A stretch of 39,768 nt of DNA, from positions 1-39,768 of the forward strand of contig ONSY01000165.1 in NCBI GenBank assembly GCA_900320605.1, in the 5' to 3' direction. The notes beneath the pieces were generated by a model. That model made no database searches. It was not told where the DNA came from and saw only the letters and a list, made by a program, of their open reading frames with translations. Made by a program: the position numbers and the translations under genes. The DNA comes from an uncultured Eubacteriales bacterium (GTDB lineage Bacteria; Bacillota; Clostridia; Oscillospirales; Acutalibacteraceae). This document shows positions 1 to 39,768 of this stretch, in pieces (positions within the stretch are counted from its first letter, which is position 1; the number at the start of each line of letters is the position of its first letter).

Positions 1-306
1 GGAAAGCTCGATATCTACCGCGCGGAGCCGTATTTCCTCGAGGTGATGCCCAAGGGAATCAACAAGGCGGCGGGTCTGCGGATGCTGATGGAAAAGACGG
101 GGATTACGCGCGAGCAGCTCATGGCCTGCGGCGACGCGAACAACGATCTGCCGATGCTGCGCGAGGCGGCGCTGAGCGTTGCGGTAGGCAACGCGAGCGA
201 CGACGTTAAGAAGCACGCTGCGTTCGTCTCGAAATCCAACAATGAGGACGGCGTTGCCTACGCGGTCAAAAAGTTCGTGCTCGACGGCGAGGAGCTTGAG
301 CTCTGA
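1..306 (+). CDS. HAD-superfamily (Cof-type) phosphatase, C-terminal part
   Basis: The reading frame is open from base 1, so the 5' end lies outside the window and only about 101 residues remain. Two late HAD motifs are visible: KGINKAAGL, which supplies the motif III lysine, and GDANNDLPML, the motif IV acidic cluster that binds Mg2+. This spacing and the tail (AVGNASDDVKKHAAFVSKSNNEDGV, split here only by my reading) are typical of the Cof/YidA sugar-phosphate phosphatase subfamily, cytosolic enzymes that dephosphorylate small phosphate esters. The substrate cannot be told from this piece. A GTG at 43 lies in frame but is internal. The gene ends before a hairpin at 342-387 shared with the convergent gene behind it. 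Confidence 0.9.
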   Translation, partial: GKLDIYRAEPYFLEVMPKGINKAAGLRMLMEKTGITREQLMACGDANNDLPMLREAALSVAVGNASDDVKKHAAFVSKSNNEDGVAYAVKKFVLDGEELEL

Positions 307-341
307 ACAAAGGGAAGAACAAATAAATCCGATAATAATGA

Positions 342-387
342 ACGGGCTTACCTTCTGTGAACAGCAGGAGGCAGGCCCGTCCTTTTC
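342..387. terminator. Bidirectional terminator between convergent genes
   Basis: ACGGGC (342-347) pairs with GCCCGT (375-380), with partial pairing inside, and CCTTTTC follows on the plus strand. It lies between the ends of the HAD gene (plus) and the tandem hydrolase (minus). The inner part of the stem is imperfect. Confidence 0.55.
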
Positions 388-407
388 TGTGATCTGCTGA
401 CTTTTTC

Positions 408-2747
408 TCAGGAAACGGATTCTCCTGTGCAGAGCGATCCGTCGGCGCTGCGTGAAAAGCGCGAGAGGAACTCCCACGCGAGAGACGCTGCCTGTGCCGC
501 CGGAAGAAGCGGACAGTTTTCAACACCGATGGTTCGGTACATCGTCTGGCCGCTGCGGTCGACTGCGTCGCCGATATAATGACGGATTCCGTCAATTTTG
601 CGGATTTGCGTGCGGTCATATATCATGCCGAGCACCTGCTCCACCGGATCAGCGGATTCTTCCCGGATCCGGTAAACGCGCGCGAGCTTCGCGCGGTTCT
701 GCGCAACCATCTGCGCGTAGGCGAGATCTCTGTCCTTTCCGTCGCCGGTGATCTGATCGAGCTGACCGGGAGCGGGACAGTTGTTGATATCGCGCCAGAA
801 ACGCTGTTCCTCGAAACTCGGCAGCGCCGCGTAATCTGAAACCGAGACGTTGAAATCATATTTCGCCGGCATGGGAACGTGCGGGTCCTCGTTGTATGGG
901 AGCAGTCCGCTTTCCATTGCCATGCCGTGAATATCCACGCGCGGCATATGCAGCGCCTTTGCGCGCTCATATTCCTCAAGCACGGTATCCTCGCCGTTGT
1001 ACTGCGCGTCCAGAACGCAGACGCCGGCGGCAAGGTCACAAAGCGCGAGCGAGATCCGTCCGGCGACTGCGCCGGTGTAGGAGTGACCGACAAGATATAT
1101 CCTTGTTCTGTCGCATCCGAAACGCTCTGCGGCTTCAAGCAGGATCCCGCGGACCGATTCCGCGCTGTTGCTGTCGTCAATGACCAGAACGGACGCTTTG
1201 AGTTCGGACGCCTTGCGGGCAAATCCCCAGGTGTCCGTTTCGGCAAAGGAGTGGCGCCGGTTTTTAAGAAGACAGAATACCGGCTGTCCAGTCGGATTTT
1301 CGGGCAGATAGGAAACCCATTTTCCGAACGGTCCGTCGTGTACGGATCGGCACAGACCCTGCGTTTTCCAGTACTGCGCGAGCAGAGATGTCTGGGAATC
1401 TCCGCCGAACAGGAGGTAGGGACGAAGCTGCGCGATCAGGTTTTCGCCGTTTCGGCCTGAAACATACGCGTCAAAATCAAAGTCGGGGGAGGCGTGATGC
1501 ATCAGCAGCATCCGCGCGGTGCGGTTCCCGATTTCCGGAAAGCGCACGTCCCAGAGGTTTTCGGCAAAATCGGTCCGTTCCTCGGACTCAGCCGGCGCTC
1601 TGCGGGCGGTCGGATCCGGCCAACTCGGATCCGGATCGTATACCGTGAGATGCGTGACCGGATCCCGGGAGAAGTTCCGCAGGAACTGCCAGGCAAGTTC
1701 GGCGGTGTAGGCCGGCGGGAAGTGGTTCCCGTGCTCCACGCCGATCATGCGCATCCGGCAGACGCCGTTTTCATCATGAACGTCGCCGAAATAGTGGGGC
1801 AGTCCTCCGAGCGCGCGGAGATAGCTGTGCTCGAGCGGGACGCCGAGCTTCTGTTCGCAGAGGCGCTGTGAGCGCAGGTGCAGATCGCGCATGTCGTCCA
1901 TGGGGAACAGTTTCAGACGGTTGATCCTGCGCCAGAAGATCTGCTCCGCGTAGCTTGCGCCGAGCGTAAACGGAGAGCGCGTGATGACGGTATCGAACCG
2001 CTTCGGCGACATCGGATGTTCCGGAGCGAAGGAAAACGGAAGCAGGCAGCGAGATTGCTTCATGGAATGAACGAACAGCACCGGCATCCCGAGCTCCATG
2101 ACCCGGGCGACCTGCTCCGGAGTGGAGTCCGCCCCGTAATACTGCGAGCCGCAGAGGCAGAGCCCGGCGACACGTTCCGGGAAATTGACCGCGTGGAGCC
2201 CCGCGCAGACCGCCGTGAAGGAATGACCGAACAGATAGACGCGCGACGGATCGACCGGATAGCGCGCGATCGCCTTGTCGAGCGTTTCGTTGAAAACATC
2301 GTCCCGGCGGCCGTGCTGCGCCGCGATGACAATCAGGCCGTATTCCGCGGCGAGATCGGCGAATCCCCAGCGTTCCGTGTCGAGAAGATTCCGGTCAAGT
2401 TCCCACTGGATGAAGAAGGCGGGATATTTTTTCCCCGCATTCTCCGCAAGCTGAGAGCCGCGCGGCACGTAGATGACCCAGTCGTGCGAACGGTCCGCTT
2501 CCATATGGAACGTGCGGATCAGCCCGCGTTCGAGCCAGTAGGCGTCGAGAGCGGGATCCTGCGGATCACTGAAATTGAGAACGGAAAGCGAATGGCGCAT
2601 CAGTTCGTCGCCGTATTCGCCCGCGAGATACGTATCGGCGTCATAGGAGGAGGATCCGACGGCTTCGAATTCCTCCCGCAGCGTTTTTCCTCTCAGGATG
2701 GGAACAGGCTGATTCCAGAGGCCGCGGTCCTTGTAGTCTGTATACAT
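408..2747 (-). CDS. Tandem-duplicated alpha/beta hydrolase, second copy catalytically degenerate
   Basis: This 779-residue protein is an internal duplication of one alpha/beta-hydrolase unit. Copy 1 covers about residues 60-360 and copy 2 about 450-765. Matching landmarks are VYLFGHSFTA (nucleophile S176) and IYLVGHSYTGA (S556), then IGVEHGNHFPP (H339, H342) and IGVENCPLLPA (N744, L747), then LAWQFLRNFSR and LAWEFLSRFSR. Copy 1 therefore keeps a plausible Ser and His, while copy 2 keeps the Ser elbow but has lost the histidine. No signal peptide is seen, so it is probably cytosolic. The fold resembles PHB-depolymerase or acyl-esterase-like hydrolases; the substrate is unknown. It is transcribed alone from a promoter at 2805-2833 with a palindrome at the predicted start site. 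The duplication is seen directly; the function is inferred. Confidence 0.75.
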   Translation of the reverse strand: MYTDYKDRGLWNQPVPILRGKTLREEFEAVGSSSYDADTYLAGEYGDELMRHSLSVLNFSDPQDPALDAYWLERGLIRTFHMEADRSHDWVIYVPRGSQLAENAGKKYPAFFIQWELDRNLLDTERWGFADLAAEYGLIVIAAQHGRRDDVFNETLDKAIARYPVDPSRVYLFGHSFTAVCAGLHAVNFPERVAGLCLCGSQYYGADSTPEQVARVMELGMPVLFVHSMKQSRCLLPFSFAPEHPMSPKRFDTVITRSPFTLGASYAEQIFWRRINRLKLFPMDDMRDLHLRSQRLCEQKLGVPLEHSYLRALGGLPHYFGDVHDENGVCRMRMIGVEHGNHFPPAYTAELAWQFLRNFSRDPVTHLTVYDPDPSWPDPTARRAPAESEERTDFAENLWDVRFPEIGNRTARMLLMHHASPDFDFDAYVSGRNGENLIAQLRPYLLFGGDSQTSLLAQYWKTQGLCRSVHDGPFGKWVSYLPENPTGQPVFCLLKNRRHSFAETDTWGFARKASELKASVLVIDDSNSAESVRGILLEAAERFGCDRTRIYLVGHSYTGAVAGRISLALCDLAAGVCVLDAQYNGEDTVLEEYERAKALHMPRVDIHGMAMESGLLPYNEDPHVPMPAKYDFNVSVSDYAALPSFEEQRFWRDINNCPAPGQLDQITGDGKDRDLAYAQMVAQNRAKLARVYRIREESADPVEQVLGMIYDRTQIRKIDGIRHYIGDAVDRSGQTMYRTIGVENCPLLPAAQAASLAWEFLSRFSRSADGSLCTGESVS

Positions 2748-2782
2748 ATACGGTGCGCTCCTTTGCCGTGAGTTTTCCTTTT

Positions 2783-2797
2783 AAACAAGGTTTGTTT
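2783..2797. promoter_or_regulatory. Palindromic operator AAACAA-GGT-TTGTTT
   Basis: AAACAA (2783-2788) and TTGTTT (2792-2797) form a perfect inverted repeat with a 3-base centre. It sits just downstream of the minus-strand -10 box (2805-2810), over the expected first transcribed bases, where a repressor would block the tandem hydrolase gene. The binding protein is unknown and none is encoded next to it. Confidence 0.45.
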
Positions 2798-2804
2798 CAA
2801 TCAA

Positions 2805-2833
2805 AGTTTAGCATAGCCGAAACGGAAAAGCAA
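2805..2833 (-). promoter_or_regulatory. Sigma-A-type promoter of the tandem hydrolase
   Basis: Read on the minus strand: TTGCTT (2828-2833), a 17-base spacer ending in TGC, then TAAACT (2805-2810). The spacing is ideal and the -10 is of the extended type. Confidence 0.6.
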
Positions 2834-2855
2834 CACCGGAGCGTGCGCGTACGGA

Positions 2856-2884
2856 TTGACAAATCCGATCGGGCGTGGTACGGT
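2856..2884 (+). promoter_or_regulatory. Divergent promoter of the Abhydrolase_10-like gene
   Basis: TTGACA (2856-2861), a 17-base spacer and TACGGT (2879-2884). The -35 is perfect and the -10 weak. It is back to back with the minus-strand promoter, with 22 bases between the two -35 boxes, so one regulator could affect both genes. Confidence 0.55.
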
Positions 2885-2943
2885 ACGAGTAGTGAAAGGA
2901 CGCAGTTTCGCGCTGTGAATTCTGAGAAAGCGAGGCAATCATC

Positions 2944-4434
2944 ATGGGCCGCTATCCGCTGATTCCGTCCTACCGGGAAATCCTTCCTCCGAAGGAAGTG
3001 ATCCGGCTTGAAATTCCGGAGGGATATCATCCGCTCTCTTCCGCCTATCTGCAGGAGAGACCGACTGATCTCGCCGCGCACGGCTACGTGGAGGAGGAAT
3101 ATATCATCCGTTCGTACGGAAATATCTATCTCTGGCCGAAGGAAGAGCCGCGTCCGGTCATCCGCGCCGAAAACGCGCCGTTCTGCAGCCGTTTTCTCCT
3201 GAGAAAGCCCGCGGATCCGAACCGCTTCAGCGGAGTCGCCGTGTTCGAGGCGTTCAACAACGGCGGAAAAATCAGCCATCCGACCGGCCTGTGGCCGAAC
3301 GCGTATGAGTATCTGATGGAGTCCGGAGACGCCTGGATCGGCGTGGAGGTGCAGTATCTCGGATTTGAGACGCTCAAACAGTACGACTCCGAACGCTACC
3401 GGGACTATGACCTCGCGTTTCCGAATCCGGTGCCGCCGCAGGAGCGCGGACCGCTCGGCTGGCACGTGCTGCGGGAGGCCGCCGCGAAGCGCGGATTCAG
3501 ATACGGCCTCGAGCTGCCGGATGATTTTGAGAAGGGCTTTATTTTCGACGAGTTCTTCCAGATCGCTGCGCTGTGCAGGCGGAATCTTCCGGGAGATCCC
3601 TTTGAGGGATATGACGTGAAAAAGGTCTGCATCGCGTCCGTTTTCGACATCAACGCGTTTGTCGCGGGATTTCATCCCTACGAGCGCCTGCCCGGCGGCG
3701 CGCCGGTCTTTGACGGTTATATCAAGTATATGTCCGGATCCGGCGGGGAACTGAGCCGGGAGGCCGATATGTGGTGGCATGACGATCCGCGTTCCAAGGC
3801 GCCGTGCGACGTTCCGCTGATGCGGATCGAGACCGCGGGAGACCTGCGCGGCGAGCTGCCGCACCCGTCATGGGGGAGCCTTAGGCGCCGGGAGGACAGT
3901 GACGAGCCGGGCGATCTCGTGAGAATGTATGAGATCGCGGGTCTTTCCGTGTCCCGTGCCGCGCCGGAGCTCTACGATATCTGTCCGGGCCGTCAGTGCT
4001 ATGAGAAACTCGGCCTGACGCCGCCTTCGAGGGAGGATCCGTATAAGGACCCGCTCTATAATTTCTCGGGAAAACACATCATGACCGGCGCCTACCGCAA
4101 TCTCCGGGAATGGATGCTTTACGGCACGTCGGCGCCGCGTGCCTCCCGCGTTGAGCTGAGCGGAGAGTATCCGGATACGCAGTTTGTCCTCGATGAGAAC
4201 GGCAATCACGTCGGCGGGATACGGACTCCCTACCTGGAGGTCCCGGCGGCGTCCTATGACGATGTGGGCGGTATTGTGCCCTTTTCAAAGGAAAAACTTC
4301 AGAAACTGTACGGGACGAAGGAAAACTACCTGCGCCTCTTTTATGAATGCTGCGACCGTCTTTGCGCGCAGCGATGGATTACCGGACAAGGAGCCGAAGA
4401 GATGAAGCGTCAGGCGCTTCGGGTCGAATTCTGA
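2944..4434 (+). CDS. Alpha/beta hydrolase domain protein (Abhydrolase_10-like), nucleophile motif not recognisable
   Basis: The 496-residue product resembles the uncharacterised 'alpha/beta hydrolase domain-containing' family (PF20091 type): FSGVAVFEAFNNGG near residue 95, then WIGVEVQYLGFETLKQYD, the late FHPYERLPGGAPVFDGYIKY block and a C-terminal region with QRWIT. In the family as I remember it, a GxSxS/G nucleophile elbow lies just before the FHP block. Here that stretch (residues 227-244) reads KKVCIASVFDINAFVAGF, with no GxSxG. The enzyme may use another residue or be inactive. No signal peptide is seen. The gene starts at ATG 2944 behind a modest GCGAGG site and is followed 18 bases later by the 57-residue protein, probably in one transcript. 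Confidence 0.65.
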   Translation: MGRYPLIPSYREILPPKEVIRLEIPEGYHPLSSAYLQERPTDLAAHGYVEEEYIIRSYGNIYLWPKEEPRPVIRAENAPFCSRFLLRKPADPNRFSGVAVFEAFNNGGKISHPTGLWPNAYEYLMESGDAWIGVEVQYLGFETLKQYDSERYRDYDLAFPNPVPPQERGPLGWHVLREAAAKRGFRYGLELPDDFEKGFIFDEFFQIAALCRRNLPGDPFEGYDVKKVCIASVFDINAFVAGFHPYERLPGGAPVFDGYIKYMSGSGGELSREADMWWHDDPRSKAPCDVPLMRIETAGDLRGELPHPSWGSLRRREDSDEPGDLVRMYEIAGLSVSRAAPELYDICPGRQCYEKLGLTPPSREDPYKDPLYNFSGKHIMTGAYRNLREWMLYGTSAPRASRVELSGEYPDTQFVLDENGNHVGGIRTPYLEVPAASYDDVGGIVPFSKEKLQKLYGTKENYLRLFYECCDRLCAQRWITGQGAEEMKRQALRVEF

Positions 4435-4452
4435 CCGCGGGAGGAAAGAAAC

Positions 4453-4626
4453 ATGGAACAGAAAGAGAACAGAAGCTGGGAAAATCTTTCCTATGAGGAA
4501 AAGAACCATGAGCTCTTCCTTCGGCAGAAAGCGCTGCTCGAAGAATTTCTCGAACGCGGCGCGATCTCGAAGGCGCAGTACGAGAAAAGTCTCGGGGATC
4601 TGATGGAGAAAACCGGATACGCGTGA
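4453..4626 (+). CDS. 57-residue SHOCT-like small protein
   Basis: A short charged helical protein that begins MEQKENRSWENLSYEEKN and ends SKAQYEKSLGDLMEKTGYA. A GAGGAAAG ribosome site lies at 4441-4448. The pattern 'LLEEFLERGAISKAQYEKSLGDL' (residues 28-50) resembles the C-terminal SHOCT-type helical pair, in which a GAIS/T-x-EEY-like turn separates two helices; such short proteins recur in clostridial genomes. Oligomerisation or partner binding would be the expected role, but nothing specific can be assigned. It sits between the Abhydrolase_10-like gene and the SDR gene. The 161 bases that follow contain no clear promoter, only a weak TTGCAT near 4651, so cotranscription with the SDR is possible. 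Confidence 0.6.
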   Translation: MEQKENRSWENLSYEEKNHELFLRQKALLEEFLERGAISKAQYEKSLGDLMEKTGYA

Positions 4627-4787
4627 CCAGGGTTCGGGAGAGGAGACCCGCTTGCATTCGCGTAAGTTCTATGATGGAATTATTTTGAAAACATTCAGAA
4701 AACCCGGATACCGGATCCGCCGTCTCTGCCGGCGGGCTCTGTATCGGGCATAAAAAAGAAACATCGATCGAAAGGGAGCGGATTTTC

Positions 4788-5564
4788 ATGGGAATAATGG
4801 AAAAAATGCGGCTTGACGGAAAGAAAATCTTCGTGACCGGCGGCGCGCGCGGAATCGGCATGAATTACGCGAAAGCGGTGGCCGAGGCGGGCGCGGACGT
4901 CGCGATCGTCGACATCGATCTTCCCGAAGCCCGGAAAACGGCACAGCGTCTCTCGAAGGAGACGGGAAGAACCTTCATTGCCGTCGAAGCGGACGTGACG
5001 GATCCGGCTTCCGTCGACCGGATGATGGAAACGATTCTCGAACGGTTCGGGCGTCTGGATGCTGCGTTCTGCAACGCGGGAATCTGCATCAACGAACCCG
5101 CGGAGGAAATGAGCTATGAAACCTGGAAAAAAGTGATTGACGTCAATCTCAACGGGATCTTCCTGACGGATATCGCCGCCGGGAAGCAGATGCTCAGACA
5201 GGGAGGCGGCTCCATTATCAACACCGCTTCCATGTCGGCGCATATCGTCAACGTGCCGCAGCCGCAGTGCGCGTACAACGCGTCGAAGGCGGGCGTGATC
5301 CAGCTGACGAAATCCCTCGCAATCGAATGGGCGACCAGAGGCGTACGCGTCAACAGTATCAGCCCCGGATATATCGGAACGGATCTGACGCTCAGTTCAC
5401 CTTCGCTGATTCCGCTGATCGAGCAGTGGAACGCGATTGCCCCGATGCACCGTCTTGGAAAGCCCGAGGAGCTCCAGGCCATCGCGGTTTATCTAGCGGG
5501 CGACGCGAGTCCCTTTACCACCGGCGCCGATTTCGTGATCGACGGCGCGTTCACCTGTTTCTGA
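4788..5564 (+). CDS. SDR-family NAD(P)-dependent oxidoreductase
   Basis: This is a classical short-chain dehydrogenase of 258 residues. It has the nucleotide-binding TGGARGIG (17-24), an acidic VDID after strand 2 (residues 41-44) that favours NAD(H), NAG (96-98), the catalytic Ser near 148 (NTASMS), and YNASK (Y163, K167). PG follows at about residue 195 and the C-terminus ends in VIDGAFTCF. Length and motif order fit 3-oxoacyl/gluconate/sorbitol-type dehydrogenases; the substrate is unknown. The start is ATG 4788 behind AAAGGGAG. It is the last plus-strand gene before a strong hairpin at 5582-5616 and faces an aldo/keto reductase gene on the other strand. Confidence 0.9.
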   Translation: MGIMEKMRLDGKKIFVTGGARGIGMNYAKAVAEAGADVAIVDIDLPEARKTAQRLSKETGRTFIAVEADVTDPASVDRMMETILERFGRLDAAFCNAGICINEPAEEMSYETWKKVIDVNLNGIFLTDIAAGKQMLRQGGGSIINTASMSAHIVNVPQPQCAYNASKAGVIQLTKSLAIEWATRGVRVNSISPGYIGTDLTLSSPSLIPLIEQWNAIAPMHRLGKPEELQAIAVYLAGDASPFTTGADFVIDGAFTCF

Positions 5565-5581
5565 TCTTTGCCGAAAAAGAG

Positions 5582-5622
5582 AGCCCCGCACAGCGAGCAG
5601 ATCGCTGCGCGGGGCTGTCTTT
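5582..5622. terminator. Bidirectional terminator between SDR and aldo/keto reductase
   Basis: AGCCCCGCACAGCG (5582-5595) pairs with CGCTGCGCGGGGCT (5603-5616) with a single mismatch and a short loop. GTCTTTC follows on plus, and on the minus strand the stem is followed by CTCTTTTTC. It ends both convergent genes. Confidence 0.8.
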
Positions 5623-5639
5623 CATGCTGTGTGACAGAA

Positions 5640-6524
5640 TCAGAAGAACTCTTTTCCCTTAAGGAGCGCGAATTTCTTCGAGAGCAGCTCCCGGTCGGGT
5701 TCGGGATGCTCCAGGCAGGCGTCAATATGATCGACGGCGAACGAGAAGCTCTTGAAGTTTCCGGGAGGAATCAGAGTGTCCACGCCGAGCGAGAGCGTAT
5801 AGCGCATCGCGGCCTCGCCGAACTCCGGCTCGGTGTCGGTATCGATCGGCTTGCACCAGGATTTCGGGAAGCATCCCTTGTCTTCGCCTTCCTCCCAGCG
5901 GCGTTCAATGAACGCCTTCATCGCGAGCAGACCGATGCCGAGTTCCTTTGCCTTCGCGATCAGCCGGTTTCCCATGCCGCGGCTGAAATTCATCAGCCAG
6001 TTGATCGGGAAAAGAACCGATTCGAAGGGATAAAGCTCCAGCATTCTGAGAGCCGCGTCCTCGTTGTGGGCGGTAAAGCCGATGTGGTTCGCGATGCCGC
6101 GCGATTTGAGCGTGTCCATCAGTTCCATGACGCCGCCCGGCGCGAACGCGCGCTCCACGTCCTCAAGCGATTCGATCTGGTGCAGCTGATAGACGTCGAA
6201 ATAGTCGGTGTGCAGAAGCTTCAGGCTTTCCTCAAGCTCCTTTTCGGCTCCCTGGCGGTCCCGCTTCATCGTCTTGCAGGCGAGATGAATTTTACTGCGG
6301 TACGGGATCAGGGAGTTGCCGAGCTGCAGCTGAGCGTTTCCGTAGGTCGGGGCGACGTCGAAGTAGTTGACGCCGCGGTCGATCGCGAACGCGACGTAGC
6401 GGTCGGAATCCTGCTGGTTTTCATGCGGGTAGGTCGGACTTCTGTGTACGCCGGAGGAGACGATGCCGCCGTAGGAGACGGCGGAAATCTCGATCCCGGT
6501 TTTTCCGAACGGTCTGTATTTCAT
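5640..6524 (-). CDS. Aldo/keto reductase
   Basis: A 294-residue (alpha/beta)8-barrel reductase starting MKYRPFGKTGIEISAVSYGG. The catalytic tetrad is complete: D56 and Y61 (NYFDVAPTYG), K84 (LACKTMKRD) and H115 (VYQLHQIE). It reduces carbonyl compounds with NAD(P)H; the substrate is unknown. It lacks the C-terminal Cys-rich 4Fe-4S extension found in some clostridial AKRs. The frame stays open far upstream into the ABC gene, but the true start is ATG at 6524, because AGGCAGGAAA precedes it and homology begins there. It lies 32 bases behind the ABC exporter gene, almost certainly on the same transcript. Confidence 0.92.
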   Translation of the reverse strand: MKYRPFGKTGIEISAVSYGGIVSSGVHRSPTYPHENQQDSDRYVAFAIDRGVNYFDVAPTYGNAQLQLGNSLIPYRSKIHLACKTMKRDRQGAEKELEESLKLLHTDYFDVYQLHQIESLEDVERAFAPGGVMELMDTLKSRGIANHIGFTAHNEDAALRMLELYPFESVLFPINWLMNFSRGMGNRLIAKAKELGIGLLAMKAFIERRWEEGEDKGCFPKSWCKPIDTDTEPEFGEAAMRYTLSLGVDTLIPPGNFKSFSFAVDHIDACLEHPEPDRELLSKKFALLKGKEFF

Positions 6525-6556
6525 GTTCGTTTCCTGCCTTTCTGCTGTGTCGGGAT

Positions 6557-8395
6557 TTATGATTCTCCGTTCTCGTAGTCGAGCACGGTTCGGAACTGGG
6601 TTTCGTAGAGTTCGCGGTAGACACCACCGAGCTGCAGAAGTTCCTCGTGGGTACCCTGCTCGGCGATCGTGCCGCCGGAAACGACAAGAATTTTCTCCGC
6701 CTTGAGGATGGTGGAAAGCCGGTGGGCGATCACGATGCTCGTTCTGCCCTGCATGAGCACCTCCAGCGCTTCCTGGATCGCGTTCTCGGAGATGGAATCG
6801 AGCGCGCTGGTCGCCTCGTCGAGGATCAGGATCTTCGGATCCTTCAGAATCACGCGGGCGATCGAGAGACGCTGCTTCTCGCCGCCGGAGAGCTTCAGGC
6901 CGCGGTTTCCGACCTGGGTGTCGTATCCTTCCGGCTGGGAGGCGATGAAGTCGTGAATGCTCGCGATCCGGCACGCCTTCTCAATCTCCTCCTGTGTCGC
7001 GTCCTCCCGCGCGTAAAGGAGGTTCTCGCGGATCGAGCCGTTGAACAGATAGGTGTCCTGTGTGACGACGCCGATCTGGGAGCGGAGATAGGAAAGGTCG
7101 AAATCGCGCACGTCGACGCCGCCGATGGAAACCGAGCCTTCGAGCACGTCGTACAGCCTCGGAATCAGATTGACGATCGTGCTCTTTCCGGAGCCGGAAG
7201 GGCCGACGATGGCGTACATTTTTCCTCCGGGAACCGTGAAGTCGATATCCGAGAGCAGAGGCTTCTCCGGGTCGTAGGAAAAGGCCACGTGGTCGAAATT
7301 GACCGGCTGGTTCGCGACGTCCGGTTTCTGCCCGTTTTCGGGGGACACGATCGTAACTTCCTTGTCGAAATAATCGAAGATGCGCTCAAAGAGCGCCAGG
7401 GAACGCGTGAAGTCGACCTGCAGGTTCAGAAGCGACTGAACCGGGCGGTAAAGCCGGTTGATCAGCGCAACCGTCGCGGTAATGGTACCGACGGTCAGTG
7501 TCGGATCGAATTTCCGGATAATCAGATATCCGCCCGCGAAATAGATGAGCAGCGGACCGATCTGGGTGAACATGCCCATGACCACGGCGAACCATCTGCC
7601 GCTGCGCTGTTCCTTGATGGCGAGACGCGTGACGTCCTCGTTGACCGCGACGAAACGTTCGTATTCGCGGTCCTCGCGGGTGAAGAGCTTGACGAGCAGC
7701 GATCCGCTGACGGAAAGCGTCTCGTTGACGAGCTGGTTCATTTCGTCGTTCTTCGCCTGGCTCTGGGAAAGAAGCTTCCAGCGCGTCTTGCCGACTGTCT
7801 TGGTCGGGAGAATCAGCAGCGGAATCACGATGATTCCGACGATCGCGAGCTGCCAGCTCATCGAGAAAAGCGCGACGAGGGTCGTTACGAGCACCGAGAA
7901 ATTGCTCACCACGCTGGAAAGCGTACCGGAGATCACGGAACTAACGCCGCTGATGTCGGTGTTCATGCGCGTTATGATGTCGCCCTGCTTTTCCGAGGTG
8001 AAGAAGGAGTGCGGCATCTGCTCGAGGTGGCGGTACATCTGGTTCTTCATGTCGAAGATGATCCGCCGGCTGATCCAGGCGTTGATATAGCTTTCGAGCA
8101 CGCCGATGACCTGGGACAGCGCGATCAGTCCGAAGGCGAGCAGCAGCAGTTTAATCAGCAGCGCCATGTTCTCGCCGATGAGCGCCTCGTCCACGATCCG
8201 TCCGGTGACGATCGAGGGGAAGAGGCCGACCACGGACGAGAGAAGGATCGCCGCGAACACGAGAAAGAACTGGAGAAGATAGGGCTTTAAATAGGAGAAA
8301 ATCCGGATCAGCAGCGCCTTGGTGACTTTCGGCATATGCTGTTTTTCCTCGTCGGTCAGAAAACCGCGGGGTCCGAACGAGCCTCTCGGAGGCAT
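6557..8395 (-). CDS. ABC exporter, fused membrane and ATPase domains (multidrug/lipid type)
   Basis: A 612-residue half transporter. Six transmembrane helices lie in the first 330 residues. They are followed by an ATPase domain with Walker A GPSGSGKST, Q-loop TQDTYLF, signature LSGGEKQR, Walker B ILILDEATSALD and switch IAHRLST. This is the MsbA/BmrA-like exporter family, acting as a dimer in the cell membrane to export drugs, lipids or peptides. A GTG at 8413 is in frame, but ATG at 8395 has AAAGGATG at the right distance and is preferred. No partner half-transporter gene is adjacent, so a homodimer is likely. A promoter lies at 8425-8453, and the aldo/keto reductase gene follows. Confidence 0.93.
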   Translation of the reverse strand: MPPRGSFGPRGFLTDEEKQHMPKVTKALLIRIFSYLKPYLLQFFLVFAAILLSSVVGLFPSIVTGRIVDEALIGENMALLIKLLLLAFGLIALSQVIGVLESYINAWISRRIIFDMKNQMYRHLEQMPHSFFTSEKQGDIITRMNTDISGVSSVISGTLSSVVSNFSVLVTTLVALFSMSWQLAIVGIIVIPLLILPTKTVGKTRWKLLSQSQAKNDEMNQLVNETLSVSGSLLVKLFTREDREYERFVAVNEDVTRLAIKEQRSGRWFAVVMGMFTQIGPLLIYFAGGYLIIRKFDPTLTVGTITATVALINRLYRPVQSLLNLQVDFTRSLALFERIFDYFDKEVTIVSPENGQKPDVANQPVNFDHVAFSYDPEKPLLSDIDFTVPGGKMYAIVGPSGSGKSTIVNLIPRLYDVLEGSVSIGGVDVRDFDLSYLRSQIGVVTQDTYLFNGSIRENLLYAREDATQEEIEKACRIASIHDFIASQPEGYDTQVGNRGLKLSGGEKQRLSIARVILKDPKILILDEATSALDSISENAIQEALEVLMQGRTSIVIAHRLSTILKAEKILVVSGGTIAEQGTHEELLQLGGVYRELYETQFRTVLDYENGES

Positions 8396-8424
8396 GGCAT
8401 CACATCCTTTCACTCTCTGATTCT

Positions 8425-8453
8425 ATTATGCAGAAGTTTTTTCCGGATTGCAA
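8425..8453 (-). promoter_or_regulatory. Promoter of the ABC exporter/AKR pair
   Basis: Read on minus: TTGCAA (8448-8453), a 17-base spacer, CATAAT (8425-8430). It is divergent from the alcohol dehydrogenase promoter about 50 bases away. Confidence 0.6.
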
Positions 8454-8505
8454 GAACTATTCTGCGAAAACGGAAGAATCGCCGCGGTAGGGCGCCGATT
8501 CTCCA

Positions 8506-8534
8506 TTGACACCCGCCGGGGGTTATAGTACAAT
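8506..8534 (+). promoter_or_regulatory. Strong promoter of the alcohol dehydrogenase gene
   Basis: TTGACA (8506-8511), a 17-base spacer and TACAAT (8529-8534). This is one of the best sigma-A matches in the window. The start site would fall near 8541, leaving a leader of about 105 bases. Confidence 0.8.
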
Positions 8535-8559
8535 AAAAGTGATGAATTGGAATTATGGT

Positions 8560-8608
8560 GCGCGGAAAACGCGCCCCTTCAGGATTCCCGTCCGGGCGTT
8601 CCCGGACG
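8560..8608 (+). other. Two hairpins in the alcohol dehydrogenase mRNA leader
   Basis: GCGCG-GAAAA-CGCGC (8560-8574) and CGTCCGGG-CGTT-CCCGGACG (8589-8608) are perfect stems placed in series between promoter and ribosome site. Neither is followed by a T-run, so they are not terminators. They may stabilise the mRNA or be part of an RNA regulator. I could not match them to a known riboswitch. Confidence 0.5.
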
Positions 8609-8645
8609 AAACATGAACAATCTATCTGGAAAGGGAGTATCAGCT

Positions 8646-9833
8646 GTGAGATCGTTCCATTACTATTCACCCACGGAAGTCGTCTTCGGAAAAGACGGAG
8701 AAGCCCAGACCGGCGCCTATGTGAAAAGATGGGGAGGCACCAAGGTTCTTCTGCATTACGGCGGAAAGAGCGCGGAGAAATCCGGCCTGCTCGACCGCGT
8801 CAAAGCCTCTCTCGATGAGGCCGGCATCGCGTACGTATCGCTCGGCGGCGTTCAGCCGAACCCGCTTCTGAGCCTCGTGTACAAAGGCATTGAGCTGTGC
8901 AAAAAGGAAAACGTCGATTTCATCCTCGCGGTCGGCGGCGGCAGCGTCATCGACTCCGCGAAGGGAATCGCGGTCGGCCTCGGTCATCCCGACGAGGACG
9001 TCTGGGATTTCTATCTCGGCAAGGAAGTGAAAAACTGCTATCCGGTCGGCGTCGTCCTCACGATCGCCGCGGCGGGCAGCGAAACCTCGAACTCCTCCGT
9101 CGTCACGAAGGACGAGGGAAGAGTCAAACGCTCGATCGACCAGGATCCGATCCGTCCGCGCTTCGCGATCATGAATCCGGAACTGCTCTATACGCTTCCG
9201 CGCTATCAGATCGCCTGCGGCGTCACCGACATCATGATGCATACCCTCGAGCGGTATTTCTCCCATAAGGACACGCTCGGCAACGACCTGACCGACAAGA
9301 TCGCCGAGGCGGTTCTCGACGACGTCATTCAGTACGGTCCGAGATTCTACCACAATCCGAGCGATTACAAGGCGGCTTCCGAAATCATGTGGGCCGGCTC
9401 CGTTTCCCACAACAACCTGACCGGCTGCGGCAACGGCGGAGACTTCGCGACCCATCTGATCGGCCATGAACTCTCCGGACGCTACGACGCGGCTCACGGC
9501 GCGACGCTCGCGGCCGTATGGGGAAGCTGGGCGAGATACGTCATGCCCGACAATCCGCTGCGTTTCGCGCAGTACGCCGTGAAGGTCTGGAAATGCGACT
9601 TTGACAGCGCCTGCCCTGAAAACACGGCGCTCGCCGGCATCGAGAAAACCGAGGAATTCTTCAAATCCCTCGATATGCCGATCTCGATCCCGCAGCTCGT
9701 CGAAGGCGTAACGGATCAGGATCTTCAGGAGATGACCGATCTGTGCGTATCGCTCGGACGCACCGCGATCGGCGGCTTCAAGAAGCTTTCGAAGGAAGAC
9801 GTTCTCAAGATCTATCAGATGGCGAACAAATAA
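8646..9833 (+). CDS. Iron-containing alcohol dehydrogenase (butanol dehydrogenase type)
   Basis: A 395-residue group III alcohol dehydrogenase starting MRSFHYYSPTEVVFGKD. It has the nucleotide-binding GGGSVIDSAKGIA (near residues 97-109), PVGVVLTIAAAGSETS, and metal-binding histidines in IMMHTLERYF, LIGHELSGRYDAAHG. It interconverts aldehydes and alcohols with NAD(P)H and resembles clostridial BdhA/YugK enzymes. The GTG at 8646 is chosen because GGAAAGGGAG lies 8 bases upstream; an in-frame ATG at 8613 would place that site inside the gene. It leads a two-gene transcript with the MalY-like gene, with a hairpin (9850-9894) in between. Confidence 0.92.
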   Translation: MRSFHYYSPTEVVFGKDGEAQTGAYVKRWGGTKVLLHYGGKSAEKSGLLDRVKASLDEAGIAYVSLGGVQPNPLLSLVYKGIELCKKENVDFILAVGGGSVIDSAKGIAVGLGHPDEDVWDFYLGKEVKNCYPVGVVLTIAAAGSETSNSSVVTKDEGRVKRSIDQDPIRPRFAIMNPELLYTLPRYQIACGVTDIMMHTLERYFSHKDTLGNDLTDKIAEAVLDDVIQYGPRFYHNPSDYKAASEIMWAGSVSHNNLTGCGNGGDFATHLIGHELSGRYDAAHGATLAAVWGSWARYVMPDNPLRFAQYAVKVWKCDFDSACPENTALAGIEKTEEFFKSLDMPISIPQLVEGVTDQDLQEMTDLCVSLGRTAIGGFKKLSKEDVLKIYQMANK

Positions 9834-9849
9834 GACAGAAGATCATGTG

Positions 9850-9894
9850 GAAAGGGAGGTGCGCAGAATTTCCGTTTTGCGTGCGCTCCCTTTC
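9850..9894 (+). other. Intercistronic hairpin between adh and the MalY-like gene
   Basis: GAAAGGGAG (9850-9858) pairs perfectly with CTCCCTTTC (9886-9894), and CGCAGAA pairs with TTTTGCG inside. CCGCTTTTC follows, so partial termination or mRNA processing between the genes is possible. The left arm contains a Shine-Dalgarno-like GGGAG next to a GTG that opens a 21-codon frame overlapping the next ATG. Confidence 0.55.
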
Positions 9895-9920
9895 TCCGCT
9901 TTTCAGAGGGAGAACAGAAA

Positions 9921-11096
9921 ATGAACAGATATGATTTTGACAGTGTGACGGACCGCAGAAGCACCTACGCCTCCAAGTGGGACATCGGGGAGAATGAGCT
10001 TCCCATGTGGATCGCCGACATGGACTTCAGGGCGGCTCCGGAGATCCGGGAAGCCATGCAGAAGCGTCTCGAGAACGGCATATTCGGTTATACGGATATC
10101 CCGGATGTCTGGTATGAGGCCTATCAGTACTGGTGGCGGACCCGCCATGATTTTGAGATCCGGAAGGAATGGCTGATTCTCACCACGGGCGTCATCCCGG
10201 CGATCTCCTCGGCGATCCGCAAGATCACCACGCCGGCGGAGAACGTGCTCGTGCAGACCCCGGTCTACAATATCTTTTTAAGCACGGTGCGCAACAACGG
10301 CAGAAACGTGCTGGAAAACCGGCTCGTCCGCCGGGACGGCGGCTATGACATCGACTGGGAGGATCTGGAGAAAAAACTCGCCGATCCGCAGACTTCGCTC
10401 ATGATTCTCTGCAATCCGCACAATCCGGTCGGAAAAATCTGGAACGCCCAGACCCTCGCGAAAATCGGGGATCTCTGCGACCGATACGGCGTGAAGGTGA
10501 TCTCGGACGAGATCCACTGTGACATCACGGACCCCGGCACGTCCTACGTTCCGTTCGCGTCCGCGTCGGAAACCTGCGCGAGGATCAGCGTCACATGCAT
10601 CGCGCCGACCAAGTGCTTCAATCTGGCCGGCCTTCAGACCTCCGCGGTCATGGTGCCGGATCCGTTCCTGCGCCATAAGATGTGGCGGTGCCTCAATTCG
10701 GACGATATCGCGGAACCGAACGCGTTCGCCGTGGACGCGACCGTCGCCGCCTTCACAAAAGGCGGAGCGTGGCTCGATGCCATGTGCGAATATACCTATG
10801 AGAACAAGGAAATCGTCCGTGACGCGGTCGCGGCCCATCTGCCCGGGATCCGGGTGACCGATTCCGAGGCGACCTACCTTCTGTGGCTCGACTGCAGCGC
10901 GCTGACGGATGACACATCCGAGCTGACCGCCTTCCTCAGAAAGGAGACAGGCCTGATCCTCTCAAGAGGAGGACAGTACGGATCGGGAGGCGAGGCGTTC
11001 CTGCGGCTCAACGCCGCCTGCCCCAGAACGATTCTCGAGGACGGTATCGAACGGCTGATCCGGGGAATCAAAGCCTATCAGGATAAAGAAAGATAA
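9921..11096 (+). CDS. MalY/PatB-type PLP C-S lyase (cystathionine beta-lyase family)
   Basis: A 391-residue fold-type I PLP enzyme. The MalY/PatB hallmark is WIADMDFRAAPEI at residues 30-42. CNPHNPVG (164-171), SDEIHCD (195-201) and the Schiff-base lysine K231 in APTKCFNLAGLQ follow. These enzymes cleave cystathionine or cysteine conjugates to a thiol, pyruvate and ammonia. The gene is cotranscribed with the alcohol dehydrogenase. It faces the cysteine desulfhydrase/ABC importer operon, which supports a role in sulfur amino acid breakdown. The start is ATG 9921 behind GAGGGAGAAC. The exact substrate is not readable from sequence. Confidence 0.9.
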   Translation: MNRYDFDSVTDRRSTYASKWDIGENELPMWIADMDFRAAPEIREAMQKRLENGIFGYTDIPDVWYEAYQYWWRTRHDFEIRKEWLILTTGVIPAISSAIRKITTPAENVLVQTPVYNIFLSTVRNNGRNVLENRLVRRDGGYDIDWEDLEKKLADPQTSLMILCNPHNPVGKIWNAQTLAKIGDLCDRYGVKVISDEIHCDITDPGTSYVPFASASETCARISVTCIAPTKCFNLAGLQTSAVMVPDPFLRHKMWRCLNSDDIAEPNAFAVDATVAAFTKGGAWLDAMCEYTYENKEIVRDAVAAHLPGIRVTDSEATYLLWLDCSALTDDTSELTAFLRKETGLILSRGGQYGSGGEAFLRLNAACPRTILEDGIERLIRGIKAYQDKER

Positions 11097-11100
11097 CCGT

Positions 11101-11385
11101 TTGCGGAAAGGGGAGGACAGCGGCATCGGGGAGGGAGACACTGTCTGCACGTACGTCAACGGACTCGGAAGCACCACCCTGATGGAACTGATGATCATGA
11201 ACCGCAAGCTCGCCATGATTCTCCGTGAGAAGGGAATCCGTGTGCATGACATGGACGTCAACAGCCTTGTTACGACGATGGAGATGGCGGGAGCGTACAT
11301 TTCGCTTCTGAAACTGGATGACGGGCTTCAGAAGTACTACGACATGCCCTGCAGCAGTCCCTGCTATAAAAAGGATAAAGCCTGA
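11101..11385 (+). pseudogene. dhaK: dhaK remnant: C-terminal quarter of dihydroxyacetone kinase DhaK
   Basis: The frame from about 11125 reads GEGDTVCTYVNGLGSTTLMEL, then NRKLAMILREKGIRVHDM, TTMEMAGAYISLLKLDD and MPCSSPCYKK. This follows the end of DhaK closely (compare E. coli GDRVIALVNNLGATPLSEL, TSLDMTGFSITLLKVDD, DAPVHTPAL). Full DhaK has about 330-356 residues; only about 85 are left, without the active-site histidine or the substrate pocket. The only possible start is TTG 11101, five bases after the MalY-like stop, with no ribosome site in position. I read it as a decayed, non-functional remnant. No dhaL or dhaM is present nearby. Confidence 0.8.
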
Positions 11386-11398
11386 AAGACATAAAAAT

Positions 11399-11434
11399 AC
11401 GGTCCGCACCCCCAACGGATGCGGACCGTTTTCT
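11399..11434. terminator. Bidirectional terminator
   Basis: ACGGTCCGCA (11399-11408) pairs perfectly with TGCGGACCGT (11420-11429). TTTTCTTC follows on plus, and ATTTTTATG follows on minus. It separates the dhaK remnant from the convergent desulfhydrase gene. Confidence 0.85.
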
Positions 11435-11453
11435 TCATATACTGAGGAGCGGC

Positions 11454-12473
11454 TCAGACGCCGGCGAGCACTTCGGAGATCTGATCCTGCTTCGGGAAGA
11501 GGCCGTACTGGCCGCCCGTGTGGATGAACAGGATCCGTTCGCACGAGTCGAAAGTACCCTTCGCGGTTTCGCGGTACAGACCGTAGAACGCCTTTCCGGT
11601 GTAGACCGGGTCGAGGATGATGCCTTCCGTCTTCGCGACGTGCGCGATGAAGCTCAGCTCATCCGGCTTTGAGATCGCGTAGCCGAGTCCCTTGTAGCCG
11701 TCGATGAACGTAAAGGCCTTTTCCTCGTCCGGCGCTTCTCCCAGCAGAGAGAGCGTCTGATCGACGATCGTGCCGCACACCTTCTGGAAATACTCCTTGT
11801 TGTCGCAGACCGTGATTCCGACGATTCTGCGGCCGAGGCCGAACAGCCGGTTGCCGAGATACAGACCGCTGTAGGTGCCGCCGCTTCCCGCGGCACAGAC
11901 GATCGCGTCAAAGGTGACTCCGAGTTCTTCCTCCTGCCGCGCGATTTCGCGAACCGCGTTGAGATATCCGAAATTCCCGATTCCGTTCGAGGCTCCTACC
12001 GGGATGATATACGGTTTCCGTCCGGCCTCGCGGTACCCGAGCGCGATTTCCTCCATCTTCGCGGAAAGCGTGACGCCTTCGCTCTCGTCCAGCAGCGTGA
12101 TCCTCGCGCCGAGCAGCTGATCGATCAGGTAGTTGCCTTCCGCTTTCGGGGCGGAGGAGACGCTCAGCACCAGGTGGGACTCAAAGCCAAGACGCGCCGC
12201 CGCGGCGGCTGTCGCGCGGGCGTGATTGGACTGGATGCCGCCCGCCGTGATCAGAATGTCCGCGCCTTCTTTTTTTGCCTGCGCGATGGAGAATTCCAGT
12301 TTGCGGACCTTGTTTCCGGACATTTCCGCTCCGGTGAAGTCGTCGCGTTTGATCCAGATTTCCCGTCCGAGCTCCTTTGAGATGTTCCCGAGCCGGTATA
12401 CGGGAGTCGGGAGATTCGCGAGCGGGATTCTGTCCATCCGGTCGAGTTTCTGTTCAATTGCGGGATTATTCAT
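11454..12473 (-). CDS. dcyD: D-cysteine desulfhydrase / ACC deaminase family
   Basis: A 339-residue fold-type II PLP enzyme. The PLP lysine is K55 in SGNKVRKLEF, followed by GGIQSNHARA (residues 79-88) and the phosphate-binding AAGSGGTYSGL. The N-terminal IPLANLPTPVYRL is typical of DcyD. It converts D-cysteine (and in relatives L-cysteine or 1-aminocyclopropane-1-carboxylate) to pyruvate or oxobutyrate, ammonia and, for cysteine, H2S. It is the last gene of the importer operon; the same set (solute-binding protein, dcyD, permease, ATPase) occurs in enterobacteria (fliY/tcyJ-dcyD-yecS-yecC), which supports cysteine over ACC. Start ATG 12473 behind GGAGGTACCC. Confidence 0.85.
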   Translation of the reverse strand: MNNPAIEQKLDRMDRIPLANLPTPVYRLGNISKELGREIWIKRDDFTGAEMSGNKVRKLEFSIAQAKKEGADILITAGGIQSNHARATAAAAARLGFESHLVLSVSSAPKAEGNYLIDQLLGARITLLDESEGVTLSAKMEEIALGYREAGRKPYIIPVGASNGIGNFGYLNAVREIARQEEELGVTFDAIVCAAGSGGTYSGLYLGNRLFGLGRRIVGITVCDNKEYFQKVCGTIVDQTLSLLGEAPDEEKAFTFIDGYKGLGYAISKPDELSFIAHVAKTEGIILDPVYTGKAFYGLYRETAKGTFDSCERILFIHTGGQYGLFPKQDQISEVLAGV

Positions 12474-12525
12474 AAAAGGGTACCTCCAATCCGGCGCTGC
12501 CGGACGGTCATGGGGCTGACCGAGA

Positions 12526-12912
12526 TCAGTATCCGTAGTTTACCTCGATCACGATTCCTTCGAACGTGACCGCGCGGACCTCTCCGGGTCCTTCCGGGCT
12601 CGAGGGCTCGTACTGAATCGTGTAGCCGTCCTTCTTGAACCGGTCGATGATCGTGTTGAGCTGTTCGCGGGTGTCCGCGCAGATGCAGATGTGGGCGAGA
12701 CCGAGGCGGTTGGGATCCTTCTCGATGTCCACGGTTTCCGGTTTGCACATCAGCTCGATCCAGCCCGGTCCGTTGAGCTCCATGATATAGGAATAGTAGT
12801 TCTTCGCGGGATTGTTGAAGGTCTTGAGGACTTTCGCTCCGAAATAGCTCTCGAAGAACGTTTTCGCGCCTTCCAGATCCTTTACAAAGATTCCGACGTT
12901 TCTGAGATACAT
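12526..12912 (-). CDS. VOC-family (glyoxalase-fold) protein
   Basis: A 128-residue protein starting MYLRNVGIFVKDLEGAKTFFE and ending with EGIVIEVNYGY: two beta-alpha-beta-beta-beta modules of the vicinal oxygen chelate fold. Possible metal ligands are in IELMCKPE, LAHICICAD (His) and the terminal IEVNY (Glu). Members are lyases, isomerases, dioxygenases or binding proteins, so the reaction is unknown. The frame is open far upstream, but ATG 12912 with GGAGGAAACC sets the start. It sits between the transporter ATPase gene and dcyD, so it probably handles the imported compound or a product such as a reactive thiol or keto acid. Confidence 0.85.
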   Translation of the reverse strand: MYLRNVGIFVKDLEGAKTFFESYFGAKVLKTFNNPAKNYYSYIMELNGPGWIELMCKPETVDIEKDPNRLGLAHICICADTREQLNTIIDRFKKDGYTIQYEPSSPEGPGEVRAVTFEGIVIEVNYGY

Positions 12913-12949
12913 GATGGTTTCCTCCGATTGATTTGTTTTTTTGTATTTG

Positions 12950-12975
12950 AAAGCCGGGACGAAACGCCCGGCTTT
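12950..12975 (-). other. Intercistronic hairpin downstream of the ABC ATPase gene
   Basis: AAAGCCGGG (12950-12958) pairs perfectly with CCCGGCTTT (12967-12975). On the minus strand it is not followed by a T-run, so it is more likely a stabilising or processing hairpin between the transporter genes and VOC/dcyD than a terminator. Confidence 0.55.
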
Positions 12976-12979
12976 TCCT

Positions 12980-13771
12980 TTATTCTCCCGAAGGCAGTCC
13001 TTCGGCGGACGTTCCGTCTTTCTGGTCCACGGACGCCCAGGTCGTGGACTTGTAGATGAATTCCTTGGTCCGTTCCTTCTGCGGATTCTCAAAGAATTCC
13101 TTCGCGGTGTTCTCCTCCACGATCTCTCCGTCTTCCATGAAGACGACACGGGTCGCGACCTTTCTCGCGAACTCCATCTCGTGGGTGACGACAATCATCG
13201 TTCTGCCTTCGTCGGCGAGCTGCTTGATGACCGTGAGAACCTCGCCGGTCAGTTCGGGATCGAGCGCGGAAGTCGGCTCGTCAAACAGAACGACTTCCGG
13301 GTTCGTCGCGAGCGCGCGCGCGATCGCGACTCTCTGCTGCTGTCCGCCGGAAAGCTTTGAGGGATAATAGTCCATCCGGTCGGCGAGACCGACCCGTTCG
13401 AGCAGCTCCTTTCCGATCTCCTCGGCCTGTTCCTTCGGCATCTTCTGTGAGACTCTCAGTCCCAGGGTGACGTTTCCGAGCGCGGTCTTGTTCCCGTACA
13501 GATTGAACGTCTGGAATACGAAGCCGACTTTTCTGCGGTAGGTGCGCAGGGCTTTGGAGGAAATCTTCTTCATGTCATACTGCTCGCCGTCCATGATCAG
13601 CGTTCCGCTGTCCGCCTTGGTCAGGTATCCGGCGCAGCGCAGCAGCGTCGTTTTTCCGGAACCGCTGGGTCCGAGGATCGCGACGACGTCTCCCTGATTG
13701 ACGTCCAGGCTGACGTTTCTGAGAACGACGTTGTCCCCGAATTTCTTGTTCACGTTCAGAAGGGTAAACAT
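12980..13771 (-). CDS. Polar amino acid (probably cystine) ABC importer, ATPase subunit
   Basis: 263 residues with Walker A GPSGSGKTT (34-42), Q-loop FQTFNLYG, signature LSGGQQQRVAIARAL, Walker B VVLFDEPTSALD and H-loop VVTHEMEFARKVA. This is the GlnQ/ArtP/TcyN class of polar amino acid importers. The ATG is one base past the permease stop, and its AAAGGAGGAG site lies inside the end of the permease gene, so the two are translationally coupled. The C-terminal tail of about 25 residues (ending TSAEGLPSGE) is longer than usual. Specificity is inferred only from the adjoining desulfhydrase gene. Confidence 0.92.
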   Translation of the reverse strand: MFTLLNVNKKFGDNVVLRNVSLDVNQGDVVAILGPSGSGKTTLLRCAGYLTKADSGTLIMDGEQYDMKKISSKALRTYRRKVGFVFQTFNLYGNKTALGNVTLGLRVSQKMPKEQAEEIGKELLERVGLADRMDYYPSKLSGGQQQRVAIARALATNPEVVLFDEPTSALDPELTGEVLTVIKQLADEGRTMIVVTHEMEFARKVATRVVFMEDGEIVEENTAKEFFENPQKERTKEFIYKSTTWASVDQKDGTSAEGLPSGE

Positions 13772-13772
13772 G

Positions 13773-14435
13773 TCATCTCCTCCTTTCCAGCCAGGCTTCG
13801 GTCTTGCGCTGAACCACGGTGAGAACCGAGCAGAAAATCAGATAGATCAGACCGGCTTCCAGATACAGCCAGAAATAATCGTAGGTTCTTGAGGCGATTC
13901 TCTGCGCCGTCGCGAGAATCTCGACGAGGGCGACGTTGTACGCGAGGGACGTATCCTTTACGAGACCGATGATGGAGTTCGACAGCGGGGGGAAGGCGGT
14001 GCGCAGCGCCTGCGGCACGATGACGTGAATCATCGCCTGCCAGAACGACAGACCGTCGCAGTAGCACGCCTCGAGCTGTCCGATCGGCACTGACTGGATC
14101 GCCGCCCGGACCGTCTCCGAACAGTACGCGCCCACGCTGAGCGACATGACGATCCACGCGCTGACGAACGAACTGAATTTGATCCCGATGTTGGGAAGTC
14201 CGAAATAGACAACGAACAGCTGTACGATCATAGGAGTGCCTCTTATGATCCATACGTATACTCTCAGCAGCTGCTTGAGCACCGGAATCTTGGCGATCTG
14301 TACCAGCGCCACGAGAAAAGCGATAATCAGGCCGGTGGAAAACGCGGCCAGGGTAAGGGGGATCGAGACTTTCAGTCCGACCATAAACAGTTTCCCGAAG
14401 GATTCTGCCAGTTCCGTTAGGATTCGTTCACTCAT
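13773..14435 (-). CDS. Polar amino acid (probably cystine) ABC importer, permease
   Basis: 220 residues, about five transmembrane helices, with the HisMQ-family features MIVQLFVVYFGLP, ETVRAAIQSVPIGQLEACYCDGLS (the EAA loop, residues about 128-150) and PQALRTAFPPLSNSIIGLVKDTSL. It forms the membrane channel for the ATPase encoded next and the lipoprotein receptor encoded upstream. The start at ATG 14435 has only a weak ribosome site. A 10-bp hairpin (14475-14507) separates it from the receptor gene, which usually lets the receptor be made in excess. Confidence 0.92.
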   Translation of the reverse strand: MSERILTELAESFGKLFMVGLKVSIPLTLAAFSTGLIIAFLVALVQIAKIPVLKQLLRVYVWIIRGTPMIVQLFVVYFGLPNIGIKFSSFVSAWIVMSLSVGAYCSETVRAAIQSVPIGQLEACYCDGLSFWQAMIHVIVPQALRTAFPPLSNSIIGLVKDTSLAYNVALVEILATAQRIASRTYDYFWLYLEAGLIYLIFCSVLTVVQRKTEAWLERRR

Positions 14436-14474
14436 CTGCCAATCGACTCATTTCTGTTTCAAGTATCTTTGTAA

Positions 14475-14507
14475 ATCGGCCTGCAGATCTGAATTCCGCA
14501 GGCCGAT
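14475..14507 (-). other. Hairpin between receptor and permease genes
   Basis: ATCGGCCTGC (14475-14484) and GCAGGCCGAT (14498-14507) are perfectly complementary with a 13-base loop. Only a short ATTTAC follows on the minus strand. Probably an mRNA stabiliser or partial terminator that raises receptor over permease levels. Confidence 0.6.
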
Positions 14508-14528
14508 GGTGTTGATCGCTGGATTGAA

Positions 14529-15326
14529 TCAGCCTTTCGTCGTGTCAACGTCGAAATACTTGATCGCGAGGCTGGAGAGCGTACCGTCTTCTCTCGCCTT
14601 GTCAAGCGCCTCGTCAATGACCTTTACAAGGTCCTCGTTGCCCTTGAGCACCGGGAAGTAGGCGTTGGGCTTCGGTTCGCTGACCATGATCATCTTGAAC
14701 TTGGGCGCGTCTTCCGGATGCTGCTTGAAGTAATCCGCGAAACCGACGTTCGTGCCGAAGGTGATTTCGGCGCGGCCGTTGAGAACTTCGCTGATCGCCT
14801 GAGCGGCTTCCTTGACCTCGTCGAATACGACGCCGGCGTCCTCGGCCATCTTGCCGATGGTGCTGGTCGGATCGTTGGCGGAAACTTTGCCCTTCGCGTC
14901 CTCGAGCGTCTGTACGGAATCGTTGTCCGCGAGGGTCAGGATGGCGTACTGCGTATAGTTGTACGGCTGGGAGAAGTCATACTTCTGGGCTCTTTCCTCG
15001 TTGTACGCGACGCTGTTCGAGACGGAATCGATCTGACCGCCGTCGAGCGCGGCGAAGATGGAGCTCCACGCCGTTTCCGTGAACCGGGCTTCCACTCCCA
15101 TGTAGGAGGCGACATATCTGGCGACGTCGACGTCATAGCCGACCAGTTCGTCATTGTCGTTATGGAATGTATAGGGACTCCAGGTTCCCTCGGTACCGAA
15201 GATGATATATCCGCGTTCCTTGATCTCCGCGAGGCGGCCCGACGCTTTTCCTTCCTTGCTGCATCCCGAAAGGACGGCGAACGCAAGAACCGCGACAAGC
15301 AGCAGCGCGATAATCTTCTTTGTCAT
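14529..15326 (-). CDS. Amino acid ABC importer, solute-binding lipoprotein
   Basis: 265 residues with a lipoprotein signal peptide: MTKKIIALLLVAVLAFAVLS followed by GC, lipidated Cys at 22. The mature part is an SBP_bac_3 domain: IIFGTEGTWSPYTFHNDNDE, LVGYDVDVARYVA, FDGVSN-like ALDGGQIDSVSNSVAYN, and C-terminal EALDKAREDGTLSSLAIKYF. It is anchored outside the membrane and delivers substrate to the permease. The frame opens earlier, but ATG 15326 is fixed by AAGGAGG and the signal peptide. Sequence features and the dcyD neighbour suggest cystine or cysteine, as in TcyA/TcyJ; direct proof is lacking. It is the first gene of a five-gene operon. Confidence 0.92.
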   Translation of the reverse strand: MTKKIIALLLVAVLAFAVLSGCSKEGKASGRLAEIKERGYIIFGTEGTWSPYTFHNDNDELVGYDVDVARYVASYMGVEARFTETAWSSIFAALDGGQIDSVSNSVAYNEERAQKYDFSQPYNYTQYAILTLADNDSVQTLEDAKGKVSANDPTSTIGKMAEDAGVVFDEVKEAAQAISEVLNGRAEITFGTNVGFADYFKQHPEDAPKFKMIMVSEPKPNAYFPVLKGNEDLVKVIDEALDKAREDGTLSSLAIKYFDVDTTKG

Positions 15327-15521
15327 TTGTGCTTCCTCCTTAGAAAATGATAATGTATCGCGTCCCTTTCGGGAAGTCGCGAAATTCAACACTCCGTGTT
15401 TTGAAAATCACGGGAGATGGCTGACGGGAAAAATATGGTACAGAGCGATATTTCCGCAGGAAAAAAGCCGGAATCATGGCACTGCGCCATTTTCGCGGAA
15501 CCGGTCCGCATTGATAGTTCT

Positions 15522-15550
15522 ATTTTAACACAATGAGAAAATTCCGTCAA
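15522..15550 (-). promoter_or_regulatory. Promoter of the cystine-type importer operon
   Basis: Read on minus: TTGACG (15545-15550), a 17-base spacer, TAAAAT (15522-15527). Transcription would start near 15515 and run through all five genes to 11454. The long leader could carry control elements that I do not recognise. Confidence 0.75.
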
Positions 15551-15712
15551 TAATTTGTTGCCGATTCTCTTGAGCGTTTTTTTCCTCTTGAAGAAGCGCA
15601 CGGAACCGGCCGGTGCCGGAGACGGAAAACGGACGGCGCGATGCCTCGGCTGAGGGGTGTTTTTCCTGCCGTTCACAGCTCCCCGGCGCCCTTTTTCGGA
15701 TCTGTTGCAGTA

Positions 15713-15741
15713 TTGACAGAGTTCGGAAAGAGTGGTATTGT
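15713..15741 (+). promoter_or_regulatory. Promoter of the SARP-like regulator
   Basis: TTGACA (15713-15718), 17-base spacer, TATTGT (15736-15741), in an AT-rich patch. Confidence 0.7.
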
Positions 15742-15779
15742 TTTTTTAGCTAATAAGACGAATATCAGCATCATTCTTT

Positions 15780-15832
15780 CGCTGTTTCCCGCGGCGGTTC
15801 CGAAGCACCGGAAGGCCCAAGGGAAAAGAGCG
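15780..15832 (+). other. Long interrupted hairpin in the regulator's leader
   Basis: CGCT (15780-15783) with AGCG (15829-15832), TTTCCC (15785-15790) with GGGAAA (15821-15826) and TTCCG (15798-15802) with CGGAA (15809-15813) nest into one stem broken by internal loops. It covers much of the leader just before the start codon. No T-run follows. Its role is unknown. Confidence 0.4.
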
Positions 15833-15861
15833 GCAGAGAAAACGAGAGGCAGGGATCACTG

Positions 15862-17064
15862 ATGGAAACTGAGAAGAAAAACGTAATAGACGTCAGGATG
15901 TTCGGCAATCTGTCGATCACCTACAACGGCCGTCAGCTCATGGAAAGCAGGAGCTCCGAAACGCAGTTCAACTATCTGATGCAGCTCCTTCTGTATTTCC
16001 GCGAACAGGGCGTGACGCGCGCTCAGCTTCGCGACGTGCTGTTTGAGGACCGTGAGATCGAGGATGTTCAGCACTCGATGCGCAACATCATCTACAACGC
16101 GAAGAAACGGCTTTCGGCGAACGGCCTGCCCGCCGTGAACTATATTGAGTATTCTTCGGGCGTCTACCGCTTTACGGATGAGATCCCGGTGGTTTCCGAT
16201 ACCGACCGGATGCGGGAGCTCTCCCGGCAGGCCGCTCTGGAACCCGATCCGGAAAGGAAGCTCGGCTATCTGCTCGACGCCTGCCGTGTCTACACCGGAA
16301 GCTTTCTCAAGATGCAGAGCGGCATCCTGTGGGTTTCCGAGGAACAGCGCCGCTGGCGCGCGGTTTTCCGTCAGTGCGCCGAAGAGGCGGCGGAAATTCT
16401 CCGTATGAAGAAGGATTACACCGAGCTTTCGAGACTCGGCGAATACGCGTCGAAGGTTGACCCGTTCTCTGACTGGGAAAGTCTCCAGATCGAATCGCTC
16501 TCGGCGGCCGGAAGATACGAACAGGCGCAGGATCTGTTCGACAGAACGGCGGAAGCGTATATCCTGGAGCACGGCATCCGCTCCCGCGAGTATCTTCGGG
16601 AGCTGTCAAACCGCCTGTGCGCGAGGATGTATCACCAGTACGAGGAAATCGAGGATATCCAGGGCGAGCTCAACGATCCCGAGGATCCGGCGAAAGGCGG
16701 ATATCTCTGTTCGCTTCCGGTTTTCCAGGGAATCTACCGTACCGTGGAGAGAACGATGGAACGCCACAGCGACATGGTCTTCCTGATGCTCTGCACGATT
16801 GTCGACAGCAAGGGCAATCCGATGGCAGAGGGATCGATGCTCGACGAACTGTCAGACCGCCTCTGCGTCGCCGTAACGAGATCCGTGCGGCACAGCGACA
16901 CCGTGGCGCGCTACGGAAAAGGACAGTATCTTGTACTGCTGCTGCATACGCCGCGCGAAAACTGCCCGATCATTCAGAAGCGCATCAATCAGAACTTCCT
17001 GATCGGCCGGCAGCGTACCGGAGTCAAATACCATGTAAACTCCGTCATTCTCACCTCCCTGTAA
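15862..17064 (+). CDS. SARP-like regulator: winged helix + BTAD + degenerate GGDEF domain
   Basis: A 400-residue cytosolic protein. Residues 8-105 are a winged-helix domain of the kind found in SARP/AfsR regulators (IDVRMFGNLSITYNGR, then RDVLFEDREIEDVQHSMRN and YNAKKRLS). Residues about 112-255 are a helical bacterial transcriptional activator domain (DACRVYTGSFL, YASKVDPFSDWESLQIE, EHGIRSREYLREL). Residues about 285-400 look like a GGDEF fold whose active site is lost: GKGQY (352-356) replaces GGDEF, while RHSD (343-346), five residues upstream, keeps the RxxD inhibitory-site pattern. It may bind DNA under c-di-GMP control rather than make c-di-GMP. Its promoter is at 15713. The c-di-GMP phosphodiesterase gene follows. 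Confidence 0.8.
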   Translation: METEKKNVIDVRMFGNLSITYNGRQLMESRSSETQFNYLMQLLLYFREQGVTRAQLRDVLFEDREIEDVQHSMRNIIYNAKKRLSANGLPAVNYIEYSSGVYRFTDEIPVVSDTDRMRELSRQAALEPDPERKLGYLLDACRVYTGSFLKMQSGILWVSEEQRRWRAVFRQCAEEAAEILRMKKDYTELSRLGEYASKVDPFSDWESLQIESLSAAGRYEQAQDLFDRTAEAYILEHGIRSREYLRELSNRLCARMYHQYEEIEDIQGELNDPEDPAKGGYLCSLPVFQGIYRTVERTMERHSDMVFLMLCTIVDSKGNPMAEGSMLDELSDRLCVAVTRSVRHSDTVARYGKGQYLVLLLHTPRENCPIIQKRINQNFLIGRQRTGVKYHVNSVILTSL

Positions 17065-17141
17065 AGACGGGCGGGGACAGATGTGATCTCATAACACCGG
17101 TTGGTTCCGCGTTTATGCGGATACACGCGAAATTCCGGTAC

Positions 17142-17159
17142 GGGGGACAGAAAGCCCCC
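17142..17159 (+). terminator. Possible weak terminator after the SARP-like gene
   Basis: GGGGG (17142-17146) and CCCCC (17155-17159) form a short stem followed by TGATTTG. The rest of the 175-base gap is AT-rich (around 17180-17216) and may hold a promoter for the next gene, but no clean -35/-10 pair is seen. Confidence 0.3.
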
Positions 17160-17239
17160 TGATTTGATACGGAGCATCGCATATCAATGTATATAACATT
17201 TATTTATATAAACTTTCTCAGGCCGGAGGTCAGAACTAT

Positions 17240-19453
17240 ATGACAGACAGACAGGCACTCATTCGCTCCGCAAGCTCGAAGCGAAGCATACTCGTCGTTG
17301 AGGACGAGATGATCAACCGGGAGATTCTCGGATTTCTGATCGGAGACGAATATCATGTTCTCTTCGCGGAGACAGGCGCCGGGGCGCTTGAAATCATCGA
17401 AGAGCAGTACCGCATGCTCAGTCTCGTGCTTCTGGACCTGAACCTTCCCGATATGAAGGGGCAGGAGATCCTGTGCCGCATCAAGGAAGACGAGCGCACC
17501 GCGAATCTTCCGGTTATCGTTATGACGGCGGATTCCGACGCCGAGGTGGAATGCCTTGTTCTGGGCGCCACGGATTTCATCCCGAAACCGTACCCGAAGC
17601 GCGAGGTGATTCTGGCGCGCATCCTGCGCACGATCGAGCTCTTTGAGGAGCGTGACATCATCCGTTCCACGGAGCGCGACGCGCTTACCGGGCTTTACAA
17701 CCGCGAGTATTTCTACCGCTACTCCGCGCAGTTCGACACCTTCCATCCGGGCACCGAAACGGACGCCGTCCTGATCGACGTGAACCATTTCCACATTCTC
17801 AATGAGCGTTACGGCAGGAACTACTGCGACGGGCTTCTCCGGAAGATCGCGTCGGCGCTGCTCGAGATCTTCGGGAAAACCGGCATTGTCTGCCGCAGGG
17901 AGGCGGACACGTTCCTCGTCTACTGCCTGCACCGAACTGACTACGAACAGGTCCTCGGCAATATCGGGGAAATCGAGGGAAACCAGATTCACCTGCGCGC
18001 GGGCGTCTATTCGAATGTCGACCGCTCCATCGAGGTCGAACGCCGCTTTGACCGCGCGAAACTCGCCGCGGATACCGTGAGAAACAGCTTCACCAGGTGG
18101 ATCGCGATCTACGACGATTCCCTCCATGAGAAGGAGGTCTTCGCCGAGCGGCTGATGGAAAGCTTCCATACCGCCGTCCGGGAAAAGCAGTTCACCGTTC
18201 ATTATCAGCCGAAATTCGACGTGCGTCCCCGGGAGCCGGTTTTGAACAGCGCCGAGGCGCTCGTGCGCTGGAAGCATCCGGAGTTCGGAATGGTCAGTCC
18301 CGGAGTGTTCATCCCGCTCTTCGAGGAAAACGGACTGATCCGGGAACTCGACTCCTATGTCTGGCGCGAGGTCGCCTCCCAGATCCGTCAGTGGAAGAAA
18401 AAGCTCGGACGTCCGATTCCGGTTTCCATCAACGTCTCGCGCATCGATCTGTATGATCCGAAGCTTCCCGAGACGCTCGATGAGATCGTTTTGAACTACG
18501 GCCTTTCGCACGATGAACTGCTGCTGGAAATCACGGAATCCGCCTATACGGAGAATTCCGATCAGATTATCGGCATCGTCAGTCAGCTGCGGGAGAGCGG
18601 TTTCCACATTGAGATGGATGATTTCGGAACCGGCTATTCTTCGCTCAATATGATCTCGAAGCTTCCGATCGACGTGCTCAAACTCGATATGCAGTTTATC
18701 CGCACCGCGTTCCGGGAGCGCAAGGATACGCGTCTGCTCGAGGCGATCATCGGCCTCGCGAAATCCATGAATCTGCCGACGATCGCGGAAGGCGTCGAAA
18801 CGGCGGAGCAGATGTTCACCCTGAAATCCATGGGATGCGACGTGATCCAGGGATATTATTTCTCGAAGCCGCTTCCGGCGGAAGAATTCGAGACGTATGT
18901 GAGAAACCTTGCCGTCACGGAGGCTCCGGGAGTGCCGGAAGCGAGGGGCGCGGTGAAGGAAGCCCCGCGCGACCGGCATACCTACGAGGCACTTCATGAT
19001 CCTCTGACCGGTCTTTACAACCACAGCGCGTTCGATATTCTGTTCCAGGATTCAGATCAGGCCCATATCGCCGTCATGATCGCCACGGTGGACGATTACG
19101 CCGCCATCCGGCGCGAGCGCGGCGCAGATTACGCGAACCGCGCGGTTCTGCGCGTGGCGGACGTCCTGCGCGGCAGCTTCCGTTCCGCGGATCATGTCTG
19201 CCGTCTGCAGGAGGATGAATTCGTCGTGATCATGACCCGCATGAGCAGCTCGATGCAGGATCTGGTGCTTTCGAAGGTGGAGCAGATCAATTCGGCGCTC
19301 GCGGCTTCGGCGGACGGGCTCGATTCCATCTCGCTGAGCGTCGGCATCGCGTTCTCGGACCGCGAAAATCCGCAGGGCGACGTCTTCACCGACGCCGATA
19401 CCGCGCTGAAAAAAATGAAGCAGATCCGACGCAACGGCTGCGCGGTCTACTGA
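17240..19453 (+). CDS. Response regulator c-di-GMP phosphodiesterase: REC-GGDEF*-EAL-GGDEF*
   Basis: A 737-residue cytosolic protein with four domains. REC: residues 16-135, phosphoacceptor D66 (VLLDLNLP), K116. First GGDEF: about 145-290, active site replaced by EADTF (221-225). EAL: about 300-555, with E339 (AEALVRW), N398, E430/E433 (EITES), D460 and D461 (MDDFGTGYSS), K481 and E517 (AEGVE), so all metal and catalytic residues appear present. Second GGDEF: about 580-737, QEDEF (657-661) in place of GGDEF but RSAD (648-651) kept as a possible c-di-GMP site. It should hydrolyse c-di-GMP to pGpG when activated by phosphorylation at D66. Start ATG 17240 behind CCGGAGG. Confidence 0.92.
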   Translation: MTDRQALIRSASSKRSILVVEDEMINREILGFLIGDEYHVLFAETGAGALEIIEEQYRMLSLVLLDLNLPDMKGQEILCRIKEDERTANLPVIVMTADSDAEVECLVLGATDFIPKPYPKREVILARILRTIELFEERDIIRSTERDALTGLYNREYFYRYSAQFDTFHPGTETDAVLIDVNHFHILNERYGRNYCDGLLRKIASALLEIFGKTGIVCRREADTFLVYCLHRTDYEQVLGNIGEIEGNQIHLRAGVYSNVDRSIEVERRFDRAKLAADTVRNSFTRWIAIYDDSLHEKEVFAERLMESFHTAVREKQFTVHYQPKFDVRPREPVLNSAEALVRWKHPEFGMVSPGVFIPLFEENGLIRELDSYVWREVASQIRQWKKKLGRPIPVSINVSRIDLYDPKLPETLDEIVLNYGLSHDELLLEITESAYTENSDQIIGIVSQLRESGFHIEMDDFGTGYSSLNMISKLPIDVLKLDMQFIRTAFRERKDTRLLEAIIGLAKSMNLPTIAEGVETAEQMFTLKSMGCDVIQGYYFSKPLPAEEFETYVRNLAVTEAPGVPEARGAVKEAPRDRHTYEALHDPLTGLYNHSAFDILFQDSDQAHIAVMIATVDDYAAIRRERGADYANRAVLRVADVLRGSFRSADHVCRLQEDEFVVIMTRMSSSMQDLVLSKVEQINSALAASADGLDSISLSVGIAFSDRENPQGDVFTDADTALKKMKQIRRNGCAVY

Positions 19454-19487
19454 CGCGGTCCGGATCCGCAGGCGCCGTAATTTTTCA

Positions 19488-19516
19488 TAGACGCGCGCCG
19501 TTTCCTGTGATATAAT
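19488..19516 (+). promoter_or_regulatory. Extended -10 promoter of the pilus-like operon
   Basis: TAGACG (19488-19493), a 17-base spacer and TATAAT (19511-19516) preceded by TGA, an extended -10. Transcription should begin near 19523. Confidence 0.75.
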
Positions 19517-19532
19517 CATTTTGTGAAAAAAC

Positions 19533-19572
19533 GTTCCCCGGAGCAGGCGCTTCGGGGAACTCGAATACCCTG
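19533..19572 (+). other. Leader hairpin with possible pseudoknot before the pilus-like operon
   Basis: GTTCCCCG (19533-19540) and CGGGGAAC (19553-19560) form a perfect 8-bp stem at the very 5' end of the predicted mRNA. The loop's CAGG (19544-19547) can pair with CCTG (19569-19572), giving an H-type pseudoknot, and an A-rich CTAAAAAACAAC follows. There is no T-run, so it is not a terminator. It does not match the c-di-GMP-I, c-di-GMP-II or preQ1 consensus as I know them. Confidence 0.5.
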
Positions 19573-19615
19573 AACTAAAAAACAACTGCCGCGAACACAC
19601 ATTGCGAAGAGGGAA

Positions 19616-20548
19616 GTGAGAGCCTTGCGGCACAGAATACGCATATTTTCCCTGCTGCTCGCGCTCATCCTGATCCTGGCAGGCTGCGGGGAGGATTCTC
19701 CCGCCGGCGTTCCGGATCCTTCTCCCGGGGAGAACTTCGTTCCCTACAAGGCGCCGCCCATGGCCGAGTCGGCGTTTCATCCAGAAGCGGCGCAGGGAAA
19801 CGAGGAGGCGCAGATCGATATCTCCTCGGTCAGCGAAGGATATGTCGCCGTATCCGGAAAGTCGGACCGGCGCATGAAATTCCAGGTCCTTTTCAACGAT
19901 CTTACCTATAACTACGATCTTTCGTCCGACGGCACGCCCTCAATCTTTCCGCTTCAGTGCGGAGACGGCCATTATATCTTCCGTGTCGCGAAGAATATTT
20001 CCGAGAGCAAATACGCGATGATCCATACCGTCGAGTGCGACGTGACACTCAAGGACGAATTTCAGCCGTTCCTGCGTCCGAGCGACTACAGCAACTACAG
20101 CGCGCAGTCCGAATGCGTCAGGAAGGCGGCGCAGCTCGCCGAAACCTGCTCGAGCGCGCTCGAGGTCGTCTCCGCGGTCTACGATTTCGTCTGCGGAAAC
20201 GTGAAGTACGACTATGAAAAGGCCGAAACGGTTTCTTCCGGATACCTGCCGGACGTGGACGAGACGCTGCGCACGAAGAAGGGCATCTGCTTCGACTACG
20301 CGTCGCTCGCCGCCGCGATGCTGCGAAGCCAGGGGATTCCCACGAAGATCATCTTCGGGTATGTGGAACCCGACAATGTCTATCACGCGTGGAATATGTT
20401 CTATACGAAGGAAAGCGGCTGGGTAACCGTAAAATTCGAGGTTAAGGGAAAAATCTGGACGCGGGTGGACATGACCTTCGCCGCGGGCGGAGTCCCGGCG
20501 GAATTCGTCGGCGACGGAAGCAATTATACAGACGTATTTTCCTACTGA
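19616..20548 (+). CDS. Transglutaminase-like lipoprotein
   Basis: 310 residues with a lipoprotein signal (hydrophobic residues 11-22, LAGC, Cys 24). After a beta-rich region lies a transglutaminase core at about 180-290, with Cys 225 in KKGICFDYASLAAAML, His 257 in VYHAWN and Asp 285 in RVDMTF, a complete triad. Bacterial members act outside the membrane as peptidases or amide-forming enzymes on protein or peptidoglycan substrates. GTG 19616 is very close to its GAGGG site; TTG 19625 (three residues shorter) has better spacing and may be the true start. It is the first of nine tightly spaced genes ending at 26123, so it probably works with the pilus-like machine. Confidence 0.85.
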   Translation: MRALRHRIRIFSLLLALILILAGCGEDSPAGVPDPSPGENFVPYKAPPMAESAFHPEAAQGNEEAQIDISSVSEGYVAVSGKSDRRMKFQVLFNDLTYNYDLSSDGTPSIFPLQCGDGHYIFRVAKNISESKYAMIHTVECDVTLKDEFQPFLRPSDYSNYSAQSECVRKAAQLAETCSSALEVVSAVYDFVCGNVKYDYEKAETVSSGYLPDVDETLRTKKGICFDYASLAAAMLRSQGIPTKIIFGYVEPDNVYHAWNMFYTKESGWVTVKFEVKGKIWTRVDMTFAAGGVPAEFVGDGSNYTDVFSY

Positions 20549-20566
20549 TAAAGGGGGAGCGAACAG

Positions 20567-21610
20567 ATGAGCAAGAAAAAACTGGATGAGCTCGGCGTCA
20601 GCGCGTTCTGCGAAAGCATGGCGATGATGATCAAGTCCGGTATTCAGACCGATGAAGCGGTGGCGCTTCTGCAGAGCGAAAGCGGGAGCCATGGAATTCT
20701 TTCCGACGGCCTGCGCTATATGAAAGAACAGCTCGAGAGCGGAAGCACGTTCGCGGACGCGATGAAGGGCGCGGATATTTTCCCGGATTTCGCCGTTCAG
20801 ATGATCGAAGCGGGCGAAAGTTCCGGACGTCTCGAGAGCGTGCTTTTCCGGCTGTCGCGCTATTACGCCGATCAGAAGACGCTTTCCGAGAAGATCCGCG
20901 GCGCGGTGACCTATCCCGCCGCGATGCTCGTGCTGATCATCGCGGTGCTGATCGTGATGATCACGGTCGTGCTGCCGGCGTTCCGCGCCGTGTATGACCG
21001 TCTGACCGGCTCGATCGCAGCTTCCTCGTACGCGTACATCCGCTGGGCGGGTGTTTTCTGCACGGCGGCGCTGATCATTCTGGCGGCCGTTGCCGCGGTG
21101 CTGCTTGTCCTGGTGATCCTCTGGAAAACCGGCAGGCGCGATACGGTACTCGGACTTCTGGAAAAGATTCCGAGCTGCCGCTCCATTTTAAGAACGAACG
21201 CACTGTTCCGTTTCACCTCCGCGCTGAGCACGTTCCTCGCGAGCGGCGAAATGCAGGATGAAGCGGTGCTTAAGAGTATTCCCATGGCCGATTCCAGAAG
21301 TCTCGAGCCCAAACTTCAGAGCCTTTACAGACGCATGGAGGAAGGCCACAGCATCTCCCAGGCTGCCTACGATGAGGAGCTCTTCGATCCGGTCTACGGC
21401 CGGATGCTGCTCGCGGGCGAACGCAGCGGCGAGCTGGAGCACGTGCTCGAACGCCTGACGGAGCTTCTGGAGGAAAGCAGCACGCATCAGGTGGACCGGC
21501 TGATCGAAATCGTCGGGCCGGTGCTCTCCGGCGTGCTGATGGTAGTCATCGGTCTTACGCTCATCAGCGTGATGCTGCCGCTGATCGGTATGATGAACGC
21601 GATCGGGTAA
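20567..21610 (+). CDS. pilC: Type IV pilus/type II secretion inner-membrane platform protein (PilC/GspF family)
   Basis: 347 residues with two T2SSF domains (about 7-130 and 205-330). Signature stretches are MIEAGESSGRLESVLFRLSRYY and its repeat MLLAGERSGELEHVLERLTELLEE. Three membrane segments lie near residues 115-140, 150-185 and 312-342. In type IV pili this protein links the cytosolic ATPase to the growing or shrinking pilus. It lies 18 bases behind the transglutaminase gene and begins at ATG 20567 after GGGGGAGC. It is about 50 residues shorter at the N-terminus than typical PilC, close to the clostridial type. Confidence 0.9.
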   Translation: MSKKKLDELGVSAFCESMAMMIKSGIQTDEAVALLQSESGSHGILSDGLRYMKEQLESGSTFADAMKGADIFPDFAVQMIEAGESSGRLESVLFRLSRYYADQKTLSEKIRGAVTYPAAMLVLIIAVLIVMITVVLPAFRAVYDRLTGSIAASSYAYIRWAGVFCTAALIILAAVAAVLLVLVILWKTGRRDTVLGLLEKIPSCRSILRTNALFRFTSALSTFLASGEMQDEAVLKSIPMADSRSLEPKLQSLYRRMEEGHSISQAAYDEELFDPVYGRMLLAGERSGELEHVLERLTELLEESSTHQVDRLIEIVGPVLSGVLMVVIGLTLISVMLPLIGMMNAIG

Positions 21611-21620
21611 GGAGGAAAGC

Positions 21621-21938
21621 ATGTACTCGGAACCTGTAAAGCGCAGAACAGGCCTGCTTGTCTTTCTGATTGTGCTGGTGCTGTTCGCGGTTATGGTCGG
21701 ACTTGTCTTCCTGCATTCCGGCCGCGATATCAGCGAGGAAGGCGCGACGGCCATCCGTGAGACGGTGCGCCGCAGCGCGCTGCAGTGCTATGTGGTGGAA
21801 GGCGTTTATCCGCCGGATCTCGATTATCTTGTGCGCAACTACGGCCTCGCGGTCAATACGGAGGATTATGTCGTGGTATACGAATGCTTCTCGTCGAATC
21901 TTCCGCCCACGGTCCGGGTCGTCGCCCGCAGTCTGTAA
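21621..21938 (+). CDS. Small single-pass membrane protein of the pilus-like operon
   Basis: 105 residues: a basic start (MYSEPVKRRT), one transmembrane helix (about 11-30) and a short outer domain with EEGATAIRETVRRSALQCYVVEG and YPPDLDYLVRNYGL. The single N-terminal helix followed by an alpha-beta domain resembles pilins and pseudopilins, but there is no prepilin cleavage site (G followed by FxxxE). The motif YPPDLDYL recalls minor pseudopilins. No enzyme signature is present. Genes like it appear, from memory, next to pilC in clostridia. It begins 10 bases after pilC, behind AAGGAGGAAAGC. Confidence 0.75.
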   Translation: MYSEPVKRRTGLLVFLIVLVLFAVMVGLVFLHSGRDISEEGATAIRETVRRSALQCYVVEGVYPPDLDYLVRNYGLAVNTEDYVVVYECFSSNLPPTVRVVARSL

Positions 21939-21956
21939 CGGGGGAGGAACGGCCTT

Positions 21957-22424
21957 ATGAGGAAAACTGAAAAAAACCCGATCCTTCTTCTGTCCGTCGG
22001 CCTTTCGGCGCTGTTTCTGGCGGGATTTCTGCTCCTCGTCATTTTCGGCGCGAAGAGTTACCGGGACATTGTCTCTTCGCAGTACGGCAATATGGACGCG
22101 CGGTCGCTGACGGCGTATCTTTCCGCGAGCGTGAAAGCGAACGACAGCAGCGGCGCGGTCAGCGTCGAGGAGACCGGATACGGTCCGGCGCTTGTCGTGA
22201 CCGATCCCGAAACGGGATACGCGCTGCGGTATTATCATTACAACGGACAGCTTCTGGAGGATTTCGCTCCCGCGGATTCCCCGCTGGATCCCGATGAGGC
22301 GCAGCAGATCGCGCCGACACAGACATTTGAAGTGGAACGCATTTCGCAGGACGTCTTTTCCGTTACGACGGACACCGGACGGACTCTTTTGCGCGTCCGA
22401 AGCGAAGAGGAGGCGGCGCCGTGA
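21957..22424 (+). CDS. DUF4860-like membrane protein
   Basis: 155 residues with one N-terminal transmembrane helix (about 10-32) and an extracellular domain rich in beta strand (LTAYLSASVKAND, GPALVVTDPETGYALRYYHYNGQ, VTTDTGRTLLRVRS). It resembles the DUF4860 family from clostridia; I am moderately sure of that. It has no prepilin motif. It is likely a structural or priming component beside the other small single-pass proteins. It starts 18 bases after the previous gene, and its stop overlaps the next start (GTGA). Confidence 0.7.
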   Translation: MRKTEKNPILLLSVGLSALFLAGFLLLVIFGAKSYRDIVSSQYGNMDARSLTAYLSASVKANDSSGAVSVEETGYGPALVVTDPETGYALRYYHYNGQLLEDFAPADSPLDPDEAQQIAPTQTFEVERISQDVFSVTTDTGRTLLRVRSEEEAAP

Positions 22425-22864
22425 AGAAACAGCAGCTGACTTCATTTTATCTGGAATCGCTTGTCCTGATCGCCGCGTTTGTCGCGATGATCCTCGTGCT
22501 GACAGGTGTTTTCGGCGCTTCCCGCAGCCAGAGCGTGAAGGCACGGGATCTTTCGCAGGCGGTCACGATCGCCGCGAACGCGGCGGAGGCGGTATCCGCT
22601 TCCGGCACGCTCGAGGAAGCGGCGGCGCTGCTTGATCAGGGCGGCAACGTACAGATCAGGGACGGCGCGATTGAAGCGTTCTACCGCGCGGACGGCGCTC
22701 CCTGTCCCGACGGGGACGGCGCGCTGCGGCTTCTCCTGACCTGGGAGGTTTCCGGGTTGGATCCGTCGCTTGTGGAAAGCACACTGACCGTTTTCACAGA
22801 GAAAGACGGGAAAGAACTCTACTCTCTTGAGACGGCGCGTTACCGGAAGGAGGCGGCAGCATGA
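22421..22864 (+). CDS. Pilin-like single-pass protein
   Basis: 147 residues starting MKKQQLTSFYLESLVLIAAF. The hydrophobic helix (about 9-32) carries a glutamate near its start (FYLES), similar to the E5 of type IV pilins, and is followed by RSQSVKARDLSQAVTIAANA, like the amphipathic half of a pilin helix. The residue before the presumed cleavage point is Ser or Thr rather than Gly, so processing by a prepilin peptidase is uncertain. The globular part is short (about 90 residues). It overlaps both neighbours (GTGA at 22421, ATGA at 22861), which indicates tight translational coupling. Confidence 0.7.
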   Translation: MKKQQLTSFYLESLVLIAAFVAMILVLTGVFGASRSQSVKARDLSQAVTIAANAAEAVSASGTLEEAAALLDQGGNVQIRDGAIEAFYRADGAPCPDGDGALRLLLTWEVSGLDPSLVESTLTVFTEKDGKELYSLETARYRKEAAA

Positions 22865-23256
22865 AGAAGCCTCCGTTCCGTCTGGGACCGCTCGCGCTGC
22901 TGCTGACGGTAATCAGCATCTGCCTTACGATCCTGGCGATATTGACCTTTACCACCGCGAGGGCGGATCTGCGCCTCTCGGAGGAATACGCACAGACTAC
23001 AAAGGCCCGCTGCGCGCTCGAGGCGCAGGGGCAGGAATATTTAAGCCGGCTCAATCAGGGCCTGGAGACAGCTCCGGAAACGGACGAAGACGGCCTGTGC
23101 CGCGTGGAGCTTGAGCACGAGGGGTATCTTCTTCATATCGCGCTGCGTCCCGGTGCCGGCGGCTATGAAATCGCTTCCTGGAAATCGGAAAAGATCTGGG
23201 AGCAGAGCGATACGATCGACAATCTCTGGAACGGCAGTTTCACAAAAGGAGAATAA
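22861..23256 (+). CDS. Small single-pass membrane protein of the pilus-like operon
   Basis: 131 residues: MKKPPFRLGPLALLLTVISI, one transmembrane helix (about 10-32), a helix with EEYAQTTKARCALEAQGQEYL and a short outer domain ending WNGSFTKGE. The arrangement (helix, then small domain) again resembles a minor pilin without a canonical cleavage site. No known domain name comes to mind. It overlaps the preceding gene by four bases and ends one base before the pilT start. Confidence 0.7.
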   Translation: MKKPPFRLGPLALLLTVISICLTILAILTFTTARADLRLSEEYAQTTKARCALEAQGQEYLSRLNQGLETAPETDEDGLCRVELEHEGYLLHIALRPGAGGYEIASWKSEKIWEQSDTIDNLWNGSFTKGE

Positions 23257-23257
23257 T

Positions 23258-24316
23258 ATGAACATACTGGAAATCCTGGAAAAAGCGATTGCCGCCCAGG
23301 CGGCGGACGTGTTCCTGGTTGCCGGTCTTCCGGTCACCTTCAAGTGCGGCGGCCATCAGCAGCGTCTCGAGAGCGAGATGCTCATGCCCGCCCAGATCAA
23401 CGTGCTGGTCGATGAAATCTACGATTTTGTCAAACGCAGCAGAGGAAACCTCGAACGCGGCGCGGACGACGACTTTTCCTTCGCGGTGCAGAAACTCGGA
23501 CGTTTCCGCGTCAATGTGTTCCGCCAGCGCGGTTCGCTCGCCGCGGTGATCCGCGTGATCCGGTTCGGCCTGCCCGATCCGAAACAGCTCGGAATTCCGG
23601 AGAGCGTTCTCTCGCTCGCCGACAACAAGAAGGGCCTCGTGCTGATCACCGGTTCCGCCGGAACGGGAAAATCCACCACGCTCGCGTGCATGATCGACCG
23701 GATCAACAAAACCCGCGACGCGCATATCATCACCATGGAGGATCCGATCGAATACATTCACCGCCACGACAAATCGATCGTTTCCCAGCGCGAAATCTCC
23801 ATCGATACCCCCGGTTATCTCGAATCGCTGCGCTCCGCGCTGCGCGAGAGCCCGGACGTGATCCTGCTCGGCGAGATGCGCGACTACGACACCATCTCCG
23901 CGGCGATCACGGCGGCGGAAACCGGCGTGCTTCTGCTGAGCACCCTTCACACGAGTTCCGCGGCGAACACGATCAACCGGATCCTCGACGTATTTCCGGC
24001 GAACCAGCAGAAGCAGGTCAAGATTCAGCTCGCCCAGATTCTCAAGGGCGTCGTCTGCCAGCAGCTCGTTCCTTCGGTGGACGGCAGCCAGATTCCGGCT
24101 TTTGAGATCATGAAAACGACCGTCGCGATTCAGAACATGATCCGCGAGGACAAGCTCCATCAGCTTGAATCCGCCATGCAGGCGGGCGCCGCGGACGGCA
24201 TGTGCACGATGGACAGCAGTCTGCTGAAACTGTACAGAGAGGGCAGAATCACCAGAGATACGGCGATGCTCTCCTGTGTCAACTACGAAACGATGTCCAA
24301 GCGCCTCGGCGCGTAA
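23258..24316 (+). CDS. pilT: PilT-type ATPase
   Basis: 352 residues, a hexameric secretion ATPase. Motifs: Walker A GSAGTGKST (132-140), Asp box ITMEDPIEY (158-166), Walker B DVILLGEMRD (200-209), His box LLSTLHTSS (227-235) and AIQNMIRE (290-297), which corresponds to the AIRNLIRE signature of PilT retraction ATPases. It acts in the cytosol at the PilC platform. There is no PilB-type extension ATPase in the window, so this may be the only motor for the local machine. Although the frame is open upstream, ATG 23258 is chosen: it lies one base after the previous stop, behind AAAGGAGAAT. Confidence 0.93.
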   Translation: MNILEILEKAIAAQAADVFLVAGLPVTFKCGGHQQRLESEMLMPAQINVLVDEIYDFVKRSRGNLERGADDDFSFAVQKLGRFRVNVFRQRGSLAAVIRVIRFGLPDPKQLGIPESVLSLADNKKGLVLITGSAGTGKSTTLACMIDRINKTRDAHIITMEDPIEYIHRHDKSIVSQREISIDTPGYLESLRSALRESPDVILLGEMRDYDTISAAITAAETGVLLLSTLHTSSAANTINRILDVFPANQQKQVKIQLAQILKGVVCQQLVPSVDGSQIPAFEIMKTTVAIQNMIREDKLHQLESAMQAGAADGMCTMDSSLLKLYREGRITRDTAMLSCVNYETMSKRLGA

Positions 24317-24352
24317 AAAAATCAGGACGAACAACAATCCGGGGAGGGAAAC

Positions 24353-25714
24353 ATGAGTCAGAAATCAACCGAAACTGAAAAGAGACGGGACGGAATCCGG
24401 CTGAGCGGCTTCTATATCGCGGCGGCTCTGATATTTGCCGTACTCACGTTTTTCCTCCTTTTTTCAACCTATCGCACGAGCGAGGGCTTTTCTCAGACGG
24501 AGGAGGCTACCGAAGAGTACATCACAGCGCAGCAGGCGGCTTCGAATATCCAGGCCGCTTCCGATTACCTGACCTCCCAGGCCCGCGCCTTCGCGGCGAC
24601 GGGTGAGGTGAGCCACGCGGAAAATTTCTTTGAGGAAGTCAACGTGACGCGCAGAAGGGATCTGGCGCTCGAGACGATCCGGAATTACATGAGCGGAACG
24701 TCGACGCTCAGCTATCTGAGCGACGCGCTCGAGAACTCCAACCATCTGCTCGAAGTCGAATGCTACGCGATGCGTCTCGCGGCCGAGAGCTACGGGCAGG
24801 ATCTGTCCTCACTGCCGAAGGGCTGCGCGCAGGTGACGCTCGATGACGCGGATCTCGCGCTTTCCGCGGAACAGCAGCGCGACAAGGCGCTCCTGATGCT
24901 CTTCGATGACACCTACCAGGGATATAAGGACGAGATCAGACGCTGTGTTTCGCAGAGCGTGGAAGTGCTGATCGGAGAAATGCGGCAGGGGCAGGAGGAC
25001 AGCCTGAAGGAACTGCAGCGCCGGATCTACCGCGAGGAATTCCTGATCGTGGTGATGCTGCTCGCCGCGCTGATCCTGATCGCGTTCAACATTCTCTTCG
25101 TTTCCCATCCGCTGCGCAGATTTGTCAGCCACATCCGCGCCGACGAGACGCTTCCCGAGAAGGGGGCGAGCGAACTGCGGTTCCTGGCGCGCACATACAA
25201 CAAAACCCGCGAGCAGAACCTGCGGCACCGCGAACAGCTCAACTACGACGCGACGCATGACGCGCTCACCGGCGTTTTCAACCGTTCCGTCTTCGAAAAG
25301 CTGCGCTCCCGTCTGAGCGAACGCGAAAACGCCCTGCTCATCATCGATCTGGACAAATTCAAGACGATCAACGACCGGTACGGCCACGACGTCGGCGACC
25401 GCGCGCTCTGCCGCGTGGCGTCGCTTCTGCAGGAACGGTTCCGCGCGGAAGACTATATCTGCCGCATCGGCGGCGATGAGTTCGCCGTGATCATGGTCCA
25501 CGCGGATTCGTCGCTCGGCGAGCTTGTGAAGGAGAAAATCCGCGGGATCAACGAAACGCTCAATATTCCGCAGGACGGCCTTCCGCCGATCAGCCTGAGC
25601 GTGGGCGTCGCCTTCGGTGACCGCGGCAACCCGACCGACGATGTTTTCAAAGACGCCGATACCGCCCTGTACCGCACGAAGAGCGTGCGCACCGGCGGAT
25701 GTGAGATATACTGA
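24353..25714 (+). CDS. Membrane diguanylate cyclase with intact GGDEF and I-site
   Basis: 453 residues. Two transmembrane helices (18-40 and 229-250) flank a helical sensor domain of about 190 residues outside the cell, followed by a short linker and a GGDEF domain (about 295-453). The active site is intact (RIGGDEFAVI, 371-380), as are the Mg/GTP features IIDLDKFKTINDRYGHDVGD. RAED (364-367), five residues before GGDEF, is a standard RxxD product-inhibition site. It should make c-di-GMP from two GTP. It is the only clearly active diguanylate cyclase in the window and is encoded inside the pilus-like operon, directly after pilT. Start ATG 24353 after GGGGAGGG. Confidence 0.93.
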   Translation: MSQKSTETEKRRDGIRLSGFYIAAALIFAVLTFFLLFSTYRTSEGFSQTEEATEEYITAQQAASNIQAASDYLTSQARAFAATGEVSHAENFFEEVNVTRRRDLALETIRNYMSGTSTLSYLSDALENSNHLLEVECYAMRLAAESYGQDLSSLPKGCAQVTLDDADLALSAEQQRDKALLMLFDDTYQGYKDEIRRCVSQSVEVLIGEMRQGQEDSLKELQRRIYREEFLIVVMLLAALILIAFNILFVSHPLRRFVSHIRADETLPEKGASELRFLARTYNKTREQNLRHREQLNYDATHDALTGVFNRSVFEKLRSRLSERENALLIIDLDKFKTINDRYGHDVGDRALCRVASLLQERFRAEDYICRIGGDEFAVIMVHADSSLGELVKEKIRGINETLNIPQDGLPPISLSVGVAFGDRGNPTDDVFKDADTALYRTKSVRTGGCEIY

Positions 25715-25781
25715 AAGACCGGGAGCGTCCGGGAGACGGCGTTTCCGGAGGGAAAACTGCAAAAGGAGAATACGTAAAATT

Positions 25782-26123
25782 ATGCTGACCATTGAGACTC
25801 TGAAACAGGCCGGGGCGAATACGGCCAAAGGCATGGAACGGTGCATGAACAACGAGGCGTTTTATCTGCGCCTTGTCAATATGGCGCTTGACGACGCGAG
25901 CTTCGGAAAACTGGAGCACGCCGTGCGCGGCGGGGACGTCAAGGCCGGATTTGAAGCCGCGCATTCCCTCAAGGGCGTTCTGGGAAACCTGGAGCTGACG
26001 CAGATCTATGAGCCGGTCAGCGCGCTGACGGAGCTTCTGCGTTCCGGCGAGCCGGCGGACGGCACGGCCTACCTCGAGGAGATCCTGAAAAAACGCGATG
26101 AGCTGCTTGCGCTTCGCGGATAA
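25782..26123 (+). CDS. Histidine phosphotransfer (Hpt) protein
   Basis: A 113-residue all-helical protein with AAHSLKGVLGNL; H61 is the phosphorylated histidine of an Hpt four-helix bundle. Such proteins pass phosphate between a hybrid kinase REC domain and a response regulator REC domain. Start ATG 25782 follows AAAGGAG at 25762-25768; an in-frame longer reading exists but lacks a ribosome site. It is the last gene of the pilus-like operon. Possible partners are the hybrid kinase (28378) and the REC-EAL protein (17240), both within the window. Confidence 0.9.
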   Translation: MLTIETLKQAGANTAKGMERCMNNEAFYLRLVNMALDDASFGKLEHAVRGGDVKAGFEAAHSLKGVLGNLELTQIYEPVSALTELLRSGEPADGTAYLEEILKKRDELLALRG

Positions 26124-26174
26124 GGAAACTTTCCCGGTCTGAAGACAGCCAAGTACATAAGCAAAAAAACATCC

Positions 26175-26201
26175 TGGGCCTGCCGGAAATCCCGGCGGGC
26201 C
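26175..26201 (+). terminator. Hairpin after the Hpt gene, probable terminator
   Basis: GGGCCTGCCGG pairs with CCGGCGGGCCC (one G-U pair, 11 bp) around AAATC. The plus-strand tail GAATCTTCG is not a strong T-run; the minus-strand tail is better (AGGATGTTTTTTT). It likely marks the end of the operon. Confidence 0.5.
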
Positions 26202-26223
26202 CGAATCTTCGTATTGACTTGAA

Positions 26224-27135
26224 ATGGGTAATCCTGTTCTGGAAAGAATCAAATATATCACAGCCGTGGTGCTCTACGGAACCATCGGCATGTTCCTGCG
26301 CTACGTCAGTCTTCCGAGCGAGATCGCGGCGATGTTCCGCGGAATCATCGGCTCGGCGTTCATTTTCGCGTTTCTGAAGATCCGGAAACGGCGCTTCGAC
26401 CGCGCGGCGATCAGGAGCAATCTCGGATGGCTGGTCCTCGGGGGAGCGGCGCTCGGACTGAACTGGATCTTTCTCTTCGCCGCCTATGTGCAGACGACCG
26501 TCGCGATCGCGAGCCTCTGCAATTACATGGCGCCCGTGATCGTGATCCTGCTCTCGCCCCTGGTGCTCGGGGAAAAGCCCGATCTCCGGAAGATGCCCTG
26601 TGTCGCGGCGGCGATCCTCGGAATCATCCTCGTGTCCGGTGTCTGGAACGGATCGGTGGGAAATCCTTCCGGCATCGTGATGGGACTGCTCGCGGCCGCG
26701 TGTTTCGTGCTGATCGTGATCTGCAACCGGAAGATCCGCGGCGTGGACGCGCTCGAGAAGGCCGCGATCCAGCTCGCGCTCTCGGCGGTCACGATCCTGC
26801 CGTATGTCCTTGTCCGGAATATCGGCACGGCGCTGAAAGTCGACCTGCGTTCCGTAATCGTTGTCGTGATTCTCGGCCTGGTCCATACCGGTTTCGCCTA
26901 CTGCCTCTATTTCAGCGGCATGAGCACTCTGCCGGTTTCGGCCGTCGCGATCCTCGGCTATCTTGAACCCGTTGTCTCGGTGCTCTGCTCCGTTCTGTTC
27001 CTGCATGAGGCGCTCGGCATTGCCGGGTGGATCGGCGCGGTGCTCATTCTCGGGGCGGCGATTCTGAGCGAAACGATGAGGCCGGCCTCAAAAAAGGAGG
27101 ATTTCGCGCGGGGAAAGGATCCGCCCGGAATATAA
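26224..27135 (+). CDS. EamA/RhaT-family (DMT) transporter
   Basis: 303 residues with about ten transmembrane helices in two EamA repeats. Typical stretches are NYMAPVIVILLSPLVLGEKP at the end of repeat 1 and LGYLEPVVSVLCSVLFLHEAL in repeat 2. It probably exports a metabolite or amino acid across the cell membrane; the substrate is unknown. The start ATG 26224 has no visible ribosome site (upstream TTCGTATTGACTTGAA), which is unusual for this genome, and no clear promoter lies before it. It follows the operon hairpin and precedes the UroD-family gene, whose own promoter is strong. Confidence 0.85.
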   Translation: MGNPVLERIKYITAVVLYGTIGMFLRYVSLPSEIAAMFRGIIGSAFIFAFLKIRKRRFDRAAIRSNLGWLVLGGAALGLNWIFLFAAYVQTTVAIASLCNYMAPVIVILLSPLVLGEKPDLRKMPCVAAAILGIILVSGVWNGSVGNPSGIVMGLLAAACFVLIVICNRKIRGVDALEKAAIQLALSAVTILPYVLVRNIGTALKVDLRSVIVVVILGLVHTGFAYCLYFSGMSTLPVSAVAILGYLEPVVSVLCSVLFLHEALGIAGWIGAVLILGAAILSETMRPASKKEDFARGKDPPGI

Positions 27136-27156
27136 ATCGGTCTTTCTTTCGTGAAA

Positions 27157-27190
27157 ATTTCGAAATATGCTTGCAACAATATTTCGAAAT
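27157..27190. promoter_or_regulatory. Paired palindromic operator, two ATTTCGAAAT copies
   Basis: The 10-base palindrome ATTTCGAAAT occurs at 27157-27166 and again at 27181-27190, 24 bases centre to centre. The first copy lies just upstream of the -35 box and the second fills most of the spacer between -35 and -10. The flanks AT...AT extend the symmetry so that the two copies are also inverted relative to each other. This is the layout of a repressor site. Confidence 0.65.
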
Positions 27191-27199
27191 CGGTATAAT
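27171..27199 (+). promoter_or_regulatory. Promoter of the UroD-family gene
   Basis: TTGCAA (27171-27176), 17-base spacer, TATAAT (27194-27199). The spacer contains the second ATTTCGAAAT palindrome, so activity is likely controlled. Confidence 0.8.
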
Positions 27200-27232
27200 G
27201 GAATCAGAATTCAATTGAAAGGGTGGAATTGA

Positions 27233-28201
27233 ATGGATAAACGAACCAGAATGCTCAGCGCGATGAACAAACTGCCGGTCGATCATGTTCCCGTGGGAAT
27301 GTGGTTCCATTTTTCCGGCGAGGAAGAAAAAGGCCAGGCGTGCATTGACGCGCACTTGAGATACTACCGCGAAACGGATCTTGATTTTGTGAAAATCATG
27401 TGCGACGGATATTTCCCGTATCCGTTCAACTATGAGATCAAGGAAGCTTCCGACTGGTACAAGGTTACACCGCTCGGAAAGGACCATCCGTATATCACCG
27501 AGCAGGTCGCGCGCGCGAAAGCGATCGTTGAGGCAATCGGAAAAGAGCGCTGCGTCTTCTACAACGTGTTCGCTCCGTTCTCCTCGATCCGCTTCTCCTA
27601 TCCGGACGAGCTCGTGATGAAGCATCTTTCCGAGGACCGCCTCGCCGTGATGCACGCGCTCGACGTGGTCGCGCAGGATCACGCGCTGCTTTCGGAACTG
27701 CTGATCCGTGAAGCCGGCTGCGACGGCGTATATTTCTGCGTACAGGGCGGCGAGTTCGACCGTTTCACCCCGGAAGAGTACTGGGAGACGATCACCCCGA
27801 GTGAGATGTATGTTCTGGAGCACGCGAACCGTTTCTCCGAGAACAACATTCTCCACTGCTGCGGCTGGGCAGGCGCGACGAATCAGCTCGAACTGTGGCA
27901 GGATTATCCCGCGAAGGTGGTCAACTGGGCGGTTCACGTGGAAGGCCTTTCCCTGGAGGACGGCAGATTCTTCTTCGGCGACCGCGCGACGCTCGGCGGC
28001 TTCGAGACCCACTGGGAAGACGACCATTCCCACAAGGGCGTGATCTATGACGCGACGAAGGAAGAGCTTCAGAAATATACCCGCGACCTGATCATCAATC
28101 ACGGCAAGCTCGGCATGATTCTCGGCGGCGACTGCACCATCGACGCGACGATCGATCTCGAGCGCATCCGCTGGATTGTGGAAGCGGCAAGAAGCGTCTG
28201 A
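27233..28201 (+). CDS. Uroporphyrinogen decarboxylase (UroD)-family protein
   Basis: 322 residues with a UroD-like TIM barrel: MNKLPVDHVPVGMWFHFSGEE at the start, GCDGVYFCVQGGEFDRFTPEEYW in the middle, LHCCGWAGATNQL (about 203-215) and GGDCTIDATIDLERIRWIVEAAR at the end. In this superfamily the H-C...C cluster binds zinc in methyltransferases (MtaA/MtbA-like); true heme-pathway HemE lacks it. So it is more likely a methyltransferase-type or catabolic member than HemE. No corrinoid protein is adjacent. Start ATG 27233 after AAAGGGTGG. It is monocistronic between its own promoter and a strong terminator, and the palindromic operator implies substrate-dependent control. Confidence 0.8.
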   Translation: MDKRTRMLSAMNKLPVDHVPVGMWFHFSGEEEKGQACIDAHLRYYRETDLDFVKIMCDGYFPYPFNYEIKEASDWYKVTPLGKDHPYITEQVARAKAIVEAIGKERCVFYNVFAPFSSIRFSYPDELVMKHLSEDRLAVMHALDVVAQDHALLSELLIREAGCDGVYFCVQGGEFDRFTPEEYWETITPSEMYVLEHANRFSENNILHCCGWAGATNQLELWQDYPAKVVNWAVHVEGLSLEDGRFFFGDRATLGGFETHWEDDHSHKGVIYDATKEELQKYTRDLIINHGKLGMILGGDCTIDATIDLERIRWIVEAARSV

Positions 28202-28223
28202 TCAAAAACTGCAATACACATAA

Positions 28224-28256
28224 GCGGCGGATGGATTCCATCCGCCGCATTTTTTT
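28224..28256 (+). terminator. Rho-independent terminator
   Basis: GCGGCGGATGG (28224-28234) pairs perfectly with CCATCCGCCGC (28238-28248), followed by ATTTTTTT. A textbook terminator for the UroD-family gene. Confidence 0.93.
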
Positions 28257-28309
28257 GCGCTCAGCGCGGCGATCGGGGGAGAAGCGCCGCGGAACGTCAT
28301 CGGAATCTA

Positions 28310-28338
28310 TTGTCTTTTAACGATATAAATGATATAAT
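28310..28338 (+). promoter_or_regulatory. Promoter of the hybrid kinase gene
   Basis: TTGTCT (28310-28315), a 17-base AT-rich spacer ending in TGA, then TATAAT (28333-28338). Confidence 0.75.
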
Positions 28339-28377
28339 AATAAGCAATACATCCGATTCAGAAGGAGCGTGAGAAAG

Positions 28378-30090
28378 ATGGGAAAAGAATACGCGGTTCG
28401 GCGTCCGGACGGCGCGATTCTGTATTCGAGCGCGGGATTTGACGTTTCGGCCGTGACGGATACGGCATTGCTTTCCGACGGGAACGAGCTTCTGATCTGC
28501 GGAACGGATTCACTCGCCGAGGAAAACCGCGATCTCCTTGCGCAGCTCGAGGAGGCGAAGGCCGCCAATATCGCCAAGGAAACCTTCCTTTCAAACATGT
28601 CTCACGATATCCGCACCCCGATGAACGCCATCATCGGGATGGCGGCGCTTGCCAAAAACCATATTGATGAGAAAAACCGCGTGATCGACGCGCTCGGCAA
28701 GATCGAGACCGCGAGCGGTCACCTGCTCTCGCTAATCAACGACGTGCTTGACATGTCGCGCATCAATTCCGGCAGAATGCAGATCGCGAACGAAAGCTTC
28801 CTGCTTTCCGATCTGCTTCACGACACAATGACGATCCTTCGGCCCCAGATCGCGGCGAAGCACCATTCCTATCAGCTTATCACACAGGAGATCACCCGCG
28901 AGCGTCTGATCGGAGACGTCCTGAAACTGAGGCAGATCTATGTCAATATCATCAACAATTCCGTTAAATACACAAACGACGGCGGAAATATCACCATTAC
29001 AGTATCCGAAGAGATCCGGGGAGACCGCTGCCTGCTGATTTTTGTCTGTGAGGACAACGGCATCGGCATGAGCAGGGAGTTCCTCGAGCGCATCTTCGAT
29101 CCGTTCGAGCGCGTCAACAGTTCCACCATCTCAAAGATCGAGGGTACGGGCCTCGGAATGAGTATCGTCAAGAAGATGGTGGACGCGATGAGCGGAACGA
29201 TCGACGTTGAGAGCGAGCTCGGGGAATTCACCAGAATACGCATCGCGATTCCGCTCAGATATGAGACGGAACCGCTTGTGATCGACGCGCTGCGCGATCA
29301 CCGCCTGCTCATCATCGAGACCGATGAAAAGCAGAAAGCGCTGTTTGAGGAGTATCTCAGGGAGGCGCTCGTTTCCGTTACCATCGTTCCCGACGCGCCG
29401 AAGGCGATCGACGCGATCACCGAGGCTTCCTTCCGGGGAGAGGAGAAATTCCGTGCGCTGATTCTCGGAAAATCCCATGACGGAGAGGGAAGCGTGTTCC
29501 AGATCGCCTCATATTTCCATTCCGCGAATCCGGAACTGCCGATCATTCTCGCGAGTGACGACAACTGGGAGGAGATCGAATACCAGGCGAACCGCAGCGG
29601 AATTCATACCTTCATCCCGCTGCCGTTCTTCCGCAAATCGCTGCTCAACTCGATCAACCACGCGGTTCTCGGGGAATCCGATGAGGACCGCTCTCCGTAT
29701 CCGCAGCTCGCGGGCAAGAAAATCCTGCTCGTTGAGGACAACATGATCAACCGCGAAATCGCCGGGGAGCTGCTTTCCGTGACGAACGCGCAGGTGATCA
29801 CCGCGGAGAACGGACAGGAAGCCGTGGAACGCTATCTGTCCGAAGAGGAAGGCTCGCTGAGCCTGATCCTGATGGATATCCAGATGCCTGTGATGGACGG
29901 CTATGAGGCCGCGTCGAAGATCCGCGGGAGCGGACGGAGCGACGCGGGGACGATCCCGATCTTCGCGATGACCGCGAATACGTTTGCCGAGGATATCGCA
30001 AAAGCGAAAGCCGCCGGAATGAACGGCCATATCGGAAAGCCGATCGATATGAATCTGCTGATGCAGACACTTCGCTTAATCGAAACATAA
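28378..30090 (+). CDS. Soluble hybrid histidine kinase with one dead and one intact REC domain
   Basis: 570 residues with no membrane helix. A short N-terminal part (1-45) and a coiled coil (about 46-68) lead to HisKA (H76 in SNMSHDIRTPMNAIIG) and the HATPase domain: NIINNSVKYTNDGG (190-203), CEDNGIGM (224-231), GTGLGMSI (256-263). A first REC domain (about 305-432) lacks the phosphoacceptor (ALILGKSH, D replaced by G). A second REC domain (447-568) has D500 (LILMDIQMPVMDG) and K554. The signal must come through the short N-terminus or a partner. Start ATG 28378 follows GAAGGAG; a GTG at 28369 is too close to that site. The degenerate HD-GYP protein is encoded directly downstream. Confidence 0.92.
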   Translation: MGKEYAVRRPDGAILYSSAGFDVSAVTDTALLSDGNELLICGTDSLAEENRDLLAQLEEAKAANIAKETFLSNMSHDIRTPMNAIIGMAALAKNHIDEKNRVIDALGKIETASGHLLSLINDVLDMSRINSGRMQIANESFLLSDLLHDTMTILRPQIAAKHHSYQLITQEITRERLIGDVLKLRQIYVNIINNSVKYTNDGGNITITVSEEIRGDRCLLIFVCEDNGIGMSREFLERIFDPFERVNSSTISKIEGTGLGMSIVKKMVDAMSGTIDVESELGEFTRIRIAIPLRYETEPLVIDALRDHRLLIIETDEKQKALFEEYLREALVSVTIVPDAPKAIDAITEASFRGEEKFRALILGKSHDGEGSVFQIASYFHSANPELPIILASDDNWEEIEYQANRSGIHTFIPLPFFRKSLLNSINHAVLGESDEDRSPYPQLAGKKILLVEDNMINREIAGELLSVTNAQVITAENGQEAVERYLSEEEGSLSLILMDIQMPVMDGYEAASKIRGSGRSDAGTIPIFAMTANTFAEDIAKAKAAGMNGHIGKPIDMNLLMQTLRLIET

Positions 30091-30134
30091 ATACAGCAGC
30101 ATCATTATTTTTTCAGGGAAAGGAGGATTCCGCA

Positions 30135-31949
30135 GTGCAGCCGTATCAGGAGGAGTATGTCCGCAATCTGAAGGAAATCGCGGATCTGCGCCGCTTTTAC
30201 CGCGACGGAGAGCCGGATTTCGAGCGCTGGTATCAGAACCGCAGAGAATGCGCCGCCAGAATCCGTACGCTTTCCCGGGAGAACAATGAACTGCTCGGAC
30301 GGGAGCTTTTTCCCGCGCTCGATGGGCTTTTCGGGGCGGACAGCGCCCTGATCGCCGATCTGGAGGAATTCTCCGACGCGCTGATGGACTGGAAAACCAA
30401 TCTCGATATCGGCGTCTACGTCGCGATCCATGACGCGCTGCTCAGTCTGTACCGGATCAGAAAGAGCCGCAACGACATCATCCGCGAGCTGTACAAGCTC
30501 GGAATGGGTCTGTATTATCTGCGCACCTTCCTGACCGGAGTGGACGACGAGGAATCGGACGCGCTGCGCATCCGCAACGGGATGTTCTTCACCGAGGCCG
30601 CCTCATATCTTCGCTACTTTGAGGAAATCGACGATGAAGCCACCAGAGGCTACATCATCCGCGCCTTCGCGAATATCGCGCTGTGCTTGAAGGACTACAA
30701 AAGCCGGATCAACGCTTCCTCCCGGACGCTCCGGATCCTGCGCGACGAGCATTACCGGGAACTCGCGCCGGGGCTTCCCTGGCAGGCGTTTCTCCGCGCC
30801 ACGCACCAGCAGATGAGCACGAACCGCGCCGGGCTTTCGCGCGGAAATCTTACGACCGCGGAGCTTTCGGAGGTGCTCGATTCCTGCCACGAGGTGTTCA
30901 AACCCGAGGAGCAGGCGGACAATCCGAGCATCCGCTGGCTCTGGCCGTATTACGAGATGGAATACAACTGCGGCTACGTGAATCTGAAAACGACGCTCGA
31001 CCGCATGGAGGAGCTGATCGCCGCCACAAAGTACGATCAGTACGATATGTCCGGATTGTACGGAAACGTTCAGCTCGCCATCTATTACGGGCGGTTCATG
31101 CGGGATAACCCTTCGCTCCGCGAGGAGGAAAAACGCGTCCGCTTCCTGGAATTCTCCTACCGGAAGATGCTTGAGACGATGATGACCTGTCCGCCGGAGC
31201 TTTTCAACAATTACTTCGTCTATACAATCGCCTCCCTTATTTCCGGCTTCTACGAGATGGAGGGCGGGCTTTCCTACCGGGAGGTAATGGAGCTGCTGAT
31301 GCAGCGCTACGCGGGAGAACTCTACATACGCTCGCGCAGGACGGGGGAAATGATGCGCGTGATCAGCGCGGCGGTCTTTGACGCGAATCCGCGCTTTTTC
31401 GATGAAATCCCGCAGATCGGCGAAATCAGCAATCCCGAAATAAAGCGGGAAGCGCTGCTTGCGTACGCCTGTGACTGCGGTCTGTTCTGCGATTTCGGAC
31501 TGCTCAAGATGAACTTCGAGCGCACGATGCAGTCGCGCAGCCTCTTTGAGAACGAATATCAGATGTCCTGTCTGCATACCGTATCCGGGTATGACGATCT
31601 TTCCCGCCGCGCTTCCACGGCTACGTTCGCGGATATCGCCCTTGGACATCACGCCTATTACAGCGGCGCGGGCGGATATCCGAAAAAATATGTCAGAAAC
31701 ACTTCGCCCTACCGTCAGATGACGGATATCGCGGCGGTCGTGTCCTTCCTCTGCGATGAGTGGGAGAAATCCCCCGCTCGGGATGTTTCCGCGATGCTTC
31801 CGAAGGAAACCGGCAGGTTCTCGCCGGTGATTCTCTCCTTTGTACAGGATGCGGGCGTGAGCGGCCAGCTTCTGAACATACTCTCCGGCGACGACCGCCC
31901 GTATTACAGAACCATTCACCAGAAGCTCTTCTCGCTCGGGAACGCGTAG
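30135..31949 (+). CDS. Large helical protein with a degenerate HD-GYP domain
   Basis: 604 residues, no signal peptide or membrane helix. The first 380 residues are helical and TPR-like with no family I recognise. Residues about 385-545 fit an HD-GYP domain: YIRSRRTGEMMRVI (the usual His replaced by R399), CGLFCDFGLLKM (aligned to the AGLLHDIGKIKI pattern, His replaced by C452, D453 kept), LHTVSG (H481), and ALGHHAYYSGAGGYPKKY (HH 505-506, GGYP 513-516), then DIAAVVSFL. Two metal ligands are lost, so hydrolysis of c-di-GMP is doubtful and a binding or scaffold role is possible. Start GTG 30135 behind AGGAGG, 45 bases after the kinase gene; probably the same transcript. Confidence 0.7.
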   Translation: MQPYQEEYVRNLKEIADLRRFYRDGEPDFERWYQNRRECAARIRTLSRENNELLGRELFPALDGLFGADSALIADLEEFSDALMDWKTNLDIGVYVAIHDALLSLYRIRKSRNDIIRELYKLGMGLYYLRTFLTGVDDEESDALRIRNGMFFTEAASYLRYFEEIDDEATRGYIIRAFANIALCLKDYKSRINASSRTLRILRDEHYRELAPGLPWQAFLRATHQQMSTNRAGLSRGNLTTAELSEVLDSCHEVFKPEEQADNPSIRWLWPYYEMEYNCGYVNLKTTLDRMEELIAATKYDQYDMSGLYGNVQLAIYYGRFMRDNPSLREEEKRVRFLEFSYRKMLETMMTCPPELFNNYFVYTIASLISGFYEMEGGLSYREVMELLMQRYAGELYIRSRRTGEMMRVISAAVFDANPRFFDEIPQIGEISNPEIKREALLAYACDCGLFCDFGLLKMNFERTMQSRSLFENEYQMSCLHTVSGYDDLSRRASTATFADIALGHHAYYSGAGGYPKKYVRNTSPYRQMTDIAAVVSFLCDEWEKSPARDVSAMLPKETGRFSPVILSFVQDAGVSGQLLNILSGDDRPYYRTIHQKLFSLGNA

Positions 31950-32040
31950 AAAGAGTGAAACATAAAAGCACGCCCTCTGACGGATCAGGAATAATCCTCT
32001 CCGGCAGGGGGTTTCGTTTTGCAAAAATCCCATTTTTCTC

Positions 32041-32069
32041 TTGATTGGAACTATCCCATATGATATATT
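32041..32069 (+). promoter_or_regulatory. Promoter of the flavoprotein/isomerase/VOC cassette
   Basis: TTGATT (32041-32046), 17-base spacer ending in TGA, TATATT (32064-32069). The leader carries a hairpin, TCTTTCCGG (32097-32105) with CCGGAAAGA (32113-32121), well before the AGGAGG ribosome site. Confidence 0.7.
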
Positions 32070-32157
32070 TGTAATATAGAATAATTATTCCGCGATTCTT
32101 TCCGGGTTTCGACCGGAAAGACAGGCTGGATTCACAAAGAAAACAGGAGGAGTTGTT

Positions 32158-32802
32158 ATGGGCAGAAAAATCATCGCCGTCAACGCCGGCCCGAGAATCG
32201 GGTGGAATACGGACACGCTGATTACGCAGGCGTCGAAGGGGGCGCAGAGCGCCGGAGCCGAGGTGGTCCGGTTCGATCTGTTCCGACTGGAGCGGTACAC
32301 AGGCTGTATTTCATGCTTCGGCTGCAAGAGAGAGAAAAACAAGGGCCGCTGTGTCTGCCGTGACGGACTGACCCCGGTGCTGGACGCGATCCGCGAATCG
32401 GACGGGCTGATCATCGGATCTCCGAATTATCTCGGTCAGCTGACCGCCTCGTTCCGCGCGCTGTATGAACGCCTCATTTTCCAGAGCCTGACCTACAACC
32501 GGGAAAATCCGTGCTGCAGACAGACCGAAGTTCCGGTGCTGCTTCTCATGACGAGCAACGCGCAGGATACCGCGTATACGCCGCTTCTGGAGAATTATCA
32601 GCAGACGCTGACCCGTTTCGTCGGTCCGACGCAGACGTTTGTCAGCGGAGATACGCTCCAGCTTTCCGACTACAGCAGAACGGACTGGAAATGGACCATG
32701 TTCAATCCCGAGGCGAAAAAGCTCCGCCACGACACCGTCTTCCCGCAGGAGTGCGAGAAGGTGTTTGAACTCGGCGCGAAACTCGCGGGACGCGAAGGTT
32801 AA
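32158..32802 (+). CDS. Flavodoxin-fold NAD(P)H-dependent FMN reductase
   Basis: 214 residues of the NADPH-dependent FMN reductase/iron-sulfur flavoprotein family: IIAVNAGPRIGWNTDTLI (FMN phosphate loop at the N-terminus), YTGCISCFGCK (residues about 47-57, the Cys-rich loop) and SDGLIIGSPNYLGQLTASFRALYERL (flavin-ring loop). KGRCVC adds two more cysteines, so a 4Fe-4S cluster or a redox disulfide is possible. It transfers electrons from NAD(P)H to an unknown acceptor in the cytosol. It is the first gene of a cassette with a sugar isomerase-like gene 21 bases downstream and a VOC protein gene after that. Start ATG 32158 behind AGGAGG. Confidence 0.87.
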   Translation: MGRKIIAVNAGPRIGWNTDTLITQASKGAQSAGAEVVRFDLFRLERYTGCISCFGCKREKNKGRCVCRDGLTPVLDAIRESDGLIIGSPNYLGQLTASFRALYERLIFQSLTYNRENPCCRQTEVPVLLLMTSNAQDTAYTPLLENYQQTLTRFVGPTQTFVSGDTLQLSDYSRTDWKWTMFNPEAKKLRHDTVFPQECEKVFELGAKLAGREG

Positions 32803-32823
32803 GAAAACCGGGAGGAGATACGT

Positions 32824-33618
32824 ATGATTATAGCCGGCAGAACCCAGCTGCTCGATTCCGCTTCGTACCCGGACGCGGTGCGGCGTCTGTCAAAACTGGG
32901 ATACGACGGGATCGAGGTCGGAATCTATGACCGCACATTTACGCCGCGCGAAGCTTTTTTCCGCGGGGACTTCCCAGAGACGATCCTCAGAGCGTTTGAG
33001 GAAAACAACGTCAGGGCCTGGAGCGTAGGCGCCCATATGGACTATACGCAGGACGCCGAGCATTTTGAGGCGGTTGAAAAGGCGATTTCTGTCGCGAGGA
33101 AGATTTCAACGAAAATCGTGATCATCTCGGGACCGTTTAAAAACGCGGAAGAACCGTTCGAAATCCAGTGGAAGCGCCAGATTGAGGCGCTTCAGCACCT
33201 GAGCGACACCGCGGAACGGGAAGGGATTTATCTCGCCGTGGAATACGAACCGGGCTTCGTGATCGACAATCACGAACTCCTCCTTCAGGCGTTTTCCGAA
33301 GTCGGATCCTCCGCGCTGCGCGTCAACGCCGATATCGGGCACTTCTTCCTTCTGGAAAAGGACCCGATCGGTACGATCGAGACGCTCAGGGATCTGATCG
33401 TCCACGCGCATGTTGAGAACATGAAAACCGGAATTCACAACCATCTTGTTCCTTATGAGGGAGATATGGATCTGCGCGTGTATTTCCGGAAACTTCGCGA
33501 GATCGGATTCGACGGGATCGCGTCCTTTGACGCGTACCAGTACGATTATGAGGCGGTCTCGGAAAAATCCGTGCGGTATTTCAAAAATCTTCTCAGAGAG
33601 ATCGAAAAGGACGCCTGA
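32824..33618 (+). CDS. Sugar phosphate isomerase/epimerase family TIM barrel
   Basis: 264 residues of the xylose isomerase-like/AP endonuclease 2 fold. Landmarks are LGYDGIEVGIYDR, the metal ligands Glu in VEYEPGF, Asp in NADIGHF, His in VHAHVENMK and a late acidic position near SFDAYQYD. The family includes inosose dehydratases, hydroxypyruvate isomerases, tagatose/psicose 3-epimerases and C-glycoside-cleaving enzymes, so the substrate stays open. It follows the flavoprotein gene closely and precedes a VOC gene. Start ATG 32824 behind GGGAGGAG. Confidence 0.85.
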   Translation: MIIAGRTQLLDSASYPDAVRRLSKLGYDGIEVGIYDRTFTPREAFFRGDFPETILRAFEENNVRAWSVGAHMDYTQDAEHFEAVEKAISVARKISTKIVIISGPFKNAEEPFEIQWKRQIEALQHLSDTAEREGIYLAVEYEPGFVIDNHELLLQAFSEVGSSALRVNADIGHFFLLEKDPIGTIETLRDLIVHAHVENMKTGIHNHLVPYEGDMDLRVYFRKLREIGFDGIASFDAYQYDYEAVSEKSVRYFKNLLREIEKDA

Positions 33619-33673
33619 CAGTCTTTTCTAAGATAGACAAAAACGAAAATCAGACAATAAAAAAGGAGTATTA

Positions 33674-34174
33674 ATGGAAAACAAGAACTCGATCGGAACA
33701 AATGTCCTCTGCCATGTGGCGATCCTCGTAAAAGACATCCGCAGGGCGGTTGACAACTGGGCCGCGATTCTCGGCGTGGAAAAGCCGAACATCTGGAATC
33801 TTCCGGACGCGAAAACCGTTCCGTCGTTCACGAGAGGGGAGTCCGGAGACTACACGGACTGCCAGCTCGCGGTATTCGATCTGGAGAACGCGAAAATCGA
33901 ACTCTGCCAGCCCGGTCAGAATCCGAGCCCCTGGAAAGAAGCGCTCGACAAATACGGCGAGGGCGTACAGCACGTGAGCTTCGTTGTCCCGGACCGCAAT
34001 CAGGCGAACCGCGCGCTTGAGGGAATCGGTGTTCCTCCGGCGTATCATATCGGATACTGGCCGACCACCACCTACGCGTTCTTCGACAGCAAGGACCAGC
34101 TCGGCGTTGAGATCAATATCAAAACCGACGAGGACAACACGGAAAAAATCGCTTCCCTGATCAAAAACCTCTGA
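33674..34174 (+). CDS. VOC-family protein (methylmalonyl-CoA epimerase-like)
   Basis: 166 residues: LCHVAILVKDIRRAVDNWA at the start (first metal His), then LAVFDLENAKIELCQPGQ, VQHVSFVVPD (second His) and LGVEINIKTD (Glu). The layout is that of methylmalonyl-CoA epimerase and related glyoxalase-fold proteins, but CoA-binding residues cannot be judged. Start ATG 33674 follows AAAGGAG. It is the third gene of the flavoprotein/isomerase cassette, and the decayed arabinofuranosidase lies 43 bases downstream in the same direction. Confidence 0.85.
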   Translation: MENKNSIGTNVLCHVAILVKDIRRAVDNWAAILGVEKPNIWNLPDAKTVPSFTRGESGDYTDCQLAVFDLENAKIELCQPGQNPSPWKEALDKYGEGVQHVSFVVPDRNQANRALEGIGVPPAYHIGYWPTTTYAFFDSKDQLGVEINIKTDEDNTEKIASLIKNL

Positions 34175-34216
34175 TGGTTTTCGGTCAGCGGATCCTGAAT
34201 AATCGGAGGAAACCGG

Positions 34217-34721
34217 ATAAAACAGGGAAAAATCGTGATCGACCGTGATTTCACGATCTCGAAGATTGATGAAAAATGTATTCAGCTCCTTTGTGGAGAT
34301 GCTCGGGCGATGCATCTACGGCGGACTCTATGAGCCGGGTCATCCCACCGCGTATGAGGACAGCTTCCGCGGAGACGTACTCGAAAAAGTCCGCGAGATG
34401 AATCTGACAATGAACCGCTTCCCGGAGGTTCCGTATCTCGACGCGCAGGCGGTTCTTAACGACGACGGCGGCGTGACGGTCTTCGCGATCAACCGCAGCC
34501 TCGATGAGCAACTTGAGTTTTCCGCGGTTCTGCGCGGATTTGAGGACTGCCGCGTGAAAGAGCATATCGTTCTGACGGCGGATGATCCGAAGGCGACGAA
34601 CACCGAAGAGAATCCGGACAACGTCGTCCCGACCGCGGACGGCGACGCCGTCTGTGAAAACGGCGTCCTGAAGTCCACGCTGCGGAAAATGTCCTGGAAT
34701 GTGATCCGTCTTTTCAAGTAA
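34217..34721 (+). pseudogene. abfA: Alpha-L-arabinofuranosidase (GH51) pseudogene with three lesions
   Basis: A ribosome site GGAGG (34205-34209) is followed by ATA AAA CAG GGA, where ATG is expected: the start codon is lost. The frame then reads GKIVIDRDFTISKID, the usual GH51 N-terminus. At the A-run 34272-34276 one extra A shifts the frame; in the other frame it continues FSSFVEMLGRCIYGGLYEPG and VREMNLTMNRFPE. There the sequence jumps (near 34428) to VPYLDAQAVLNDDGGVTVFA, DCRVKEHIVLTADDP, NPDNVVP and KMSWNVIRLFK, the GH51 C-terminal beta domain. About 340 residues, including both catalytic glutamates, are missing. Normal length is about 500 residues; about 155 remain. Confidence 0.85.
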
Positions 34722-34740
34722 TCTGAAAAATATAAAAAAA

Positions 34741-34778
34741 CTCCCGCCGCGATCCTTCAAAGGAACTTGCGGCGGGAG
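34741..34778 (-). terminator. Terminator of the convergent SDR gene
   Basis: CTCCCGCCGC (34741-34750) pairs with GCGGCGGGAG (34769-34778). On the minus strand it is followed by TTTTTTTATA, so it ends the minus-strand SDR transcript. Confidence 0.8.
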
Positions 34779-34798
34779 CAGCACTGGCTGTTGACGAC

Positions 34799-34834
34799 CG
34801 TGAGGGAGAGTGATTTTCCTTCACGGCTTTTTTC
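34799..34834 (+). terminator. Plus-strand terminator after the arabinofuranosidase pseudogene
   Basis: CCGTGAGGGA pairs with TCCTTCACGG (10 bp with one G-U), followed by CTTTTTTC. It reaches the stop codon of the convergent SDR gene. Confidence 0.75.
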
Positions 34835-35551
34835 TTACCAGGGGTATTCTTCTCCTTCGTATGTCACGAAAACGGGGCCGTCGTAGTCGGTGCGCTTCTT
34901 CTCGATAAGCAGGCGCATCATCTCCGCGTTGTCGTACGGGTCGCACGGCGCGGGAGAGGGAAGATGCGTGCGCATCCAGCCCGGCTGGATGCAGATGACG
35001 TTCATCCGGTGATCTTCCTTGTATTTGTTGTGAAGCAGCAGCGTGCCCATGTTGAGGGCGGCTTTTGACATGCAGTACTCATACATGGTGTCGCTGCGGA
35101 AGCAGGCGCCCATGCTGCCGGCTTCCGAGGTGATGTTCGCGACGATGGCGGGCATTCTGCTCGCGTAGAGCAGCGGGAAGAAGGCTTTCGTGACGCGCAG
35201 CGCGCCGACCGCGGTGACGTTGAACACTTCGGCGATCTGATCGAGATCCGCCTCCTCGATGGTGGCGGGATAGTATTTCGTCGTCATGACGGCGTTGTTG
35301 ATCAGGACGTCGATGCAGGGCACCAGGGCCTCGATCTCCTTCTCGGCCTTCTCGACGGACGCGGTGTCCGCAATGTCCATCGTTACGACGGAGAGCTGAT
35401 TGCCGTACTGTTTGATCAGTTCGTCCAAATCCGGCGAGGGACGTCGGACGGTGGCGATGACACGGTCGCCGTTTTCAAGGTAACGCTTCACAAAGTTGTA
35501 GCCGAGGCCCGGCGCGGTGCCGGCTCCGGTGATCATTACGTTCTGGGCCAT
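34835..35551 (-). CDS. SDR-family oxidoreductase
   Basis: 238 residues. TGAGTAPGLG (8-17) is the nucleotide-binding loop; basic residues follow strand 2 (ATVRRPSPD), favouring NADP(H). INNA (84-87), S142 (NITSEAG) and YEYCMSKAA (Y159, K163) complete the active site. It is shorter than the other SDR in the window and only distantly similar. The substrate is unknown. ATG 35551 has a GGAGGTAATACC ribosome site. It is transcribed alone from the promoter at 35601-35629, divergent from the GH39 operon. Confidence 0.88.
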   Translation of the reverse strand: MAQNVMITGAGTAPGLGYNFVKRYLENGDRVIATVRRPSPDLDELIKQYGNQLSVVTMDIADTASVEKAEKEIEALVPCIDVLINNAVMTTKYYPATIEEADLDQIAEVFNVTAVGALRVTKAFFPLLYASRMPAIVANITSEAGSMGACFRSDTMYEYCMSKAALNMGTLLLHNKYKEDHRMNVICIQPGWMRTHLPSPAPCDPYDNAEMMRLLIEKKRTDYDGPVFVTYEGEEYPW

Positions 35552-35600
35552 GGTATTACCTCCGTGTTCTTATCTGATACGATTTCTTTTCCTATTTCGA

Positions 35601-35629
35601 ATTATATCACACGCTCGTTCAAAAAGCAA
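35601..35629 (-). promoter_or_regulatory. Promoter of the SDR gene
   Basis: Read on minus: TTGCTT (35624-35629), 17-base spacer ending in TGTGA, TATAAT (35601-35606). TTCGAAAT follows the -10 and resembles half of the palindrome found at 27157, possibly by chance. Confidence 0.7.
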
Positions 35630-35678
35630 ACGGAACATCCGGAAAATTCGGTTTTATCATTAAATTGTCCGCCTTCGG

Positions 35679-35708
35679 TTGACTTGCCCCGCGCGCCGGG
35701 GATATAAT
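35679..35708 (+). promoter_or_regulatory. Promoter of the GH39/esterase operon
   Basis: TTGACT (35679-35684), 18-base GC-rich spacer, TATAAT (35703-35708). Divergent from the SDR promoter about 50 bases away. Confidence 0.75.
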
Positions 35709-35739
35709 GGAAACAGAAATCAACGGGGAGGAATGTGCC

Positions 35740-37386
35740 ATGAAGGAGTCCGTACCGGTTCTCGTCGACGCGGGAAAATGGATCGGGACGCTCGATCATA
35801 CCTGGAACTACATTGGATACGACGAGTGCAACTATACGCTGACGCCCGGCGGAATGGAACTGATCGGGAAGTTCGGCAGACTTGAGAAGCCGTATTACAT
35901 CCGCACGCACCATCTGTTCTGCAGCGGCAACGGCAGACCGGCGCTCAAATGGGGCTCTACGAATATCTATCGCGAGGACGCGCAGGGAAACGCGTTCTAC
36001 GACTATACGATCCTCGACCAGATGATCGGCGTCTGGCTTGACAGTGGATGCAAACCGTTCCTCGAACTCGGCTTCATGCCGCAGGCGCTCGCGGATCCGC
36101 GCGACGCCGCGGACGGAAAAGCCTACCGGCGCGGCTACGGCGCGATCTCGGAATATCAGGTGTTCGGCTGGTGCCAGCCTCCGAAAGATTACGGAAAATG
36201 GTACGATTTCATTCACGCCCTGACGGAGCATCTGCGTGAGAAATACGGGGAGAAGGAAGTCGAAAGCTGGTATTTCGAACTCTGGAACGAACCGGATATC
36301 TTCTATTTCCGCGGCAGCGTTGAGGAATACTGCAGGCTGTTTGACTATACCGAGGCCGCGATCCACGCGGTGATGCCGAACGCGCGTTTCGGCGGTCCCG
36401 CCACGACGGGAAGCGACGACCCCGACGGAAGCGCGAGCCGGTTCCTGCGGGCGTTTCTCGATCATGTGAAAAACGGGATCAATTCCTGTTCCGGACAGAC
36501 GGGAACGCGGATCGATTTCACCTCGTTTCATACCAAAGGCGGGCTGTACCGCAGCGACGCGCTCGCCGAGAAGCAGATTCCCTCCGTGAAGCTGCTGCTC
36601 CAAAACGTCAGGGTGCAGAGCGACATCATCCGCGAGTTCGGCTTCGGGGACCTCGAATGCGTTCTGTCCGAAACCGACCCGGACGCCTGGGCAGCCGGAG
36701 GACGCTACGACAATTTCAATCTGAATTTCCGCAATACGGAGTACTACGCGTCCTATGTCGCGTCGGCGTACAAGAATCTGTACGACCTCGGGCAGAAACA
36801 GGGGATGGATCTGCGGCCGCTCGCCTGGGCGTTCATGTTCGACGGCGAACGGTGCTTTGAGGGAACACGCACGTTTTCAACGCAGGGAATCGACAAGGCG
36901 GTCTTCAATCTGTTCAAACTCTACGCGAAACTCGGGACGCAGCTGGTTTCGCTCAGAAGCGGGCGGGACCTGGATCCGCTCTCGTTCGAAGACCTCAACG
37001 GAACGCGGGAAGGCCCGGAAATCGACGGCTGGGCGACCTGCGGCGGAGCGGATTCGCTCGAGGTGCTTCTTTACTGCCATCACGACGACTGGGACCGGGA
37101 CGACGAGTTTGAGATTTCCCTGAAACTCGAGAACCTTCCGATGAAGGGACCGGTCCGGATCACGCATTACCGGATCGACGCGGATCACTCCAATCCCTGC
37201 GCGCAGTGGGAGAGGCTCGGGAAGCCGGACTGGCCGAACGAGGGACAGCGCGCGGCCATCCTTTCAAGATCCGGTCTGGAGTTTCTCAGCGCGCCCGAGG
37301 TGTCCGACATAGAAGACGGCACGCTCGAACAGCGCTTCACGCTTCCCGTACACGGAATCTCTCTGATTCAGATTCAGAAAATATAG
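35740..37386 (+). CDS. GH39-family glycosidase (beta-xylosidase type)
   Basis: 548 residues, a TIM-barrel glycosidase with a C-terminal beta domain. The acid/base glutamate is E184 in YFELWNEPDIFYF, and the likely nucleophile is E311 in VLSETDPDAW. DFTSFHTKG and AWAFMFDGERCFEGTRTFST fit clan A. The family includes beta-xylosidases and iduronidases; no signal peptide is seen, so it probably cuts imported oligosaccharides inside the cell. ATG 35740 is preferred over the in-frame ATG 35707 because GGGGAGGAAT lies just upstream of 35740 and 35707 overlaps the -10 box. It is followed 36 bases later by an esterase gene. Confidence 0.88.
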   Translation: MKESVPVLVDAGKWIGTLDHTWNYIGYDECNYTLTPGGMELIGKFGRLEKPYYIRTHHLFCSGNGRPALKWGSTNIYREDAQGNAFYDYTILDQMIGVWLDSGCKPFLELGFMPQALADPRDAADGKAYRRGYGAISEYQVFGWCQPPKDYGKWYDFIHALTEHLREKYGEKEVESWYFELWNEPDIFYFRGSVEEYCRLFDYTEAAIHAVMPNARFGGPATTGSDDPDGSASRFLRAFLDHVKNGINSCSGQTGTRIDFTSFHTKGGLYRSDALAEKQIPSVKLLLQNVRVQSDIIREFGFGDLECVLSETDPDAWAAGGRYDNFNLNFRNTEYYASYVASAYKNLYDLGQKQGMDLRPLAWAFMFDGERCFEGTRTFSTQGIDKAVFNLFKLYAKLGTQLVSLRSGRDLDPLSFEDLNGTREGPEIDGWATCGGADSLEVLLYCHHDDWDRDDEFEISLKLENLPMKGPVRITHYRIDADHSNPCAQWERLGKPDWPNEGQRAAILSRSGLEFLSAPEVSDIEDGTLEQRFTLPVHGISLIQIQKI

Positions 37387-37422
37387 AAACAGTTACATCG
37401 ATGGATAAAGAAAAGGGGATTC

Positions 37423-38928
37423 ATGATGAAAAGAGGAATCGGCACAGTCAGAACAAAATACGGAATGCTTTCCGGAATCGAACGCAACGGAATTACAGAA
37501 TTCCGCGGAGTTCCGTACGCCAAACCGCCGGTAGGGGAACTGCGCTGGCGCGCCCCGCAGAAGCCGGACAGCTGGGAAGGCGTAAGAGTCTGCGACACCT
37601 ACGGAACCGTTCCGCCGCAGCTTCCCGGCCAGTGCGCCTATGAGGCGATCCGCAACAGCACCCAGAGCGAGGACTGCCTGTATCTCAACATCTGGACGCC
37701 CGCGCAGAGCGCCGATGAGCGTCTGCCGGTTCTCTTCTGGATCCACGGCGGCGCGTTCCTCGGCGGCATGAGCCAGGACAGCCTTTACGAGGGAAGCCCG
37801 ATGGCGTCGCGCGGGGTGATCGTCGTGACGATCAACTACCGTCTCGGCGTGCTCGGATTCCTGGCGCATCCGGAACTGTCCGCGGAAAACGAGCACGGTG
37901 TTTCCGGAAACTACGGCCTTCTGGACCAGATGGCCGCGCTGCGCTGGCTGCGGGAGAATATCGCGGCGTTCGGCGGCGACCCGAACCGCATCACGGTCGA
38001 CGGTCAGTCCGCGGGAGGAATGAGCGTCTGTTCTCTTCTGGCGTCGCCCCTGACGTCCGGCCTGATCGCGGGCGGAATCATTCAGTCCGGCGGTCCGGCG
38101 AAGGGACGCGAACGCACGCTGAAAGACTGCGAGGCGTTCGGTGAGCAGTTCATGAAAGCCGCGGGCTGCGCGAACATTGAAGAACTGCGCAAGGTTGACG
38201 CGGACACGCTGATCCGTCTTCGGGTCGGGGATGTCCGCATGCCGTTCTCGCCCTGCATCGACGGATACGCGCTGGTCATGCCGGCTTACGAGGCGTTTAC
38301 GACAGGACACATCGCGAAAGTCCCGGTCATGTTCGGCTGCAACACCGAAGAGGGAAGATTCCTCATGGCGGGCGGCACCTATGAAGAGAAAATCGCGGCG
38401 ATCCGTGCGCAGCTCGGGGAGGATTACGGGGAATTCGCGAAGCTGTATCCTCTGGATGAGGAAAACATCGACCGCTCGATCATGGAGTCCGGCCGCGACG
38501 CGGGATTCGCGAATCTGAGAAGAGTCGCCCGGATTATGGAAAAAGTTCATCCGGCGCCCGTGTATCAGTACTTCTTCGCACAGCCGATGGAGAAAGCGGA
38601 CGGGACCTGTCTCGGCGTGCCGCACTCCGCCGAGCTGTATTACGGATTCGACAATCTCCAGGAGATCGGCCGCTGCAATCTGGGACCGGAGATCTGGGAA
38701 CCGAAGCTCAGCCACGAGGCCTGGGAACTCGGCCACACAATGTGCTCCTACTGGGCGGAATTCGCGAAAAAGGGAGACCCGAACAAGCCGGGACTTCCTT
38801 ACTGGCCGGCGTACGGCCCCGACAGCGGCTGCCATATGTATCTGAAGGGCGGCGAGACTGCCGCGAGGGAGACGCCGGATCCGGAGCGTATCGACTTTAT
38901 TGACCGCTGGGTCAGAAAGCATGGCTGA
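37423..38928 (+). CDS. Type B carboxylesterase
   Basis: 501 residues of the carboxylesterase/para-nitrobenzyl esterase family. YRGVPYAKPP-like FRGVPYAKPPVGELRW begins the domain, EDCLYLNIWTP (residues 83-93) and the oxyanion hole HGGAF follow. The catalytic triad is S196 (VDGQSAGGMSV), E310 (NTEEGRF) and H400 (GVPHSAEL). No signal peptide is present. It hydrolyses carboxylic esters, perhaps acyl groups on the sugars handled by the GH39 enzyme encoded just upstream. Two adjacent ATG codons (37423, 37426) lie behind AAAAGGGG; either could be used. Confidence 0.92.
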   Translation: MMKRGIGTVRTKYGMLSGIERNGITEFRGVPYAKPPVGELRWRAPQKPDSWEGVRVCDTYGTVPPQLPGQCAYEAIRNSTQSEDCLYLNIWTPAQSADERLPVLFWIHGGAFLGGMSQDSLYEGSPMASRGVIVVTINYRLGVLGFLAHPELSAENEHGVSGNYGLLDQMAALRWLRENIAAFGGDPNRITVDGQSAGGMSVCSLLASPLTSGLIAGGIIQSGGPAKGRERTLKDCEAFGEQFMKAAGCANIEELRKVDADTLIRLRVGDVRMPFSPCIDGYALVMPAYEAFTTGHIAKVPVMFGCNTEEGRFLMAGGTYEEKIAAIRAQLGEDYGEFAKLYPLDEENIDRSIMESGRDAGFANLRRVARIMEKVHPAPVYQYFFAQPMEKADGTCLGVPHSAELYYGFDNLQEIGRCNLGPEIWEPKLSHEAWELGHTMCSYWAEFAKKGDPNKPGLPYWPAYGPDSGCHMYLKGGETAARETPDPERIDFIDRWVRKHG

Positions 38929-38958
38929 GCGGAATTACGGACGAAAAGAGGAAGAACG

Positions 38959-39507
38959 ATGAATCACTGCGGAACCCGAATTCTTGAAACGGAACGGCTG
39001 ATTCTGAGGAGGTTCCGTCCCGGGGATGCTCAGGCAATGTACCGAAACTGGGCGGGCGATCCCGAGGTCACGAAATATCTGGCCTGGCCCGCGCATCGAA
39101 ACGCCGGCGTCAGCCGCGCGGTACTCGAGAGCTGGGTCTCCTCCTATGAAAAGGACGATTATTACCAGTGGGCGATCGTCCTGAGGGAGAACGGGGACGA
39201 ACCGATCGGAAGCATCGCGGCGGTCCGGATCCCCGAGGAGATTTCGGCTGCCGAGATCGGATACTGCATCGGCAGAGCCTGGTGGCACAGGGGAATCATG
39301 ACCGAGGCGCTCAGTGCCGTGATCGGATTCTTCTTTGAGCAGGTCGGGGCAAACCGGATCGAATGCCGTCATGACCCGAGAAACCCGAATTCGGGAAAGG
39401 TGATGATCCGGTGCGGCATGAAATATGAGGGGACGCTGCGGCAGGCGGACCGGAACAATCAGGGAATCTGCGACGCGTGCGTCTATTCGAGACTTCGTTC
39501 CGACTGA
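38959..39507 (+). CDS. GNAT-family N-acetyltransferase (RimJ/RimL type)
   Basis: 182 residues starting MNHCGTRILETERLILRRFR. The acetyl-CoA loop is RAWWHRGIMTEAL (residues about 94-106), and the C-terminal NPNSGKVMIRCGMKYEG is typical of the RimJ/RimL subgroup, which acetylates protein N-termini, antibiotics or small amines. The target is unknown. It begins 30 bases after the esterase gene, behind AAAGAGGAAG, and is last in the GH39 operon. Its role in sugar use is not obvious; it may be a passenger. Confidence 0.9.
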   Translation: MNHCGTRILETERLILRRFRPGDAQAMYRNWAGDPEVTKYLAWPAHRNAGVSRAVLESWVSSYEKDDYYQWAIVLRENGDEPIGSIAAVRIPEEISAAEIGYCIGRAWWHRGIMTEALSAVIGFFFEQVGANRIECRHDPRNPNSGKVMIRCGMKYEGTLRQADRNNQGICDACVYSRLRSD

Positions 39508-39542
39508 TTCCGGCATACGGAAAACTCAATCAAAATTCAAAA

Positions 39543-39583
39543 AAGCGGATGACCGGCCTGAAAGCCGTTCATCCGCTTTTCTC
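39543..39583 (+). terminator. Terminator of the GH39/esterase/GNAT operon
   Basis: GCGGATGACCGGC pairs with GCCGTTCATCCGC (one mismatch) around CTGAAA, followed by TTTTCTCATT. A-rich bases precede it on the other side, so it could also stop minus-strand transcripts. Confidence 0.85.
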
Positions 39584-39666
39584 ATTACGCTTTAGCAAGG
39601 GAATGGACTCTGAAAGAGGACATACAAGAACCGCCCGCTAAGCGGGTGAGATTAAAGCTTAAGCAA

Positions 39667-39734
39667 GAAAACATCCTTTCAAGTATAATAGTGAGTGTTC
39701 AAGCCACTAAAATACAAAGAGAAAGGATGTTTTC
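39667..39734 (+). promoter_or_regulatory. 14-bp inverted repeat enclosing promoter and ribosome site of tnpA
   Basis: GAAAACATCCTTTC (39667-39680) and GAAAGGATGTTTTC (39721-39734) are perfect inverted repeats. The right arm contains the ribosome site AAAGGATG for the ATG at 39736. The left arm lies upstream of the -10 TATAAT (39684-39689). Transcripts entering from outside would fold and hide the ribosome site, while transcripts from the element's own promoter lack the left arm. This fits the low-expression controls known for IS200. Confidence 0.7.
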
Positions 39735-39735
39735 C

Positions 39736-39768
39736 ATGGCAAACAGTTTAGCACATACGAAATGGGTA
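39736..39768 (+). CDS. tnpA: IS200/IS605 transposase TnpA, first 11 codons
   Basis: The codons read MANSLAHTKWV and run off the window. This matches the N-terminus of Y1 (HUH) transposases of the IS200/IS605 group, which as I remember commonly begin MANSLAHTKWMCKYHIVF. The catalytic HUH and Tyr lie beyond the edge, so whether it is intact, and whether a tnpB follows, cannot be seen. Confidence 0.8.
   Translation, partial: MANSLAHTKWV

Follow-up and report, generated by a model that had tools for sequence, protein, structure and literature searches.

A SARP-like regulator with a degenerate GGDEF domain as a candidate c-di-GMP-responsive activator in Clostridia

Described SARP activators and c-di-GMP receptors

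The SARP activators, among them AfsR, EmbR and DnrI, are built on a winged-helix DNA-binding domain followed by a BTAD domain, an arrangement that they have in common with the regulator described here. The signalling part lies at the C-terminus of these proteins and is of the NOD-TPR type in AfsR and of the FHA type in EmbR. The regulator, encoded in a stretch of 39,768 nucleotides from an uncultured Eubacteriales bacterium (contig ONSY01000165.1, hereafter the window), differs from AfsR and EmbR in that its C-terminal part is a degenerate GGDEF domain and its BTAD domain falls below the Pfam cut-off.

A second group of related systems comprises the degenerate GGDEF proteins PopA, PelD and SgmT, which, like the regulator, have lost the active site and kept the RxxD motif as ligand site, a role for which the motif of the regulator is a candidate. 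In this capacity of degenerate-GGDEF c-di-GMP receptors, PopA is described in a 2025 review (PMC12564702) and SgmT in PMC3509222. Of the three, PopA is a response regulator with a role in proteolysis, PelD sits in the membrane as a receptor and SgmT is a histidine kinase; none of them is itself a DNA-binding activator, as the regulator is predicted to be. Two members of the regulator family weakly match the Pfam PelD_GGDEF model. Product-inhibited diguanylate cyclases such as PleD, DgcR and the T. maritima enzyme (4urg/4urs) have the GGDEF fold, the RxxD motif and an equivalent of PleD R390 placed as in the regulator, which is however devoid of their catalytic motif, of the metal-site Asp and of the end of the fold. 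A GGDEF-like fold is also found inside transcription regulators of the PucR/CdaR type, as the GGDEF_2 domain (Pfam PF17853), which is not known to bind c-di-GMP; only two of the 86 members of the regulator family match this model, with a best E-value of 0.0026.

Like the c-di-GMP-binding transcription factors, the regulator would make promoter activity directly dependent on c-di-GMP. In the transcription-factor rows considered from the review (PMC12564702), the domains named for ligand binding are REC, ATPase, PilZ, TetR-type and others, with no GGDEF-based example. Likewise, the open-access literature, which misses most subscription journals, yielded no relevant paper on a GGDEF domain in a SARP or BTAD protein. 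In other words, degenerate GGDEF receptors and SARPs are both known kinds of protein, and their combination in one DNA-binding activator, as predicted from sequence, appears to be new within the literature searched. The family is widespread in Clostridia and, within the reach of the searches, has no description so far. To our knowledge, c-di-GMP protein receptors in gut Clostridia are poorly known; a widespread activator reading this nucleotide would, if confirmed, fill this gap and provide an entry point to pilus control. On the evidence presented below, we consider it quite likely that the regulator is a c-di-GMP-responsive SARP-type activator of the adjacent operon, employing the I-site of its dead GGDEF domain as receptor.

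Predicted fold, lost active site and kept I-site

The open reading frame of the regulator is real: it has homologues with 93% and 52% identity, and dozens more align over the full length at 20-28%. Pfam assigns neither of its domains above threshold (BTAD 16.7 bits against a cut-off of 22.1; GGDEF 17.5 against 23.8). The AlphaFold model of the full-length protein (pLDDT 83.3) has three parts: a winged helix, the helical BTAD domain and, set apart from them, an alpha/beta domain at the C-terminus. In Foldseek searches, the N-terminal part of this model, an OmpR-type winged helix followed by BTAD, matches AfsR (8k60/8hvr, transcription initiation complexes) and EmbR (2ff4) with E about 1e-10, in agreement with the SARP-like assignment of the preliminary description, and the C-terminal part matches GGDEF domains. 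When the C-terminal domain is modelled alone with 86 homologues, pLDDT is 91.5 and pTM 0.84. The best match of this model is 6khu (2.1 Å rmsd, TM 0.73). The 50 PDB entries listed for it are either diguanylate cyclases or other proteins with a GGDEF domain, among them the c-di-GMP-bound 3ign, 5euh and 6zxm as well as PleD 9g85. Moreover, a profile built from the C-terminal domains of the family finds solved diguanylate cyclases at 2.5e-10. The fold is thus not an unrelated one, and the GGDEF-like domain previously placed at residues 285-400 does lie there; its bounds need correction, as it starts nearer residues 277-280 and stops after the strand formed by residues 389-396, so that it lacks the final helix and strand of a complete GGDEF domain. 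According to these models, the regulator is a SARP fold, with winged helix and BTAD, followed by a truncated GGDEF fold (Table 1).

Table 1. Coordinates of the regulator, its sites and its neighbours in the window, with module-bearing proteins of other loci
Feature	Position	Strand	Remark
Promoter-like site of regulator gene (TTGACA, 17 nt, TATTGT)	15713..15741	+	
SARP-like regulator ending in a degenerate GGDEF domain	15862..17064	+	400 aa, ATG start
Winged-helix DNA-binding domain, residues ~8-108	15883..16185	+	predicted secondary structure; Foldseek to AfsR, EmbR
BTAD helical domain, residues ~110-257	16189..16632	+	Pfam BTAD 114-251 below cut-off; AfsR/EmbR fold
Degenerate, truncated GGDEF domain, residues 277-400	16690..17061	+	AlphaFold, Foldseek, profile match
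R301, candidate arginine of the secondary I-site (region of PleD R313)	16762..16764	+	R in 79/86
RHSD, residues 343-346, primary I-site RxxD	16888..16899	+	R in 83/86, D in 85/86
GKGQY, residues 352-356, lost active-site motif	16915..16929	+	GG(D/E)EF in 0/86 homologues
R374, third primary I-site residue	16981..16983	+	R in 83/86 homologues
REC-GGDEF(degenerate)-EAL-GGDEF(degenerate), probable phosphodiesterase	17240..19453	+	Pfam; EAL catalytic motifs intact by eye
Promoter-like site before pilus-like operon (poor -35 TAGACG, extended -10 TG n TATAAT)	19488..19516	+	
Transglutaminase-like lipoprotein, first gene of pilus-like operon	19616..20548	+	
PilC/GspF-like (T2SSF) protein	20567..21610	+	
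Small pilin-like protein, kept in syntenic operons	21621..21938	+	no Pfam match
DUF4860 protein	21957..22424	+	
Two small pilin-like proteins (22421-22864 and 22861-23256)	22421..23256	+	
PilT-family ATPase, likely ATG at 23258	23258..24316	+	TIGR01420, 405.8 bits
Membrane HAMP-like protein with intact GGDEF	24353..25714	+	only ordinary cyclase found in the genome
Hpt-domain protein, whose actual start probably lies after 25714	25617..26123	+	
Module-bearing tandem protein, locus L195	443-1831	+	
Module-bearing tandem protein, locus L196		-	
Module-bearing tandem protein, locus L193	915-2276	+	
Module-bearing HD-GYP protein, locus L194		-	

Conservation was assessed in 86 C-terminal domains from the class, with about 12-62% identity to the domain of the window and most of them at 20-30%. 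An active cyclase carries a GG(D/E)EF motif and the metal-site Asp, and the regulator has GKGQY instead, with Gln at the position of the Glu of the motif in 80 of the 86 domains. The possibility that the regulator is an active cyclase is ruled out, since the active-site motif is gone in every homologue (86/86).

A different picture emerges for the I-site. As read in the translation and already reported in the preliminary description, RHSD and GKGQY are separated by five residues (TVARY). In degenerate GGDEF receptors an RxxD lies five residues ahead of the place of the GGDEF motif and is accompanied by an equivalent of PleD R390, and the regulator has both: RxxD is kept in 83 of the 86 domains and all three primary I-site residues in 82. 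R374 aligns with the Arg located at the same distance behind the GGDEF motif in 4urg, SadC (4wxo) and DgcR (6zxm). In PleD numbering we take RxxD to be R359/D362, R374 to be R390 and the R301 region to be that of R313; R301 would then be the counterpart of the secondary-site Arg. A first full-length alignment of 22 sequences has only 12 invariant columns, two of which are R343 and D346, and the four I-site positions all fall within the nine of 124 columns conserved at 90% or more, an overlap whose chance probability is about 1e-5 in a calculation that does not account for how well RxxD is conserved across GGDEF folds in general. Two further residues are near-invariant and have no obvious I-site role, namely C283 (16708-16710; 66 of 67 family sequences) and R297 (16750-16752; 82/86).

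The weight of this conservation depends on how other GGDEF domains behave. Among 49 sampled domains of ordinary cyclases, nearly all from related genomes, RxxD is present in 39, the equivalent of D346 in 44, all three I-site residues in eight, and an Arg at the position of R374 in 11, against 83 of the 86 regulator homologues. A further set of 38 degenerate GGDEF domains, most of which come from EAL proteins in genomes of the same family, shows RxxD in five, all of them near-canonical (GGDEY, QEDEF, GGDTF), with possible register errors in the most diverged rows. The EAL protein next to the regulator is a case in point, as its first degenerate GGDEF has lost the motif (GKTG) and its third domain keeps RSAD. 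An occurrence of RxxD in the regulator by chance is ruled out by the conservation in 83 of 86 homologues together with this behaviour of other degenerate domains.

These comparisons also bear on the proposal that the C-terminal domain serves for dimerisation or as a scaffold and nothing more, with R343, D346 and R374 forming salt bridges that stabilise the shortened fold and no nucleotide being bound. The frequency of the D346 equivalent in ordinary domains and the existence of near-invariant residues with no assigned role, R297 and C283, speak in its favour. However, other degenerate GGDEF domains fold without RxxD, and R374 is far more conserved than in ordinary cyclases, which makes a pure scaffold unlikely. 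The caveat raised earlier, that the Asp of the motif is conserved in many GGDEF folds for structural reasons, is a fair one for D346, but it leaves the retention of both arginines unexplained. It is very improbable that the ligand is ppGpp, GTP, a cyclic GMP-AMP, or c-di-GMP together with ppGpp, in place of c-di-GMP alone. PleD 9g85, with both c-di-GMP and ppGpp, shows that the GGDEF fold can accommodate further guanine nucleotides, but the residues kept in the regulator are those of the c-di-GMP product site, and the motif of the GTP site is lost in every homologue.

Association with cyclases and recurrence of the module

If the domain reads c-di-GMP, the genomes that encode it should be able to make it, and a link of this kind is observed. 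At least one GGDEF hit is found in 19 of 21 full-length carriers against 64 of 179 non-carriers in a sample of the family, in 49 of 52 against 114 of 243 in a sample of the order (Fisher, p 3e-11), and in 29 of 30 against 226 of 301 in a sample of the class (Fisher, p 0.005), where the three samples share a few genomes, the statistics ignore phylogeny and genome size, and larger genomes may hold both kinds of gene, possibly inflating the association. A scaffold function gives no reason for so strong a link, and the fact that the partners are GGDEF cyclases argues against a ligand other than c-di-GMP.

The exceptions are informative in both directions. Among carriers for which I-site and cyclase content were both read, a GGDEF hit is present in 82 of 86 genomes, the exceptions being G101, G143, G286 and G371; the I-site departs from the consensus in two of these four and in one of the 82 (p 0.005). 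In particular, the site reads N, S, K in G371 and P, D, G in G286, and both copies remain full-length open frames in genomes devoid of a cyclase hit, which again speaks against a scaffold held together by these residues. The single departure among the 82 is that of G471 (locus L186), with Q, D, R, where Q replaces R343 although this carrier has cyclases. On the other hand, G101 (99% complete; locus L075) and G143 (95%; locus L073) keep all the residues with no GGDEF hit, as a scaffold would allow, and carriers with no detected cyclase are also what a different nucleotide ligand would predict. Furthermore, the assembly of G371 is 84% complete and contains two c-di-GMP-I riboswitches, so that a cyclase may have escaped detection. 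The link of I-site loss with absence of cyclases is, because of the incompleteness of G371 and the kept sites of G101 and G143, suggestive and not clean. G143 is also without EAL, and its congener G012 has 14 GGDEF matches.

The C-terminal domain is not confined to SARP-like proteins. Matches covering this domain alone identify proteins of the type REC-GGDEF-module (L195, L196, L193) and HD-GYP-degenerate GGDEF-module (L194), in which REC and HD-GYP were assigned by eye from the sequence. The three REC-GGDEF proteins have an intact GGDEF without an RxxD of its own (SEGD, that is with the Arg lost, or no match), and RRSD or RRND stands in their appended module together with the equivalent of R374. 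The simplest reading is that the appended module would supply the c-di-GMP site in these proteins. The module would be mobile, being common to cyclases and HD-GYP proteins and replacing the lost I-site of the enzyme. On balance, it seems probable that one-component activators throughout the Clostridia sense c-di-GMP through the I-site of a dead GGDEF domain, and that this domain is a mobile, undescribed module common to cyclases and HD-GYP proteins. Its recurrence on cyclases lacking an I-site would show how a product-inhibition site can be transferred to a separate domain and reused as a sensor. The fusion to such cyclases adds to the lost active site with RxxD and R390 equivalent kept in 82 of 86 domains, to the loss of RxxD in most other degenerate domains, to the co-occurrence with cyclases and to the concentration of I-site losses in carriers with no detected cyclase, and all five bear out the earlier suggestion of a domain turned from enzyme to sensor. 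As a side observation, on I-site-less cyclases and on the HD-GYP protein the domain could be a product-sensing module acting in trans.

The locus and a model of its regulation

The neighbours agree with the preliminary description, which placed the regulator next to a phosphodiesterase and upstream of a pilus-like operon: it is followed by an EAL protein, in which the usual catalytic motifs are present, and then by the operon. Judging from its gene content, the operon 19616-24316 is of a type IV pilus-like kind; it is without a separate PilB-type ATPase. The ordinary GGDEF cyclase at the end of the operon (24353-25714) had gone unmentioned. Profile searches of the 92% complete assembly for GGDEF, EAL, PilZ, MshEN and the c-di-GMP-I riboswitch detect three GGDEF domains and one EAL, all inside the window, and none of the other three; many of the carrier genomes tested are likewise without PilZ and without c-di-GMP-I riboswitches. 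Control of the locus by a c-di-GMP riboswitch was considered and rejected, as no Rfam match reaches the gathering score in the window. The genome of this gut bacterium looks like a minimal circuit, with one cyclase, an EAL protein, a candidate receptor and an output operon, which would make testing easy.

The binding pocket being kept almost without exception in related Clostridia, the regulator probably switches the pilus operon on or off according to the level of c-di-GMP. In the model that we propose, the winged helix and BTAD would engage DNA and RNA polymerase, as in AfsR, and the C-terminal GGDEF would not synthesise c-di-GMP and would instead bind it at the old product-inhibition site, through R343, D346, R374 and probably R301. 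An intercalated c-di-GMP dimer may then join two protomers through their I-sites, by analogy with PleD, DgcR and PopA, and thereby pair or re-orient two winged helices on promoter repeats. SARPs act as protomers side by side on direct repeats, typically near the -35, and ligand-driven pairing would for this reason be a natural switch. The likeliest targets would be the promoter region of the regulator itself and the pilus-like operon 19616-25714. The cyclase at the operon end, the EAL phosphodiesterase and the regulator would constitute a c-di-GMP circuit of their own, with feedback: activation of the operon would imply positive feedback, since the operon ends in a cyclase, and the EAL protein would oppose it.

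Alternatively, the regulator might bind c-di-GMP and act on distant genes and not on the neighbouring operon, which we regard as doubtful though not far-fetched. No convincing SARP direct repeats are seen upstream of 15862, 17240 or 19616, and their absence before the regulator and the operon fits distant targets. The same can be said of the distant homologues, most of which have unrelated neighbours: only a minority adjoin the pilus-like operon and many lie among housekeeping genes, so that the target need not be pili family-wide. However, a regulator homologue adjoins a homologous pilus-like operon in five further genomes (G025, G152, G038, G051 and G135) belonging to four genera, despite identities of 20-28%. 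In addition, the promoter-like site at 19488 joins a poor -35 to an extended -10, as would be expected for an activator-dependent promoter, which again points to the operon as a target. Of the elements before the regulator gene, both TTGACA and TATTGT recur upstream of the homologue with 93% identity. In seven other loci, with flanks of about 1.5-2.5 kb read, the homologue adjoins a GGDEF gene. Finally, a gene for a hybrid histidine kinase-REC protein lies at 28369-30090, near the Hpt gene (25617-26123) that comes directly after the cyclase gene, and the EAL protein encoded at 17240-19453 could receive phosphate on its REC domain from these two products by way of a phosphorelay.
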